From Rhodospirillaceae bacterium SYSU D60007 (lineage in GTDB: Bacteria; Pseudomonadota; Alphaproteobacteria; Reyranellales; Reyranellaceae), in NCBI GenBank assembly GCA_003574685.1, contig QOCQ01000012.1, forward strand, positions 62,001 through 126,000: a stretch of 64,000 nucleotides of DNA, in the 5' to 3' direction. Below are positions 1-64,000 of this stretch, piece by piece. The position numbers and the translations under genes are program-made. Position 1 is the stretch's first letter, and each line of letters opens with the position of its first letter. Below the pieces are notes generated by a model, which had not been told where the DNA came from, searched no databases, and was given only the letters and a program-made list of their open reading frames with translations.

Positions 1-2
1 TC

Positions 3-92
3 TTGAGCTTCAATCTGGTTTGCAACATTCGCGGCGAGTCGACCACGATGGCGCCCAGCAATTCCTTTCAGGCGCTGCACATTGTGCCATAG
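3..92 (+). CDS. C-terminal end of an unidentified protein (partial)
   Basis: An open frame runs in from the left edge and stops at 90-92. About three quarters of its codons end in G or C, whereas the neighbouring open frame on the same strand has many A/T third positions, so this is the likelier coding frame. The last 29 residues contain the motif NIRGEST and end in ALHIVP. I do not recognise the family. It converges on treY, about 100 bases away. Confidence 0.3.
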   Translation: MSFNLVCNIRGESTTMAPSNSFQALHIVP

Positions 93-190
93 CTGACTTG
101 CCCGATGTCTAAAATGCGTATGCATGGGATTGACACGGTAGCGGAGGAGAGATCCCTTGCAACGCTCGGGATGACAGCGGGTCCAGTGCC

Positions 191-2929
191 TCAGGGGCCG
201 GTGCATTCGAGAATCGAGATCGGCAGAAGGGACATTGCGTCTCTCAGCAGAATTGATGACGCGGACGCAGCCGGCGTCACCTCATCCAGCACATTGACCC
301 ATCGGCCGGCGTGCAGGGGTTCTGGCAAGGCGATGGCGGTGTCTGCCCATAGATGCGGCGGGACCAGCGGCGCGTCGAGATGCGGGCTTAGGCCCAGCGG
401 CAGGCGCGTGCCGAGCACGATGACGGCCTCGTCCTTGTGGCGGCGGGCAAAGGCAATGACGTGCTGCGCGGCGGGGCCGGTTGCCTTGAGAGGAGCATAG
501 TCGCCGTCGGCGAACAGCGCCGGTCGACGGCGGCGCAGGTCGAGCGTACGTGAGATCAGGTGCTGCTTCAGGGCGCCGTCGCGCCAGTCGGCAATCGTCA
601 TCGCGTGCGTGGCGTACGACTCCAGCAGGTGTTGACGGTGGGTGAAATCGACAGGGCGGCGATTGTCGGGATCGACCATGCTGAAGTCCCACAGCTCGGT
701 GCCCTGATAGAGGTCGGGCACGCCGGGCGTTGTGAGTCGCAGCGTGGTTTGCACCAGGCTGTTGAGCGCGCCGGCGGCGGCGATGCGCTCGACGAAGCGA
801 TGCAGGGCTGTGCGGAATGCGGCGTGATCGCACAGCGCTCGCACAACGAACTCGCGGCAGGCCATCTCGTAAGTGTGCTGCGGCAACTGCCAGCTGGTGC
901 GGCGCTTGGCCTCGCGCAGCGCCTTCTCCTGCCAGGCCGCGAGGCGCTCGGCGAAGGCGGCCACGCCCGGTGCATCGTCGGGCGACAGGTCCGGCGGCCA
1001 GGCGCCGACGGCCATCTGGTAGAGCATGTACTCGTCGGCGGCATCAGGCGCATCGCCGCCTGATGTCCGCCGGCGCAACGATGCGTTTGTCTCCCGCCAC
1101 GGGCGGACGGCGGCTTCCCATTCGCCAGGCACTTCGCTCAGCACCACGAGCCGCGCGCGCACATCCTCGCCGCGCTTGTGATCGTGGGTCGCAGTTGCCA
1201 GCATCGCCGAGGGGAATGATCGTCGCCGCTCCCTGCACGCCGCATGGAACGCTTCAGGCGTGATGGCGAATTGTGCCGGCGAGGCGCCAACTTCGTTGCG
1301 CGAGAGCAGGCAGCCGTAGCGATAGAAGGCGGTGTCCTCGACGGCCTTCGCCGCCAGCGGCGCCGAAAGCTGGTGGAAACGGCGGGCTGCCTTCTGGCGG
1401 CTTGCGTCGGCGTGCGCAGCCGAACGGCCGGCCAGAATGTCGGCGACCAGACGCAACGCCGGGCGCTCGGCCAGGGGCAGTTCCCGGCGTGCGCCTTTCA
1501 GCGCGACCGCAAGGGTGCGCCTGTCCTGTTCATCGGCACGGGGCTGGCCGTAGAGCCGGTAGGCGGGCATATGCGTCAGGACCGCCGTGAGGGCGCGGCG
1601 CAGCGCGCCGGGCGGCGTATCGCGCCAGCGCAGGCCCGCGTTGGCGACCTGACGGAACGCGGCGACCGCGGCATCCAGCTCGCCGGCGAAGGAGCCCGCG
1701 AGAACCTCGCGACGCGCGGTCCGGGCCTCTTCCTCGAAATCGCCGGACTGGCCGGAAAATTCATGCCATAGCCTGCGCAGGTGCGGCTCGCCGTCGGGAT
1801 TGTGTTGCACGGCCGAGACTTCGCTCATGAAGTCGTAGCCTGTCGTCCCGTCGATACGCCAGGAGGTGCGCAGGCGTTCGCCGGGCGCGAGGATCTTCTC
1901 GACAAGGATCCATGCAGGCCCCCGCTGCTTCGCAGCCCCTTCGAGCCGGCGGCGCAGGCGGCGACAGTACCCCGCGGGATCGACCAGCCCGTCAACATGA
2001 TCGACGCGCACGCCATCGATCAGGCCCTCGGCATAGAGGCGCAGGATCAGCGCGTGCGTGGCCTCGAAGACCTCCGCACGTTCGACGCACAGCGCGGCGA
2101 GCCCGTTGATGTCGAAGAAACGCCGCCAGTTGATGCGGTCGGCCGCGAGGCGCCACCAGCAAAGGCGCCAGTTCTGCCGATCGAGGAGCGCGTGCAGACA
2201 GGCCCGCCCGGTTGCATCGCGGGCATCGTGCGCCCGCAGGAGATCGTCCAGCGCCGCCTTGCCCGCGCCACCGCCGGCACGCTCGCGCAGCGCCGCGCGC
2301 GCGGAGGCAAATCCGTCAGGTCCCGAGTCTGCGGCCTTGTCAAATGTATCCGCAAGATCGTGCAGCACGGACTGTCCGCGCAGCAGCGGTCCGTAGCGTG
2401 CCGGAGCAAGGGGAAAGCGGTGATGGTAGTAGCTGGCGAACAGCCGGCCTTCATCCGCATCGAAGCGCAGCGCGATCTCGCCCTCCGCGAGGCAGGCGCC
2501 GTAGGGCCGGCCGAGAAACGGCGCCAGCACCTTGCCGCGCAGGTCCGGATCAGGCGCGCGCCAGTCGATATCGAAGAAGCGCGCATAGCGGCTGCGGCTG
2601 CCCCATTCCAGCACGTCCAGCCACCAGGCGTTGTCGTCGCCGCCGACCGCCATGTGATTGGGCACGATGTCGAGGATGAGGCCCATATCGGCCCGGCGCA
2701 GGGCGTCGACGAGACGGCGCAGGGCCGGCTCGCCACCCAGCTCCGGGTTGATCGTGTCGTGGTTGGTGATGTCGTAGCCGTGCGGCGAGCCCTTGCGCGC
2801 CGCGAGAATCGGCGAGGCGTAGACATGGCTGATCCCCAGTCCGGCGAAGTAGGGCACCAGCCCAACCGCATCATCGAGCGTGAAGCCGCGATGGAACTGC
2901 AGGCGTATCGTGGCGCGAGGGATGGTCAT
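191..2929 (-). CDS. treY: malto-oligosyltrehalose synthase (TreY)
   Basis: This enzyme isomerises the reducing-end alpha-1,4 bond of malto-oligosaccharides to an alpha,alpha-1,1 bond, giving maltooligosyltrehalose for TreZ. The 912-residue protein is a full GH13 enzyme of the usual TreY size. It opens with the TreY-type segment LGISHVYASPILAARKGSPHGYD (shown here in part: YASPI, GSPHGYD). Motif I is DIVPNHM near residue 87, the nucleophile is D310 in DGVRVDHVDG, and the acid/base is E344 in ILVEKIL. The ATG overlaps the malQ stop by 4 bp (ATGA), so translation is probably coupled. It is the last gene of the glucan/trehalose operon. Confidence 0.95.
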   Translation of the reverse strand: MTIPRATIRLQFHRGFTLDDAVGLVPYFAGLGISHVYASPILAARKGSPHGYDITNHDTINPELGGEPALRRLVDALRRADMGLILDIVPNHMAVGGDDNAWWLDVLEWGSRSRYARFFDIDWRAPDPDLRGKVLAPFLGRPYGACLAEGEIALRFDADEGRLFASYYHHRFPLAPARYGPLLRGQSVLHDLADTFDKAADSGPDGFASARAALRERAGGGAGKAALDDLLRAHDARDATGRACLHALLDRQNWRLCWWRLAADRINWRRFFDINGLAALCVERAEVFEATHALILRLYAEGLIDGVRVDHVDGLVDPAGYCRRLRRRLEGAAKQRGPAWILVEKILAPGERLRTSWRIDGTTGYDFMSEVSAVQHNPDGEPHLRRLWHEFSGQSGDFEEEARTARREVLAGSFAGELDAAVAAFRQVANAGLRWRDTPPGALRRALTAVLTHMPAYRLYGQPRADEQDRRTLAVALKGARRELPLAERPALRLVADILAGRSAAHADASRQKAARRFHQLSAPLAAKAVEDTAFYRYGCLLSRNEVGASPAQFAITPEAFHAACRERRRSFPSAMLATATHDHKRGEDVRARLVVLSEVPGEWEAAVRPWRETNASLRRRTSGGDAPDAADEYMLYQMAVGAWPPDLSPDDAPGVAAFAERLAAWQEKALREAKRRTSWQLPQHTYEMACREFVVRALCDHAAFRTALHRFVERIAAAGALNSLVQTTLRLTTPGVPDLYQGTELWDFSMVDPDNRRPVDFTHRQHLLESYATHAMTIADWRDGALKQHLISRTLDLRRRRPALFADGDYAPLKATGPAAQHVIAFARRHKDEAVIVLGTRLPLGLSPHLDAPLVPPHLWADTAIALPEPLHAGRWVNVLDEVTPAASASSILLRDAMSLLPISILECTGP

Positions 2930-4929
2930 GTCGCGCGTCGCGCGTCGCGCAGCAGCGCGAGCCGGGCGCGCACGCGCGGGTCCTCCATCAGGCGCTTGAC
3001 GCCAACTGGCAGGTGCCGTTGCCAGTTCGGATGGCCCTCGGTTGTGCCCGGCAGGTTGGGCTGCTCCCGCGCGCCCAGCACATCCTCCAGCGGCAGCAGG
3101 GCGAGCGCGCAGCGCGTGCGGCCGATGAAGCGTGCCACCGCGTCCAGCACATCGCCGGACTTGTCCGGCGGCGGCGGCAAGCCCTGCATGCAGCCGGCAG
3201 CTTGCAGCGCGCTCCAGAGGGCCGTGCGATCCGCTTCCCTGCCGGTGCGCAAATCCGCTGCGGTTTCATTCGCGCCCAGCAGCCTGAGACTTTCGCGCCA
3301 GTCGATGTCCCGGCCTGCCCACCAGCCGGCGACCGTCGGCAGATCGTGTGTCGAGCTGGTAGCGACAGCGGCGGGGTGCCATTGCCCTGGTGGCGTGAAG
3401 CCGGTTGCCGAGCGTTCGAACCACAGCACGCGCGTGCCGAGGATGCCGGCGGCGCGCAATTTCGGGCGCAGGCCGCGCGGGACGGTGCCCAGATCCTCGC
3501 CGATAACGACGCAACAATGCCGCGACGACTCCAGCGCCATCAGCCGCAGCAGATCGTCCAGCGGATAGTTGAGATAAGCGCCGTCCCGCGGCGTAGCGCC
3601 GTGCGGCACCAGCCACAGGCGATTGAGGCCGAGGATGTGATCGATCCTGATGCCGCCGGCGTGGCGCATCACGGAACGCAGCAGCTCGATGAAGGGCTGG
3701 AAGCCCTGGCGATGCAGCGCCTGCGGTGAATAGGTGGCCAGCCCCCAGTCCTGTCCCAGCGGATTGAACATATCGGGCGGCGCGCCGACGGAAAGGCCGG
3801 CCAGAAGGTTCGACCGGTGGCCCCAGGCATAGGAGCCGGCCAGGTCTGTGCCGATCGCCAGATCAGCGATCAGGCCGATGCCCATGCCGGCACCCCTGGC
3901 GGCGGCCCGCGCTGCCGCAAGGTCATGATCGGCGCGCCACTGTAGAAAGGCATGGAAGGCCACCTCATCCGCATGTTTCTGCGCGAAGGCCTCGACGGCG
4001 CTGCTTTCGGGGTCCTGGAGCTCCTGCGGCCATTGCCGCCAGTCGCAGACGCGATGCGCGATGGACAGGGCTTCAAAACGGGCGTGCCGTTCCAGCACCT
4101 GGCCGCGGGCGGTGCGGAAGGCGAGAAAGGCGCCGTCGTTGCGCAGCCTATCGAATGCAACGCGCGCGCGGGCCAGCTTCGCGGCGGAGGCCGCGGGCCA
4201 ATCGATCAGCGCTGCGCCGCAATCGTTTGCCGTTCCGCCGGACACAGCACCGAAGTCGGCGTGCAGCACGTTGAGCAGCAGCCGGTTCGACGGCGCATAG
4301 GGGCTGTAGCGATGTGGGTCGCCGGCGAAGAGGGCGTGCACGGGGCTCACGGCCAGCGCATCGGCCCCCTGTGCCGCGGCGGCACGTGCCAGCATGCCAA
4401 GGCCGGTGAAGTCACCCACGCCACCATCGCCGGCACGCGACAATCCATAGAGCTGTGCCGCGAGTCCCCAGGCACGCTCATGGCCCAGCGCATCGGCAAC
4501 GCCGAAGCACCGCGGCGGTGCGACGGCAAGGGTGCACACGGACTCGCGGAGGACGAGGCTATGATAACCTGCGAGCTGGACCGACGGCAGCGACACACGG
4601 CCGTCCACAGCGGTCACGGTGCCCTCGATCTGGCCACCGTCCTCGAGCTCGAGGCGATAGCGGCACGGCCCGTCAATGCCTGTCGGCAGGATGACAGGTG
4701 CGCCCGCTTGTCCCGTGACCAGCGCCGGCAGCGCACTGCCCGCGTTCTGCTCGCGTAGTCTGGCCCGGCTCTCGCGAATCTGCGCCGGGCTGGCGGCAGG
4801 AAGGTTTAGCGCCGCCAGCAGCGCGCGCAGGGTCTCGACAGATACGGTCTGTGCGTCTCCGAACGCACCCTGCCAGCGCACGGCGATACCGGCGGCCCGC
4901 GCGAGCGCGGCGAGAGCCCGGTCAGTCAT
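2926..4929 (-). CDS. malQ: 4-alpha-glucanotransferase (amylomaltase)
   Basis: GH77 disproportionating enzyme that moves glucan segments between malto-oligosaccharides and releases glucose. In this operon it would rebuild short oligomers left by TreY/TreZ and GlgX into usable lengths. The protein has 667 residues. The catalytic centre is visible as D430 in GGIRIDHILGLNRLW and E478 in VVIGEDLGTVP, followed by STHDLPT. The N-terminal 140 residues form the variable domain typical of bacterial MalQ. It overlaps both treZ upstream and treY downstream by 4 bp. Confidence 0.93.
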   Translation of the reverse strand: MTDRALAALARAAGIAVRWQGAFGDAQTVSVETLRALLAALNLPAASPAQIRESRARLREQNAGSALPALVTGQAGAPVILPTGIDGPCRYRLELEDGGQIEGTVTAVDGRVSLPSVQLAGYHSLVLRESVCTLAVAPPRCFGVADALGHERAWGLAAQLYGLSRAGDGGVGDFTGLGMLARAAAAQGADALAVSPVHALFAGDPHRYSPYAPSNRLLLNVLHADFGAVSGGTANDCGAALIDWPAASAAKLARARVAFDRLRNDGAFLAFRTARGQVLERHARFEALSIAHRVCDWRQWPQELQDPESSAVEAFAQKHADEVAFHAFLQWRADHDLAAARAAARGAGMGIGLIADLAIGTDLAGSYAWGHRSNLLAGLSVGAPPDMFNPLGQDWGLATYSPQALHRQGFQPFIELLRSVMRHAGGIRIDHILGLNRLWLVPHGATPRDGAYLNYPLDDLLRLMALESSRHCCVVIGEDLGTVPRGLRPKLRAAGILGTRVLWFERSATGFTPPGQWHPAAVATSSTHDLPTVAGWWAGRDIDWRESLRLLGANETAADLRTGREADRTALWSALQAAGCMQGLPPPPDKSGDVLDAVARFIGRTRCALALLPLEDVLGAREQPNLPGTTEGHPNWQRHLPVGVKRLMEDPRVRARLALLRDARRAT

Positions 4930-6707
4930 CGTGCCGTCTGGAGAACGGCGATCAGGCTGTACCCCGGCAGCACCTGTTGCGCTACGCCCTGCGGCACGTG
5001 CGCATCTGTCGCAAACAGCAGCCGCCCTTCAATGGCCGGGCACGCAACCGGTTGGTCAGCAAGGTTCACCATGAGGTGCAGCGTTGCGCCGTCGCCCAGC
5101 GTCCACGATGCCCGAACCGCGCGCTCGCCGATCGCCTGTGCACCCAGAGACTTCGCACCGTGCAGGCGCGGCACGATTTCTTGCCGGCGCAGGTGGAGCA
5201 GGTTGCGACAGAAATCGTACCAGGCATCCTCGGTCTGGTTTTCCGAGCGCACCGGCCGCGACGCCTCGAAAGTGGAGGGATCGTTGGGGTCAGCAATGCG
5301 CTGCCGCGACTCCGGCGACGCAAACGCGGCAAATTTCGCGAACTCCCGGCGCCTGCCGTCGCGCACGGCATCCGCCAGCGCCGCGCCGTGGCTGGTGAAA
5401 TACAGGAAGGGTGTCGTGCAGGCCCATTCCTCACCCATGAACAGCAGCGGAATTTGCGGCGACAGCAGCAGCAGCGCGGTCGCGGCCCGCAAGGCGGCGG
5501 GGTTGGACAGTTGCGTCAGCCGCTCGCCAAAGGCGCGGTTGCCGATCTGGTCGTGGTTCTGCAGGAACAGCACGAAGGATGTCGGCGGCAGGTCCGCGCT
5601 GGGCTGTCCGCGGGGTTCGCCGTCGCGGTAGGGCGAAGGTTCTCCCTGCCACGCAAAGCCTTCGGCCAGGCAGCGCGCCAGATGCTGCGCCGGGGCCTGG
5701 GCATAGTCGGCATAGTAACCCTCGCTTTCGCCGGTCAGCAGCACGTGCAGGGCGTGATGGCCATCGTCGTTCCACTGCGCGTCAAACTCCTGGCGAAGAT
5801 GGCTCGCGACGTTGCCATCATGCTCCAGCACGAGATGCACGTGACGGCCGGGCTCGACGGTACGGCGCACCTCGCGGGCCAGTTCATCGAGCCAGCCCGG
5901 ATCGGCGATGGCGTGCACCGCATCCAGCCGCAAGCCGTCAAAGCGATATTCCATGAGCCAGTAGAGCGCGTTCTCGATGAAGAAGCGTCGAACCTGCGGG
6001 CGGGCAAAGTCGATCGACGGACCCCATGGCGTCGCGACGTGCGGATTGAAGAAGGGCGCGGCGTAGCTGCCGAGATAGTTCCCGTCCGGCCCGAAGTGAT
6101 TGTAGACCACGTCCAGAAACATCATCAGGCCGAGGCCATGCGCGTCGTCCACCAATGCCTTGAGCTGGTCGGGCGATCCGTAGGTGCGGTCGGGCGCGAA
6201 AGGTAACACGCCGTCATAGCCCCAGTTGCGTTCGCCAGGAAAATCGGCCACCGGCATCAGCTCGACGGCGGTCACCCCGAGATCGGCCAGCCGCGGGAGC
6301 TGCGCCTTTACACCGCCAAAGCCGCCGAGCAGCCCGGCGTGAAGCTCGTAGAGGACCGTTTCCGTCCACGGCCGGCCGCGCCACTCGGGATGCCGCCAGG
6401 CATAGCCGCGCGGATCGATAACGAGGCTGCCGTCGTGAACATCGCCTGCCTGGGCGCGTGAGGCGGGATCGGGGACGGCAAGATCCGGCCGCACCCGGAA
6501 GCGATAGCGCGCCTGCGCACCGCACGTCGCGGTGCCGACGAACCAGCCATCGCCTTCCTGCTGCATGGCGATGGGCGGCGTGCCGTCGATCTCCAGCGAC
6601 ACAGACGGGCAGTCCGGCGCCCACAGCCGAAAGCGCGTCCTGCCATCGGCCAACAGCGTCGCGCCCAGCGGCATGGGGTGTGCGAAGCTCGCGCCCTGCC
6701 GCGTCAT
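4926..6707 (-). CDS. treZ: malto-oligosyltrehalose trehalohydrolase (TreZ)
   Basis: Hydrolyses maltooligosyltrehalose to free trehalose, completing the TreYZ pathway. The reading frame stays open far upstream into glgX, but the ATG at 6707 overlaps the glgX stop by 4 bp and gives a protein of 593 residues, the normal size, so that start is chosen. An N-terminal beta domain (FRLWAPDC) is followed by the GH13 barrel: ELHAG near residue 121, DVVYNHFGPDG near 199, nucleophile D262 in GLRLDAVHAI, and acid/base E295 in VLEHDGN. A C-terminal beta domain follows. Confidence 0.94.
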   Translation of the reverse strand: MTRQGASFAHPMPLGATLLADGRTRFRLWAPDCPSVSLEIDGTPPIAMQQEGDGWFVGTATCGAQARYRFRVRPDLAVPDPASRAQAGDVHDGSLVIDPRGYAWRHPEWRGRPWTETVLYELHAGLLGGFGGVKAQLPRLADLGVTAVELMPVADFPGERNWGYDGVLPFAPDRTYGSPDQLKALVDDAHGLGLMMFLDVVYNHFGPDGNYLGSYAAPFFNPHVATPWGPSIDFARPQVRRFFIENALYWLMEYRFDGLRLDAVHAIADPGWLDELAREVRRTVEPGRHVHLVLEHDGNVASHLRQEFDAQWNDDGHHALHVLLTGESEGYYADYAQAPAQHLARCLAEGFAWQGEPSPYRDGEPRGQPSADLPPTSFVLFLQNHDQIGNRAFGERLTQLSNPAALRAATALLLLSPQIPLLFMGEEWACTTPFLYFTSHGAALADAVRDGRRREFAKFAAFASPESRQRIADPNDPSTFEASRPVRSENQTEDAWYDFCRNLLHLRRQEIVPRLHGAKSLGAQAIGERAVRASWTLGDGATLHLMVNLADQPVACPAIEGRLLFATDAHVPQGVAQQVLPGYSLIAVLQTAR

Positions 6708-8806
6708 GCCTGCGCCTTTGCCGTCAACAGGATCACGCTGTGCGCCATCACGGCGACGGGGCCGGTCACAGGCTCCTCCTTGATCCGTCCGGGCACGGCC
6801 GCATCCAGCGCGAAGCGCCAGGCAAGCTCGGGCTGCGGCAGGACAAATGTTTGCTCCTCGCCACCGGCGTTCATCAGCACCAGCGTGACGTCGATACCGC
6901 CCTTGGACAGTCGGCAGGCGCGACGCAAGGCAAGCGCCCGGCCCTGCGGATTGTTCCATTCCTCCGCTGTCACCGGCTCGCCGCCGGTATCGAACCAGCC
7001 CACGTCCGCAAGGCCCGGCAGCAGCTCCGTCCGGCCGTGCAGGTAGCGATCGCTGCGCAGGCTGGGATGCGCACGGCGCAGCGCCACCAGCCGCGAGACA
7101 AACTGATTCATGGGCCGGTTTCGCGGGCTCTGTGCCGCCTCCCAGTCGATCCAGGTCGTCTCGTTGTCCTGGCAATAGGCATTGTTGTTGCCGTTCTGGG
7201 TGTGTCCCAGCTCGTCGCCGGCCAGCAGCATCGGCGTGCCATGCGAGGACAGCAGCGTGGCCAGCATGGCGCGCTTGATACGATCGCGCGTTTCGACGAT
7301 CGCGGGATCCTCGCTGGGCCCCTCGACACCCCAGTTGGCGCTGTAGTTCTCGTTGTGCCCGTCGCGACCCTCCTCGCCATTCGCCTCGTTGTGCTTCTGC
7401 GCGTAGCTCACGACGTCCTCCAGCGTGAAACCGTCGTGCGCCGTGACGAAATTGACGGAAGCCCAGGGGCGCCGTCCGTGATGCTCGAAGACGTCGCCAG
7501 AGCCCAGCAGGCGCGCCGCCAGTTCCTGGCGCTGGCCCTCGTCGCCCCGCCAGAAGCGGCGCACGCAATCGCGGAAGCGGTCGTTCCATTCGCCGAAGCC
7601 CGGCGGATGGTTGCCGAGCTGGTAGCCGCCGGGGCCGATGTCCCATGGTTCGGAGATCAGCTTCAGGCGCGACAGCAGCGGGTCCTGCCGCAGGGCGTCG
7701 AAAAAGCCGGCGCCGGGATCGAAGCCCGAGGCCTCGCGGCCGAGGCTGGCACCAAGGTCGAAGCGGAAGCCGTCGACATGGCAGACAGTGGCCCAGTAGC
7801 GCAGCGAATCCATGACCATCTGCAGCACCCGCGGATGAGTCAGGTTGAGGCTGTTGCCGGTGCCGGTGTCGTTGATCAGGTGTCGCGGATCGTCCGGCCG
7901 CAGCCGGTAATAGCTGGCATTGTCGAAGCCGCGCAGCGACAGCGTCGGCCCGCTTTCGCCGCCCTCGCAGGTGTGGTTGTAGACCACGTCCAGCAGGACC
8001 TCGATGCCCGCCGCATGCAGGCGCCGCACCGCGACCTGCAGGCTGATGAACGACCCCTCCGTAAGGTAGCGCGGCTCGGGCGCAAAAAAGCACAGCGTGT
8101 TGTAGCCCCAGTAGTTGCGCAGGCCCTTCTCGACAAGAAAGCGGTCTTGCAGGAAGGCCTGTATCGGCAGCAGCTCGACGGCCGTCACGCCGAGCGCATG
8201 CAGATGCTCGATCATCCTGGGGTCTGCCAGCGCACCGAACGTGCCGCGCTCGATCGCGGGAATGTCGGGATGCCGGACTGTCGTGCCGCGGACATGCATT
8301 TCGTAGATGACGCTCTCTGCCCATGGCACGTCCGGGCGCGTGTCGTTGCCCCAGTTGAAGGCGTCATCGACGGTGACGACGGCGCGCGGCATGGCTGCCG
8401 AGCTGTCGCGCCGGTCGAAGGAGAGATCGCCGCGCGGGCTGCCCACACGATAGCCGAACAGCGCGTCGGACCAGCGCACCTGGCCTGCGATCCGTCGTGC
8501 GTAGGGATCGAGGAGAAGCTTGTGAGGGTTGAACCGATGGCCGCGCCGCGGATCGTACGGGCCATGGGCGCGGTAGCCGTACATCAGCCCTGGCCGGGCG
8601 TCGGGCAGATAGCCATGCCAGACCTGGTCGGTGCATTCCGGCAGGGCCAGCCGCGCCACCTCGCGACGGCCCGCCGGATCGAATACGCACAGCTCGATCT
8701 TTTCGGCGTGGGCGGAGAAGACGGCGAAATTCACGCCCAGCCCGTCCCAGGTGGCGCCCAGCGGATATGACCGCCCTGCGAGCAGCCGGTCGGGAGCGGG
8801 GCTCAT
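6704..8806 (-). CDS. glgX: glycogen debranching enzyme (GlgX)
   Basis: Isoamylase-type enzyme that hydrolyses alpha-1,6 branches of glycogen, normally after phosphorylase has shortened the outer chains. The 700-residue protein has an N-terminal CBM48-like domain (GVNFAVFSAHAEKIELCVFD, in part NFAVFSAHA). The barrel carries EMHVRG near residue 169, LLDVVYNHT near 271, nucleophile D350 in DGFRFDLG and E386 in ISEPWD. The motif FVTAHDGFTL is also typical of GlgX. In the operon it sits 3 bp after glgB and overlaps treZ by 4 bp. TreX is the same family in TreXYZ systems, so it may also feed TreY. Confidence 0.95.
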   Translation of the reverse strand: MSPAPDRLLAGRSYPLGATWDGLGVNFAVFSAHAEKIELCVFDPAGRREVARLALPECTDQVWHGYLPDARPGLMYGYRAHGPYDPRRGHRFNPHKLLLDPYARRIAGQVRWSDALFGYRVGSPRGDLSFDRRDSSAAMPRAVVTVDDAFNWGNDTRPDVPWAESVIYEMHVRGTTVRHPDIPAIERGTFGALADPRMIEHLHALGVTAVELLPIQAFLQDRFLVEKGLRNYWGYNTLCFFAPEPRYLTEGSFISLQVAVRRLHAAGIEVLLDVVYNHTCEGGESGPTLSLRGFDNASYYRLRPDDPRHLINDTGTGNSLNLTHPRVLQMVMDSLRYWATVCHVDGFRFDLGASLGREASGFDPGAGFFDALRQDPLLSRLKLISEPWDIGPGGYQLGNHPPGFGEWNDRFRDCVRRFWRGDEGQRQELAARLLGSGDVFEHHGRRPWASVNFVTAHDGFTLEDVVSYAQKHNEANGEEGRDGHNENYSANWGVEGPSEDPAIVETRDRIKRAMLATLLSSHGTPMLLAGDELGHTQNGNNNAYCQDNETTWIDWEAAQSPRNRPMNQFVSRLVALRRAHPSLRSDRYLHGRTELLPGLADVGWFDTGGEPVTAEEWNNPQGRALALRRACRLSKGGIDVTLVLMNAGGEEQTFVLPQPELAWRFALDAAVPGRIKEEPVTGPVAVMAHSVILLTAKAQA

Positions 8807-8809
8807 CGC

Positions 8810-11005
8810 TCAGTCGCCCTGACGCAGCAGCAGTGTGCCCAGCGGTGGCAGGGTGAGCGTCAGGGAGGCTGGCAGTCCGTGCGTTCCCGAGGCATCCGCA
8901 ATGGCCAGACCGTCATTGCCGATATTGGATCCGCCGTACACCGCCGCGTCGCTGTTGAGCAGCTCGCGCCAGACTCCGGGGACCGGAACGCCGACGCGAT
9001 AGCCATGGCGCGGCACCGGCGTCATGTTGCAGATGCAGAGGACGGGATGATCGCCATCAGCACCCGTTCGCACGAAAGCAAACACGCTCTGGTCGCGATC
9101 ATCGACGACGGACCACCGGAAGCCCGCGGGATCGGCGTCAAGGCGGTGCAGGGAAGGCTCACGCCGGTAGATCGTGTTCAGGTCGCGCACCAGCCTCTGG
9201 ACACCGCGGTGAAGCGAATCGTCCAGCAGATGCCAGTCGAGCTCGCTGTCGTGGTTCCACTCGCGCTCCTGCCCGAACTCGCCGCCCATGAACAGCAGCT
9301 TCTTTCCCGGGTGCGCCCACATGTAGGCGAGATAGGCACGCAGATTGGCAAATTGTTGCCAGCGATCACCGGGCATGCGTCCCAGCAGCGACCGTTTGCC
9401 GTGCACGACTTCGTCATGCGACAGCGGCAGGACATAGCGCTCCGAGAAGGCGTAAACGGCGCTGAAGGTGAACTCGTCGTGGTGGTATCGCCGGTGAACG
9501 GGCTCGCGCGCGATGTAGTGCAGCGAATCGTGCATCCATCCCATGTTCCACTTGTACGTGAAGCCCAGGCCGCCGTCAGCGGCACTGCGCGTGACGCCGG
9601 GCCACGCCGTCGACTCCTCGGCGATCACGACCGCGCCGGGACAGCGTTCGGCGATCGTCTCGTTGAGCTGGCGCAGGAAGGCGATGGCTTCGAGGTTCTC
9701 GCGTCCGCCATGGATGTTGGGCACCCATTCACCGGGCTGACGGCTGTAGTCGCGGTAGAGCATCGAAGCCACGGCGTCCACCCGCAGCCCGTCGATGTGG
9801 TAGTGCTCGATCCAGTGCAGCGCGCTGGCGATGAGGAAGGCGCGCACCTCGTGGCGGCCATAGTTGTAGATCAGCGTATTCCAGTCGCGGTGGAAGCCTT
9901 CGCGCGGGTCTTCGTGCTCATAGAGGGCGGTTCCGTCGAACCGGACCAGGCCGTGCGCGTCGTTGGGAAAGTGGCCCGGCACCCAGTCGAGAAGCACGCC
10001 GATGCCCGCCTTGTGGCAACGGTCGATGAGGCGCGCCAGTCCCTCGGGTGGTCCCAGCCCGCCCAGCGGCGAGAAGAGTCCGATCGGCTGATAGCCCCAC
10101 GATCCCGCGAACGGGTGACTCGTCACTGGCAGAAGCTCGAGGTGCGTGAATCCCATGTCGGCGACGTAGGGCACCAGGCGATCGGCCAGCGTGTCCCAGG
10201 TCAGCGGCCGGCCATCCTGTCCGTGCCTCACCCAGGACGTCGCATGAATCTCGTAGGCGCAGATCGGCGCGTCGGGCGACTGGCGCGCGGCGCGGGTCCT
10301 GCACCACGCCTCGTCCGTCCAATGGAAGGGCGCGGCGGAGGCAACGATCGAGCCGGTCGCCGGCGGCGGCTCGCTGGCCCGCGCCACCGGATCGGCCTTC
10401 AGCGGCAGAACCTCGCCCGACCGTGCCACCAGTTCGTACTTGTAGAGCGCGCCCACGACGAGGCGCGGGACAAACAGCTCCCACACGCCAGGACCGTGCC
10501 GGAAGCGCATCGGATGCCGGCGTCCGTCCCACTGGTTGAAATCGCCGACCACTGACACCCGCCGCGCGTTGGGAGCCCAGACGGCAAAGCGCACGCCACG
10601 CACGTTGTCGATCGTCATCGGCACGGCGCCAAGGCATGCCGACAAATCCTGGTGCGTGCCTTCCGCGATGAGATGCAGGTCGAGATCGCCCAGCAGCTGG
10701 CCGAAGGAATAGGGATCCTCCGTCTCCTGAACGGCACTGCCCCAGTCGATGCGCAGGAGATAGGGACAGCGCTCCTCGATCCTCCCGACAAAGAAGCCGG
10801 CAGGGTGAACTGCGGTCAACGTGCCAAGGAGCCGCCGATCATCACGCGCCAACACCTCGACCCGATAGGCGCCCGGCAGGAAGGCGCGGATCGTGCGGCC
10901 CTGCGGCTCGTCATGCGGACCAAGAACCGCGAACGGATCGCCGGATCGCCCGGAAACCACGGCGTCCACGACGCCACTCTCAGGAGCGAGTCCGTCAGGC
11001 GGCAT
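8810..11005 (-). CDS. glgB: 1,4-alpha-glucan branching enzyme (GlgB)
   Basis: Introduces alpha-1,6 branches into the glucan made by GlgE. The protein has 731 residues from the ATG at 11005. A GTG at 11014 is also possible, but a GAGGG lies 8 bases before the ATG, which favours the later start. The visible domains are an N-terminal N1 domain, a CBM48 domain ([19 protein letters not shown]), and a GH13 barrel with [17 protein letters not shown], the acid/base glutamate in VIAEEST, and [12 protein letters not shown]. The start lies 11 bp inside treS-mak. Confidence 0.95.
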
Positions 11006-14000
11006 GTTGCGCACCCTCAGGAGCCGGCGACTTCTTCAGGAGGTGTGCCCCCAGCACAGCCAGTCCGCGGACGGGAAGCGGCAGCCACGCCGGCCGATTG
11101 GCAGCCTCGTACTGAATCTCGTACGCCGCTTTCTCCAGCAGGAACAGGTAAAGCAGCGGACGCTCCGCGCGCTTTTCGACCCATCGCCGTGGCGCGGCGC
11201 CCAGCACCGCCCTGTAGGACGCCAGGAAGGCCTCGGCGGCATCGCGCGCGAACCGTTCCAGCAGCAGCGTGCGGCGCTCGCCGGTTTGCGGCGAAGTCGC
11301 GGAACGGCCCGGCGCCGCGGCGGCACTGGCATAGTGGAATGACCGCAGCAGCCCCGCGACGTCGCGCAGCGGGCTGGTCTTGCGCCGCCGCTCCGCCACG
11401 GGACGCGCCGGTTCGCCCTCGAAATCGATGATGAAGGCGTCGCCCTGCACCACCAGGACCTGTCCAAGATGGAAATCGCCGTGGGTCCGCGTCTTGAGGG
11501 CGCCGGCGCCGGCCTTTGCCAGCTTTGCCGGCAGGGTCAGCAGCCCCTTGCGTGCGGCAAGGATTGCAGCCGCGTTGGCTTCCGCCTGCGCATCCGGCCA
11601 GCTCTTCGTGGTCCGGATGATCTCTATCGCGGCCGCCAGTTGTTGCTTCACCTCGTCCGTCCATGTCGCCATGTCCTCGTCCGAGACGGGCTCCGGGTCG
11701 AAGTCCGGACTGGTGGAAGGCGCCGCAAGCAGGGCGTGCATCTCGGCCAGCCGCTGGCCAATGGCAGAAGCGAAGCGCGTGTAGTTCGCGTAGGCGTCAT
11801 CCTGGATCTGGCCGTCTTCGCCGGTCACGGCGATTTCCTCGATGGCGCGGGCCAGGAAGTCGAGCGTCCAGGTCCAACCGTCGCCCTGGTTGCGCACGAA
11901 GCTCTGCACGATGGCGAGCGTATGCGGCACGCCATTGTCTGCGACTCGCACGATTTCGCCCAGCAGCAGGGGCGAGTTCGAAAATCCGATCTCGGTGAGA
12001 TGCCGGGTCATCTCGCTTTCGGGATGGATGCCGCCCTGCACCGTCCGCAGCAGCTTGAGCATGGCGGCGTCATCGATAATGACGGAGCTGTTGGACTGCT
12101 CCACCGAAAGATAGCGCAATTCGGGTTCGGGGGAGAGTTCGACCGCGGCGACGCGGCTGGTGGGGCGGAACTCCACCCGGCCCTCGGGACAGGAAAACGC
12201 GTCGCCGGCCTTGAGCGATGCGAACAGGGCGCGCGGCAGGGCGCCAAGGCTGAACGCATCCGTCAGCAGGCCAACACGGCGGCCTCGCCGGATCCGGGCC
12301 AGCGCGAGCTGTTGCGGCAAGGCGGAGGGGTTCTCGTCCTCCCAGGCCACCCCGAGCGGCAACAAATAACGTCGCTGCGTCCGGCTCTGCTCAACGTCGA
12401 TCTCGGCCAGCAGCAACTCCTCGCCCCGCGCCAGGCCGGGCAGGGGCAGCGCATAGGCGACATGGACCCGCTGCGGCGATTCCTGCTTGCCGGGAAACCA
12501 CCGTCGCTTCGGCAGATAGGCGGGCAGGGCCTCCGTTTCGAGCGTCGTGCGGCCCGGTTGGGCAAGAATCTCGGTCAGGCTCTTGCGAAGCACCAGTGTG
12601 GCATATTCCGGCATGACTTCCGGCGCGGGTATGTGCCACTTCGGCAACTGCGCCTCGGCCGCGAGCTGGAACCAGTAGACGCCGAATGGTGGCAAGGTCA
12701 GCAGATAGGAAAGCTGGCCGATGGGCGGAAAGTGCGAACCGCCGACCAGGTCGACGGGAACCCTGCCGGCAAAGGCCGACAGGTTGAGCTCGACGGCCTG
12801 CGCCGTGCGCGACAGGTTGTTCACGCACAACACGCTTTCGTCGCCGTATTCGCGCAAGTACGCAAGGATCTTGCGGTTCAGCGGATAGAGAAAAGTCAGC
12901 GAGCCGCGTCCGAACACCCGATGCCGCTTGCGGACGGCCAGCATACGCCGCGTCCAGTTCAGCAGCGAGTGGGTATCGGCGCTTTGCGCCTCGACGTTGA
13001 GCGCCTCGTATCCGTACAGCGGATCCATGTTGATGGGCAGGACAAGACGCGCGGGACTGGCCTTGGAGAAACCGCCATTGCGGTCCGGCGACCATTGCAT
13101 GGGGGTACGCACGCCATCCCGGTCGCCAAGGTGGATGTTGTCTCCCATGCCCAGCTCGTCGCCGTAGTAGATGATCGGCGTTCCGGGCATGGAGAGAAGC
13201 AGGGCATTCATCAGTTCGACTCGCCGCCGGTCGTGCTCCATCAGCGGCGCCAGCCGGCGGCGGATGCCGAGATTGAGACGAGCGCGCTGATCGGCCGCAT
13301 AGGCCTGCCAGAGATAGTCGCGCTCGCGGTCGGTGACCATCTCGAGCGTCAGCTCGTCGTGGTTGCGCAGGAAGATCGCCCACTGGCAGTCGGCGGGGAT
13401 CGTCGGGGTCTGCCGCATGATGTCGGTAATGGGAAAGCGGTCCTCCTGTGCGATCGCCATGTACATGCGCGGCATCAGCGGAAAGTGGAACGCCATGTGG
13501 CATTCATCGCCGTCGCCGAAATACTGCTGCGCGTCCTCGGGCCACTGGTTGGCCTCGGCCAGCAGCATCCGGCCGGCGCAACTCTCGTCGAGCGCGGCGC
13601 GGATGCGTTTCAGGACCTGATGGGTCTCAGGCAGGTTCTCGTTCGAGGTGCCTTCACGCTCGACCAGATAGGGAACGGCATCCAGCCGCAGGCCGTCGAT
13701 TCCCATGTTGCACCAGAAGCGCATCACGCGCAGCACTTCCTCCAGAACACGCGGATTGTCGTAGTTGAGATCAGGCTGGTGCGAATAGAAGCGGTGCCAG
13801 AAATAGGCCCCGGCCACGGGGTCCCACGTCCAGTTGGATTTCTCGGTATCGATGAAGATGATGCGGGTGCCTGCATAGCGCTGGTCGGTCTCGGACCAGA
13901 CGTAATAGTTACGCGCCACCGAACCGGGCTTGGCGCGACGTGCGCGCTGGAACCAGGCGTGCTGGTCGGATGTATGGTTGACCACGAGCTCGGCGATCAC

Positions 14001-14315
14001 CCGCAATCCACGCTGGTGCGCCATGCTGATGAAGCGGCGCACATCGGCCATGGTGCCGTAGTCGGGATGGACCGAGCGGTAGTCGCTGATGTCGTATCCA
14101 TCGTCGCGGCGCGGCGAGGGAAAGAACGGCAGCAGCCAGATCGTATCCACACCCAGCTCGGCGATATAGTCGAGCTTGGCGATCAGGCCGCGGAAATCGC
14201 CGATGCCGTCGTCGTTCGCGTCGAAGAACGACTTGACGTGGAGCTGGTAGATGACCGCGTCCTTGTACCAGTCACGTTCAATCAGTATCGGCTGCGGATT
14301 GCGGCGGCGTGGCAT
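10995..14315 (-). CDS. treS: trehalose synthase fused to maltokinase (TreS-Mak)
   Basis: Bifunctional enzyme of the GlgE pathway. TreS interconverts trehalose and maltose, and Mak phosphorylates maltose with ATP to maltose-1-phosphate. Residues 1-545 form a GH13 Tre[17 protein letters not shown], motif [13 protein letters not shown]212 in [12 protein letters not shown]254 in LLAEANQWP, and [11 protein letters not shown]. From about residue 570 the aminoglycoside-kinase-like Mak domain begins ([14 protein letters not shown]). Its catalytic HGDFHLGQ and metal-binding DFEGEP sit near the C-terminal quarter. The 1106-residue fusion is a known arrangement outside the actinobacteria and would channel maltose. 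It is 3 bp downstream of glgE. Confidence 0.96.
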
Positions 14316-14318
14316 GGC

Positions 14319-17300
14319 TCACGCACCTCCCGCCGGCGCCACGCGCCATATGGCAAACGGAAGTGCCGCCGGATCGAGTCGCAGGTGCTGCATCTTGCCG
14401 TGCCAGGCGAACTGGCCGCCGTGCATCAGGTCCTCGACGATCAGGCTGGCGCTGTCGGACAAGCCCCATTCCCAGAGCGGTACCTCGAAATCCGCTTCAT
14501 GGGCGTGATGAGGATCGAGATTGATCGCCACCAGGATCGTGTTGTCGCGATTGGCGGTCGCCTTGCCGTAGTAGAGGATGTTGTCGTTGAAGGCGTTGTA
14601 GAAGCTGATGCCGAGATGGCTGTGCAGGGCGGGGTTGCGGCGGCGAATCTCGTTGAGCCGCGCGATCTCGGCGACGATGTTGCCGGGCCGCTGCCAGTCC
14701 CAGGCGCGGAGCTGGTACTTCTCCGAGTCGGCATATTCCTCGCGGCCGGGCAGGGGCGTCCCCTCGCAGAGCTCAAATCCGTTGTAGACGCCCCACAGTC
14801 CGGAAAGCGTGGCGGCCAGCGCGGCCCGGATGAGGAAGCCCGGCCGGCCCGACGTTTGCAGGAAGTATGGATTGATGTCAGGCGTATTGACGAAGAAGTG
14901 CGGCCGGAAGAAATCGCGCGGCGCTGTCGTGGTGAGTTCCGTCAGGTACTCGATCAGCTCGTGCTTGCCGTTGCGCCACGTGAAGTAGGTATAGGACTGC
15001 GAGAACCCCAGCTTGGCCAGCCGGTACATCATCTTCGGTCTGGTGAAGGCCTCTGAAAGAAAGATCGCATCCGGATAGCGGCCGCGGACATCCGCAATCA
15101 GCCACTCCCAGAACGGCAGGGGCTTGGTGTGCGGGTTATCGACGCGGAACAGCCGCACACCGTGGCTTGCCCAGAAAAGCACGACATCGCGCAGGGCGTT
15201 CCACAGCGAGGGGCGTGCGCCCGGCGCATAGAAATCGACGTTGACGATGTCTTCGTACTTCTTGGGCGGATTCTCGGCGTAGCGCAGTGAGCCGTCCGGG
15301 CGCCAGTCAAACCAGTCCGGATGCGCCTTCAGCCACGGATGGTCGGGTGCGCATTGTATGGCGAAGTCCAGGGCCAGCTCGATGCCGTACCCGGCCGCGG
15401 CTTCCCGCAGTCGGCGGAAATCCGCCATCGTACCGAGCTCGGGATGAACCGCATCATGGCCGCCCTCGGCGGCGCCGATGGCGTAGGGACTTCCGGGATC
15501 GTCGGGAGCCGCCTTCAGGCTGTTGTTGCGGCCCTTGCGGTTAGTCCGGCCGATGGGGTGGATCGGCGGAAAGTAGAGGACGTCGAAGCCCATTGCACGC
15601 ACCCGCGGCAGGATGCGGATGACATCGGCGAAGGTGCCATGCGTCTCTGCATCGGAACCGTGGGAGCGCGGGAAGATCTCGTACCAGCTCGCGAACTCGG
15701 CGGACCGCCGGTCGACTTCCACCGGCTGCACCGGCTCGTGACGGAAGGCGAAGGGGCGGTCGTCGGCCTGCGCCATGAGCTCCGCCGTCGAACCTGCCAG
15801 AAGCAGGGCGCATTTGTCGGCAGCATCGCCGGACTTCAGGGCCGCGGCGATGCGCTCCAGCGCCTGCGCCAGCTCGCCCTCTGCGCGCTTGGCCGCCTGT
15901 GCCACGAGCAGACGGCCTTCCTCGATCTCGAGGACGACGTTCTGGCCGGCGCCATATTTCTTGGTGAGCTCGTCGCGGAAGCTGGCAAAGGCATCGCACC
16001 ATGCCTCGACCGTGAACAGATAGCGGCCCAGGCGCTCCAGCGGAAACCGTGCCCGCCAACGGTCGTTGCCGAGCAGCTCCATGCGCCGCTCGTGCCACTC
16101 GGCTTCCTCGGCATGCCGCCACAACAGCGCCGCAGCCAGCACGCCATGACCATCGCAGATGATATCCGCCTCGACCGATACAACGCTGCCCAGCAGCCGC
16201 TTTGCGGGAAAGCGTCCGCCATCCACCGAGGGCGATATGCCTTCTATGGCGACGCGGGGCGCCTCGGACGCCTTGCCTGCGCCGGCGCGCGGCGGACGCC
16301 GCGCTGGCCCGGTCTTCGGCAAGCTCTCGCGGACAAGAACCCTGATTTCGCCGGCATCGAGCGCGATGGGCGTATCAGGCGCGACCTGTTCTCCTGTATC
16401 GGGCAGCAGGCAACGATAGCGGGTGCCGGTGGCGGCGCTGCGCACCAGGAGTGGACTCGGCTCCAGCTTGTGCGGGCTGGCGAGATCGCCATTCACCAGG
16501 ATAAGCCGGTCAGCGCGGTCGCTCGACAAGGGCGCTGTCTGCAGCACCGCCGCAATGGCGGCTCCGGGTGAGGATATGGGGTGGCTGTCATCGCCGGCTG
16601 ACGACTCTGACTCGCAGAGCTGGTTGGCTGCCTTGACGAGCGGCGTGCAGTCCAGGGCCGGTGAGTTGCGGAGGTCCTGAAAATCATCGGGCTGATCGCG
16701 TGCCGGATCCAGGCGGCGGGGCGAGGCATATTCCATCCCCATCGGCAGGATCCAGCCGGCACCCCACGCGGCGGCAAACAGGATGGCGCGGCGGTAGCAG
16801 CGTTCCATCTGCTGAACGTCGCTGCACTGCTCCGCGAGCCGCACACCATAGGGCGCTTCGGGCAGGCCGAGCGGCGGGGCAACCCGGCGCAATGCCTGTT
16901 CCTCGTCAAACAGCCACTCGGCGCGATAGTCCCACCACGCGGTGGAGGAAACCGTGCCATCAAACCCGCAACCTGCCAGCGCGGCCAGGTCCTCGCGTGC
17001 CACGCCCGGCGTCCATGCGATGAAGAGCGCGTCCGGCCGGTGCTGACGGATGCTGCCGATCACCCTTTTCAGGAAAGGCGCCGATGCCGGCTGCGGCGAA
17101 TCGCAACGAAATCCCTCAACACCCGTGTCGATCCAGCGCTGCAGGCGCTGCTGCCACCAGCCACCGAGGCCATGATCATCGACCAGGCTGTCTGCGCGAG
17201 CCATGGCTGCCATGCGATCGCCACCGGCGATTCGCGGGTCTGGCAAGCCGTCGTCGTCCGTCGACAGGAACCACTCTGGCCGGGCCCTGACGAGCTCGCC

Positions 17301-17654
17301 GTCCGATGCCACACGCTCTGTCACCAGATCGAGAAGAAGACGCAGCCCGTGTTCGCGGCACATGCCGGCGATCGTGGCCAGCGCTTCGTCTGCCGCGCCG
17401 TCCCAGGCCAGCGCGGGATGGCATCTGTCATGATCGGCGGTGGTAAAAATGTTGCCGCCGCGTCCTGGGAGGAACGGCGGGGCGATCAACAGGTGATCGA
17501 AGCCGAGTTCGGTGCAGCGCGCGAGGTGGCCCGACCAGGTATGGATCGGGCCGGCCAGCAGGGGATGAAGAAAATAGATTCGCGGCTTCGTTCTCCGCAC
17601 CCCGGAACCCCCTGATGTTTGCCTGCCGAACGTCAACGCCGCAGCCAGAACCAT
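14319..17654 (-). CDS. glgE: maltosyltransferase GlgE with N-terminal GH13-like extension
   Basis: Transfers maltose from alpha-maltose-1-phosphate to the non-reducing end of alpha-1,4-glucan. The canonical GlgE lies from about residue 466: the N-terminal beta domain ([14 protein letters not shown]), YEIFPRS at 658, [17 protein letters not shown] at 695, nucleophile D839 in [10 protein letters not shown] and acid/base E868 in FLSEAFTRP. Residues 25-330 form a second GH13-like fold. It keeps an aspartate in [10 protein letters not shown] (D185), but FIAWTPG replaces the usual acid/base glutamate and LLDLVTERV replaces the DxxxNH motif, so this half is probably catalytically dead. The 1111 residues compare with about 660-700 for the actinobacterial enzyme. 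Confidence 0.93.
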
Positions 17655-17727
17655 GGTTCCTCACCGGACCACCTGCCGGAGATGGCCCATATGTGAAACC
17701 TCGCTACCCGGCTGACTCCACTGGCTC

Positions 17728-19449
17728 TCAACGCAGGCCGGCGAGGTAGGCTTCAACCACATAGCGACGCATCATGCGCTGGGTGTTGAAGCAGCTCGCC
17801 ACCTTGCTGATCGCCTGCTTCATCATCCAGATCCATTTCGTGCGGTCCCGGTAGTAGAGTGGCAGCACGCTCACCGCGAGCTTGTCGTAGAGTGCGCCGG
17901 CCGACGGCACGTGATCAGGGCGATCATCGCCGATGGCCCATCCAGTGACGCCCTCGATGCACGCTTCCACCCACCAGCCATCCAGAACGCTGAGATTGAG
18001 CCCGCCGTTCAGCGCCGCCTTCATGCCGCTGGTGCCGGAAGCCTCCATCGGCGGCACGGGCGTGTTCAGCCAGACATCGGTACCGGCCACCAGCGTCCGC
18101 GCGAGCTCGATATTGTAGCCGGGCAGGAACGCGACGGTCACCTTGCCCTTCAGCCGCTCGACGTGACGATGGATGTCCTGGATGAATTGCCGGCCGGCGT
18201 TGTCGGCAGGATGCGCCTTGCCGGCAAAGACCACCTGGAAGGGATGCTGCTGGCTGATCGCAACCAGACGCGCGAGATCGGCGAAGAGCAGGTCCGGGCG
18301 CTTGTAGGCGGTCATGCGGCGCGCGAATCCCAGGATGGGAAGTTCGGGCGAAAGCCTGACATGCGTGCGGGCCCTGACCAGGCTTATCAGGTCGGCCTTG
18401 GCTTCGGTGTGCGCCGTCCACACCTCGCTGTCGCTCAACTGGTCGGCGCGCACCATCAGCTCCGGCTCGACGACCCATGACGGGAACTGGCGGTTGAACA
18501 GTTTGGCGAAGGCCAGATGGGTCCACGTGGGCAGATGAACGCCGTTGGTGATCGAACGCACGCGATAGCCGGGGAACATGCGGGCTGCGGTCTCGGCGTG
18601 GCGGCTGGCCACGCCATTGACGTAGCCGCTGAGATTGAGCGCCAGCAGCGTCATGTTGAGATCGTCCTCGCCCGCAAGCAGCCTGAGCTGGGCGATGTCG
18701 ATATAGTCTCCCAGCAGCCTGGACACGAGGTCGTACGGGAAGCGGTCATGCCCCGCGGCGACAGGGGTATGTGTGGTGAAGACGCAGCGCTCGCGCACGC
18801 GCGCGGTGTCATACCGGATGGCGTCCGGTGTCTTTTCGTCGGCGAGCCGCGCGTGCCGGCGCAGCAGGTCAAGCCCGAGCAGGGCCGCATGGCCCTCGTT
18901 GAGATGATAGACACGGATATCGAAGCCCAGCGCCTCGAGGATCCGCATGCCGCCGATGCCGAGAACGATCTCCTGCTTCAGCCGGTAGGCATCGCCCGGT
19001 CCATAGAGGCGGTCGGTGATCTGGCGATCTTCCGGCTGGTTCTCGGGCAGGTCGGTATCCAGCAGCAGGACCGGCACGCGGTGCTGCAGCGTGCTGTGCA
19101 CAAGGTAGAGCCATGGCCGTATCCAGACCTCGCGTCCCTCGATGGGAATGGCAATCTTCGCGCGCAGGGGAAGTGCGAACTGCTTCGGCTCCCACGGATC
19201 CGGATGCTCGATCTGCTGCCCATCGTGGCCGATCTCCTGCCGCAGATAGCCTTGCCGGCTGATCAGCGTCACGAAGATCATCGGAAGGTCAAGGTCGGCC
19301 GCGGAACGTGCCGTGTCGCCGGCGAGGCCGCCGAGACCACCGCTATACGTGTGCATCTCGGCGCGAAGCGCGACCTCCATGGAGAAATAGGCGATGCGCG
19401 TGCGCGCAAGATAGTAGCCAAACGACGGAACGAGTGGAGCAGGGTTCAT
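17728..19449 (-). CDS. glgP: alpha-glucan phosphorylase (short GT35 type)
   Basis: PLP-dependent phosphorolysis of alpha-1,4-glucan ends to glucose-1-phosphate. The 573 residues match the short, unregulated phosphorylase group rather than the 800-900-residue glycogen phosphorylases. Visible features are YFSMEVAL and YSGGLGGLAGD at the N-terminus, LNEGHAAL near residue 180, THTPVAAGHD, and GTSGMKAALNGG, whose lysine is the expected PLP ligand. It is the first gene of the operon. A 73-bp gap separates it from glgE, so an internal promoter there is possible. The 149 bases upstream (19450-19598) hold no gene; I could not pick out a convincing promoter. Confidence 0.92.
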   Translation of the reverse strand: MNPAPLVPSFGYYLARTRIAYFSMEVALRAEMHTYSGGLGGLAGDTARSAADLDLPMIFVTLISRQGYLRQEIGHDGQQIEHPDPWEPKQFALPLRAKIAIPIEGREVWIRPWLYLVHSTLQHRVPVLLLDTDLPENQPEDRQITDRLYGPGDAYRLKQEIVLGIGGMRILEALGFDIRVYHLNEGHAALLGLDLLRRHARLADEKTPDAIRYDTARVRERCVFTTHTPVAAGHDRFPYDLVSRLLGDYIDIAQLRLLAGEDDLNMTLLALNLSGYVNGVASRHAETAARMFPGYRVRSITNGVHLPTWTHLAFAKLFNRQFPSWVVEPELMVRADQLSDSEVWTAHTEAKADLISLVRARTHVRLSPELPILGFARRMTAYKRPDLLFADLARLVAISQQHPFQVVFAGKAHPADNAGRQFIQDIHRHVERLKGKVTVAFLPGYNIELARTLVAGTDVWLNTPVPPMEASGTSGMKAALNGGLNLSVLDGWWVEACIEGVTGWAIGDDRPDHVPSAGALYDKLAVSVLPLYYRDRTKWIWMMKQAISKVASCFNTQRMMRRYVVEAYLAGLR

Positions 19450-19598
19450 CCACGGACTCTCGGAATCGGCGGGAGACGGAACAGAAGGTTCACGTTGTCT
19501 TGGGAGTGCGGCGGGATTTTGACTGACGAGCTAGCACGCAGTTGCATAATCTGGCCAGCACGCAGCGAACGATAGCGGCGGCGCCGCCGCCGGCGCCA

Positions 19599-20252
19599 TC
19601 AGTGACGCAGCACAGCCTGCGCCGCCGCCAGGATTTCCTCACGCGATGGAAACTTGCCGATGCCGGTCAGGCCCTCGGTTCCGCACTCGATGCTGGCCCA
19701 GCGCACGACGCCATCACGGTCGATCAGGAACTGCCCCTTGAGCTGTGGCCATTGCCGTTCCATGTCGGCCTGGTCGGTGGCGTTCTCGGCATAGCCGTCC
19801 AGTTTTCCGACCGCTGCCGCAGCCTCGGGAATGGGCAGCGGTCGCGGCAGGACGCCATCCGGATTGACCGGCGTCGCTTCCATCATCTTCATGAATTCCG
19901 GAGTCACTGCCGGCTTGGGTACGCCGTAGGCGCGATGCGTCGTGAGCTCTGGATCGGCGGCAAGGCGCAGGCGGGTCGGGCGAAACCTGAAATAGAGCCG
20001 GGCATTCTCCGGTGGCGTGGCAACGATACCGAGCGTCTCGATGCCCGATGCCTTCAGCGCTTCGTCCGCGGCCGCGGCCTGGGCAATGGCCCGACGGCAG
20101 AAGGGGCACCACAGCCCGACAAAGAGCGCGAGAAACAGTGGTGCCTTGCCGCGGTAGTCCTGCAGGGACACAGTGCCGTTGCCGTCAATGGCGGGCAGCG
20201 CGAAGTCTGGTGCAGGATCGCCTGGAGTGACCGTCGGACGTGGTTCGGTCAT
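19599..20252 (-). CDS. peroxiredoxin/TlpA-like redoxin
   Basis: Thioredoxin-fold protein of 217 residues. It opens with the AhpC/TSA signature PGDPAPDFALPAIDG and has the redox motif WCPFC near residue 47. The following 60 residues contain an insert rich in proline and charged residues. The C-terminal FLIDRDGVVRWASIE is the usual redoxin strand. No signal peptide is seen, so a cytoplasmic thiol peroxidase or disulfide reductase is likely; the substrate is unknown. It starts 24 bp after the stop of the cyclase/ATPase gene and is probably co-transcribed with it. Confidence 0.8.
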   Translation of the reverse strand: MTEPRPTVTPGDPAPDFALPAIDGNGTVSLQDYRGKAPLFLALFVGLWCPFCRRAIAQAAAADEALKASGIETLGIVATPPENARLYFRFRPTRLRLAADPELTTHRAYGVPKPAVTPEFMKMMEATPVNPDGVLPRPLPIPEAAAAVGKLDGYAENATDQADMERQWPQLKGQFLIDRDGVVRWASIECGTEGLTGIGKFPSREEILAAAQAVLRH

Positions 20253-20276
20253 GGTCGTGCCCCCGTCTTCTGCCGG

Positions 20277-23200
20277 CTAGCAAAGAAACGGCAGGACCAG
20301 GAGCGCGTCAGGCTCGACGCCCGCCCGCTCGCAGATTTCCTGTGCCTTTGCCAGATAGAGTTCGGCTGTTCCCGTATCCCCTGCGTCGAGGCTCAGCGTA
20401 GCAAGTCCATCGTAGCAGGGAAACAGCAACTGTGGCTCGCCGATGCGCTCGGCCAGCTTCAGGGCTTCCTCGTAGGCGGCGCGGGCAGGGGCGTGATCGC
20501 CCTGGCACTGATGGATCTGGCCCAGCACGATCAGTGGCACGGCAAGGTGATCGAGCAACCCCAGCTTGCGATCGAGATCGATCGCGATCTGCGCCGCCTC
20601 CATGCCTTCCGCCTCGCAGCGGTCCGTCAGCGCGCAATAGGCAACCGCGAGGTTGGCATAAAGCCGCGACTGGAAGCCAAGATCGCCGACCTTCTTCGCG
20701 GTTTGCAGTCCGCGCAGGCAGGTCTCGATGCTGCGTTGCGGGGCGCGCGAGCTGTAGAGAACGCCGAGATTCGTGTAGCCGCGGCAGGTCGCCTGCAGCA
20801 GGTCGTGCCGCTCGGCAAGCGCAATGCTCTGCTCGATTTTCTCGACGGCTTCGTCGAGCCGTCCGGTCCGCGCCAGCGCCACGCCCAGCGTATTGTAGGC
20901 CTGCGCCTGCATCGCCGCCGTTTCGCGCGTGCGTTCCACGTCGGGCGCGGCGCCATCCTCGCGCTCCGCTTCGGCCAGCGCCCGCTCGGCCCATTCGATG
21001 GCGCGCGCATTGTCGCCCACGCGGAAGGCCAGCCGGCCGATCTCCTGAAAAAGCTGCGCCCGCTCGACGGGACTGCCGTCCTCGCCCAGCTGCTCCAGGC
21101 CCGCGGCAAAGCAGAGCCCGGCACGTTGCCGGTCGCCCGCCTCCCAGTGAAGGCCGCCGACCTTGCGCTGCAGGCGCGCCATGCCGACGCGGTCGGCGGC
21201 CGTCGCGAGGGACCGGCCCACTTCCTCATAGTGGGCCAGCGCTTCGGCACGCCGGCCGACCACCGCCAGTAGATCAGCCAGCCGCTCGCGGATGGCGTGC
21301 GCCTGTCCGTCGATCCGGCCATCAGCGAGCGTGCGCAAGGCGCGTTCATAATGACGGACGGCGTCATCGTTGGCGTAGACCGCGCGGGCACGATCGCCGG
21401 CCGCCAGCAGGTAGTGCACGCCCCTTGCCTTGTCGGCGGCCAGGCTCCAGTGATGGCCCAGCGCCTCGAGGTCGCTCAGCCGCGAGGGCGTCGGGCCGGC
21501 TGCGCTCTCCAGCGCAAGGCCCGCGCGCTCGTGCAGGGCGCTGCGCCGGGCCAGCAGCAGGTTCTCGTAGACTGCCTCGTGGACCAGCGCATGCGTGAAG
21601 CTGTAGCTGACGCCGTCATGGCCGCGCGAGGCCTCGCGCAGCAGGTCCGCGTCCAGGAGATGACTCAGCCCCGAATCGACGTCCGAAGCGCTGGACGCAA
21701 TCGCGCGCAGGAGCGTCTCGTCGAACGTCAGCCCGAGCACGGCAGCCTCTTGCAGCAGGCGCCGGGCGCCGGCGGGAAGGCGGTCGACACGCGACAGCAG
21801 CAATCCGTGCAGCGTCGCCGGGATGTTCACCGTGTCGCAGGCGCCGGCGCAGACCCAGCGATCGCCACGCCGGACGGTAACGCCGGTGCTCACCAGGCTG
21901 CGAACGATCTCCTCGACGAACAGGGGATTGCCGCCGGACCGCGCCGCCACGAACTCCCGCAGCGATGCAAGTCCTTCGTCTGCGACGTCCCCGAACAGGC
22001 TGCCGACCAGGGTGCCGGTATCCTCGGGCGTGAGCGCCGCCAGGCGGATGACGGTCTGCTCCGCCTCACGCACGGGCGGCGGCGGTATGTCGGGACGATG
22101 CGATGCCAGCACCATCAGGGGGCGCTGCGCCAGATAGTCGGCGATATCCTGCAGCAGGGCAATGGACGCGGCATCGGCCCAGTGGAGATCCTCGATGACG
22201 ATCAGCAGTGGCGTCTGCTCGACGCGGCGCTCGACCAGCATGCGTGCGGCAAGCGCGATCTGACGCCGCAGTTGCTCCGGGTCGAGCTCGTGCGGGTGCG
22301 CTTCCTCTTCGCCCAGCAGGTAGCTGAGCACCGGCATGATCGCCTGCGCCATCCCGGACCCGGCGCCCAGCGCCTGAAGGCCTTCCGCCAGCTTCCGGCG
22401 TGCGACGTCAAGCGAGTCGCGCTGCTCCACATGATAGCCCTCGCGGAAGAGGGCGGCGAACAGGCCATAGGCGGGCTCGCCCAGCGAGGAGCAGCTCGCG
22501 CGCCGCACGGTGGTGTGCGCGAAGCGGCCATCATCGCGCTCGAGCCTGGCGAGGAAGTCGGCCATCAGCCGCGACTTGCCGGTGCCTGCCTCGCCCACCA
22601 GGCTTGCGATCTGGGCGCGGCCGCCCTGCATGCGGTCGAAGGCGCCCAGCAGCCGGTCGAGCTCCGCGCCGCGACCGACCATCGGTGCGGCAAGCCCGAG
22701 CGCTGCCAGGCCGCGCGCCGAACCGGGCTCGGCCAGCGCGCCCATCAGGCGATGAACGACCAGCGGCTCGGCCTTTCCGCGCAGCGCCAGCTCGCCCGCG
22801 GCCTCGAAGGCGAAGCGATGCCGGGTGAGGGCATATGTCGCCTGCGATACCAGCACGGTCCCGGGTGCCGCGGCACCCAGCAGCCGCGACGCGGTGTTCA
22901 CGGTATCGCCGGTCACGTCATAGCCCGCACCGGCGGCATCCGCGAGGCTGCCGGCCACGACAGGGCCAGTGTGCACCGCGATATGCAGGACGACGGGTCG
23001 GCCAAGGCGCGGCGCCCACTGCCGGTTCAGCGCTGCGCTTTCGTCCAGAATGTCGAGCGCCGTCGTAAGGGCGCGTTCGGGGTCATCTTCATGGGCGACG
23101 GGCGCGCCGAACACCGCCAGCACGGCATCGCCCATGAACTTGGCGACATGGCCGTCATACCGTGTGATCAGCCGCTTGAACGTACCGAACAACGCGTTCT

Positions 23201-23390
23201 GGAAGCTTCGCACCTCCTCCGGATCCAGACTCTCGGCAAGCGCGGTGAACCCGGAGACATCGGCGAACAGAATCGTGGCCGGCCGGCGGTCCGCTTCGCC
23301 CTCGGCCGCCGAGGCCGGCTGTTTCCGGCCGCAATGCGGACAGAAGGCAAAGCCCGGCAGGAGGTCGACACCACAGCCGACGCAGGTCAT
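20277..23390 (-). CDS. adenylate/guanylate cyclase-AAA-TPR signalling protein
   Basis: Large cytoplasmic sensor/effector. The start is placed at 23390, just before a zinc ribbon (CVGC and CPHC pairs); the frame is open 16 codons further. Domains in order: the zinc ribbon (1-25); a class III nucleotide cyclase with both metal aspartates (TILFADVSGFT near 40 and KFMGDAVLAVFG near 85) and NTASRLLG; an AAA/NB-ARC-like ATPase with Walker A GEAGTGKS and Walker B LLIVIEDLHWAD; then about 400 residues of TPR-like repeats to the C-terminus. The architecture is common in alphaproteobacteria and some actinobacteria, with ligands mostly unknown. Whether it makes cAMP or cGMP cannot be told. Confidence 0.9.
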   Translation of the reverse strand: MTCVGCGVDLLPGFAFCPHCGRKQPASAAEGEADRRPATILFADVSGFTALAESLDPEEVRSFQNALFGTFKRLITRYDGHVAKFMGDAVLAVFGAPVAHEDDPERALTTALDILDESAALNRQWAPRLGRPVVLHIAVHTGPVVAGSLADAAGAGYDVTGDTVNTASRLLGAAAPGTVLVSQATYALTRHRFAFEAAGELALRGKAEPLVVHRLMGALAEPGSARGLAALGLAAPMVGRGAELDRLLGAFDRMQGGRAQIASLVGEAGTGKSRLMADFLARLERDDGRFAHTTVRRASCSSLGEPAYGLFAALFREGYHVEQRDSLDVARRKLAEGLQALGAGSGMAQAIMPVLSYLLGEEEAHPHELDPEQLRRQIALAARMLVERRVEQTPLLIVIEDLHWADAASIALLQDIADYLAQRPLMVLASHRPDIPPPPVREAEQTVIRLAALTPEDTGTLVGSLFGDVADEGLASLREFVAARSGGNPLFVEEIVRSLVSTGVTVRRGDRWVCAGACDTVNIPATLHGLLLSRVDRLPAGARRLLQEAAVLGLTFDETLLRAIASSASDVDSGLSHLLDADLLREASRGHDGVSYSFTHALVHEAVYENLLLARRSALHERAGLALESAAGPTPSRLSDLEALGHHWSLAADKARGVHYLLAAGDRARAVYANDDAVRHYERALRTLADGRIDGQAHAIRERLADLLAVVGRRAEALAHYEEVGRSLATAADRVGMARLQRKVGGLHWEAGDRQRAGLCFAAGLEQLGEDGSPVERAQLFQEIGRLAFRVGDNARAIEWAERALAEAEREDGAAPDVERTRETAAMQAQAYNTLGVALARTGRLDEAVEKIEQSIALAERHDLLQATCRGYTNLGVLYSSRAPQRSIETCLRGLQTAKKVGDLGFQSRLYANLAVAYCALTDRCEAEGMEAAQIAIDLDRKLGLLDHLAVPLIVLGQIHQCQGDHAPARAAYEEALKLAERIGEPQLLFPCYDGLATLSLDAGDTGTAELYLAKAQEICERAGVEPDALLVLPFLC

Positions 23391-23414
23391 TACGGCAGCA
23401 TAGCATTCTGCTGC

Positions 23415-23451
23415 GAGCGCGGGCATCCTGCCCGGCAAGGTGCCCGCGCTC
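23415..23451. repeat. palindromic repeat family R4, copy 1
   Basis: Short palindrome with 11-bp outer arms GAGCGCGGGCA / TGCCCGCGCTC and an inner CTGCCCGGCAAG. It lies in the divergent gap between the cyclase gene and the P450 gene. A longer relative with the same arms lies at 39172-39266, so this is a dispersed intergenic element and not a single terminator. Confidence 0.7.
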
Positions 23452-23552
23452 CCAGGGCACGCCGAGACTTGTCACGACAGAAGGATGTGCTATCGAACGG
23501 CGGCACCTGGCGCGGCCGTGCCGGCTCGTTTGCGGAGGCGCCAGGGAAGCGA

Positions 23553-24875
23553 ATGCAGTGGTTGCTCGACAACAGGCTTGTGGTGGCGTGCGTGGCCTGG
23601 CTGGTCACGCGCTTCTCCCGTCGGCCGCTGCGCCTGTTCCTGCCCGTTCATTTCCATGACCGCGAGGCCTGGAGCGTGGACCTGCCGGCGCTGCGGCTGG
23701 TGATCGGCAGCTCGCGCGAGGTGGTGCAGCAGGTGCTTGTGAAGGGCGCGCAGCAATATCCCAAGAGCCGGGTGATGCAGCCACTGCTGTGTCCGCTGAT
23801 CGGCCGCGGCCTCTTTGCGGCAGACGGGCCCGACGTGGCCGGCATCCGCCGCATGTTCGTGCGCGCAATCGCGCAGGTGCCCGACCGCACGATCGTGGCG
23901 GCCACCCAGAGCCTGTTCGATGAATATCGCGACCGCTGGCAACGCGAGGGGACACTGGAGCGCCTGCCGGTCTCGTCGGAAATGTCGCGTTTGACGGTCG
24001 ACATCGTCTCGGAGTGCCTGTTCCACGCCCGGTTCACCGAATCGGAGAGCGCGGAATTCACGGCGCTGTTCTTCCGCTACCAGTTCCAGGCAAGCCCGTT
24101 GCGGCTGTTCCCGTGGACTGGCGGCCGGGTCTTCGCGCCGTTGCGGCAAGCACGCCAGCAGCGCATCGCGCGGCGCATGCGCGAGCTGATGCGCACGCGA
24201 TTTGCCGCACGGCTGCGCGATCCGTCCTCGCCGTTGGCGTCGAGCCCGTTTGCCCTGGCCGTCGGCGAGCGCGAACGGGCCGGCGCGGAACCGCTCGACG
24301 AGGAGCGTCTGCTGGACGAAGTGGCCGTCATGCTGCTGGCCGGGCACGAGACCAGCGCCTCGGCCCTGTCGTGGCTGCTGCGCCAGCTGGCGGGCGACGC
24401 GGAGCTGCAGCAGCGCCTGCGCCTTGAAGCCGGCGAGGACGCGAACGGTTCGCTGACGCGGTCGGTGATCAACGAGGTCCTGCGGCTCTATCCGCCGATC
24501 CCGCTCTACGCCCGCGATGCGCGCGCCGCCGACAGTATCGGCGACATGCCGATTCCGCCGGGCACGCTGGTGCTGGTGCCGCCCTGGGTGATCCACCGGC
24601 ACGCCAGCCTGTGGGACGAGCCTCTGGCGTTCCGGTCCGATCGCTTTCAGTCGCTGTCGGCGGGTGAGACAGCGAATCGCTTCCTGCCCTTCGGCTCGGG
24701 GGCTCGCGCCTGCCCGGGCAGCCGCTTCGCAATGACGGAGATGCAAACGCTGGTGGCGGCCATCGTGCGGACCTTCCGGTTGCGTGCGCTGCCCGGCCGC
24801 GCGGTTCAGCCGCTGGGCAACCTTACCACCCGCCCCGACCACGAGATCTACATTGCCCTCGAAGGGCTGTCGTGA
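23553..24875 (+). CDS. cytochrome P450
   Basis: Heme monooxygenase of 440 residues. The I-helix oxygen-binding motif is AGHETSA, the K-helix EVLR is in NEVLRLYPPIP, and the heme-binding loop is FGSGARACPGSRFA with the ligand cysteine at C387. The first 25 residues are hydrophobic (LLDNRLVVACVAWLV) and may anchor or lie on the membrane. The frame is open far upstream on the antisense side of the cyclase; the ATG at 23553 is the start that gives a standard P450 length. Its stop overlaps the GTG of the next gene (GTGA), so the two are coupled. The substrate is unknown; the company of a 2OG-oxygenase-like gene and a glycosyltransferase suggests tailoring of a lipid or secondary product. Confidence 0.92.
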   Translation: MQWLLDNRLVVACVAWLVTRFSRRPLRLFLPVHFHDREAWSVDLPALRLVIGSSREVVQQVLVKGAQQYPKSRVMQPLLCPLIGRGLFAADGPDVAGIRRMFVRAIAQVPDRTIVAATQSLFDEYRDRWQREGTLERLPVSSEMSRLTVDIVSECLFHARFTESESAEFTALFFRYQFQASPLRLFPWTGGRVFAPLRQARQQRIARRMRELMRTRFAARLRDPSSPLASSPFALAVGERERAGAEPLDEERLLDEVAVMLLAGHETSASALSWLLRQLAGDAELQQRLRLEAGEDANGSLTRSVINEVLRLYPPIPLYARDARAADSIGDMPIPPGTLVLVPPWVIHRHASLWDEPLAFRSDRFQSLSAGETANRFLPFGSGARACPGSRFAMTEMQTLVAAIVRTFRLRALPGRAVQPLGNLTTRPDHEIYIALEGLS

Positions 24876-25945
24876 CGCCGCGCCCTTCGTCATGGCAAGA
24901 TGCGGACATGCGTATAGGCGCGTCTCTGATGGCGGTTCTGAAGGCGCCGCTGTGGGTGGCGGCGGTGCCGACCGCGGCCAAGTCGTTCGTGGGCAACCCC
25001 GTGATCGGCAGCGCAACGCTGAACCGGTGGGGGCTGCACACGGCCCGCATGCGCATCGCCGCCCGCATGGCCCGCTGGCGGCGCCGCCTGTTGCATCGTC
25101 GCGTGCCCGCCGACCTGCGCGCGAATTTTGCCCGCGACGGCTTTGTCGTGCTGCCCGACTTCCTGCCGGCCGCCGAATTCGAGAAGCTGCGGCACGAAAT
25201 GCTGGATGCGCCGTGGGAGGCGCACGAGATGCGCCAGGGCAGCACCGTCACGCGCCGGGTGTTGCTCGACATCGCCGGCCTGCAGCGCGACAAGCCGGCG
25301 CTGGCCCGCTTTCTTGGCTCGGACAAGCTTCTGTCGCTCATCCGCTACATCGCCTCGACCGGTGGTGCGCCGGCCTTCTCGATCCAGTGCATTCTCGCCG
25401 ATGCGCGCGGCGCAATGGACGATCCGCAATGCACGGTGCACGCCGACACCTTCCATTCGACCGCCAAGGCGTGGTTCTTCATTCACGATGTCGGCCCGGA
25501 GGAGGGCCCGTTTCTCTACGTGCCTGGCTCGCATCGGCTGACGACGGAGCGGCTGGACTGGGAGCGCACGCAGAGCATGACGGCGCGCACGCACGAGAAG
25601 CGCGACCATGCGGAGGGCTCGTTCCGAATCTCGCTCGCGGAACTGCAGCGGCTGGGGCTGCCGCCGCCCACGCCGATGCCAGTGAAGGCCAACACCCTGA
25701 TTGTGGCCGACACCTTCGGCTTCCACGGCCGCACGCCCAGCCCGCAGCCGACGCGGCGCATCGAGATCTATGGCTCGTTGCGCCGCAACCCCTTCGTGCC
25801 GTGGACAGGGCTCGACCCGCTGTCGCTGCCCGGCGTCAAGGCCCGTGTCGGCTCGGCGCTGCTGGTGCTCGACAGGCTCGGCATCGCGCGCATGCCATGG
25901 CGGCCGGTGGGGCGCCTGAAGCTCGACGCGCCGCCGCGCATCTGA
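24872..25945 (+). CDS. phytanoyl-CoA dioxygenase (PhyH) family protein
   Basis: Fe(II)/2-oxoglutarate-dependent oxygenase-like protein of 357 residues from a GTG that overlaps the P450 stop by 4 bp. An ATG at 24908 is the alternative. The iron-binding HxD is visible in CTVHADTFHS, the distal histidine in GFHGRTPSP, with an arginine a few residues later for 2-oxoglutarate. The segment VGPEEGPFLYVPGSH is characteristic of the PhyH fold. The first 60 residues are basic and partly hydrophobic. Likely a hydroxylase acting in series with the P450; the substrate is unknown. Confidence 0.85.
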   Translation: MTPRPSSWQDADMRIGASLMAVLKAPLWVAAVPTAAKSFVGNPVIGSATLNRWGLHTARMRIAARMARWRRRLLHRRVPADLRANFARDGFVVLPDFLPAAEFEKLRHEMLDAPWEAHEMRQGSTVTRRVLLDIAGLQRDKPALARFLGSDKLLSLIRYIASTGGAPAFSIQCILADARGAMDDPQCTVHADTFHSTAKAWFFIHDVGPEEGPFLYVPGSHRLTTERLDWERTQSMTARTHEKRDHAEGSFRISLAELQRLGLPPPTPMPVKANTLIVADTFGFHGRTPSPQPTRRIEIYGSLRRNPFVPWTGLDPLSLPGVKARVGSALLVLDRLGIARMPWRPVGRLKLDAPPRI

Positions 25946-25964
25946 GGTTGCGGAGCCGCACGGG

Positions 25965-27281
25965 GTGATCTGGCTCGTCGATATCTCACGTCTGGTCGAG
26001 AACCTGCATCTGCGCACGCCGACCGGCATCGACCGCGTCGAGATGGCCTATGTGCAGCATTTCCTGAAGCGCGCCGGCGAGGAGGACGTGCGCTTCGTGA
26101 TCACCTGGCCGCACTTCACGGCGATCCTGCGGCCAGCCGAAGTACGACCCCTGATCGAAGAGCTGGCCGCGCGCTGGTCGGCGCAGGGCAGGGCGGTGGA
26201 CGCCGCCTTCGCCGAATTGCGCGCCGTCCTTGCGCGCCCCACTGCGTCGATGAACGGCGTGCACGCGATGCGCATCGGCCGCGGCGAGATCAGGGCCGGC
26301 GCAGCCGCCTGGGCGCGCACCGCGGTGATCCTGGTGCGCTCCATGGGCCGCCGCCTCTCACGTGGCGACGTCGAAAAATTCCGGCAGGCCGGCGTCTGCT
26401 ACGTCCATGTATCGCAATTCCGGCTGCACCGGCCGCAGCGCTTCGCGTGGCTTCAGGCGGCCCAGGCGCGCGCCGTCTTCTTCCTGCACGACCTCATTCC
26501 CGTTGCGTACCCCGAATATTGCCGACCGGGCGAAGCACAGCGCCATACGCGTCGCATCGAAACCATGGCGCGCCATGCCTCCGCGGTGATCGCCAACTCC
26601 GCCTTCACTCGCACGCAGCTTGCAGGGCACCAGGCGAAGCTTGGACGTCCGATGCCGCGCTGCGAAGTGGTGCCCCTGGGGCTCAGCGACATCTTCCTCG
26701 ATCCGCCGGACGTGCCGCCCGTCAACGTGGAGACGCCGTACTTCGTCGTCATCGGCACGATCGAGCCGCGCAAGAACCTGACCTTCCTGCTGCAGGCCTG
26801 GCATCGCTGGACCAGGGCCGGCGCGGCGCCGCGGGCCCGGCTGGTGATCGTGGGCCGCCGCGGCTGGGAGAACGAGAGCGTGGTCGACCTGCTGGAACGC
26901 AGCCCGGCGCTCGCGCCCAGCGTCATCGAGGTGGCGAGCCTCAGCGATACGGGCATGGTGGCGCTGCTGAAGGGCGCGGTCGCACTTCTCGCGCCCTCGC
27001 TGGTCGAAGGTTTCGGCCTGCCGGTGGCCGAGGCGCTGGCGCTGGGCGTGCCGGTGATCGCCTCCGACATCGCGGCGCACCGCGAGGTGGGCGGCAGCGT
27101 CGCCGAGTATGTCGGCCCGCTGGATGGCCCCGGCTGGGTCGCGGCGCTCGACGCCAGCATGGCCACAGGCCGCGCTCGCGATCTGACGCTTTACCGCCCG
27201 ACCGCTTGGCCCGACCACCTGGCCCGCGTCGATGCGATTCTCATGGACCTTGCCCCTCCGGGGGAAGGTTCTTTTGTTTAG
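25965..27281 (+). CDS. GT4-family glycosyltransferase
   Basis: Retaining, GT-B-fold glycosyltransferase of 438 residues starting at a GTG. The N-terminus WLVDISRL and TPTGIDRVEMAY is typical of a group of capsule/O-antigen mannosyl- or rhamnosyltransferases. The C-terminal nucleotide-sugar domain has IGTIEPRKN and the E-x7-E region SLVEGFGLPVAEALALG. The gene lies 19 bp after the PhyH gene, so P450, PhyH and this gene look like one operon. The last ten residues (LAPPGEGSFV) and the stop are encoded by a fragment of repeat family R5. The gene stops 1 bp from the convergent export gene. Confidence 0.88.
   Translation: MIWLVDISRLVENLHLRTPTGIDRVEMAYVQHFLKRAGEEDVRFVITWPHFTAILRPAEVRPLIEELAARWSAQGRAVDAAFAELRAVLARPTASMNGVHAMRIGRGEIRAGAAAWARTAVILVRSMGRRLSRGDVEKFRQAGVCYVHVSQFRLHRPQRFAWLQAAQARAVFFLHDLIPVAYPEYCRPGEAQRHTRRIETMARHASAVIANSAFTRTQLAGHQAKLGRPMPRCEVVPLGLSDIFLDPPDVPPVNVETPYFVVIGTIEPRKNLTFLLQAWHRWTRAGAAPRARLVIVGRRGWENESVVDLLERSPALAPSVIEVASLSDTGMVALLKGAVALLAPSLVEGFGLPVAEALALGVPVIASDIAAHREVGGSVAEYVGPLDGPGWVAALDASMATGRARDLTLYRPTAWPDHLARVDAILMDLAPPGEGSFV
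27249..27268. repeat. fragment of repeat R5 inside the glycosyltransferase 3' end
   Basis: The bases CCCCTCCGGGGGAAGG match the right arm of the complete R5 element at 28477-28603. This fragment encodes the final residues of the glycosyltransferase. Confidence 0.6.
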
Positions 27282-27282
27282 G

Positions 27283-28449
27283 CTACTGCGTGAGCCTGCT
27301 GCGCACTGTGGCGCCGCCGCTCACGACTCCGGTCACCTGGCCGATCATGCGCAGGATCTTCTCGACCTCGGTCAGCGGCGCGTTGGAGACGTAGAGGATG
27401 TCCTTGTTCTGCATCGGGAACTGGCGGGCGTAAAAATAGGCGCGCGCATCGCGCATGCTCATCTTGTAGACCACCGGCACCGTCGTGGCGCCCGTCTGCA
27501 CGACGCGTGTCGGGTCAAGCTCGCGTGCCAGCCACGCCGGCTCGAAGCGGAACAGGAAGACGCCGTCCGGGTCGGCCTGCAGGTCGATCAGGCCGCCGGC
27601 CTTGGCGATCGCCTCTTCCAGTGTGATCTCGACCTGCTCGAAGGGGATCACCGCGTTCTTCATCGTGGCGCCGAAGGCCGTATAGGTCTGCGGCTGACGG
27701 ATGGCCGTGAGCACATCCCCCGGCAGCACGTAGATGTTCTCGGAGGGATTGTTCAGGATGGCCTGCATGGGCACGGTCACCGAGCGGCCGCCGCGCAGCA
27801 GGGTGATATAGGTTTCATGCACCGGGGCGCGGATGCCGCCCGCGGCCGAGATCACGTCGAGGATGCGATCGCCGCGCACGGTGAGGGGAATGCGCGCGCC
27901 CTGCGTCACCTCGCCGGTGACGGTGGCGGTGTTGCTGACGTTGTTCGAGATGGTGACCAGCGCCTGCGGCTCGATGGCCTTGCCCGTGAGCTGACTCACG
28001 ATCTGGGCCTCGATCTGCGGCGGCGTCAGGCCCAGCACGCGGATGCGGCCAGCATAGGGGACGGTGATGGAGCCGTCCTGCGCCACGACCTGGTTGGGAA
28101 TGTTGACCGAGCGCGAGCCGGTGCTGGCGCGATCCACGATTGGCGAGGAGAACAGGCCGCCGGGCGCGGCTTCCCAGATGGTGACAGTCAGCCCGTCGCC
28201 GACGCCGACGCGCTGATAGGGCGCCGGCCGGCCATCGCCGAAGCGGCCGCGGAACGTATCGCCGCGCCGCTTGCGCACGATGTCGGCGATGCGTTCATCG
28301 ACATCGACGATCAGGTAGCGCGACAGCGAATCCTGCGAGACTTGTGCCACAACCTCGGTGGCCAGCGGGCCCTGGGTGGGCAGTGATCCGCAAGCGGCGA
28401 GGCCCGACAGCAGGGCAGCGGCCGCAAGGACCGTCGTGACACGACGCAT
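27283..28449 (-). CDS. polysaccharide export outer-membrane lipoprotein (Wza/KpsD family)
   Basis: Outer-membrane translocon component for capsule or exopolysaccharide. The start at 28449 gives a 388-residue precursor with a lipoprotein signal (MRRVTTVLAAAALLSGLAAC, lipobox LAAC) and an AGG seven bases upstream. An ATG at 28473, abutting a repeat, would add 8 residues. The poly-export domain (VGVGDGLTVTIWEAAPGG) is followed by SLBB-type repeats (VPYAGRIRVLGLTPPQIEAQI and a second near ALVTISNN). It is convergent with the glycosyltransferase. No Wzc/Wzx/Wzy partner is in the window. Confidence 0.9.
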   Translation of the reverse strand: MRRVTTVLAAAALLSGLAACGSLPTQGPLATEVVAQVSQDSLSRYLIVDVDERIADIVRKRRGDTFRGRFGDGRPAPYQRVGVGDGLTVTIWEAAPGGLFSSPIVDRASTGSRSVNIPNQVVAQDGSITVPYAGRIRVLGLTPPQIEAQIVSQLTGKAIEPQALVTISNNVSNTATVTGEVTQGARIPLTVRGDRILDVISAAGGIRAPVHETYITLLRGGRSVTVPMQAILNNPSENIYVLPGDVLTAIRQPQTYTAFGATMKNAVIPFEQVEITLEEAIAKAGGLIDLQADPDGVFLFRFEPAWLARELDPTRVVQTGATTVPVVYKMSMRDARAYFYARQFPMQNKDILYVSNAPLTEVEKILRMIGQVTGVVSGGATVRSRLTQ

Positions 28450-28476
28450 CAAGAAACCTGTACTGATGTTCATTGG

Positions 28477-28603
28477 CCTTCCCCCGGAGGGGGAAGGTGC
28501 CCCGAAGGGGCGGAAGGGGGATGGTGCAACACCTGCGGCGTCTTGCTTGTTGATGCATCCCCCTTCCGGCGCTGCGCGCCATCTTCCCCCTCCGGGGGAA
28601 GAT
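28477..28603. repeat. compound palindromic repeat R5
   Basis: The left end CCTTCCCCCGGAGGGGGAAGG and the right end ATCTTCCCCCTCCGGGGGAA are each palindromic. Inner arms (GGAAGGGGGATGGTGCA / TGCATCCCCCTTCC) also pair, so the whole 127 bp can fold into a branched structure. It fills most of the gap between the divergent export gene and rmlA. A fragment recurs at 27249-27268. Confidence 0.7.
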
Positions 28604-28694
28604 TTATGAGGCTGTGCGAATGCGCTGGGCGAGAGGACGGCAGTTTGGTGGCCGGTACCGGCGGTTGGCGATGGAGCATGTTTGGTGGGGCAGG

Positions 28695-28724
28695 TTGAGA
28701 AGGGGCGGGCGCAGTATGTAATCT
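28695..28724 (+). promoter_or_regulatory. possible rmlA promoter
   Basis: TTGAGA at 28695 and TAATCT at 28719 with an 18-bp spacer resemble a sigma-70 promoter and lie about 55 bp before the rmlA start. Judged by eye only. Confidence 0.3.
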
Positions 28725-28778
28725 GGCGCGCAGGGACTCAACATCGAAGGCCGCCATCGCCGCCGCCACGGAGGGCGA

Positions 28779-29651
28779 ATGAAGGGAATTATACTTGCCG
28801 GCGGGTCGGGCACGCGGCTGCTGCCGGTCACCGCCGTGTTCTCCAAGCAGCTCCTGCCCGTCTACGACAAGCCGATGATCTACTATCCGCTGTCGACCCT
28901 GATGCTGGCGGGAATCACCGAAATCCTCATCATCTCGACCCCGCGCGATGAGCCGCTGTTCCGCAGCCTGCTGGGTGACGGCGCGGAGCTTGGCCTGCGG
29001 CTCTCCTACGCCGTCCAGCCTAGCCCGCGCGGGCTGGCGGACGCGTTCATCATCGGCCGCGACTTTGTCGGCACGGACGGTGTCGCGCTGATTCTTGGGG
29101 ACAATTTGTTCCACGGCGACGGACTCACCGAAACCATGCGGCGCGCCGCGCGTCAGGGGCCGGGGGCGACCGTCTTCGCCTACCGCGTCACTGATCCCGA
29201 GCGCTATGGCGTGGTCGAGCTGGCCGCCGACGGCCGTGCGCTGTCGATCGAGGAAAAGCCGCCGCGCCCGAAATCAAACTATGCCGTGACGGGACTCTAC
29301 TTCTACGACAACGCCGTGCTCGATATCGCCGCCTCGCTGAAACCCTCGGCGCGCGGTGAGATCGAGATCACCGACGTCAACCGCGCCTATATCGCGCGCG
29401 GCGATCTGCGGGTCGAGCTGATGGGCCGCGGCTATGCCTGGCTCGATACCGGCACCCACGACTCGCTGCTGGAGGCCTCGCAGTTCGTGCAGGTCTTCGA
29501 GCACCGCCAGGGCCTGCGCATCGGTTGCATCGAGGAGGTGGCGTTCCGCTGCGGCCTGATCGACGCCGCGCAGCTCCGCACGCTCGCGGTCGCGTGCGGC
29601 AATTCCGGCTATGGCCGCTATCTGCTCGACATCGCAGACAGCGGCGGCTGA
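28779..29651 (+). CDS. rmlA: glucose-1-phosphate thymidylyltransferase (RmlA)
   Basis: Makes dTDP-glucose from dTTP and glucose-1-phosphate, the first step to dTDP-rhamnose and related sugars. The 290-residue length is normal. The nucleotide-binding loop is [13 protein letters not shown], followed by [51 protein letters not shown] and [10 protein letters not shown], all diagnostic. A ribosome-binding site GGAGGG precedes the ATG. rmlB, rmlC and rmlD are not in the window. It may supply the sugar for the nearby glycosyltransferase. Confidence 0.95.
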
Positions 29652-29661
29652 CGGTCGTGTC

Positions 29662-30060
29662 TTACATCTGCCCGGCTTGGCAGCGGCGCATGAAGGCGGT
29701 CAGCGCCTCGCCGGAGAGGGCGCGCACGCGGGCCCGCTCGTCGCAGGTCGGCGGTCCGCTGGCCGTCGCCGGCAGCATCACCTGGCCGGCCTCGCAGCGC
29801 TTCATGAACGCATTCAGATCCTCACCGGAGAGCGCGTGCCGCTGGGATTCCGCCCGGCAGCGCGATGACAGATCGCCCATCGGCATCGGAGCGGCGTGGG
29901 TGTTGGCGCATTTGGTCAGAAAGTCGGCCAGTTGTGCGCCCCGCAGCTTCTGCTGCTTCCCTTGCTCCGCGCAGGCCTGGACGGAATTGGGAGACTGGGC
30001 GTACGCCCCACTGCCGAGCAACGCACCCGCCAGAACGACGGCAACACCGAACATCCGCAT
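29662..30060 (-). CDS. secreted PsiF-like Cys-repeat protein
   Basis: 132-residue precursor with a clear signal peptide (residues 1-21, ending GSGAYA). The mature part holds three copies of a motif with the form C-x(5-9)-L-x-G-x2-L-x2-F-x3-C. Examples are GAQLADFLTKC, GEDLNAFMKRC and GEALTAFMRRC. This resembles the PsiF repeat of phosphate-starvation-inducible periplasmic proteins. Function unknown. It converges on rmlA with a 10-bp gap. Confidence 0.7.
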   Translation of the reverse strand: MRMFGVAVVLAGALLGSGAYAQSPNSVQACAEQGKQQKLRGAQLADFLTKCANTHAAPMPMGDLSSRCRAESQRHALSGEDLNAFMKRCEAGQVMLPATASGPPTCDERARVRALSGEALTAFMRRCQAGQM

Positions 30061-30148
30061 GGGATCCTCCTCCCTTGCTCACAACGATCAGGTGAACGTC
30101 GCATAAACCCTGCACGTATTCCCGATTTTGGTCAAGCACCGGGCCAAT

Positions 30149-30577
30149 TCAGCGATACTTCGCAGGCGGTTGCGGATTGTTGGCGGGATTGGTGTCGTGG
30201 CGCGACAGGCGCGTCACGATCCCGCCACCCACCAGCGACCGCAGATCCGCTTCAAGCGCGTCGGCGTCTTCCTTGCCGTAGACCTCCTCGCCCGCGACAT
30301 AGACCGTGAAGGACTTCACGTACTTCGCGGTCTTCGCCGGATCCTCGATCGTCGCTTTCGTCCACGCATAGAGCGGATACTGATCGGTCCCGTCGCGCTC
30401 CGCCGCTGCGACATAGTCGGCGAAAGCGTCGTACTGGCACTTCAGCGCCGCGTTATGCCGCCCCAGCACGTCCCGCAGCGGCGCCAGCGCCGGATCCTGC
30501 GGCGCATGGCGCGCCGTGTCGGCGATCGCATCCTCCAGATAAACCCGGATCTGATACTGCAACGGCCGATCCATCAT
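30149..30577 (-). CDS. hypothetical protein
   Basis: 142-residue soluble protein of no family I recognise. The start is placed at tandem ATG codons (30577/30574) preceded by GGCGGAGGGC. The longer open frame upstream runs into repeat R2 and is not credible. The protein is acidic in its middle part, with two putative helices (YLEDAIADTARHA and DALEADLRSLVGGG), and ends in a proline/asparagine-rich tail. No signal peptide or membrane segment. Confidence 0.6.
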   Translation of the reverse strand: MMDRPLQYQIRVYLEDAIADTARHAPQDPALAPLRDVLGRHNAALKCQYDAFADYVAAAERDGTDQYPLYAWTKATIEDPAKTAKYVKSFTVYVAGEEVYGKEDADALEADLRSLVGGGIVTRLSRHDTNPANNPQPPAKYR

Positions 30578-30669
30578 GCCCTCCGCCTTGGCCTCTTTCA
30601 CACCGTACCATCCTGAAAGCGCGGGCGTCCCTGCCCAATGCCGCCTTCTCCGGGAGGGCAAGGCGTTCG

Positions 30670-30831
30670 CATATGGCGATTTGCCGTCGTCCTGAGCGCA
30701 GCGAAGGACCTTGCGGTCGCTCAACCGTCACGCTCGCGGCGGTGAATCACCGATGCTGCCCGTCTTAATCCGAACCATCACAGTGTCCTTCGCTGCGCTC
30801 AAAACGACAAATGCGGCGTCAGAGCCATATG
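30670..30831. repeat. 162-bp inverted-repeat element R2, complete copy
   Basis: The ends are exact inverses: CATATGGC at 30670 and GCCATATG at 30824. The inner arms CCTGAGCGCAGCGAAGGAC and GTCCTTCGCTGCGCTCA also pair. No gene is credible inside. With the R1 element at 30897 it accounts for most of the 553-bp gene-free gap 30578-31130; I see no gene in the rest of that gap. A half copy lies at 54384. Confidence 0.75.
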
Positions 30832-30896
30832 TGAACCTGATTGCCCGGCTGGATTCGCTGACGCATGCGGAGGCGAGGTGCGGCGTCGAACTAGCC

Positions 30897-30981
30897 CTTC
30901 ATGGTGAGCTTTGTCGAACCATGAAGGCGTCGCGCAGCGGCAGTGCGGGCTGCTTCATGGTTCGACAGGCTCACCATGAAG
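30897..30981. repeat. nested palindromic repeat R1, copy A
   Basis: Left arm CTTCATGGTGAGC...GAACCATGAAG (30897-30926) and right arm CTTCATGGTTCGACAGGCTC...ATGAAG (30953-30981) are reverse complements. Each arm itself begins and ends with the 9-bp inverse pair CTTCATGGT/ACCATGAAG. The left arm has one extra T compared with copy B. Confidence 0.8.
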
Positions 30982-31081
30982 CAGTTTTCTACCGACGAAC
31001 ATCGCCCGGCGGAGTTAGCCGGGAATCACGCATGCGAATGCCCTGCCGCTGAGAGAGGAGGGCGATAGATAGACATGAAAT

Positions 31082-31105
31082 AGGGCCGGGATCGCTCCCG
31101 GCCCT
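31082..31105 (-). terminator. possible icd terminator hairpin
   Basis: A perfect 10-bp stem AGGGCCGGGA/TCCCGGCCCT with a TCGC loop lies 25 bp past the icd stop. The run of T on the minus strand after it is weak. Confidence 0.55.
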
Positions 31106-31130
31106 CTCTTCGCGCGATGCCGTTGCCGGC

Positions 31131-32348
31131 TTACCACTTCGCCATGCGTTCCTTCAGCATGCCGTCCAGCGTGTCGAGGAATTGCTGCGTGGTCTGCCAC
31201 GGCTCGTTGGGGCCGATCAGCAGGGCGAGGTCCTTGGTCATCTTGCCGCTCTCCACGGCATCGACGCAGACCTTCTCCAGCGTCTCGGCGAACTTCACGA
31301 CCTCGGGCGTGCCGTCGAAATTGCCGCGGTACTTCAGGCCCTGCGTCCAGGCGAAGATCGAGGCGATGGGGTTGGTCGAGGTCTGCTTGCCCTTCTGGTG
31401 CTCGCGGTAGTGGCGCGTGACCGTGCCGTGCGCCGCCTCCGCCTCGACCGTCCTGCCGTCGGGCGTCAGCAGCACCGAGGTCATCAGCCCCAGCGAGCCG
31501 AAGCCCTGGGCCACGGTGTCGCTCTGCACGTCGCCGTCGTAGTTCTTGCAGGCCCACACGAAGCCGCCGTCCCACTTCAGCGCCGAGGCCACCATGTCGT
31601 CGATCAGCCGGTGCTCGTAGGTGATCTTCTTCTCCTTGAACTTCGCGGCGAACTCCTCGTCAAACACCTTCTGGAACAGGTCCTTGAAGCGCCCGTCATA
31701 GCGCTTGAGAATGGTGTTCTTGGTCGACATGTAGACCGGCCAGCCGCGCATCAGGCCGTAGTTGAACGAGCTGCGCGCGAAGCCGATGATCGACTCGTCG
31801 ATGTTGTACATGGCGAGCGCCACGCCGCCGCCGGGGAAGTCGAACACGCTGTGCTCGATCACCTTGCCGTCGGCGCCCTCAAACTTGATCGAGAGCTTGC
31901 CCTTGCCGGGCACCACGAAATCGGTGGCGCGGTACTGGTCGCCAAAGGCATGGCGGCCGATCACGATCGGCTTCGTCCAGCCCGGCACCAGGCGCGGCAC
32001 GTTCTTGCAGACGATCGGCTCGCGGAAGATGGTGCCGCCGATGATGTTGCGGATGGTGCCGTTGGGCGACTTCCACATCTCCTTGAGGTTGAACTCCTTC
32101 ACCCGCGCCTCGTCGGGGGTGATGGTGGCGCACTTCACGGCGACGCCGTATTGCTGCGTCGCTTTGGCCGAGTCGACCGTGATCTGGTCGGATGTGCGCT
32201 CGCGCGACTCAATGCCGAGGTCGTAGTATTTCAGGTCGATGTCGAGATAGGGCAGGATCAGCTTGTCCTTGATGAACTGCCAGATGATGCGGGTCATCTC
32301 GTCGCCGTCCATCTCGACGACCGGGTTCTTCACCTTGATCTTGGCCAT
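31131..32348 (-). CDS. icd: NADP-dependent isocitrate dehydrogenase
   Basis: TCA-cycle enzyme converting isocitrate to 2-oxoglutarate with NADP. The 405 residues and the opening [21 protein letters not shown] mark the homodimeric eukaryote-like type common in alphaproteobacteria. Later diagnostic segments are [37 protein letters not shown] and [17 protein letters not shown]. The frame extends 16 codons further upstream, but ATG 32348 matches the family start. Cytoplasmic; single gene. Confidence 0.96.
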
Positions 32349-32455
32349 GGAGCAACCTTCTGCCGTGGAAGTCGGGAGGACTCGGCGTGGCCCCACGACG
32401 CCCCGCCGGCGCGGCGGGTTCTAGCGCAAGCGCCGGGGGCGCGCCACTCCAAGCG

Positions 32456-33055
32456 TCACGTGCGGTCGAGCTCGGCCGGAGCATGATCGAGCGGCATCGC
32501 GGCCAGCGCCGGCAGCACGTCGTCGATCGAGTCGACGAAGCGGATGTAGCTTTGCAGCGCGGGCCGCGCAAAACGCGCCTCCACGCAGCGGCCGATGAGC
32601 TGCTGCAACGGTGCCCAGTAGCCGCCGGCATCGACCACCACCATCGGCTTGGCGTGCAGGGCCAGCACGCGCCACGACAGGATCTCGAACAGCTCCTCCA
32701 GCGTGCCGACGCCGCCGGGCAGCACGATGAAGGCATCGGACCGCTCGAACATGGTCATCTTGCGTTCATGCATGGTCTCGACCACGATGCGCTCGCTGAG
32801 GTGCTCGTGGCCCACTTCGGCGCGCAGCAGGAAGCGGGGGATCACGCCCACCACCTGGCCGCCGCCCTGTAGCGCGCCACTGGCCAGCGCACCCATCAGG
32901 CCGACCGCACCGCCGCCATAAACCAGGCCGATATGGTGGCTGGCCAGAAGCCGGCCCAGCCGCGTCGCCTCGGCGGCGTAGCGGGGATCGAGGCCCGGAC
33001 TGGAGCCGCAGAAAACGCAGACAGCCTGCAGGCCTGAGGGCGTGTCGTTCTTCAT
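32456..33055 (-). CDS. LOG-family cytokinin riboside-monophosphate phosphoribohydrolase
   Basis: TIGR00730/YvdD-type protein of 199 residues. The diagnostic motifs are VCVFCGSSPG, YGGGAVGLMGALA and the nucleotide-binding PGGVGTLEELFE. Known members release free base from nucleoside 5'-monophosphates (AMP or cytokinin nucleotides). The open frame continues far upstream through the antisense of the next gene; ATG 33055 is the family start. It sits 107 bp downstream of nothing functional on its own strand. A partial R3 repeat lies just past its end (32435-32450). Confidence 0.9.
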   Translation of the reverse strand: MKNDTPSGLQAVCVFCGSSPGLDPRYAAEATRLGRLLASHHIGLVYGGGAVGLMGALASGALQGGGQVVGVIPRFLLRAEVGHEHLSERIVVETMHERKMTMFERSDAFIVLPGGVGTLEELFEILSWRVLALHAKPMVVVDAGGYWAPLQQLIGRCVEARFARPALQSYIRFVDSIDDVLPALAAMPLDHAPAELDRT

Positions 33056-33088
33056 CGCAATGCCTTTCCGGCAGGGGGGCCCGGTGGC

Positions 33089-34501
33089 ATGATGCTCTAC
33101 CCACGAAGCGCCGCCGGCGCAAAGACGGATGCAATGATGATACGCGAGCCAGACCCACCCCCCGGGTCGGCGCCTGAACGTACAGACGCCGAAGCCATCC
33201 GCACGGCGGTCGCCGAGCTGGCGCGGAAGCTGGGCCCGTCCGCGCCCGAGGCGGCGCCGGCGGCGACGGTACGGCGCGTCTCGATCCGCCGCGCCGAGGG
33301 GGACGCTGCACCGACGGACGAGGACGAGGACATTTTCGCGGCGCCTGGCGCGGCGGCGGAACCACCGGCCAGGGTCACCACCCGCAGTGGGGCGCCCACG
33401 CCGGTACGGGCGACAGCGGGGTTCCGGCCGTCGCGGTGGATTCCCGGGGTCGGCGTGGTGCTGCTGCTGGTGGCGGGCGCCGCCTGGTGGGGCGGACTCG
33501 TGCCGCGGCCGCAAGGCACCGAGGTCGGGATCCCGGCGGCCTCACCGGCCGCACCGGCTACGAAAGCGGCCACACCGGCCACACCCCCCTCCGCGCCGTC
33601 GACGTCGACGCCGGCAGCGGCTCCACCGCCACCCGCATCCGGCGCGGCGCCCCAGGTCGCCACTGCGCCGCCTCCCACGCCATCGCCGGCAGCGCCCCGC
33701 TTTGATATCGTGCGGGTTACGCCCGACGGGCGGGCGGTGATTGCCGGCCGGGCGGCGCCGGGCAGCAAGGTGACGGTGCTCGACGGCGAGCGCGAGCTCG
33801 CGACGGTACAGGCCGACGCGCGCGGCGAATGGGTGGCCGTGCTCGACCAGCCGCTGGCGGCCGGCGGGCACGAGCTGCGGCTGGTCCAGCAGGCCGGCGA
33901 TCAACCGGTGGTGCAATCCAACCGGACCGTGGCCGTGGCGGTTCCGCCCGCAAGTTCAACAACTTCCAGCGCGCCTTCAGCACCGCTGGTCGTCTCGACG
34001 CCGACGTCGCGCGGTCCGAGCACGGTGCTCCAGGCGCCCGGCGGCACGGAGACGCTGGCGCGCTCCGGCACCCTGGTGCTGGGGGCGGTCGACTATGACG
34101 ACCAGGGCTATATGGCGCTTTCGGGCACCGCCCCGGCCGGGACAACCGTTCGCGTGTATGTGGATAACCAGATCGTCGGTGAGGCCACGGCGGGTGCTGA
34201 CCGCCGCTGGACCATGCTGCCGACAGAGACGATTCCGCTGGGCAAGCGCACGGTCCGGGTCGACCAGGTCGACGGCAGCGGCTCAGTCACGGCGCGTGTG
34301 GAGGTGCCGTTCGAGCGCGTGGCCATGGCCAAGCCGGGCGCCGTCACCATCGTACGCGGCGATAATCTCTGGACCATCGCCCGCAACCGTTACGGCGATG
34401 GCGGGCGCTACACGGTGATCTACGCGGCCAACAAGGGCCAGATCCGCGATCCCAACCTGATCTATCCCGGCCAGATCTTCGTCGTGCCAAAATCTCCGTA
34501 A
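33089..34501 (+). CDS. membrane-anchored LysM protein
   Basis: 470 residues if it starts at 33089 (preceded by AGGGGGG); 33134 is an alternative. The N-terminal 110 residues are cytoplasmic and charged. One membrane span follows (IPGVGVVLLLVAGAAWWGG), then a Pro/Ala/Thr-rich linker of about 60 residues. Next come two Ig-like beta domains (VIAGRAAPGSKVTVLDG and ALSGTAPAGTTVRVYVDN) and a C-terminal LysM domain (VRGDNLWTIARNRYGDG ... YPGQIFVVP). This predicts an inner-membrane protein reaching the peptidoglycan. It is 7 bp upstream of psd. Confidence 0.85.
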   Translation: MMLYPRSAAGAKTDAMMIREPDPPPGSAPERTDAEAIRTAVAELARKLGPSAPEAAPAATVRRVSIRRAEGDAAPTDEDEDIFAAPGAAAEPPARVTTRSGAPTPVRATAGFRPSRWIPGVGVVLLLVAGAAWWGGLVPRPQGTEVGIPAASPAAPATKAATPATPPSAPSTSTPAAAPPPPASGAAPQVATAPPPTPSPAAPRFDIVRVTPDGRAVIAGRAAPGSKVTVLDGERELATVQADARGEWVAVLDQPLAAGGHELRLVQQAGDQPVVQSNRTVAVAVPPASSTTSSAPSAPLVVSTPTSRGPSTVLQAPGGTETLARSGTLVLGAVDYDDQGYMALSGTAPAGTTVRVYVDNQIVGEATAGADRRWTMLPTETIPLGKRTVRVDQVDGSGSVTARVEVPFERVAMAKPGAVTIVRGDNLWTIARNRYGDGGRYTVIYAANKGQIRDPNLIYPGQIFVVPKSP

Positions 34502-34508
34502 AAACAAC

Positions 34509-35198
34509 ATGCTGGCCGATTTCCTCATCCCCATCCATCGCGAGGGTTGGCGCTACATTGGCATCTGCGCCGCTGCCACGCTGATCGCCGCCCTTTTTGT
34601 CGGGCCGCTGTTCTGGCCGCTGCTGCTGCTCAGCCTGTGGTGCGTCCTCTTCTTCCGCGATCCACCCCGTTTGACGCCACAGCGCGCCGGACTTTTTGTG
34701 GCGCCCGCCGATGGTTTGGTGCGCGGTGTTGAGATGGCGGTTCCACCGCAGGAGCTGGGGCTGGGGCCCGCTCCGATGATGCGGGTCAGCATCTTTCTCA
34801 GCGTATTCGACGTGCACATCAACCGCGCACCGGCGGACGGGGAGGTGGGGGTTGTGGCCTATCACCCAGGCAAGTTCCTGAGCGCCGCCGACAACAAGGC
34901 CAGCGACGAAAACGAGCGGATGGCGGTCAGCCTGCAATTGCCCGACGGGCGCACCGCAGCCTTCGTGCAAATTGCCGGTCTGGTGGCTCGCCGGATCGTC
35001 TGCCATTTGAAGCCGGGGCAACGGGTGCAGGCGGGCGAGCGTTTCGGGCTTATACGCTTCGGCAGCCGGACCGATCTCTACCTGCCGGAAGGCGTGCAGC
35101 CCCTGGTCTGGCCCGGCCAGCGCATGATCGGCGGTGAAACCGTGATCGCCGACCTCGGCGCACCGGACCGCGCGCCGCGGCCCGCCGCCGAGCTTTGA
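34509..35198 (+). CDS. psd: phosphatidylserine decarboxylase
   Basis: Makes phosphatidylethanolamine from phosphatidylserine. The 229-residue protein is the short, alphaproteobacterial-type proenzyme. Two membrane-associated helices lie at the N-terminus (YIGICAAATLIAALFVG and WPLLLLSLWCVLF). The motifs APADGLV, FLSVFDVHINRAP and VGVVAYHPGKF are family signatures. The self-cleavage site that creates the pyruvoyl group is at Gly-Ser in IRFGSRTDLYLP. It is 10 bp upstream of pssA, which makes its substrate. Confidence 0.94.
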   Translation: MLADFLIPIHREGWRYIGICAAATLIAALFVGPLFWPLLLLSLWCVLFFRDPPRLTPQRAGLFVAPADGLVRGVEMAVPPQELGLGPAPMMRVSIFLSVFDVHINRAPADGEVGVVAYHPGKFLSAADNKASDENERMAVSLQLPDGRTAAFVQIAGLVARRIVCHLKPGQRVQAGERFGLIRFGSRTDLYLPEGVQPLVWPGQRMIGGETVIADLGAPDRAPRPAAEL

Positions 35199-35208
35199 GG
35201 AGACCGCC

Positions 35209-36057
35209 ATGGTGGACAGCAGCCCATCGCCCCGGCGCGGAGCGTTGCGCGGCCTGTCGATCAACCGGCTGCTGCCCAATGTGCTCACCACAATTGCGCT
35301 CTGCGCCGGGCTGACGGCCATTCGCTTCGGCCTCGCGGGGGATTTCCGCTCGGCCGTGCTGGCCGTGATCGTGGCCGCCATTTTCGATTTCCTCGACGGG
35401 CGCGTCGCGCGCCGTCTCAACGCCACCAGCCGCTTCGGCGCCGAGCTCGATTCGCTGTCGGATTTCTGCGCCTTCGGCGTGGCCCCGGCGCTGCTGATGT
35501 TCCTGTCCAGCATGACCTCGGCCGGCAGCCTGGGCTGGGTTATCACCCTGATGTTTCCGATCTGCAGCGCCATGCGCCTGGCGCGCTTCAACACGGCGCT
35601 GACCACCGACGAGCCGCCGCCTGCCTGGGCCGGCGCCTTTTTCACCGGCGTGCCGGCGCCGGCCGGGGCACTGCTGGTGCTGGTGCCGCTGATGCTGAGC
35701 CTCAGCCCGGACATCGACTGGCCGTGGCTTCAGCATCCTGTCGTGGGCGGGGCGTTCCTGATCGGGGTCGGCGCCCTGATGGTGAGCCGGCTGCCGACCT
35801 TCTCCTTCAAGAAGGGCCGCATCGCGCCCCATCTGGTGCTGCCGATCTTCCTTGGCATCGCGCTGGTGTTCGGGCTGTTGGCCACGACACCCTGGGTGAC
35901 GCTGCCCTGCGTCATGCTGCTCTACCTTGCGACGCTGCCCCTGAGCTGGCGCGCCTGGCGCCGGCTGGCCGAGGCCGACAAGGCCGCCAGCGTTCCGGTG
36001 CAAACGGGCGTGGTGGAGTTACGTTCAGTCGATGTGAATGAGAGAAAGAGTCTTTAA
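35209..36057 (+). CDS. pssA: CDP-diacylglycerol-serine O-phosphatidyltransferase
   Basis: Integral-membrane enzyme making phosphatidylserine from CDP-diacylglycerol and serine. The CDP-alcohol phosphotransferase signature D-G-x2-A-R-x8-G-x3-D-x3-D is intact in DGRVARRLNATSRFGAELD followed by SLSD. Several hydrophobic spans follow to about residue 250. 282 residues, normal. It ends the LysM-psd-pssA operon. Confidence 0.95.
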   Translation: MVDSSPSPRRGALRGLSINRLLPNVLTTIALCAGLTAIRFGLAGDFRSAVLAVIVAAIFDFLDGRVARRLNATSRFGAELDSLSDFCAFGVAPALLMFLSSMTSAGSLGWVITLMFPICSAMRLARFNTALTTDEPPPAWAGAFFTGVPAPAGALLVLVPLMLSLSPDIDWPWLQHPVVGGAFLIGVGALMVSRLPTFSFKKGRIAPHLVLPIFLGIALVFGLLATTPWVTLPCVMLLYLATLPLSWRAWRRLAEADKAASVPVQTGVVELRSVDVNERKSL

Positions 36058-36086
36058 TATCAATATATTATAGAAATATCTTGATA
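36058..36086. promoter_or_regulatory. AT-rich imperfect palindrome upstream of flp
   Basis: Directly after the pssA stop, TATCAA-t-ATAT and ATAT-c-TTGATA form a 29-bp near-perfect palindrome. It has almost no G or C in otherwise GC-rich DNA. It could be an operator/promoter for the pilin gene or part of the pssA 3' end. Confidence 0.45.
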
Positions 36087-36111
36087 AATTAGGGTAACGC
36101 AGGCAAGGTGT

Positions 36112-36128
36112 CCCTTCCATCGGAAGGG
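36112..36128 (+). promoter_or_regulatory. hairpin covering the flp ribosome-binding site
   Basis: CCCTTCC (36112-36118) pairs perfectly with GGAAGGG (36122-36128) across an ATC loop. The right arm is the Shine-Dalgarno region of the pilin gene, which starts 11 bases later, so folding would hide the ribosome-binding site. Confidence 0.5.
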
Positions 36129-36138
36129 AGAGATTGCG

Positions 36139-36273
36139 ATGCTGACCCGGCTTCGGGCTTTGTGGGAAGCGAGCAAGGGTGAAACCGCCGTCGAGTTCGG
36201 GCTGGTGGCTGCCCTGGTGACGCTGGCGGCGGTGATTGCCTTTGCCAGCATGGGCCCCCGCCTCGGATTCTAA
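36139..36273 (+). CDS. flp: Flp-family type IVb pilin
   Basis: Only 44 residues, starting MLTRLRALWEASKGETAVEF. A short basic leader ends in glycine at the prepilin-peptidase site (KG before ETAVEF). The mature protein has the expected Glu at +5 and Phe at +6, followed by a hydrophobic stretch (GLVAALVTLAAVIAFA), and ends PRLGF. This matches Flp/Fap pilins that form adhesive pili with the Tad machinery. No tad/cpa gene is in the window, so it is an orphan here. Its stop overlaps the end of convergent sixA by 4 bp. Confidence 0.85.
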   Translation: MLTRLRALWEASKGETAVEFGLVAALVTLAAVIAFASMGPRLGF

Positions 36274-36788
36274 CCGGTGAGATCGCGCGGACGGACAAAG
36301 GCGAGAAGCTCCCCCCGCGTGCGGCCCGTGCGCGTCCAGTCCTCCATCGGAAAGCGCAGCCAGGCGACTGCCCCTGTAGGAAATTTGGCTTGCAGTGAGG
36401 CCAGCGCCGCCGGATCGCCCGCCATGGCCAGAGCAATGGCAGCCTCAGCGAGACCCTCGTTGTGGCCGATCAGCAGCGCCTGGCGGATATCGGGCGACAG
36501 CCGGCGGAAGCGGTCGACCAGCCGGGTCGCCTCGGCCAGGTACAATTCAGGCTCGATCAGCGTGTGCGGCGCCGGCTCGTAGACCGCAAGGACGCCATCC
36601 AGCGTCTCGCGCGTGCGGCGGGAGGGCGAGCACAGGATCAGGTCGGGCCGGGCGCCGCGGCGGTGCAGTTCGCGGGCGACCTCGCGGGCAGCCCGTCGCC
36701 CGCGCCCGTTCAGCGCCCGCCCAAGGTCCCCCTGGCCCGGGCCGGCGGGTACGGCCTTGGCGTGCCGCATCAGAAGCAGTTCCTTCAT
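36270..36788 (-). CDS. sixA: SixA-type phosphohistidine phosphatase
   Basis: Histidine-phosphatase-superfamily protein of 172 residues with the catalytic RHAKA at residues 8-12, LGRALNGRGRRAA, and LCSPSRRTRETL. The second conserved histidine is in LLIGHNEGL. SixA dephosphorylates phosphohistidine in phosphotransfer proteins. It is divergent from ppk. Confidence 0.88.
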   Translation of the reverse strand: MKELLLMRHAKAVPAGPGQGDLGRALNGRGRRAAREVARELHRRGARPDLILCSPSRRTRETLDGVLAVYEPAPHTLIEPELYLAEATRLVDRFRRLSPDIRQALLIGHNEGLAEAAIALAMAGDPAALASLQAKFPTGAVAWLRFPMEDWTRTGRTRGELLAFVRPRDLTG

Positions 36789-36966
36789 CTGATTATTACC
36801 GCCGTTCGCCCTCCGCCTGCATCATACAGAAGCGGTGCCGGCGGAACACCGCCTGCCACGGCCACGCAACCCGGCGGGCGTCATGACTTTGCCACCTCGG
36901 CCGGGATAGAATTTGGCCGGCATTTCGCCCCGGCGCTGCGGCTGCCGGGGCACTGGGAGGTCCGAA

Positions 36967-39153
36967 GTGAACGCGTCCGTGTCACAGGCGGTGGCGACCA
37001 GAGAGGCGGGACAACCGGCAGCCGGGCCGTTGCCCGATGCGGCCGCCCCGACCCGCTTCATCAACCGCGAACTGTCATGGCTGGCGTTCAACACGCGCGT
37101 GCTGGAGGAGGCGAGCAACCCGCGCCATCCGGTGCTGGAGCGCGTACGGTTCCTGTCCATCTCGGCCAACAATCTCGACGAGTTCTACATGGTGCGCGTG
37201 GCGGGGCTGCGCGACATGCTGCCGACGCGCGCCGATCTGCTGTCCGACGACGGCCTGACCCCCGCGGGACAGCTTGCGGCGATCCGCGCCGCCGCCAGTG
37301 AGCTGATGCGCACGCAGCAGGCGGTATGGGACGCGTTGCGCCAGGAGCTGCGCCACCACGATATTGCGGTGCTGGACGACAGCGAGATTACGGAAGCCGA
37401 GCGCGGCTGGCTCAACGATTATTTCGTCGAGAACCTGCTGCCGGTGTTGACGCCGCTGGCAATCGACCCGGCGCACCCGTTCCCCTTCATCCAGAATCTC
37501 GGCTTCTGCGAGATCCTCCAGCTTCGCCGCGTGCAGGGCAAGCGCACGCTGATGGCCCTGTTGCCGCTGCCGCCGCAGATCGACCGCTTCGTACGCCTGC
37601 CCGGTCCGTCGATCCGCTTCCTGCCGCTGGAAGAGCTGATCGCGCTGTTCCTCGACCGCCTTTTCCCGGGACACGTCGTCGTGCATCGCGGCCGCTTCCG
37701 CGTCATCCGTGACAGCGAGGTCGAAATCGCCGAGGAGGCCGAGGATCTCGTGCAGATCTACCAGTCGGCGCTCAAGCGCCGCCGCCGTGGCGACGTTGTG
37801 TCGATTTCCGTGGACGCGGACATGCCCGAGGCACTGCGCGCCTTCCTGTTCGACCAGCTCGAGCTTTCCGGCGGCGCCGTGGACGTCTTCGAGCTGGACC
37901 GCATCCTCAACATAGGCGATGTCTCCGCCCTGATCGTGGACGACAGGCCCGATCTCAAGTTCAGGCCCTACGAGCCACGCTTCCCGGAGCGCATCCGCGA
38001 TTTCGGCGGCGATTCCTTCGCGTCGATCCGCGCCAAGGACATCGTCGTGCATCACCCGTACGAGAGTTTCGACGTAGTGGTGCAGTTCCTGCGCCAGGCG
38101 GCACGCGATCCCGCGGTGATCGCCATCAAGCAGACGCTGTACCGCACCAGCAAGGACTCGCCGATCGTCAAGGCGCTCATCGAGGCGGCGGAAGCAGGCA
38201 AGACGGTGACGGCCCTGATCGAGCTCAAGGCTCGCTTCGATGAGGAAGCGAATATCCGCTGGGCACAGGACATGGAACGTGCCGGCGTGCAAGTGGTCTA
38301 CGGCTTCATTGATCTCAAGACGCACGCCAAGGTTTCCATGGTGGTACGCCGCGAGGGCGGCGGCACCCGTACGTACGTGCATCTGGGCACCGGCAACTAC
38401 CATCCCGTGACGGCGCGCATCTACACCGACATGTCCTTCTTCACCTGCGATCCGGCGATGGCCCGCGACGCGGCCCGGCTGTTCAACTACATGACGGGCT
38501 ACGCTCAGCCCGAGCGCATGGAAAAGCTCGCTATCTCGCCCATCATGCTGCGCGACACGCTGATGACCCTGATCAATCGCGAGGCCGAACGGGCGCGGGC
38601 CGGTAAGCCGGCAGCGATCTGGGGCAAAATGAACTCGCTGGTCGATCCGCGCATCATCGACGCGCTCTACGGCGCCTCACAGGCCGGTGTGCAGATCGAT
38701 CTGGTCGTGCGAGGCATTTGCTGCCTGCGGCCCGGCGTGCAGGGGCTGAGCGAGAACATCCGCGTCAAGAGCATCATCGGCCGCTTCCTCGAGCATAGCC
38801 GCATCGTGTGCTTCGGTAACGGCCATCGCCTGCCGTCGCGGCATGCCAGCGTGTTCATCTCCTCGGCCGACTGGATGCCGCGCAACCTCGACCGGCGGGT
38901 CGAGGTGCTGGTCCCGATCGAGAATCCGACCGTGCATCAGCAGATTCTCGACCAGATCATGGTCGCCAATCTGAAGGACGAGGCCCAGTCCTGGGACCTG
39001 GCGCCGGATGGCCGCTACACGCGCCGCGACGCACCGGCCGATGCGTTCAGCGCGCACACCTATTTCATGACCAATCCCTCGCTCTCCGGCCGCGGCAGCG
39101 CGCTCAAGGCTGCCGCCGGCGCCGTCCCCCGCCTCGTCCTCGACGACGCGTAA
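36967..39153 (+). CDS. ppk1: polyphosphate kinase 1
   Basis: Polymerises the gamma-phosphate of ATP into polyphosphate, reversibly. A GTG at 36967 with GGGAGGT upstream is chosen, giving 728 residues; an in-frame ATG at 36913 lacks such a site. Visible are [40 protein letters not shown], the autophosphorylated histidine region [19 protein letters not shown], and the second conserved histidine in FLEHSR followed by [18 protein letters not shown]. In relatives, ppx often follows directly; here three genes intervene. Confidence 0.95.
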
Positions 39154-39171
39154 TCCTCTTGGAGTGTTCCT

Positions 39172-39266
39172 GGGAGGGCATCCTGCCCGCATCGGCGCGT
39201 CAGCGCCGACGCATGATCTCGCCCTTCGCTTCGCTGCGGGCGATGCGGGCAAGATGCCCGCGCTCC
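39172..39266. repeat. palindromic repeat R4, copy 2
   Basis: GGGAGGGCATCCTGCCCGCATCG at the left pairs with CGATGCGGGCAAGATGCCCG at the right. An inner stretch (CGTCAGCGCCGACG) is also self-complementary. It occupies the gap between ppk1 and the LLM gene. Confidence 0.7.
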
Positions 39267-39376
39267 GTGTGAAAGCGTGCCCGGAACTCGGACGTCTCGC
39301 CCGCTCTTGCCTTATGAGCTTGCCCTTCGCTTCGCTACGGGTGATGCGATACGCTAGCAGCCGGAGGAACAGGATC

Positions 39377-40411
39377 ATGGAATTTGATGTCATGACGCGT
39401 GCGACGACCTGGGACCAGGTCGCCGATCTCGCACGCCGCACGGAAGCGGCGGGTTTTTCCGGCATGTTGTTTACAGAAGGTCATCAGGTGCCGTGGATGA
39501 ACATCACCGCTGCGGCGCTGGCGGCGCCGTCCCTGCATTTCTCGACCGGCATCGCGATCGCCTTCGCGCGCAGCCCCATGATTACGGCACAGATCGCCTG
39601 GGAGCTGGCGCAGAACACGCGGGGCAAGTTCCGCCTCGGACTCGGCAGCCAGGTGAAGGCGCACATCACGAGGCGCTACGGCAGCACGTTCGACAAACCG
39701 GCGCCGCAGATGAAGGACTACGTGCAGGCGGTGAAGGCCTGCCTCGCGGCCTTTCGACGGCAAGGCCCGCTGCAGCACGACGGGCCTTACTACAAGCTGA
39801 GCCTGCTCACCGAGCAATGGACTCCGCCCCGGCACGACTACGAGGATGTCAAGGTGGACATCTCGGCCGTCGGCCCGATCATGGTCCGGGTGGCCGGCGA
39901 GGTCGCTGACGGCGTGCACGTCCACCCGATGCATTCGATGCACTACATCAGGAACCGTCTGCTGCCGGGCCTTGCCGAAGGCGCAGCGCGGGCCGGACGC
40001 GACGTTGCGAAGATCGACAAGATCATCCCCGTCATCGTCGCGGCGGGAGATACGCCGGAAGAGCAGGCCACGCCGATCAGCGAGGCGAAGACGACACTCG
40101 CCTTCTATGGCGCCACGCCGAACTATGCCTTCCAGTTCGATGACCTCGGCTACACGGGCCTGCGCGACCAGTTGCGCGACTGCCTCAGATCGGGCGACAA
40201 CGTGCGCAGCCAGGCGCTGATCACCGACGAGATCCTCCAGCACTTCGCCGTGGTGGCGCGCTGGGACGACGTCGCGGACCGCATGATCGAGCGCTACAAG
40301 GGCATTGCTTCGCGCCTCGTGATTTACCTTGCCTCGCACTGGCGCGAAGTCGATCCGAAAACTCTGGGCCGCTGGGCCGAGATCGCGCGTGCTGTGCGCA
40401 AGGCAGCGTAA
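39377..40411 (+). CDS. LLM-class flavin/F420-dependent oxidoreductase
   Basis: Luciferase-like monooxygenase superfamily protein of 344 residues, of the TIGR03617-like type. Start ATG 39377 has GGAGGAAC upstream. Visible are MLFTEGHQVPW, the FMN/F420-binding-region FRLGLGSQVKAHI, and DGVHVHPMHSMHYI. Substrate unknown. Whether it uses FMN or F420 cannot be told from motifs here. It ends 3 bp from the convergent HTH-citrate synthase gene. Confidence 0.82.
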   Translation: MEFDVMTRATTWDQVADLARRTEAAGFSGMLFTEGHQVPWMNITAAALAAPSLHFSTGIAIAFARSPMITAQIAWELAQNTRGKFRLGLGSQVKAHITRRYGSTFDKPAPQMKDYVQAVKACLAAFRRQGPLQHDGPYYKLSLLTEQWTPPRHDYEDVKVDISAVGPIMVRVAGEVADGVHVHPMHSMHYIRNRLLPGLAEGAARAGRDVAKIDKIIPVIVAAGDTPEEQATPISEAKTTLAFYGATPNYAFQFDDLGYTGLRDQLRDCLRSGDNVRSQALITDEILQHFAVVARWDDVADRMIERYKGIASRLVIYLASHWREVDPKTLGRWAEIARAVRKAA

Positions 40412-40414
40412 GAT

Positions 40415-41626
40415 TCAGCTTTCGGGCAGGAGGCCAATGTAGCGAGCGCGGGGCCGGATGATGTGGGTGCTGGCGCGCTGTTCCAGCAGGTGCGCGATCC
40501 AGCCCACGGCGCGGCCCAGCAGGAAAATGGCCAGCGCCGCACCTTTCGGCAGGGCGCAGACCCGCTCGATGGCTGCCAGCGCCACATCGATCGTGGGCGG
40601 CTCGCCCAGCACGCGGGTGCCTGCGTCAACGATGCGCCGTACCAGCCGTGCTTCCGCGCGATCGCCCAGACGGTGGTGCAGACGTTCCAGCAGGAAACGC
40701 GCCCGCACGTCGCCCGAGGGATAGAGCCGGTGACCGAAGCCGGGAATGCGCGCGCCGCTCTGGATGCGCTCGACAAGTGCGGCGTCCAGATCCGCCACGT
40801 CATGCAATGAGGCGAACAGCTCGCTGACGCGCCGTGTCATGCCGCCATGCCAGGGCCCCTGCAGCACAGCAAGGCCGGCGATCACCGCACCCCATGGTGT
40901 GACGCCGGTCGAGGTGGCGATGCGCACCGCGAAGGTCGAGGCGTTGAGCTCGTGATCGGCGCTGAGCACCAGCGCGGCGCGCACCAGATCGGCGCCGTTG
41001 TCGTCCAGCCCCCAGGCCTGCGCGAGCTGTTCGTGTACGGGGGCCCGGGTCGGAAGCCGGCCTGAAACGGCGCCGGCCAGCAGGCGCACGACCCGGGCAC
41101 CGGTTACCGCCGTGGCCGTGGGATCGCGGGCAAAGGCCCTGACATCGCTGGCCGCAGCCACGGGCAGCATGGCAAGGCAGCGATCGATCGGTGCGAAGCC
41201 GGCGGCGCCCGGCCAGGCGGCGCGCAACGCCGCGCCGATGACCGGCAGGCTCTCGGCGGCGGCGAAGGGATCGGGGTGGGCATCCCACAGCAGGCCCGCC
41301 ACCTGTTCGAGGCCCGCCGTCTCGGCGAGGTGGCAGGCATCGTGGCCGCGGTACACCAGCCGGTCCGCTTCGATCAGCGTCAGTGATGATTCCAGCACCG
41401 GCGTGCCGAAGTGCAGCGCTTGGCCTGCGACGGCCTCAGCACCTCGACCGCGTGCCTTGCGCTCGGCCAGCGCGCGGATGTCCTCGGCGCGGTAGCGCCG
41501 GCCGCGGCCCGTGGCGCCGTTCTCCGAACGGATCAGGCCGCGGCTGACATAGGCATAGAGGCTTTGCCGGCTGATGCCGAGCAGCGCTGCGGCTTCGGCG
41601 GCTGTCAATGAGGGTTGATTTGACAT
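40415..41626 (-). CDS. citrate synthase homologue with N-terminal HTH domain
   Basis: 403-residue two-domain protein. Residues 5-60 form a MerR/excisionase-like helix-turn-helix (LTAAEAAALLGISRQSLYAYVSRGLIRS, in part, then RRYRAEDIRALAERK). Residues 70-400 are a citrate-synthase fold: LVYRGHDACHLAETA, DHELNASTFAVRIATSTG, WHGGMTRRV, GFGHRLYPSGD. The conserved histidines (in HGG and GFGHR) are kept. Such proteins are recurrent but poorly characterised; the DNA-binding half suggests a metabolite-responsive regulator or self-regulating enzyme. The start codon lies inside the palindrome described at 41620, and the gene is divergent from a second citrate synthase. Confidence 0.88.
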   Translation of the reverse strand: MSNQPSLTAAEAAALLGISRQSLYAYVSRGLIRSENGATGRGRRYRAEDIRALAERKARGRGAEAVAGQALHFGTPVLESSLTLIEADRLVYRGHDACHLAETAGLEQVAGLLWDAHPDPFAAAESLPVIGAALRAAWPGAAGFAPIDRCLAMLPVAAASDVRAFARDPTATAVTGARVVRLLAGAVSGRLPTRAPVHEQLAQAWGLDDNGADLVRAALVLSADHELNASTFAVRIATSTGVTPWGAVIAGLAVLQGPWHGGMTRRVSELFASLHDVADLDAALVERIQSGARIPGFGHRLYPSGDVRARFLLERLHHRLGDRAEARLVRRIVDAGTRVLGEPPTIDVALAAIERVCALPKGAALAIFLLGRAVGWIAHLLEQRASTHIIRPRARYIGLLPES

Positions 41627-41660
41627 GTCAACATATTGATCAACTTATTCATAATTGACA
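41620..41660. promoter_or_regulatory. operator-like TTGA/TCAA palindromes between citrate synthase genes
   Basis: A perfect 12-bp palindrome TTGACATGTCAA (41620-41631) contains the ATG of the HTH-citrate synthase. An 8-bp palindrome TTGATCAA (41636-41643) is centred 14 bp away, and a further TTGACA is at 41655. The region is much richer in A/T than its flanks. It probably holds both divergent promoters and a binding site. Confidence 0.5.
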
Positions 41661-41709
41661 ATAATATTGAATGGAATCATGTCCTGTCTACGGCGAACGG
41701 AGAGGACCC

Positions 41710-42801
41710 ATGATTGTCGGACGCAATGACGGGCTGGACGGGGTGATGGCGGGCGACACGGTGTTGAGCCATGTCGATGGCGAGGCGGGTACCTTGGTCG
41801 TTCGCGGCCACCACATCGAGGAACTCGTGCGCCAAGGCGGGCTGGAAGACCTTGCAGCCCTGTTGTGGGACGGGTTTGCCGAAGGCGGCGGGGACGTGAA
41901 GGCGGTCCGGCGCGGGCTAGGTGCTGCGCGGATGGACGCGTTCGAGAAACTGCCCGCCCTGCTGGAGGTGTCCCGCGATCTGGCGCCGATCGAGGCGCTG
42001 CGCGTGGGACTTTCCATCCTGCCGGACGAGGCCGGACTGCCGGCGCATCTGCGCGTCTGCGGCGCGCTGCCGGTGTACCTCGCCGCGCTGGTGCGCCGCG
42101 ATGCGGGGTTGCCACCGGTGGCGCCCGATCCGGCTCTGGGTACCGCCGCCGACCTGCTGCGCATGCTGCGGGGCACGCCGGCGCCCGATGCCCACATCAC
42201 GGCGCTCGATATCTATCTGGCGACGGTGGCGGATCACGGCTTCAATGCCTCGACCTTCACGGCGCGGGTCATCGCGTCCACGCGGGCCGGGCTTGTTTCT
42301 GCGGCAATCGGCGGGTTGTGCGCGCTCAAGGGGCCGCTGCATGGCGGTGCACCGGGGCCGGTGCTCGACATGCTCGACGAGATCGGCACCGTCGAGAACA
42401 TCGTTCCGTGGCTGGAGAAGGCGATTTCGGATGGCGGCCGGCTGATGGGTTTCGGCCACCGGATCTACAAGGTCCGCGACCCCCGCGCCGATGTGCTCAA
42501 GGCCGTGGCGCGCGATCTGGGGCCGGCATCCGGACGGCTCGCTTTCGCCGCCGAGGTGGAGCGCCAGGCCTTGGGGGCGCTGCGCCGGCTGAAGCCGGGC
42601 CGGCGGCTCGATACCAATGTGGAATTCTATACGGCGCTGGTGCTGGAGGCGATCGGCATTCCCCGCACGGCCTTCACGCCGCTGTTCGGCGTGGCACGCG
42701 CCGTCGGCTGGTGCGCGCACGTCTTCGAGCAGGAGCGCGGCGGCCGCATCATCCGCCCCCTGTCCCGCTACGTCGGCCCCGTCCCGAAACAGGCAGCCTG
42801 A
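41710..42801 (+). CDS. citrate synthase/2-methylcitrate synthase homologue
   Basis: Citrate-synthase-fold enzyme of 363 residues from ATG 41710, which has GGAGAGGA upstream. Visible are DTVLSHVDGEAGTLVVRGH, DHGFNASTFTARVIASTRAG, LKGPLHGGAPGPV, GFGHRIYKVRDPRA and NVEFYTALVLEAIGIPR, covering the catalytic His/His/Asp-containing segments. It is shorter than the main TCA-cycle enzyme and lacks an N-terminal extension, so a secondary or methylcitrate synthase is likely; the acyl-CoA is unknown. Divergent from the HTH-fused paralogue. Confidence 0.85.
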   Translation: MIVGRNDGLDGVMAGDTVLSHVDGEAGTLVVRGHHIEELVRQGGLEDLAALLWDGFAEGGGDVKAVRRGLGAARMDAFEKLPALLEVSRDLAPIEALRVGLSILPDEAGLPAHLRVCGALPVYLAALVRRDAGLPPVAPDPALGTAADLLRMLRGTPAPDAHITALDIYLATVADHGFNASTFTARVIASTRAGLVSAAIGGLCALKGPLHGGAPGPVLDMLDEIGTVENIVPWLEKAISDGGRLMGFGHRIYKVRDPRADVLKAVARDLGPASGRLAFAAEVERQALGALRRLKPGRRLDTNVEFYTALVLEAIGIPRTAFTPLFGVARAVGWCAHVFEQERGGRIIRPLSRYVGPVPKQAA

Positions 42802-42880
42802 TGACGAAGACTATGACCGGGACCTGCGGCGGTTTTTAGCGCTGCACTCGGCGGGGGTTTTCGGCTATGCAACGACGGTC

Positions 42881-44338
42881 ATGCAGACCGGCCGCGTCGC
42901 CATCATCGACATCGGGTCGAACTCGATCCGCCTTGTCGTCTACGAGCGTGCCAATCGCTCGCCGCTGCCTGTCTTCAACGAAAAGGTGCTGTGCGGACTG
43001 GCACGCGAGCTCGACATCACCGGCCGCCTGTATGCGCCGGGCGTCGAGATGGCGCTGAACAATATCGAGCGGTTCGCCGCACTCACGCGCAACATGCAGG
43101 TGGCACGGCTGGACCTGCTGGCCACGGCTGCCGTGCGCGACGCCGCCGATGGCGCCGACTTCGTGCAGCGTGTGGAGGCACTCACCGGCCTGAAGACCCG
43201 CATCATCAGCGGCGAGGAAGAAGCGCGCCTGTCGGGGCTGGGAGTCCTGTGCGGCATTCCTGGAGTCGACGGCGTCATGGGCGATCTGGGCGGCGGCAGC
43301 CTCGAGCTCGTGGGGCTGTCCGGTGCCGCGCTTGGTCCCTCGACCACACTGCCGATCGGTCCGCTGCGATTGCTGACAGCGGGGCGCGATCCGAAGCGCG
43401 CGGTCGAGCAGGCGATCGCCGAGGTCGAGTGGCTGGAGCGCTATCGCGGCCGCACGTTCTATCCCGTGGGCGGGGCATGGCGGGCGTTCGCGCGCCTGCA
43501 CATGGAAAAGACCGGCTATCCGCTGCACATCATTCACCAGTACGCCATTCCTGCCGACCAGGGCCGCGAGCTGGCCCACATCATCGCCGGGCAAAGCCTG
43601 AAATCCCTGGAAAAGATGGTCGGCGTCTCGAGGCGCCGGCTGGAGAGCCTGCCGCTGGCGGCCTTGGCGCTGGAGCGCCTGCTGGTGGCGCTGAAGCCGC
43701 GCCAGATCGTGTTTTCCGCCTTCGGCCTGCGCGAGGGTTTCTATTTCTCGCAACTGCCCGAAGACGAACGGGCGCGCCATCCGCTGATCGCCTTCGCAGA
43801 GGACGAAGGCGCGCACTGGCGGCGGTTCACCCTGTCGCCTGTCGAGATTTTCGACTGGCTGACGCCGATCTTTGCCGGCGAGAGCCCCAGCGAACGAATC
43901 CTGCGGTTGGCAGCCTGCCATCTCAGCGACATCGGCTGGGACGATCATCCCGACTACCGCGCGGTCATGGCCTATGAGCGCGTGCTGCAGCTTCCGGCGC
44001 CCGGCATGAATCACCGCGAGCGCGCCACGCTGGCGCTGGTTATGGCGTGGCGCTACGAGAGCAACATCCGGGACCGCACCGTCGCCACGGCGCTGGCGGT
44101 CGCCGACAGCGAGGCGCAGAGCTTCGCGCGGCGACTTGGGACGGCCTTGCGCCTTGCCTATAATCTGAGCGGCGGCGCGCCGGGCCTGCTGCCGCAGACC
44201 TGGCTGCGGCGGTCCGAAAAGCTGGTTGAGCTCGTGGTGCCGGCGGCCCTGCGCAATCATCTGGGCGACGTGACCGGACGGCGGCTCGCCGCCGTCGCCG
44301 CTGCCTTCGACCTGCGCCACGACGTGGTGTTCACGTAG
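42881..44338 (+). CDS. ppx: exopolyphosphatase (Ppx/GppA family)
   Basis: Degrades polyphosphate from the ends and/or hydrolyses pppGpp. 485 residues from ATG 42881; the open frame upstream overlaps the citrate synthase gene and is not used. The ASKHA phosphate loops are AIIDIGSNSIRLVVYE near residue 8 and GDLGGGSLELVGL near 130; the catalytic Glu region is IISGEEEARLSGLG. The C-terminal HD-like helical domain begins near residue 310. No clear ribosome-binding site is seen. Rnd follows convergently with an 8-bp gap. Confidence 0.92.
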   Translation: MQTGRVAIIDIGSNSIRLVVYERANRSPLPVFNEKVLCGLARELDITGRLYAPGVEMALNNIERFAALTRNMQVARLDLLATAAVRDAADGADFVQRVEALTGLKTRIISGEEEARLSGLGVLCGIPGVDGVMGDLGGGSLELVGLSGAALGPSTTLPIGPLRLLTAGRDPKRAVEQAIAEVEWLERYRGRTFYPVGGAWRAFARLHMEKTGYPLHIIHQYAIPADQGRELAHIIAGQSLKSLEKMVGVSRRRLESLPLAALALERLLVALKPRQIVFSAFGLREGFYFSQLPEDERARHPLIAFAEDEGAHWRRFTLSPVEIFDWLTPIFAGESPSERILRLAACHLSDIGWDDHPDYRAVMAYERVLQLPAPGMNHRERATLALVMAWRYESNIRDRTVATALAVADSEAQSFARRLGTALRLAYNLSGGAPGLLPQTWLRRSEKLVELVVPAALRNHLGDVTGRRLAAVAAAFDLRHDVVFT

Positions 44339-44346
44339 ACATCCTG

Positions 44347-45528
44347 TCAACCCACTGTCCCGCTCCCCTGGCAAGCGCACGCAGTGGTTTCGACGGCTTC
44401 GATCCGGTCGCCCCTCAGGACGAGGGCGAGCTCGCCGGCCATGAGGCGCAGTGCGTCGTTGCCGAAGATCTCGGCGCGCCAGCCGTGCAGGCAGTTCACA
44501 TCGCGCTTGCCCGCGGCCAGGCGGTCGAGCTCCTCCGAGGAGGCGACAAGCCGCGCCGCCACGTCCATCGCGTCGCAGCGCAGGCGCAGCAGGACCTTGA
44601 GCAGATCGACGACGGGGCCGGGCACCTGCAGGGTTTCTGGTGCCCGTTCGCGCGCCGGCAGTTCGGATTCGGGAATGGCGAGCGCGCGCGCCACGACCTC
44701 GAGCACCGCCTGGCCCTGCTTGCCTTCGACGAATCCCTTCCCAAGGTTTCGCGTGTGCGAAAGGTCGGCAACCGATTTCGGCGCGTGCGCGGAGATCTCG
44801 AGGATCTGCTCGTCGCGCAGGATGCGCTGGCGCGGCACATTGACACGCTGCGCCTCGCGTTCGCGCCATGCTGCCAGCTCGCGCAGCACGACCATCGTAC
44901 GCGGATTGGGATTGCGCGGCCTGAGCCGCCGCCATGCCTGCTCCGGGTCGACCTGGAACGTTGCGGGATCACGCAGGATCGCCATCTCCTCGGCAATCCA
45001 GGCGCTGCGGTGCGTCCGCTCCAGCCGGTCCCGCAGCTTTTCATAGACGACGCGCAGATGGGTGACGTCGGCCAGCGCATAGTGGAGTTGTTTCTCGCTG
45101 AGCGGCCGGCGGCTCCAGTCGGTGAAGCGGCTCGACTTGTCGATGCGGGCCTTGGCCATGCGGGCGGCCAGCGTGTCGTAGCCCACCTGCTCGCCAAAGC
45201 CGCAGACCATGGCCGCAACCTGCGTATCGAATATCGGGTTGGGCAGCCGGCCGGTCAGGTTGAAGAAGATTTCAAGGTCCTGGCGTGCGGCGTGGAACAC
45301 CTTCAGAACGCTGGGATTGTCGAGGACAGCAAATAGCGGCCCCAGCTCGATTTCGGGCGCCAGGGTGTCGATGGCGGCGGCGTCGTCCGGCCCGCCGAGC
45401 TGGACGAGGCAGAGCTGCGGCCAGTACGTCCGTTCGCGCATGAACTCGGTATCGACGGTGACGTACTCGGCTTCGCTCAGGTGGTCGCAGAACGCTGCCA
45501 GCGCCGCGGTTGTGGCGATCAACTGCAT
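44347..45528 (-). CDS. rnd: ribonuclease D
   Basis: 3'-5' exoribonuclease in tRNA 3' maturation. 393 residues from ATG 45528. The DEDDy residues are visible: D and E in TVDTEFMRE, D in HAARQDLEIF, and Y/D in HYALADVTHL. A HRDC domain (AWREREAQRVNVPRQRILRDE) follows from about residue 210. The gene lies between ppx and aspS, divergent from aspS. Confidence 0.95.
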   Translation of the reverse strand: MQLIATTAALAAFCDHLSEAEYVTVDTEFMRERTYWPQLCLVQLGGPDDAAAIDTLAPEIELGPLFAVLDNPSVLKVFHAARQDLEIFFNLTGRLPNPIFDTQVAAMVCGFGEQVGYDTLAARMAKARIDKSSRFTDWSRRPLSEKQLHYALADVTHLRVVYEKLRDRLERTHRSAWIAEEMAILRDPATFQVDPEQAWRRLRPRNPNPRTMVVLRELAAWREREAQRVNVPRQRILRDEQILEISAHAPKSVADLSHTRNLGKGFVEGKQGQAVLEVVARALAIPESELPARERAPETLQVPGPVVDLLKVLLRLRCDAMDVAARLVASSEELDRLAAGKRDVNCLHGWRAEIFGNDALRLMAGELALVLRGDRIEAVETTACACQGSGTVG

Positions 45529-45588
45529 TGTGCCGGCTGTATAGACCCTGCCCCAGGCCGGGTGAAGCGCTTCGCACACTTGGCCGCT

Positions 45589-45699
45589 GGGAGCGCGCCA
45601 CTCCAGTGGCGCTCATGATGACCTCTCTATGGTGCTGTGGGTCCGGAAATCGCCCTGCGCTTCGCTTCGGGCGATGCGCCACTGGAGTGGCGCGCCCCC
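45589..45699. repeat. inverted repeat R3, copy 1
   Basis: GGGAGCGCGCCACTCCAGTG and its inverse CACTGGAGTGGCGCGCCCCC bound about 60 bp. Each arm also contains the palindrome GCGCCACT...AGTGGCGC. It fills the divergent rnd/aspS gap (45529-45777), where I see no gene. A second copy is at 55564; a fragment is near 32435. Confidence 0.75.
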
Positions 45700-45777
45700 G
45701 GCAATCTCTTTCCCGGCGGTTGACTTCGCGGGGGAATTTGTGCCTTTTCCGGCTTCCGATTTCCGGGACGAACCTCA

Positions 45778-47583
45778 ATGCATGTCTATCGCACCCACAC
45801 CTGCGGGCAGCTCCGCGCCGGGCATGTCGGAGAGACCGTGCGCCTTTCAGGCTGGGTGCAGCGAAAGCGCGATCATGGCGGGTTGCTGTTCATTGACCTG
45901 CGCGACCACTACGGCGTGACGCAGATCGTGCTCGACGTCTCGGCGCCAGCCTTTTCCCAGGCTGAGGCGGTGCGGACAGAAAGCGTCATCACCGTCACCG
46001 GCAAGGTGGTGAAGCGCGAGGCCTCGACCGTCAATCCGCGGCTGCCGACTGGCGAAGTCGAAGTTCATGCCAGCGAGATCGCTGTGCAGTCCATGGCCGA
46101 GCTGTTGCCCATCCCGGTCTATGCCGAGCAGGACACAACGCCGGAGGAGCTGCGGCTGAAGTACCGCTTCCTCGACCTGCGCAAAGAGAAGCTGCATCGC
46201 AACATCATGCTGCGCAGCGACGTGATCGCCAGCCTGCGCCGGCGGATGATCGCGCAGGGCTTCACCGAGTTCCAGACACCGATCCTGACCGCCGACAGCC
46301 CGGAAGGTGCGCGCTCCTATCTGGTGCCCAGCCGGCTGCATCCCGGCAAGTTCTATGCCCTGCCGCAGGCGCCGCAGATGTTCAAGCAGCTCCTGATGGT
46401 GTCGGGCTTCGACCGGTATTTCCAGATCGCGCCCTGCTTTCGCGACGAGGATGCACGCGCCGACCGGGCGCCGGGCGAGTTCTACCAGCTCGATTTCGAG
46501 ATGAGCTACGTCACGCAGGAGGACGTGTTCGCCGCCATCGAGCCTGTGCTGCACGGCGTGTTCGAGGAGTTCGCCGGCTTCGGCCGCGACAGGCCCTGGG
46601 CTGTGACGACGCTGCCGTTTCCGCGCATTCCCTACGAGGAGGCGCTGTTGAAGTACGGCACCGACAAGCCCGATCTGCGCAACCCGCTTCTCGTCAGCGA
46701 CGTCAGCGAGGTGTTCGCAGGCTCGGGCTTCAAGGTGTTTGCCTCGATCGTCGCGGCCGGCGGCGTGGTGCGCGCGATCCGCGCGCCCAATGCCGCAACC
46801 CAGCCGCGGAGCTTTTTCGACAAGCTGAACGCCTGGGCCCAGGGCGAAGGCAAGCCGGGCCTGGGCTACATCGTTCTGGAGGCGGGCGCGGCCAAGGGGC
46901 CGATCGCCAAGTTCGTCGATGAGACGCGGCTGGCGACGCTGAAATCCCTGACCGCTGCGCAGGACGGTGATGCCATCTTCTTCGTGGCCGACAAGAGGGA
47001 CGCCGCCTGGAAGTTTGCCGGCCAGGTGCGCAGCAAGGTGGCGCAGGAGATGGACCTGATCGAGAAGGGTGCCTTCCGGTTCTGCTGGATCGTGGACTTC
47101 CCGATGTACGAGCTGGACGAGAAGAACGGCAACCGGATCGACTTCAGCCACAATCCCTTTTCCATGCCGCAGGGCGGGCTGGAAGCCCTTGAGAGCCAGG
47201 ATCCTTTGACGATCAAGGCCTGGCAGTACGACATCGTCTGCAACGGTGTCGAGCTGTGCTCGGGCGCCATCCGTAACCACAAGCCGGAAATCATGTACAA
47301 GGCGTTCGGGATCGCCGGCTACAGCCCTGAAGACGTCGAGCAGCGCTTCGGGGGCATGCTGAACGCCTTCCGCTATGGTGCACCTCCGCATGGCGGCGCG
47401 GCGCCAGGCGTCGACCGGATCGTGATGCTGCTGGCGGACGAGCCCAATATCCGCGAGGTGATCACCTTTCCGATGAACCAGCAGGCCATGGACCTGATGA
47501 TGAGTGCGCCCGCCGAGGTCCCCGCCGAGCGCCTGCGCGAGGTTCATATCCGCGTGCAGATGCCACCCCGAAAGCCCGAGTAG
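45778..47583 (+). CDS. aspS: aspartate-tRNA ligase
   Basis: Class II aminoacyl-tRNA synthetase charging tRNA-Asp, and in many alphaproteobacteria also tRNA-Asn. 601 residues, the bacterial type with the anticodon-binding OB fold first ([22 protein letters not shown]). Motif 2 is in [24 protein letters not shown]. The bacterial insertion domain follows in the middle. Motif 3 is [24 protein letters not shown]-domain segments lie between residues 290 and 410. Confidence 0.97.
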
Positions 47584-47648
47584 TATCGGCACTATATCGA
47601 GCAAAATCAGTCAAATACAAGACTATCTGAAGCAGAACTCGAGGTCGA

Positions 47649-48626
47649 TCAGGCCGGCTGCACCTGGTGCGGCGGTGTCTCACCGCGCAGCAGCAGTGCT
47701 TCGAGGTTGTCGAGTGCGCGGAAGCCCATGGCATTGCGCGTTTCGGCGGTCGCTGATCCGAGATGCGGCAGCAGGAAGGCGTTGGGCAGCTCGTAGTAGC
47801 CGGGGTGCAGGTTGGGCTCACCGTCAAACACGTCCAGCCCGACCGAGGCCAGCTTGCCGCTGCGCACCGCCGCAATCAGCGCCTCGTCATCGACCACCGG
47901 GCCGCGTGCGGTATTCACCACGATGGCGCCGTCGGGCAGCCGGGCGATGCGCGCGGCGTTCAGCCACTTCCGCGTCTGAGGCGTCAGCGGACAATTGATC
48001 GACAGGAAATCGCAATGCGGCAGCATGTCCTGCGGATCGGCATGGAAGGTGGCGCCGTTCGCAGCCGATTCCGGCAGGCGATGCCGGTTGCTGTAGTGGA
48101 TGGTCATCCTGAAGGCACGGGCACGTTCGGCAACGGCCTGGCCGATACGGCCCATGCCAAGAACGCCAAGCCGCTTGCCGGTGACGTGCGTTCCCATGAG
48201 CTGGGTCGGCGTCCAGCCTGTCCACTGCCGGCGGCGCAGCATGTCGATGCCCTCCTGGGCGCGGCGGGCAGCACCCAGCAGGCACAGCATGGCAATATCG
48301 GCAGTCGCGTCGGTCAGCACGTCGGGCGTGTTGGTGACAACAATGCCGCGCCTGGCGGCGGCGGCAACATCGACGTGCTCGTAGCCCACGGAGAACGTGG
48401 CGATGATGCGCAACGTATCCGGGAACCGCGCGATGGCCTCGGCGTTGACTGGATCGCCGGCAGCACACATCAATCCATCACAGCCATCTATCGCTCGTAT
48501 CAGCCTGTCCGCGTCGTAGGGCGTGTCGGCCGGGTTCAGCATGGCATCGAAACCGGCACGAAGCCGGTCTTCGACCGCCGGCGGAAAGAGACGTGTGGCG
48601 AGCACCCGCGGCTTTCGATCTGGCAT
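47649..48626 (-). CDS. D-2-hydroxyacid dehydrogenase (glyoxylate/hydroxypyruvate reductase-like)
   Basis: NAD(P)-dependent reductase of 325 residues. The Rossmann motif is LGVLGMGRIGQAVAERAR near 155. The catalytic arginine lies in NTARGPVVDDEAL, the glutamate in DVFDGEPNLHPGYY and the histidine in LLPHLGSAT. The FSVGYEHVDVAAAARRGI segment is typical of the GyaR/GhrB group. The substrate could be glyoxylate or hydroxypyruvate. It converges on aspS; the 65-bp gap holds nothing clear. Confidence 0.88.
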   Translation of the reverse strand: MPDRKPRVLATRLFPPAVEDRLRAGFDAMLNPADTPYDADRLIRAIDGCDGLMCAAGDPVNAEAIARFPDTLRIIATFSVGYEHVDVAAAARRGIVVTNTPDVLTDATADIAMLCLLGAARRAQEGIDMLRRRQWTGWTPTQLMGTHVTGKRLGVLGMGRIGQAVAERARAFRMTIHYSNRHRLPESAANGATFHADPQDMLPHCDFLSINCPLTPQTRKWLNAARIARLPDGAIVVNTARGPVVDDEALIAAVRSGKLASVGLDVFDGEPNLHPGYYELPNAFLLPHLGSATAETRNAMGFRALDNLEALLLRGETPPHQVQPA

Positions 48627-48725
48627 GGCGTACCTGTGTGTTTTGCGACGCGTTACGACTCGACTTTTGGTGGCTAGCGTCTACCTTAGCAGGGAGGGCG
48701 CCCACCTCAACATGCGGCGTAGGGA

Positions 48726-49553
48726 TTGTCGCTTCTGTCTACAAATTGTCGTTTCGTCCGCGGTTTTGCAGTCGCGGGTATAGCGCTGTGTGTCTTCGCA
48801 GATGCGGCAGCCGCAGCCGATCTCGTTCCTCATCGCGCAACCTACGAAATGCGCCTCAGTCCCGGTCGCCGGGCCATGGGCGTGATCGACGTGCGCGGGC
48901 TGATGGTCATGGAGTCCGTCGATGCCTGCGAGGCGTGGGAAACCAAGCAGCGTATCCGGCTGACGTTCCTGCGACCGGATACCGAGGAGTTCGTCACCGA
49001 CTCGGCGTTCACCAGCTTTGAGGCCAAGGACGGCTCATCACTGCAGTTTAGCGTGCGCAACACGCAGAACGGCGAGGTCGAGGAGGAGCTGCGCGGCCAG
49101 GCGGTGATTGCCCAGGACGGCACGGGCCGAGCCACCTTTACTCTGCCCGACCAGCGCAGCTTCGACCTGCCGGTCGGCACGACATTTCCCATGATGCATC
49201 TGTCACAACTTATCGAGCGCGCCAGGCTGGGCGAGAAGGTCGTTGCCTACAACGTGTTCGACGGCGCGCGGCTTGACGGCGCGTTCAAGGTCAATGCCGT
49301 GATCGGGCCACCGCCCAAGCCGCAGCCCGGTTCGGCACCGCGGGGCGACGTGGCGCTGCTGCGCAACCAGCCGGCCTGGCTGATGCGGCTGGCGTTCTTT
49401 CCCGCCGACGATCAGGGAGGCCAGCCGGAATACGAGGTCTCGATGGATTTGCTGGCCAACGGGATTGCCCGTTCGATGGTCCTGGACTATGGCGACTTCG
49501 CCCTCGATGCGCGGTTGCGGCGCATCGAGCTGCTGCCGAGGCCCAAATGCTGA
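48726..49553 (+). CDS. EipB-family (DUF1849) periplasmic envelope protein, copy 1
   Basis: 275-residue precursor that I place at a TTG start, since no in-frame ATG gives a signal peptide. The leader is FAVAGIALCVFADAAAAA. The mature part begins DLVPHRATYEMRLSP, characteristic of EipB, an alphaproteobacterial periplasmic beta-spiral protein needed for envelope integrity. The cysteine in VDACEAWE and the C-terminal cysteine (LLPRPKC) can form the disulfide known in the family. It overlaps the next, paralogous gene by 7 bp. Confidence 0.8.
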   Translation: MSLLSTNCRFVRGFAVAGIALCVFADAAAAADLVPHRATYEMRLSPGRRAMGVIDVRGLMVMESVDACEAWETKQRIRLTFLRPDTEEFVTDSAFTSFEAKDGSSLQFSVRNTQNGEVEEELRGQAVIAQDGTGRATFTLPDQRSFDLPVGTTFPMMHLSQLIERARLGEKVVAYNVFDGARLDGAFKVNAVIGPPPKPQPGSAPRGDVALLRNQPAWLMRLAFFPADDQGGQPEYEVSMDLLANGIARSMVLDYGDFALDARLRRIELLPRPKC

Positions 49554-50362
49554 TGCCGGTTCGCGGCGGTGCGCTCGCCGTCCTGCTCTTCGCCCTCGCC
49601 GCCTCTCCGGCGGCGGCGCAGGAACTGGTGCCTCACCTCGCGGTCTACGAGGTGATCACCGGGCGTGCGCCGGCTGGCGCTTCGCCGCCGCAGATCCGCG
49701 GCACCTACGTCTTTCGCATGCAGGCCGAATGCGGGGGGAACGTGAAGTTCGAGCAGCGCCTGCGTTTCGAGGCGCGGGGGCCCGGCGAGGTCACGGAGAT
49801 CGACCAGACCTCGACTGGCGAGGAATCGCTTGACGGCAAGCGCTATCGCTTCACCCACAAGGCCACGGTCGACGGCAAGCCGCAACCCGAGGTGCAGGGG
49901 GAGGTGGAACCCGGCACGGACAGCGCGGCTGAGGCGCGTTTCAGCCAGCCCTCCGGCCGTGTGGTGCCGTTGCCGGCCGGCACCATGTTTCCGATCGCCA
50001 TCCTGCGCCGCACGGTCAGGGCGGCGCGCGAGGGCGAGACGGGGTTCGAAGGCCGGTTCTTCATGGGTGACAAGCCCGAGCCGCCGCAGGCGGTGTCTGT
50101 CCTGCTGGGTAAGCCGCCGCGACGGGTGAGTGAACTGCCGCCGCCCCAGGGCGACCGCGGCCTGATCCAGGGCCGCGACCGGTTCTACTTCCGGGCCTCG
50201 TTCTATGAAGGCGACGGCAAAGGAACTGGCGAGCCGCGTCACGAGATGAGCAGCGTCACGCTCGACAACGGCGTCGAGATCTGGGGGACGCACGAGCAGG
50301 GCGAGCTGCGGCTGGAGTATCGGCTGATCCGCCTCGAGACGCTGCCCCGGCCGAACTGCTGA
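49547..50362 (+). CDS. EipB-family (DUF1849) periplasmic envelope protein, copy 2
   Basis: 271-residue paralogue of the gene before it, with signal peptide LAVLLFALAASPAAAQ. It shares ELVPHLAVYEV at the start of the mature protein, a cysteine in MQAECGGN, a hydrophobic GTMFPIAIL matching GTTFPMMHL in copy 1, and the same C-terminal cysteine (LPRPNC). Divergence outside these points is high, so the duplication is old. A second ATG at 49553 is the alternative start. It ends 1 bp from the convergent ROK kinase gene. Confidence 0.8.
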   Translation: MLMPVRGGALAVLLFALAASPAAAQELVPHLAVYEVITGRAPAGASPPQIRGTYVFRMQAECGGNVKFEQRLRFEARGPGEVTEIDQTSTGEESLDGKRYRFTHKATVDGKPQPEVQGEVEPGTDSAAEARFSQPSGRVVPLPAGTMFPIAILRRTVRAAREGETGFEGRFFMGDKPEPPQAVSVLLGKPPRRVSELPPPQGDRGLIQGRDRFYFRASFYEGDGKGTGEPRHEMSSVTLDNGVEIWGTHEQGELRLEYRLIRLETLPRPNC

Positions 50363-50363
50363 T

Positions 50364-51260
50364 CTACCAGAGCCAGGCGGCGCCGCGCACGCCGCTGCTG
50401 TCGCCATGGCGCGGCCGCAGCAGGCGCGTGCGGATGTGGCCGCGCTCGCTGAAGATGCAGGGTCCCCAGAGCTGCGGCACGCGCTGGTAGAGCGCGGCGA
50501 TGCCCGAGAGGCCGCCGCCCAGCACGATGACATCGGGATCGACGATGTTGATGACCATGCCGAGGCTGCGCGCCAGTCGGTGGCAGTAGCGCTCCAGCAG
50601 CGCCGCGGCCGCCGGGTCGCCCTGTTCGGCGAGACCGGCAATGGCGATGGCATCCGTCTGTTGGCCGCTGAGGGCCTCGAACTGGCGGGCCAGTGCCGGT
50701 CCGCTGAGCCAGGTCTCGATGCAGCCGTGCCGGCCGCAATAGCAGAGCGGGCCCGGCCGCTCGTCGTCGAAGGGCTGCGGCAGGGGATTGTGGCCCCATT
50801 CGCCGGCAATGGCGTGGGCGCCGGGCAGCGCGCGTCCGCCCACTGCCAGGCCGGCGCCGACGCCGGTACCGAGAATGACGCAGAACGCGACGGTCGCGCC
50901 GGCCGCCGCGCCATCGGTCGCCTCTGATACGGCGAAGCAATTGGCGTCGTTGGCCACGCGCACGGGACGGCCCAGCATCCCCTCCAGATCGCGATCAAGC
51001 GGATGGCCGATCAGGCGCGTGGAGTTGGCGTTCTTGATCAGGCCGGTAGCCGGCGAAATCGCGCCAGGCGTGCCGACGCCGACGGTGCAGCGTGCGCCTG
51101 CCCGATCCTCCAGCTCCGAGACCAGGCCGGCGATCGCCTGCAGGATCGCTTCGTAGGTGCCAGGCGGCGTGGGAATGCGCCGTCGCGCTATCTCCTGCCC
51201 GTCGTCGCGCAGCACGATGCCTTCGATCTTGGTGCCGCCGAGGTCGATACCGATGCGCAT
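50364..51260 (-). CDS. ROK-family sugar kinase
   Basis: Cytoplasmic ATP-dependent sugar kinase of 298 residues; ATG 51260 gives the usual ROK N-terminus GIDLGGTKIEGIVL. The ROK signature region is GTGVGAGLAVGGRALPGAHAIAGEWGH, and the zinc motif CYCGRHGCIE is intact. The closest functional types are N-acetylglucosamine kinase and fructokinase; which sugar cannot be decided. Confidence 0.9.
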   Translation of the reverse strand: MRIGIDLGGTKIEGIVLRDDGQEIARRRIPTPPGTYEAILQAIAGLVSELEDRAGARCTVGVGTPGAISPATGLIKNANSTRLIGHPLDRDLEGMLGRPVRVANDANCFAVSEATDGAAAGATVAFCVILGTGVGAGLAVGGRALPGAHAIAGEWGHNPLPQPFDDERPGPLCYCGRHGCIETWLSGPALARQFEALSGQQTDAIAIAGLAEQGDPAAAALLERYCHRLARSLGMVINIVDPDVIVLGGGLSGIAALYQRVPQLWGPCIFSERGHIRTRLLRPRHGDSSGVRGAAWLW

Positions 51261-51277
51261 GCCGTTCTGTGACGCAG

Positions 51278-51307
51278 AAGGCCGCCGGAGGCAACTCCGG
51301 CGGCCTT
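51278..51307 (-). terminator. strong hairpin between the repeat protein gene and the ROK kinase
   Basis: A perfect 13-bp stem AAGGCCGCCGGAG/CTCCGGCGGCCTT with a GCAA loop. It lies 28 bp past the stop of the minus-strand gene upstream, so it probably ends that transcript. No long T-run follows. Confidence 0.6.
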
Positions 51308-51334
51308 CAGAGGCGCGTAGCGGCAGGCGCTCAG

Positions 51335-51796
51335 CTACCACCAGGTGAAATAGCGGCGATCACGCCAGTCGAGCCTTCCGTCGTCGTTGCGGTCATGACG
51401 GCGCAGGATGCGCGCGTCGCGCCAGTCCCGCCGGCCGTCGTGGTTGAAGTCGCGCACCCGGCGCCCCTCGCGCCAGTCGCGATCACGCCAGCCGAAATGA
51501 CGGCCATCCCAGCCGTGATGGCGGTGCCTGTCCCAGCCGTGATGGCGGTGCCTGTCCCAACCGTGATGGCGCCCTCGGTCCCAGCCATGGTGGCGGCCTC
51601 GATCCCAGCCATGGTGACGGCCCTTGTCCCAGCCGCCATGTCGCCTGCCGTCCCAGTGGCTGTGCTTGTGCCGGCCGCCATCGTGCCAGCCGTGATGACG
51701 ATGACGCCCGTCCCGCCAGTCGCCGGCGATGGCCTGGGTGCTGAATCCCAGTCCGATCGTGGCGGCGACCAGAGCGGCTATAAGCTTGCGGGTCAT
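51335..51796 (-). CDS. secreted His/Trp-repeat protein with two EF-hand-like loops
   Basis: 153-residue precursor with a clear signal peptide (residues 1-24, ending TQAIAG). Residues 26-100 are rich in His, Trp, Arg, Asp and Gly, and include about six tandem octapeptides of the form WDRGRHHG. After that come two 12-residue loops of EF-hand form, DFNHDGRRDWRD and DRNDDGRLDWRD, with acidic or amide residues at positions 1, 3, 5, 9 and 12. The protein ends FTWW. It likely binds metal (Ni, Cu or Zn on the His repeat; Ca on the loops) outside the inner membrane. No characterised homologue is recognised. Confidence 0.75.
   Translation of the reverse strand: MTRKLIAALVAATIGLGFSTQAIAGDWRDGRHRHHGWHDGGRHKHSHWDGRRHGGWDKGRHHGWDRGRHHGWDRGRHHGWDRHRHHGWDRHRHHGWDGRHFGWRDRDWREGRRVRDFNHDGRRDWRDARILRRHDRNDDGRLDWRDRRYFTWW
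51507..51680. repeat. 24-bp tandem repeats encoding WDRGRHHG units
   Basis: Coding tandem array; on the plus strand the unit begins TCCCAGCCGTGATGGCGG. Unit copies differ at a few bases, so the array is probably expanding and diverging. It is in frame with the secreted protein. Confidence 0.8.
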
Positions 51797-51934
51797 GGTT
51801 TCCTCGCTCCGAAATGCCAGTTACGGGCCCCAACGTTCTTTGTCGAGGCGGGAGCGTGGCCATTGATCTGGTCGGCGCCGGGACGCGATTAAGGAAAGAC
51901 AGGGGCAGGGCGGGGCATTGTGAGGGCGCCGCGC

Positions 51935-52780
51935 TCAGGCGGACGGGAAGAAGGCGATGGTGCGGGCCTCGATGCTTGCGCGCGCCGGCGCATCGGGCGG
52001 CGTTGTGGGATCGTCGAAAGCGGTATGCGCGGTCAGCCGGGCCCGGCCATCGGTCGCCGAATCCCAGCACTTCAGCAGCAGCGCTTCGTCGCGGCGCATT
52101 CGCGGAAAGTAGAACCAGCGATGGCGCGGATTGTAGGCCACGGCATAGGTTTCGCCGGTGCGGTCGCGATAGCGCAGGTCGCTGGCGATCAGGTCTTCCG
52201 CGGCGATGCTCTGCCAGTCGCAAACCGCCAGCGGCGAGGACAGGACGGGCTCGCGCAGCGGCCGCCAGACGTTGATGAAGGCGAAGCGGCCACGCAGCAG
52301 CGCCTCGGCCTCATGCCCCATCAGATCCCGGACACGCTGGGGGGCCGACCTTCCGGTGTAGTCATTGTGCACGCGCTTGACGGGCTCGCGGATGCCGGCG
52401 GGGCGGTCAGCGGCGCCCAATCGGACATTGTGATCGAACACCAGCACGCGTGTGGCACCGGTCACGTCCTTCATGAGCTGCTCGACCTCGGCATAGTAGG
52501 CGGCGCGGATGATGGCATCGTCGGTAAAGCCGGTGACAGCCGTGGGCCGGACATGCAGCTCAAAGCCGTTGCGGTCCAGGGTCAGCATGTCGGAGATCGG
52601 CCGGGCATCGCGCACGGGGACCGTTTGCGCCACGTACTCGCCATTGCGCACCGGCACGCCAGGCGGCGGTTCGTACTGGTAGCTGTAGGGGCGCTCGCCT
52701 GTGCGCACAAGATAGTTCAGCGGCGCATTGATATGGTCCGCAAGAGAGCTTCCGGTCAGGGATGCGGACGTCGTGTCCAT
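51935..52780 (-). CDS. CmcJ/NvfI-family 2OG-Fe(II) oxygenase-like protein
   Basis: 281 residues from ATG 52780. The family motif VHNDYTGRSAPQRVRDL contains the HxD iron ligands, and NVWRPL and the downstream arginine-rich FPRMRRDEALLLKCWDS are characteristic. The name-giving relatives act in cephamycin and meroterpenoid pathways, but most bacterial members are uncharacterised. No membrane segment. It stands alone; 138 bases on its 3' side hold nothing clear. Confidence 0.85.
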   Translation of the reverse strand: MDTTSASLTGSSLADHINAPLNYLVRTGERPYSYQYEPPPGVPVRNGEYVAQTVPVRDARPISDMLTLDRNGFELHVRPTAVTGFTDDAIIRAAYYAEVEQLMKDVTGATRVLVFDHNVRLGAADRPAGIREPVKRVHNDYTGRSAPQRVRDLMGHEAEALLRGRFAFINVWRPLREPVLSSPLAVCDWQSIAAEDLIASDLRYRDRTGETYAVAYNPRHRWFYFPRMRRDEALLLKCWDSATDGRARLTAHTAFDDPTTPPDAPARASIEARTIAFFPSA

Positions 52781-52894
52781 AAGCAGTCTCCGTTGCCGCA
52801 TACAGGCGGTGAGACCGCAAGATGGTGGTGGCACCCGCGGGCGTCAAAAAACCATTTCTTGTGAAAGCATGACAAAAGCTGCGCTGTCGAACGC

Positions 52895-53056
52895 TCAAAG
52901 CTCGATGAGGTAGAGCGCAACAACCACCATAGTCACGACAAGGATGGCGCCGGCGCCGATGTGAAACAGCAACCCTGCCGGGGTGCGCCGGAGGACCGAC
53001 AGTCGTGGTCCGCGGTTGCTGCTGGCTTTGTGACTCGACACGGGCGCTCTGCTCAC
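52895..53056 (-). CDS. possible small membrane protein
   Basis: A 53-residue frame starting at GTG. The first half is basic (LSVLRRTPAG) and the second half is one hydrophobic span (LLFHIGAGAILVVTMVVVA) ending YLIEL. No clear ribosome-binding site. It is the only candidate gene in the 396-bp gap 52781-53176. Supported by hydrophobicity alone. Confidence 0.35.
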   Translation of the reverse strand: MSRAPVSSHKASSNRGPRLSVLRRTPAGLLFHIGAGAILVVTMVVVALYLIEL

Positions 53057-53176
53057 GCGAGACGGCACTGCGTGGGCAACTCTCTACACCGCAGGCCGCG
53101 CACGCACCTACGCGGCGGAACGTCGCTTGAGGGCACATTCCGTGTCACGATGCTGCGAAGGCGAGGAGGGCATTCC

Positions 53177-54409
53177 ATGACGCAGCGCAAAATTCCTGCG
53201 GTCTATATGCGCGGCGGCACCAGCAAGGGGCTGTTCTTTCATGCCGGCGTCCTGCCGGCCGAGCCCGAGCTTCGCGACCGCATTCTGCTGCGCGCCATTG
53301 GCAGTCCCGATCCTTACGGCAAGCACATCGACGGCATGGGCGGCGCCACCTCCAGCACCAGCAAGGTGGTTATCGTGTCGCGTTCCGAGCGGGTTGATTG
53401 CGATGTCGAATACCGTTTCGGCCAGGTGGCCATCGATGCGCCGGTGATCGACTGGTCCGGCAACTGCGGCAATCTGACCACGGCGGTCGGTCCGTTCGCG
53501 ATCAGCGAAGGCCTGTTTTCTGTGCCACGCGAGGGGATCGCCGTGGTGCGGCTGTGGCAGGCGAATATCGGCAAGCGCATCATCGCCCACGTGCCGGTGC
53601 GCGACGGCCAAGTGGTGGAGGAGGGCGATTTCGAGCTGGACGGTGTGACCTTTCCCGCGGCGGAGATCAGGCTGGAGTTCCTCGATCCCGGCGGTGAGGC
53701 CGGTGATGCCGACGGACCGATGTTCCCGACCGGCCGGCCGGTCGATACGCTCGATGTACCGGAGGCCGGCCGCTTCGAAGCCACGCTGATCAACGCCGGC
53801 AATCCGACGATTTTCGTCGAAGCCCGGGCGCTTGGCCTCTCAGGCGTCGAATTGCAGGACGAGGTCAACAGCAACGCTGCGCTGCTGGCGCGCTGCGAGC
53901 GTATCCGTGCGCAGGCGGCAGTGGTGATGGGCCTTTCGGGCAGTGCCGCCGAGGCCACCCGCCAGCGGCCGCACACGCCCAAGCTGGCCTTTGTCGCGCC
54001 GCCGCGGGACTACACCGCGTCCAGCGGAAAGCCCGTTGCGGCCAGTTCTGTCGATCTTGTTTCCCGCATCCTCTCGATGGGCAAGCTGCATCATGCGATG
54101 ACCGGTACCGGTGCGGTGGCTCTGGCCGCTGCCGCCGCGGTGCCAGGCACGATCGTTGATCGCGCGAGAAAAGGGCGATCGAATGACGGTCGCCTTCGCT
54201 TCGGCCATCCCTCGGGAACGCTGTCGGTCGGTGCGCAGGCAGAGCAGCGCGGCGGGGCCTGGTCGGTGACGTGCGTCACCATGAGCCGCAGCGCCCGCCG
54301 TCTGATGGAGGGCGCCATCTGCCTGCCGGCCAGCATTGCAGAGGCCCGGCCAGCACCGTCGTCTCTGCCGGGTAGCGCTATCGCATATGGCAATTCGCTG
54401 TCGTCCTGA
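53177..54409 (+). CDS. PrpF-family isomerase (2-methylaconitate / 4-oxalomesaconate-type)
   Basis: Diaminopimelate-epimerase-fold isomerase of 410 residues. Start ATG 53177 has GGAGGG upstream. Family motifs are YMRGGTSKGLFFH near residue 10, DPYGKHIDGMGGATSSTSKV, and the cysteine-containing SGNCGNLT. Known members move the double bond of 2-methylaconitate or oxalomesaconate; this substrate is unknown. The last ten or so residues (IAYGNSLSS) and the stop codon are encoded by an R2 repeat copy, so the natural C-terminus has been altered. The citrate-synthase pair in the window may hint at a methylcitrate link, but it is 10 kb away. Confidence 0.85.
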   Translation: MTQRKIPAVYMRGGTSKGLFFHAGVLPAEPELRDRILLRAIGSPDPYGKHIDGMGGATSSTSKVVIVSRSERVDCDVEYRFGQVAIDAPVIDWSGNCGNLTTAVGPFAISEGLFSVPREGIAVVRLWQANIGKRIIAHVPVRDGQVVEEGDFELDGVTFPAAEIRLEFLDPGGEAGDADGPMFPTGRPVDTLDVPEAGRFEATLINAGNPTIFVEARALGLSGVELQDEVNSNAALLARCERIRAQAAVVMGLSGSAAEATRQRPHTPKLAFVAPPRDYTASSGKPVAASSVDLVSRILSMGKLHHAMTGTGAVALAAAAAVPGTIVDRARKGRSNDGRLRFGHPSGTLSVGAQAEQRGGAWSVTCVTMSRSARRLMEGAICLPASIAEARPAPSSLPGSAIAYGNSLSS

Positions 54410-54436
54410 GCGAAGCCAAGGGCCTTGCGGTCGGCC
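54384..54436. repeat. half copy of repeat R2 overlapping the prpF-like stop
   Basis: The sequence from CATATGGCAATTCGC through CTTGCGGTCGGCC matches the left half of the complete R2 element at 30670 with few changes. The matching right arm is absent. The TGA that ends the PrpF gene is part of the repeat. Confidence 0.7.
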
Positions 54437-54573
54437 GCATCGTACCCCTCCGTTTGGACGGGGCGTCGTTCGCGATGACACGTTACATCGTGTTCATCGC
54501 ATTGCGGCCGGCGACGAGCCTGACCGGAGCTTCCCGAAGGGATCGGCGGTGCCGCTGGTATGCGGAGGAAAGC

Positions 54574-54948
54574 ATGACCAGTCGGGCATGGTATTTCGTG
54601 GCGGCGCTCATCGGCATCGCGGGCATTGCCGGCGCGGTGCTGGTGCTGATCGCGCGTCTCGGCGGCATGACGGAAGGCCTGACGCAGATCGTGGTGCCGG
54701 GCGGAGCCGATCTCGATCTGAAGCAGGCCGGCACCTATACCATCTACCATGAGAGCACGAGTACGGTCGGCGGGCGCGTCTACCAGTCGAACGGCATCTC
54801 GGGCCTGCGTGTGGTGGTAAGATCGGCCGATAGCGGGCAGCCGATCGTTGCCTGGATCGATCAATCGGTCCGCGGAGCCGCTGCCGATCCAGTGCGGCGT
54901 TCCGAATGGAAAGGCGGCGATGTCCCTGCTTCCAGGATCGTCCGCTGA
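54574..54948 (+). pseudogene. membrane protein gene truncated at its 3' end
   Basis: ATG 54574 has a strong GGAGGAAAGC site. The N-terminus has a membrane span (WYFVAALIGIAGIAGAVLVLI) followed by a beta-rich part (VPGGADLDLKQAGTYTIYHE). The sequence is coherent to about GLRVVVRSADSGQPI. After this the frame reads the antisense of the AraC-like fragment on the other strand, so the true C-terminus is missing and the tail to 54948 is accidental. An in-frame start further upstream (54454) lies in repeat-derived sequence. Confidence 0.55.
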
Positions 54949-55146
54949 CCATCGATCTCCAGCCAGCGGCTTCCGGCCGCCATGATGTGAAAGCCGATCG
55001 AGTCTGAAGGCTTGTACGCGGCGGGCGTCGCATCGGTGATCCGGTCGCCGCTCGGCATGTAGCGGTACTGCATGGATCCCGTGATCCTGATCCGCCGCAG
55101 GGCCTCGGACAGAAGATCGCGGCATCGTCGGAAGTGCGTAATGGAT
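54835..55146 (-). pseudogene. fragment of an AraC-type regulator sensor (cupin) domain
   Basis: Read on the minus strand, the sequence gives DLLSEALRRIRITGSM, then SDSIGFHIMAAGSRWLEIDGQ, ILEAG. After a one-base loss at about 54925 it continues DIAAFPFGTPHWIGSGS. This is the N-terminal cupin domain of AraC-family regulators. The frame lacks a proper start, is frameshifted, and ends near 54835, with the DNA-binding half missing. It meets the truncated membrane gene head to tail on the opposite strand. Confidence 0.6.
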
Positions 55147-55175
55147 TTTCAGACTAATCTTTCGGCATTGCCGCG

Positions 55176-55547
55176 ATGGCCGCCGCCAATGCGGTGGTGC
55201 CGCGGATCACGCCGGCGCAAACAAGGGAGATGATGGCGAAGGGCAACTCGCTGGTGGTCGACGTGCGCGACGCACCCGAGGTGGCGCAGAGCGGCAAGGT
55301 GGCGGGGGCGGTCCACGTCTCGCGCGGCATGCTCGAGTTCCATGCCGACCCCGAGACGCCCTACCACGACAAGAACTTCAGCAAGGACAAGACGGTGATC
55401 CTCTACTGTGCGTCCGGCGGGCGCTCTGCGCTCGGCGGCAAGGTGCTCAAGGACATGGGGTATGCCGAGGTCTACAACCTCGGCGCCTTCAAGGACTGGG
55501 TCGATAGCGGCGGACCGGTCGACAAGCCGCCCGCGCCCGGTGCGTGA
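55176..55547 (+). CDS. rhodanese-like sulfurtransferase
   Basis: Single-domain rhodanese of 123 residues. The active-site loop is YCASGGRSA with its catalytic cysteine, and the N-terminal SLVVDVRDAPEV is the CH2A-type motif. No signal peptide. A substrate role in sulfur transfer is likely but unproved. The 164 bases that follow hold repeat R3. Confidence 0.88.
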   Translation: MAAANAVVPRITPAQTREMMAKGNSLVVDVRDAPEVAQSGKVAGAVHVSRGMLEFHADPETPYHDKNFSKDKTVILYCASGGRSALGGKVLKDMGYAEVYNLGAFKDWVDSGGPVDKPPAPGA

Positions 55548-55563
55548 GCGGCGGACACACGCC

Positions 55564-55693
55564 GGGAGCGCGCCACTCCAGTGGCGCCTTGCCCTAAGCG
55601 ACAGCGCGGGCAGCCCGCGGCCTCATGGCAATACTCTTGGAAGACCTGGCTTCGCTGCGCTTCGCCAATGCGCCATCGGAGTGGCGCGCTCCC
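55564..55693. repeat. inverted repeat R3, copy 2
   Basis: GGGAGCGCGCCACTCCAGTG (left) and GCGCCATCGGAGTGGCGCGC (right) bound 80 bp of non-coding DNA. It differs from copy 1 (45589) mainly in the middle, so the arms are conserved and the core is not. Confidence 0.75.
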
Positions 55694-55711
55694 GGCGTGC
55701 GAACGTGACTA

Positions 55712-56779
55712 TCAGGCCGCGTTGTAGATGGCGAACACCTTGTTGGAGTTGAAGACGTCGGTCTCGACCCAATGACTCCACGCGAGCCTGGCGCCGAGCG
55801 CTTCCACGGCACCCATCAGGGCGAACCAGTTCAGCACTTCCTGCTGGCCGGCATCCTCGATCTCTGCCAGCGAGGTGGTGCGCCAGGCCTCGAAGTCCCC
55901 GGCGCACATGGCCTGGTAGAGTCGGCGGTCGCCTGGCGTATCGGGACGCAGGCGCCAGGTCTTGTCGCACAGGAAGGCATGCGACCAGCTTGACGAGGCG
56001 ATCAGGGCGACCCGCCACGGGCTGGCCCGAAGCACGCGGGCCGTGGCTGCGCCCAGCTCCATGAAGCGTCGTGGTGACGGGGAAGGCGGATCGAACTCCA
56101 CTGTGTCGCCAATGCGGGTCAGGAAGCCTTTGCAGCTTACCACCCGCCGGCCGTAGCAGTTCAGCGGCACGGCGATGACGGGATGATCGAAGCCGGTGCG
56201 ATGATAATCGAGAAACAGGATGGCATTCAGGAAGGCGTGGGCCGGGCCCTGGTGGTGCAAGGGCTTGTAGGCCCAGGCGATATCGATTCTCTGATCGAGC
56301 AGGCCGGCGGCGAGATTCCGTGCGATATCGGGCCGGCCTCGCAGCAGGAGGCTGTAGTCGCTGCCTTCGCCCCAGACGTTCGGCTTGTCGCGCACGGCCG
56401 AGGAATCGCGGGCATCGCGCCACGGATGAACCCTCATGTCGCCATAGGCGCAAACGGTGAAGGGCGGGATCACGTCCTCGCGGAAATTCTCGTACTGGTC
56501 GTCGCCCCAGATCACCACCACATCGGGAGCAAAGCGATCCAGCGCCTCGCGCACGCGCGCAAATCCGGCAACAAGGGCTGCGCGGTGCGCGGCAGCGGCC
56601 GAAACGCCGCCATCGTTGCCCCATTCGCGGCGCATGGCTTCGGGCCAGTTCGCCGGATCCCTGGCGGCCTCGGGGATCGCCGGGTCCTGCAATGTCCAGC
56701 GCAGAATGCCGGCCATGTCCTTGTCAGGCAAACAGAGCGGCGGATAGTGCGTCAGGCCCAGCGCCAGGATCTCGGCCAC
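55712..56779 (-). CDS. class III extradiol dioxygenase-like protein (LigB family)
   Basis: 355-residue LigB-fold protein. The N-terminal LGLTHYPPLC supplies a candidate metal histidine, and VVVIWGDDQYENF is the second conserved strand. HHQGPAHAF and SSSWSHAFL supply further histidines. LigB-type enzymes cleave catecholic rings with Fe(II); substrate unknown. The gene stands alone, upstream (on its strand) of nothing related. Confidence 0.8.
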   Translation of the reverse strand: MAEILALGLTHYPPLCLPDKDMAGILRWTLQDPAIPEAARDPANWPEAMRREWGNDGGVSAAAAHRAALVAGFARVREALDRFAPDVVVIWGDDQYENFREDVIPPFTVCAYGDMRVHPWRDARDSSAVRDKPNVWGEGSDYSLLLRGRPDIARNLAAGLLDQRIDIAWAYKPLHHQGPAHAFLNAILFLDYHRTGFDHPVIAVPLNCYGRRVVSCKGFLTRIGDTVEFDPPSPSPRRFMELGAATARVLRASPWRVALIASSSWSHAFLCDKTWRLRPDTPGDRRLYQAMCAGDFEAWRTTSLAEIEDAGQQEVLNWFALMGAVEALGARLAWSHWVETDVFNSNKVFAIYNAA

Positions 56780-56842
56780 GAATCCTCCCCGGCCGGTGGG
56801 TTCGACCGGCCGGTCCGCAGCCTACTACAATCGCCGGAACGC

Positions 56843-56866
56843 AAAAGGCCGCCCGCCGGCGGCCTT
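56843..56866 (-). terminator. rpmG intrinsic terminator
   Basis: AAGGCCGCC/GGCGGCCTT with a CGCC loop, followed on the minus strand by TTTT. It lies 22 bp past the rpmG stop. Confidence 0.75.
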
Positions 56867-56888
56867 CGAGCGGAACGCGATGGCGCGT

Positions 56889-57056
56889 TTACTTGATTTT
56901 TGATTCCTTGAAGAGCACGTGCTTGCGGGCACGCGGATCGTACTTTTTGAGCTCCATCTTCTCGGTCTTGGTACGCGGGTTCTTCTTCGCGACGTAGAAG
57001 TAGCCAGTGTCGGCGCTGGAGATCATCTTCACAAGGATCGAGGTCGGCTTGGCCAT
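56889..57056 (-). CDS. rpmG: 50S ribosomal protein L33
   Basis: 55-residue ribosomal protein. ATG 57056 gives [20 protein letters not shown], then [23 protein letters not shown]. It is the zinc-independent form without CXXC pairs. It stands alone with its own terminator. Confidence 0.96.
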
Positions 57057-57153
57057 GATGCTGGTCCATTCGAGGCCCGGCGTGGGGGCAAAATTCCGCA
57101 AAGCCGGGCGAAAATAGTCAGGTCCGGCGGCTTGTCAAGCCGGCTGACGGACT

Positions 57154-57675
57154 TCAGTCGCGAACCCGCTGCTCGACGCTGACCGGCGCGCCGCTGCGGT
57201 TGAGCAGCAGGATGGCATAAGGCGACGTCATCTGCTGCGCCAGCATGTCGCCCGAAGGACGGGTTTCCTCGATCACGACGATCACGCGCTCGCCGCGCGC
57301 CTCGGTGCCGAGCACATTGACCCGGTAGCCCGGCGTCGGTCGCTGGCCCAGCATGATGGCCACGCCCGTTTGACGGGAAGGATCAAAGGCAGGGGGCGGG
57401 TCCTGGCGCAGTCCGGACCACAGGCTCCGCCATTCGGCGCGCGTCGTGGCGATCTGCGTCTCGCGGGCCGAGGCGCCTCCTTGCGGTCCCTGCCAAGTGC
57501 GATACGCCACGGTCTCGTTCGGCGACGGAAAGACCCATTCGGCAACCCCTAATACGGCCAGCGCCAGGGCAGCCACGACCATCAGCGCCGTCCCCATCCG
57601 CGCGCGGAAGGAAGCGCGGCGCGTGGCGGGTGCATCCGGGACGTTTCGGGGGATGCCCATATTGATCAGAACCAT
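57154..57675 (-). CDS. membrane-anchored PrcB-like domain protein
   Basis: 173 residues from ATG 57675, with an AAGG site 7 bases upstream; other in-frame ATGs are nearby. One membrane span (TALMVVAALALAVLGVAEWV) precedes a single PrcB C-terminal-type domain (TRAEWRSLWSGL, PSRQTGVAIMLGQRPTPGY, RVIVVIEETRPS). In protease complexes this fold stabilises partner proteases, but no protease adjoins here. Role unknown. Confidence 0.7.
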   Translation of the reverse strand: MVLINMGIPRNVPDAPATRRASFRARMGTALMVVAALALAVLGVAEWVFPSPNETVAYRTWQGPQGGASARETQIATTRAEWRSLWSGLRQDPPPAFDPSRQTGVAIMLGQRPTPGYRVNVLGTEARGERVIVVIEETRPSGDMLAQQMTSPYAILLLNRSGAPVSVEQRVRD

Positions 57676-57803
57676 GCGAGCCTTGTAGCCGCCGAGCATG
57701 GCCGCTTTGGGGATCATCTGGGGCGGACCCGCGAAGCGACGTGACCATATCGTGGCGCGCGGAATTTGCGTACTGCCAGCAACAACTCTCGCGGTTTCCG
57801 GCG

Positions 57804-59273
57804 TCAGATGTTCTGGCCGGCGAACGGATCGGCAACCCGCGGCCAATAAGGCACGCTGCGCTTGGTATGCCGGATACTGGCGAAATCGGGCTCTATGCCG
57901 CCGCGAGTCGTGACGTAGAGGACGCGCGCGGCGATCGGGGCGAAGCCAGCGTAGAAGTGCTGGCTCGATTTCACCACGATCAGCCGGTAGCGGGTCGGAT
58001 CAAGGCCAAGTGGCGCGAAGGCGTCGGGATGGAAGATCTGCGTTCGTTTCGTATTGATGACGATGTCGATGCCGTCCGCCTGCAACCAGGCGAGATTGCC
58101 GGTGCCGTTCCGGGTCGGACCGAAAGTCTGCTGGCAATCCCAGGCCAGCTTTTTCACCGTGACGCGCAGGTCGACCGGATTGCCGCTGATGGGACCGCAC
58201 TTGCCGCCGATACGCATCTCGAGCGTCGCACCTTCGCCGGCCTCCTCGGCGATCTGAAAGGCCACCGGGTCCCACAGCAGGCCGACCAGCGCGCCCTTGA
58301 AGCCCCGCTGCAGCAGCGCCTCCAGCAGAAAGGTCGAGTCGCTGGGCGAGCCACCGCCGGCGTTGTCGGCGACATCGGCCAGTACGACCGGTTTGTCCGC
58401 CGGTGCCGATTCGGCATCGGCGATGGCGTCGTCCGGCTGCCAGTATTTCACCAGGGTGCTGTCGCGCATCGCGAACAGCTCCTGGCCAAGCTGGCGCGCG
58501 ACATCCTGCGCCTTTGTCCTGTCGCCATCGGCAACAACCAGCGCTTGCGTGCCGACCTCCGCCACGTCTCCCCACGGAAAGCCGTGGCCGAGCGACACCG
58601 ACAGAATGCCGTCCTTTGCTTCCAGGGCCTTCATGCGCGCCACGAAACTCTTCATCGGCTCGACGGGCGTGCGGTACATCCCGACCATGCGGCAGTCATA
58701 CGCAGCCATAACCGGCCGGGTCTTGCCTTCGGCCGCATCAGCGCAGAGCGTGAACAACTCTTCCGCTCGCTCGGCAGTATCGATGTGCGGATACTCCTTG
58801 AACGTCACCAGCGCGTCGGCATTGGCCAGCATCGCGCGGGTGATGTGGCAATGCAGATCGAGCTCGCCGCCGATCACGGCGCGCGCACCGGCAATCTCCC
58901 GGACACGGCCGAGAAGGTCACCCTCGCAATCGTCGTAGCCGTCCGCGACCATGGCGCCGTGCATCGACAGCAGCACGATGTCGATTGGCAGCGCCTTTTT
59001 GAGGTCGGCAAGGATCTCATCGCGGTAACCTTCATAGACGCTGCGCACCGTGACGCCCGCCGGCTGGGCGAAAGCGTACAGGCTTTCGATCACGCGCCAG
59101 CCGCGCTCTTCCGCCCGGCGCCGCCAGACATGCATGGGCGCCGAGAACAGGTTGGGCGTGTGCTTCGTGACGTCACCGTGGAACACACCCGACTCTTCGA
59201 AATTGCGCCTTCCGGTCGGGAAGGGCACGAAGGTATTGGTCTCGGTGCCGAGGCAGGCGATGAAGACTTTCAT
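57804..59273 (-). CDS. M81-family metallopeptidase (MlrC-like), copy 1
   Basis: 489 residues from ATG 59273. The metal-binding segments MHGAMVADGYDDCEGD near 105 and GGELDLHCHIT near 135 are intact, as are DVADNAGGGSPSDST and the C-terminal domain (VVKSSQHFYAGFAPIA). The founding member MlrC acts in microcystin breakdown; most relatives are of unknown substrate. It is divergent from the CoA-transferase gene. Confidence 0.88.
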   Translation of the reverse strand: MKVFIACLGTETNTFVPFPTGRRNFEESGVFHGDVTKHTPNLFSAPMHVWRRRAEERGWRVIESLYAFAQPAGVTVRSVYEGYRDEILADLKKALPIDIVLLSMHGAMVADGYDDCEGDLLGRVREIAGARAVIGGELDLHCHITRAMLANADALVTFKEYPHIDTAERAEELFTLCADAAEGKTRPVMAAYDCRMVGMYRTPVEPMKSFVARMKALEAKDGILSVSLGHGFPWGDVAEVGTQALVVADGDRTKAQDVARQLGQELFAMRDSTLVKYWQPDDAIADAESAPADKPVVLADVADNAGGGSPSDSTFLLEALLQRGFKGALVGLLWDPVAFQIAEEAGEGATLEMRIGGKCGPISGNPVDLRVTVKKLAWDCQQTFGPTRNGTGNLAWLQADGIDIVINTKRTQIFHPDAFAPLGLDPTRYRLIVVKSSQHFYAGFAPIAARVLYVTTRGGIEPDFASIRHTKRSVPYWPRVADPFAGQNI

Positions 59274-59397
59274 GGATGGTCCGATATGAGGGATGCCGGA
59301 CCCTATCCGACACCGGACAGGCATGTCACCCCGCTGGATGACAGCGCGGACATCACGGCATAACGTGGCCGCGCAATCGAATGGCAGCGGGAAGGCG

Positions 59398-60657
59398 ATG
59401 ACCGAGGGACTGAAAAGGCGAGATTATGCCGGCGGCGCACAGGGACCATTGAACGGGTTGCGGGTCCTCGACCTGTCGCGCCTCGTGGCCGGCAACACGC
59501 TGACCCAGATGCTGGGCGACTATGGCGCGGAGGTCATCAAGGTCGAGCCGCCGGAAGGCGATACGTTGCGGGCGTGGAAGGTCAAGGGGATTGAAACCAA
59601 CTGGAAGATCTTTGCACGCAACAAGAAAAGCCTTGCCGTGGATTTCCGCAAGCCGCAGACGAACGGTCTACTACTGAAGCTGGCGTCCTCCTGCGCCATC
59701 TTCGTGGAGAGCTTCCGCCCCGGCACGCTCGAGAAGATGGGCCTGGCACCCGACGTGCTCCTTGCCGCCAATCCCCGGCTGATCGTGGTGCGCATCTCGG
59801 GTTGGGGACAGGAGGGTCCCTACAGCCATCGCCCCGGTTTCGGCACGCTTGTCGAGGGCATGAGCGGCTTTGCCTCGATGAACGGCTTCGACGATCGCGA
59901 ACCCGTGCTGCCGCCGATGTACCTCGCCGACACGATTGCCGGGCTCACCGGTGTCGGCGCCGTCATGATGGCGCTGCGGGCCGTCGAGGTGAACGGCGGC
60001 AAGGGACAGGTGATCGATCTGCCGCTGCTGGATCCGCTGTTCAATGCGCTCGGCCCGCAGGCGGCCAATTATCGCCTGACGGGTACCATAAAGCCCCGGA
60101 CCGGCAGCCGCTCGACCAACGCCGCGCCGCGCAATGTGTACAAGACCCGGGACGGCGGCTGGGTCTGCCTGTCGGCCTCGACGCAGGGCATGACGGAGCG
60201 GCTGTTCCGGGCGATCGGCCGCGCCGATCTGATCGACAATCCGCGCTACCGCACCAATGCCGACCGCGTCGAGCACGCTGCGGAGCTGGATGCGATCATC
60301 GGCGCCTTTGTGGCCGAGCGTACGCTGGCGGAGACGGTCGCCTTCTTCGACAAGGCCGAGGTGACCATCGGGCCTGTCTACGACGTCGGGCAGATCCTCA
60401 ACGACCCGCACTTCGTTGAGCGCGAGATCCTGGCCGACTACCCGGATGAGGAGGCCGGGCAGTTTGCCATGCACGCCGTGACACCGCGCCTGTCCGGGAC
60501 GCCGGGCTCGATCCGCAGCCGCGCGCCCAGGCTGGGGGAGCACAACAGGGAAGTGCTGGCCGGGATCGGCATTTCGGACGGGGACTACCAGACTATGTTG
60601 ACGCAGGGCGTGGTGGTCGAGGCGGTTCAGGGCGGCAGGGCGAGGAAGGCGTCATGA
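59398..60657 (+). CDS. class III CoA-transferase (CaiB/BaiF family)
   Basis: 419 residues from ATG 59398, which has GGGAAGG upstream. Motifs: LRVLDLSRLVAGNTLTQMLGDYGAEVIKVE, ISGWGQEGPYSHRPGFGTLVEGMSG, and the catalytic aspartate in MYLADTIAGLTG. Moves CoA between carboxylates. The stop overlaps the lyase start by 4 bp (ATGA), so a substrate activated here is probably cleaved by the next enzyme. Confidence 0.9.
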   Translation: MTEGLKRRDYAGGAQGPLNGLRVLDLSRLVAGNTLTQMLGDYGAEVIKVEPPEGDTLRAWKVKGIETNWKIFARNKKSLAVDFRKPQTNGLLLKLASSCAIFVESFRPGTLEKMGLAPDVLLAANPRLIVVRISGWGQEGPYSHRPGFGTLVEGMSGFASMNGFDDREPVLPPMYLADTIAGLTGVGAVMMALRAVEVNGGKGQVIDLPLLDPLFNALGPQAANYRLTGTIKPRTGSRSTNAAPRNVYKTRDGGWVCLSASTQGMTERLFRAIGRADLIDNPRYRTNADRVEHAAELDAIIGAFVAERTLAETVAFFDKAEVTIGPVYDVGQILNDPHFVEREILADYPDEEAGQFAMHAVTPRLSGTPGSIRSRAPRLGEHNREVLAGIGISDGDYQTMLTQGVVVEAVQGGRARKAS

Positions 60658-61559
60658 ATCCCGCGAAGGATCTGCCGGTATGGCGTTCGCTGCTCTACGT
60701 TCCGGTGAATGTCGAAAAGTATGTCGACAAGGCTCATACGCGCGGTGCCGACGCCATCCAGCTCGACCTCGAGGACAGCGTGCCCCTGTCCGAGAAGGAC
60801 ACGGCGCGCACGCTGGTGGAGAAGGCTGCCGCGCGGGTGAGCCGCGGCGGCGCCGACGTGGTCGTCCGGATAAACAGGCCCCTGCAGATGGCGGTGCGCG
60901 ATCTGGAGGCCTCCGTCTGTCCTGATGTGCACGGCATCGCGGTAACCAAGGTGGAGGGACCGGATCACATCAGGCTGCTCAACGAGCTGGTGAGCGAGCT
61001 GGAGCAGAAGCGCGGCCTGCCGCCGGGCCATACCCGCTTCATCGCCATGATCGAGACGCCGCGCAGCTATTTCAATATGCCGGCGATTGCCGCGGCCGCC
61101 GAGCGCATGGTTGCCATGAGCATCGGCGGCGAGGACTTCGCCTCCGAGGTGGGCATGGAGCCCACCGAGGAAACGCTGCAGCTCCCCAAGCAGACCATGA
61201 TCTATGCGGCCCGCTCGGCCGGCTTGATGCCCTTCGGCTATATCGCCAGTGTTGCCAACTTCGGCGACCCCGAGGGCTTCCGGCGTATGGTGCGCCGCTC
61301 GCGCCAGTTCGGCTTCATGGGCGCAAGCTGCATCCATCCGGGGCAGGTGCCGATCGTTACGGAAGAGTACACGCCCTCGGCCGGGGAGATTGCCTGGGCG
61401 CGGCGCATCATCGAGGAAGACCGCAAGCAGGCCGCCGCCGGCCGCGGCTCGTTCGCCCTTGACGGCAAGATGATCGACATCCCCGTAATCCGCCGCGCCG
61501 AGGCGCTACTGCAACGCCACGAGGCGATCCAGGCGAGGGAAGCCCGCAAGACCTCCTGA
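60654..61559 (+). CDS. HpcH/HpaI/CitE-type CoA-ester lyase
   Basis: 301-residue CitE-like aldolase. The metal-binding QLDLEDSVPLSEKD, the RFIAMIETPRSYFNM segment and SIGGEDFASEVGMEPT are typical of malyl-CoA and citramalyl-CoA lyases. With the coupled CoA-transferase it would form a two-step C-C cleavage unit for a hydroxy-dicarboxylate (malate, citramalate or similar). The acid is not decided by the motifs. Confidence 0.88.
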   Translation: MNPAKDLPVWRSLLYVPVNVEKYVDKAHTRGADAIQLDLEDSVPLSEKDTARTLVEKAAARVSRGGADVVVRINRPLQMAVRDLEASVCPDVHGIAVTKVEGPDHIRLLNELVSELEQKRGLPPGHTRFIAMIETPRSYFNMPAIAAAAERMVAMSIGGEDFASEVGMEPTEETLQLPKQTMIYAARSAGLMPFGYIASVANFGDPEGFRRMVRRSRQFGFMGASCIHPGQVPIVTEEYTPSAGEIAWARRIIEEDRKQAAAGRGSFALDGKMIDIPVIRRAEALLQRHEAIQAREARKTS

Positions 61560-61574
61560 AGGCCTCGGAATAGC

Positions 61575-61657
61575 CTTCATGGTGAGCTTGTCGAACCATG
61601 AAGGCGTCGCACGGCGTCGGTGCGGTCGCTTCATGGTTCGACAGGCTCACCATGAAG
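61575..61657. repeat. nested palindromic repeat R1, copy B
   Basis: 83 bp with arms CTTCATGGTGAGCTTGTCGA... and its reverse complement, each arm also bounded by CTTCATGGT/ACCATGAAG. It lies between the lyase gene and the convergent second M81 gene. Confidence 0.8.
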
Positions 61658-61681
61658 CGGTTCTCTGAAATGCCCCGCTAG

Positions 61682-63136
61682 TCAGCGGAACGGGTCCTCG
61701 ACCTTGGGCCAGAACGGGGTCTTGCGCTTGGTGTAGGGCAGGCGCGCGTAGGCGGGTTCGGCGGCGCCGGGAGTCGTGACGTAGAGCGTCTCCTTCGCGA
61801 GCGGCGCGAAGCCGTTGTAGAAGTGCTGCGCCGACTTCACGACGATCAGCCTGTATCGCGCCGGATCGATTCCCAGGGCGCGGAAGGCGTCGGGGTGGAA
61901 CGTCTGGGTACGGTAGGTATTGACGACGATGTCCACCAGCTCCGATGACAGCCAGGCGATGTCGCCCAGCGGCGACATGACCGGTCCGTAAGGCTGCTGC
62001 ACATTGCGAGCGATGCCACGGACGGTGACGCGCAGGTCGACGGGATCGCCGCTCACCTTGCCGGACTTGCCGCCCAGGCGCATGTCGAGCGTGGGGCCCT
62101 CGCCAGCCTCCTCGGCGATCTGGAAGGCCATCGGATCCCACATCACGCCGAACAAAGTTGGACCGGCGCCCCGTTCGAGGATGCGCCGCAGCAGGAAGGT
62201 GGAATCGCCGGGCGCACCGCTGCCGGGATTGTCGGCCCGGTCGGCCAGCACCACTGTGCCTTCGGAATGGGCCGCTGCGCGGTCGAGCGCCTCGTCCGGC
62301 GTCAGGAATTGCGTCACGTAGCTGTGGCGCTGGGCGAACAGCTCCTGGCCAAGGCGGGCGGCCAAAGCCTCGGCCTTGCCAGCATCGCCGTCGCTGACCA
62401 CCAGCGTCCGCGTGCCGACATCCTCCACATCGGCGAACGCAAAACCATGGGCCAGCGAGACGGAAAGAATTCCGTCCTTGCCTTCCAGCGCCTTCATCCT
62501 TGCCACGAAGCTTTTCATCGGTTCGACCGGCGTGCGGTAGGAACCCATCATCCGGCAGTCATAGCGCGCCATGACCGGGCGCACCCTTCCCTCGGCGGCA
62601 TCGGCGCAGATCGTGAACAGCTCGGCCGCGCGCTCCATCGGATCGATGTGGGGATATTCCTTGTAGATCACGATGGCGGTCGCGTTGCGGATCATGGCCT
62701 CGCTCAGGTGGCAGTGCAGGTCCAGTTCGGCACCGACGACCGTGGCGGAACCGACGATGGCTCTGACGCGGGCCAGGATGTCGCCTTCGCAGTCGTCATA
62801 GCCGTCCGCGACCATCGCGCCGTGCAGGTTCAGCAGAACAATGTCCAGGGGCAGTGCCTGGCGGATATCGGCCAGAAGCTCGTCCCGAAACCCCTCATAC
62901 ACGCCGCGGACGGTCACGCCGGACGGTGCCGCGAAGGTCAGAAGTCCTTCGACCACCGTCCAGCTCCGTGCTTCCGCCTCGCGCCGCCAGACATGCAGCG
63001 GACCGGAGAACGGAGCCGGCGGGTGGCGGGTGGCATCACCGCGGAAGACGCCATAAGCCGCGAAGGCGCGCCGGCCGGTTGGAAACGGCACGAAGGCATT
63101 TGTCTCGGTGCCAAAGCCCGCGATGAAGACGCGCAT
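61682..63136 (-). CDS. M81-family metallopeptidase (MlrC-like), copy 2
   Basis: 484-residue paralogue of the gene at 57804, with most motifs shared: LHGAMVADGYDDCEGD, GAELDLHCHLS, DRADNPGSGAPGDST and VVKSAQHFYNGFAPLA. ATG 63136 matches the start of copy 1 (both begin with VFIA-x2-GTETN). The two copies bracket the CoA-transferase/lyase pair, which suggests the four genes act on one substrate class. Confidence 0.88.
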   Translation of the reverse strand: MRVFIAGFGTETNAFVPFPTGRRAFAAYGVFRGDATRHPPAPFSGPLHVWRREAEARSWTVVEGLLTFAAPSGVTVRGVYEGFRDELLADIRQALPLDIVLLNLHGAMVADGYDDCEGDILARVRAIVGSATVVGAELDLHCHLSEAMIRNATAIVIYKEYPHIDPMERAAELFTICADAAEGRVRPVMARYDCRMMGSYRTPVEPMKSFVARMKALEGKDGILSVSLAHGFAFADVEDVGTRTLVVSDGDAGKAEALAARLGQELFAQRHSYVTQFLTPDEALDRAAAHSEGTVVLADRADNPGSGAPGDSTFLLRRILERGAGPTLFGVMWDPMAFQIAEEAGEGPTLDMRLGGKSGKVSGDPVDLRVTVRGIARNVQQPYGPVMSPLGDIAWLSSELVDIVVNTYRTQTFHPDAFRALGIDPARYRLIVVKSAQHFYNGFAPLAKETLYVTTPGAAEPAYARLPYTKRKTPFWPKVEDPFR

Positions 63137-63229
63137 TTGCTGATACCCCCAATTCGTGTACCAGCGTAGCGACCGGATGCGCCGGTTGCTAGGATCGTCA
63201 CGAATCACCAACCGGATTTACGCAGGCCA

Positions 63230-63715
63230 ATGCCGTCTTTCGATATCGTCTCCAAAACAGACCTTGCCGAGGTCGACAACGCCCTCGACGGCGTGCGCCG
63301 CGAGATCGGTACGCGCTTCGACTTCAAGGGCAGCAAGTGCACGCTCGAGCGCAAGGATGCGGCCATCACCATCATTGCCGACGACGAGATGAAGCTGCGC
63401 CAGGTCCAGGAGCTGGTGCGGGGTTATTTCGCGCGCCGCAAGCTCGATCCCAAGGCGCTGGAGTTCGCCGACTCGGAGCGAGCCTCGGGCAATACCGTGC
63501 GGCAGGTGGTGACCGTGAAGCAAGGTATCGACCGCGAGCTCGGCAAGTCCATTGTGAAGGCGTTGAAGGATTCCAAGCTCAAGGTGCAGCCGGCCATCCA
63601 GGGCGACGAACTGCGTATCACGGGCAAGAAGCGGGACGATCTGCAGGAAGCGATCACCCTGATCCGCGGTCTGGAGGTTGATCGCCCCGTGCAGTTCGTG
63701 AACTTCCGCGACTAG
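63230..63715 (+). CDS. yajQ: YajQ-family cyclic-di-GMP-binding protein
   Basis: 161-residue UPF0234/YajQ protein. Visible are PSFDIVSKTDLAEVDNALDG, RFDFKGSKCTLERKD and ITGKKRDDLQEAI. Members bind c-di-GMP or RNA and act as regulators. A small hairpin CCGCAC/GTGCGG (63726-63745) follows but lacks a T-run on this strand. Confidence 0.93.
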   Translation: MPSFDIVSKTDLAEVDNALDGVRREIGTRFDFKGSKCTLERKDAAITIIADDEMKLRQVQELVRGYFARRKLDPKALEFADSERASGNTVRQVVTVKQGIDRELGKSIVKALKDSKLKVQPAIQGDELRITGKKRDDLQEAITLIRGLEVDRPVQFVNFRD

Positions 63716-63752
63716 GGCAGCGCCTCCGCACACCTGCTAGTGCGGAAAACCG

Positions 63753-63835
63753 CTTCATCGTGAGCCTGTCGAACCATGAAGCGGCCGGCACTGCCGCCGT
63801 GCGATGCCTTCATGGTTCGACAGGCTCACCTGAAG
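63753..63835. repeat. nested palindromic repeat R1, copy C
   Basis: Left arm CTTCATCGTGAGCCTGTCGA..., right arm CTTCATGGTTCGACAGGCTC.... The right arm has lost two bases near its end (CACCTGAAG instead of CACCATGAAG). Same order and spacing as copies A and B. Confidence 0.8.
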
Positions 63836-63850
63836 GCAATTCCGAAGGGC

Positions 63851-64000
63851 CTACCCCCGCTTTGCCTTGTCGGCGGCGTTGGTGGACTGGATGGCTTCTC
63901 GGATCTTCTGCCAGTCCTGCTCGCCGTAGCCCAGCATGTTCGAGAAGGTGCCGGCGCCCATGATGCCGGCACCGCCGTCGATGGCGATGACCTCGCCGTT
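63851..64000 (-). CDS. short-chain dehydrogenase/reductase, C-terminal end (partial)
   Basis: The last 49 codons of an SDR run in from the right edge. The conserved NGEVIAIDGGAGIMGAG is the usual SDR C-terminal strand that closes the substrate pocket; the tail ends ADKAKRG. The catalytic part is outside the window, so no substrate call is possible. Confidence 0.8.
   Translation of the reverse strand, partial: NGEVIAIDGGAGIMGAGTFSNMLGYGEQDWQKIREAIQSTNAADKAKRG

Follow-up and report, generated by a model that had tools for sequence, protein, structure and literature searches.

Consecutive loops of canonical EF-hand pairs lie about 36 residues apart, with a hydrophobic residue at loop position 8, and the copper-binding octarepeats of the mammalian prion protein have an eight-residue period with His, Gly and Trp. 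Among the bufferins, EGKC/EF-hand_5 chimaeras combine a copper-type segment and two EF-hands in one protein; their describers suggest that they may act in Ca2+ homeostasis or signalling as well as in copper homeostasis (PMC12452194). The small periplasmic protein CaBP of the alphaproteobacterium Caulobacter vibrioides (CCNA_02838) has three calcium loops (PMC13171946), and EfhP (PA4107) of Pseudomonas aeruginosa has two calcium loops and binds Ca2+ (PMC9132961). In Dx[DN]xDG proteins, including those with thrombospondin type 3 repeats, the helices that flank the motif may vary or be absent and the motif still works (PMC3123361), and Excalibur-type loops bind Ca2+ at ~100 uM in disordered proteins (PMC8391695).

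Our literature search found no paper on a His-rich repeat plus an EF-hand in periplasmic proteins. The ORF considered here lies on the minus strand of a 64,000-nt stretch of DNA (the window), at 51335-51796, and it has the following features together with its flanks.

51335..51796, minus strand: coding sequence of a predicted exported protein with His/Trp repeats and calcium-type loops, 153 aa (ORF, syntenic orthologues, codon-level constraint)
51722..51796, minus strand: Sec-type signal sequence MTRKLIAALVAATIGLGFSTQAIAG, likely cut after AIA (by eye; conserved in all homologues)
51488..51655, minus strand: His/Trp octapeptide array (Tandem Repeats Finder, codon listing, unit pS/pN)
51512..51559, minus strand: the sole recent duplication, two identical 24-bp units encoding WDRHRHHG at residues 80-87 and 88-95 (24/24 identity)
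51464..51493, minus strand: remnant of the first loop, GWRDR-(six-residue gap)-DWREG; GWRDRNHDGRVDWRD in 3/3 homologues (alignment)
51416..51451, minus strand: loop DFNHDGRRDWRD, residues 116-127 (pattern and shuffle test)
51359..51394, minus strand: loop DRNDDGRLDWRD, residues 135-146 (pattern and shuffle test)
51869..51899, minus strand: conserved upstream block of 31 bp, TCTTTCCTTAATCGCGTCCCGGCGCCGACCA, 73-103 bp before the start codon (upstream DNA alignment)
51278..51307, minus strand: strong G+C-rich inverted repeat AAGGCCGCCGGAG-TTGC-CTCCGGCGGCCTT, between the gene and the ROK gene (by eye)

The gene, its locus and its distribution

The ORF is a real gene, because orthologues occupy the corresponding locus in two further genomes of the Vineibacter group (G001 and G003; the genome of the window is G000). 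In G003, and for one of the two copies in G001, the gene is flanked as in the window by genes for a CmcJ-like protein and a ROK kinase. Long ORFs overlap 51335-51796 in other frames, as might be expected of a chance ORF or an antisense artefact in G+C-rich DNA; this explanation is refuted by the synteny, by the signal sequence kept across the homologues and by the excess of synonymous over nonsynonymous change in this very frame, and we give it virtually no credence. The gene has a single copy in its own genome. The first-pass annotation had proposed a small secreted protein, in agreement with the Sec-type signal sequence read by eye: the protein is small and, as predicted from this signal, exported. 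Its mature form is very basic (~16.6 kDa, pI ~11.6), with 23 His, 15 Trp and 0 Cys.

The neighbours tested are the ROK kinase gene, the CmcJ-like gene (assigned by eye; no Pfam match) and two adjacent overlapping genes for EipB-like envelope proteins (PF08904; window 48810-49550 and 49547-50359, plus strand), which belong to an alphaproteobacterial envelope protein family and form a tandem pair. None of these neighbours points to metal homeostasis or matches an MNIO enzyme. The 31-bp upstream block is conserved in the three syntenic genes and, with <=3 mismatches allowed, was matched only once in each of G000, G001 and G003, always here; it is a candidate promoter or operator; a sigma-70 promoter scan did not match it. 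The inverted repeat downstream is a possible terminator without a T run, and a terminator scan that needs such a run did not list it. Rfam gave no match on the window.

Of the 101 relatives whose genomes were searched, only G001 and G003, both of the same genus, contained clear homologues, so that the family has four members from three genomes: the window protein, G001a and G001b, and the G003 protein. When 75 genomes of the taxonomic family were searched with a profile, only composition-biased weak matches were added, and in the GTDB r220 species genomes three loci were found, two in Vineibacter terrae CC-CFT640 and one in 'Reyranella sp. CPCC 100927'. The homology search with the C-terminal loop part that the first-pass annotation had recommended, here run as a profile against 385 genomes of the class, returned the genus homologues and nothing else at E 1e-4 or better. 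A loop pattern search of the same 385 genomes picked up two more proteins, a single-loop one and an ordinary multi-EF protein, and a tblastn search of plasmids gave no match. Distant members could be missed by these searches, since the queries were short and biased in composition; so far, the protein appears to be found in the genus Vineibacter only. Protein searches of the fourth genome of the genus (G002) found no family match and no match for either neighbour gene; as this genome is 87% complete and has no match for the neighbours, the absence is indistinguishable from a gap.

Several weak hits (L004, L005, L006, L016, L019-L021) were read and judged to be unrelated composition-biased proteins or frames. 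L020 (G000:C18:82154-82387) is also a small exported protein; it is rich in Arg, Tyr and His, its signal sequence is similar, and Pfam gave no match. L005:1114-2103, from a genome of the same family (G045), is a 330-aa protein with the short stretch RGKHYGWDRGNHYGWDGN between two similar regions and only a weak DUF533 match, a similar octapeptide style in a different protein. A DNA search also found an Arg/His/Trp-rich C-terminal fragment (RHHGWDRGHHYGW) at a contig end in G002 (L022:2-217, C368), which was not counted as a member, having no calcium loops and no match in the other three genomes. The gene near this fragment, presumably a heavy-metal P-type ATPase when read by eye, is a HAD hydrolase by Pfam.

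The octapeptide array and the calcium-type loops

Tandem Repeats Finder placed a 24-bp array of 5.4 copies at 51507-51635, in line with the His/Trp octapeptide array described at first pass. At the protein level, a degenerate WDGRRHGG (residues 48-55) is followed by five full units (56-95), reading WDKGRHHG once, WDRGRHHG twice and WDRHRHHG twice in the codon listing, and by a degenerate WDGRHFGW (96-103). The array had also been called recently expanded, which holds for the units at residues 80 and 88 only; all other unit pairs share 16-19 of 24 bases, with differences largely at synonymous sites. Among the units at residues 56, 64, 72 and 80, nearly all synonymous sites differ (pS 0.72 to above 1) and the protein is little changed (pN 0 to 0.15), with WDxxRHHG kept. 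The adjacent His pair is kept in 5/5 full units despite the synonymous divergence. This divergence, together with the identity of the 80/88 pair, indicates that most of the array is old and has been maintained, a single copy being recent. The units thus appear to be constrained, which supports a function for the repeat.

The two loops of EF-hand form reported earlier were recovered at residues 116-127 and 135-146. Both fit DxNxDGxxDxxD (DFNHDG..D..D and DRNDDG..D..D), and at least two canonical loops arise in ~1e-5 of composition-preserving shuffles of the mature window protein. The 12-residue EF-hand-type loop (ligands at 1, 3, 5, 9 and 12, Gly at 6) occurs twice in the window protein and two to three times in the homologues, and the linear Dx[DN]xDG motif, followed by an acidic or amide ligand, is present in the window protein as well. 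Arg occupies position 8 of loop 116-127, and at position 12 there is Asp where EF-hands usually have Glu.

The homologues (G001a, G001b and the G003 protein) have three tandem loops, mostly DRNHDGRVDWRD; the additional loop lies upstream and is broken in the window protein by the six-residue gap. Loss of this first loop in the window lineage is the simplest reading, because both G001 copies and G003 have it. D1, N3, D5, G6, D9 and D12 are kept in 10 of the 11 loops, the exception being DRHHDRRVDWRD, the degenerate middle loop of G001a. The three G003 loops agree in all 12 residues, with a mean pS of 0.67 and a pN of 0 (Fisher on mean counts ~6e-5), and the loops of G001a, G001b and G000 go in the same direction; these Fisher values (6e-5 to 0.04) are a guide only, because counts are small and pairs are not independent. 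Loop residues are kept while synonymous sites diverge, which implies that the loops are under selection.

In all four members, two or more canonical loops occur together with the signal sequence and the seed RHxGW[DE]xGxHxGW. The homologues have one conserved His/Trp seed, and the window gene has an enlarged array. Homologues lacking either part throughout, which the first-pass annotation had named as the sign of an accidental pairing, were not encountered: 4/4 members carry both parts. This co-occurrence and the codon-level constraint on both parts support a non-accidental pairing within the genus. The two ends of the window protein differ in affinity: in the C-terminal part, pN is 0.12 against the non-syntenic G001 copy and 0.27 against the syntenic one, and in the signal sequence it is 0.14 against the syntenic copy and 0.20 against the non-syntenic one. 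These opposite affinities could reflect exchange between copies or ancestral variation.

Fold and function

Consecutive loops are 16-19 residues apart in the window protein and its homologues, which leaves no room for two helices and therefore no consecutive canonical EF-hands. The top matches of the C-terminal part were EF-hand or dockerin models and EF-hand chains in the PDB, all weak. Compared with Pfam EF-hand_1, _5, _6 and _7, the window C-terminus scored 11.4-11.9 bits, below the curated cut-offs, and the best EF-hand score was 20.4 bits against a cut-off of 25.9 (EF-hand_5, G003 protein); Dockerin type I gave 15.6 bits for the window C-terminus and 17.7 bits for G001b against a Pfam cut-off of 22.9. 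The full protein had no Pfam match at E up to 10 and only chance-level matches in NCBIfam, with no match in either to RcnB or other named His-rich metal protein families. AlphaFold2 models of the full protein and the three-loop part were both poor (mean pLDDT 46 and 49, helices at low confidence only), and thus no fold supports the loops. The weak matches (Dockerin_1 E 0.004 to 0.45, EF-hand E 0.0003 upward) and the 36 residues between loops 1 and 3 of G001b, as in an EF-hand pair, might suggest a genuine but degenerate EF-hand or dockerin domain; with every bit score under the curated cut-offs and a consecutive spacing into which two helices do not fit, we consider this very improbable. The term EF-hand, as used in the first-pass annotation, therefore describes the 12-residue loop pattern well and is weakened in its strict sense by the spacing and the Pfam cut-offs.

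We tentatively favour, at a probability of roughly 0.45, an exported and largely disordered protein that binds Ca2+ through loops of Dx[DN]xDG type and has a putative low-affinity His metal site in its array; we prefer it in view of the close spacing, the missed cut-offs and the poor AlphaFold2 models. The apparent maintenance of both parts by selection suggests that the protein probably binds Ca2+ outside the cytoplasm and may bind copper, zinc or nickel on the array. We infer the place of action and every binding step of the following scheme. After Sec export to the periplasm or beyond, the C-terminal tandem Dx[DN]xDG loops would bind Ca2+, an abundant ion outside the cytoplasm, and thereby order the otherwise largely disordered Arg/Trp-rich tail. 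This ordered cationic, aromatic tail would then hold anionic envelope material. The N-terminal His/Trp array would provide several low-affinity His sites for Zn2+, Cu2+ or Ni2+, its copy number setting the capacity of a buffer, not of a precise sensor. Against this reading stand the Arg at loop position 8, the Asp as last ligand, the four members from three genomes only, the poor models, which lend the loops no fold, the lack of metal genes among the neighbours tested, and the strongly positive character of the protein, which disfavours cation binding.

Several observations would be consistent with an envelope protein that binds calcium only and whose array is an adhesive or spacer, making cationic and aromatic contacts to lipopolysaccharide or peptidoglycan. 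Homologues with one His/Trp seed still keep three loops, mature G001b has 5 His only and yet three loops, Arg outnumbers His in every member, and EipB-like envelope genes lie nearby. The conservation of the His pair across all full array units despite synonymous divergence argues against this, and we regard the calcium-only reading as possible, if somewhat unlikely. An Arg/Asp/Trp-rich disordered polypeptide that binds no metal in the cell, with loops that merely resemble calcium loops, would fit the strong compositional bias, the low model confidence and the positive net charge. However, the ligand positions stay exactly the same between loops and between species in spite of synonymous change, and composition alone yields two loops in ~1 of 100,000 shuffles, making such a polypeptide an unlikely explanation. 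It is likewise doubtful that this genus-specific exported protein binds two kinds of metal at once in a coupled way, with Ca2+ on closely spaced tandem loops lacking an EF-hand fold, a transition metal on an array whose copy number tunes capacity, and one site affecting the other. The sensing or buffering of two metals put forward at first pass is hypothetical.

If the favoured reading of a disordered Ca2+ binder is right, this orphan family would have calcium loops too close for EF-hands, kept by selection beside a growing repeat. It would offer a compact natural test of Dx[DN]xDG Ca2+ binding without a fold, and of a tandem metal-type repeat expanding under constraint. Its practical weight is modest, the family being known from three genomes.

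Comparison with described proteins

Like the MNIO-linked bufferin chimaeras, the window protein is short, with an N-terminal membrane or export signal, a segment of transition-metal type that is predicted to be unstructured, and a pair of Ca2+-type motifs at the C-terminus. Bufferins, however, have Cys in EGKC motifs that are MNIO-modified, whereas the window protein has no Cys, carries His/Trp repeats and misses the EF-hand_5 cut-off; it falls outside the bufferin criterion of a Cys-containing EGKC core with an MNIO gene nearby.

Two calcium-type loops occur in the window protein as in EfhP; those of EfhP are canonical EF-hands, and we know of no His repeats in EfhP. The likeness of the array to the prion octarepeats is an analogy only, with no homology, and the array has two adjacent His per unit. 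As in CaBP, Sec export is predicted and three calcium loops occur in the family, and the CaBP middle loop has Arg at position 6, as does the middle loop of G001a. CaBP differs in being EF-hand / CREC-calumenin-like, with Glu at position 12 and no reported His/Trp array (PMC13171946), and in its link to sigV, which was not seen beside the window gene. The ligand pattern is the same as in Dx[DN]xDG linear-motif proteins; compared with thrombospondin type 3 repeats, the window protein has no sequence match to such a family, another spacing and no Cys.

The first-pass annotation had known of no described protein with this pairing, a claim that the bufferin chimaeras narrow (PMC12452194), as it stands only in that those proteins use Cys and not His/Trp repeats. 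The idea of the pairing has precedent, and what is new is the His/Trp octapeptide combined with closely spaced loops.
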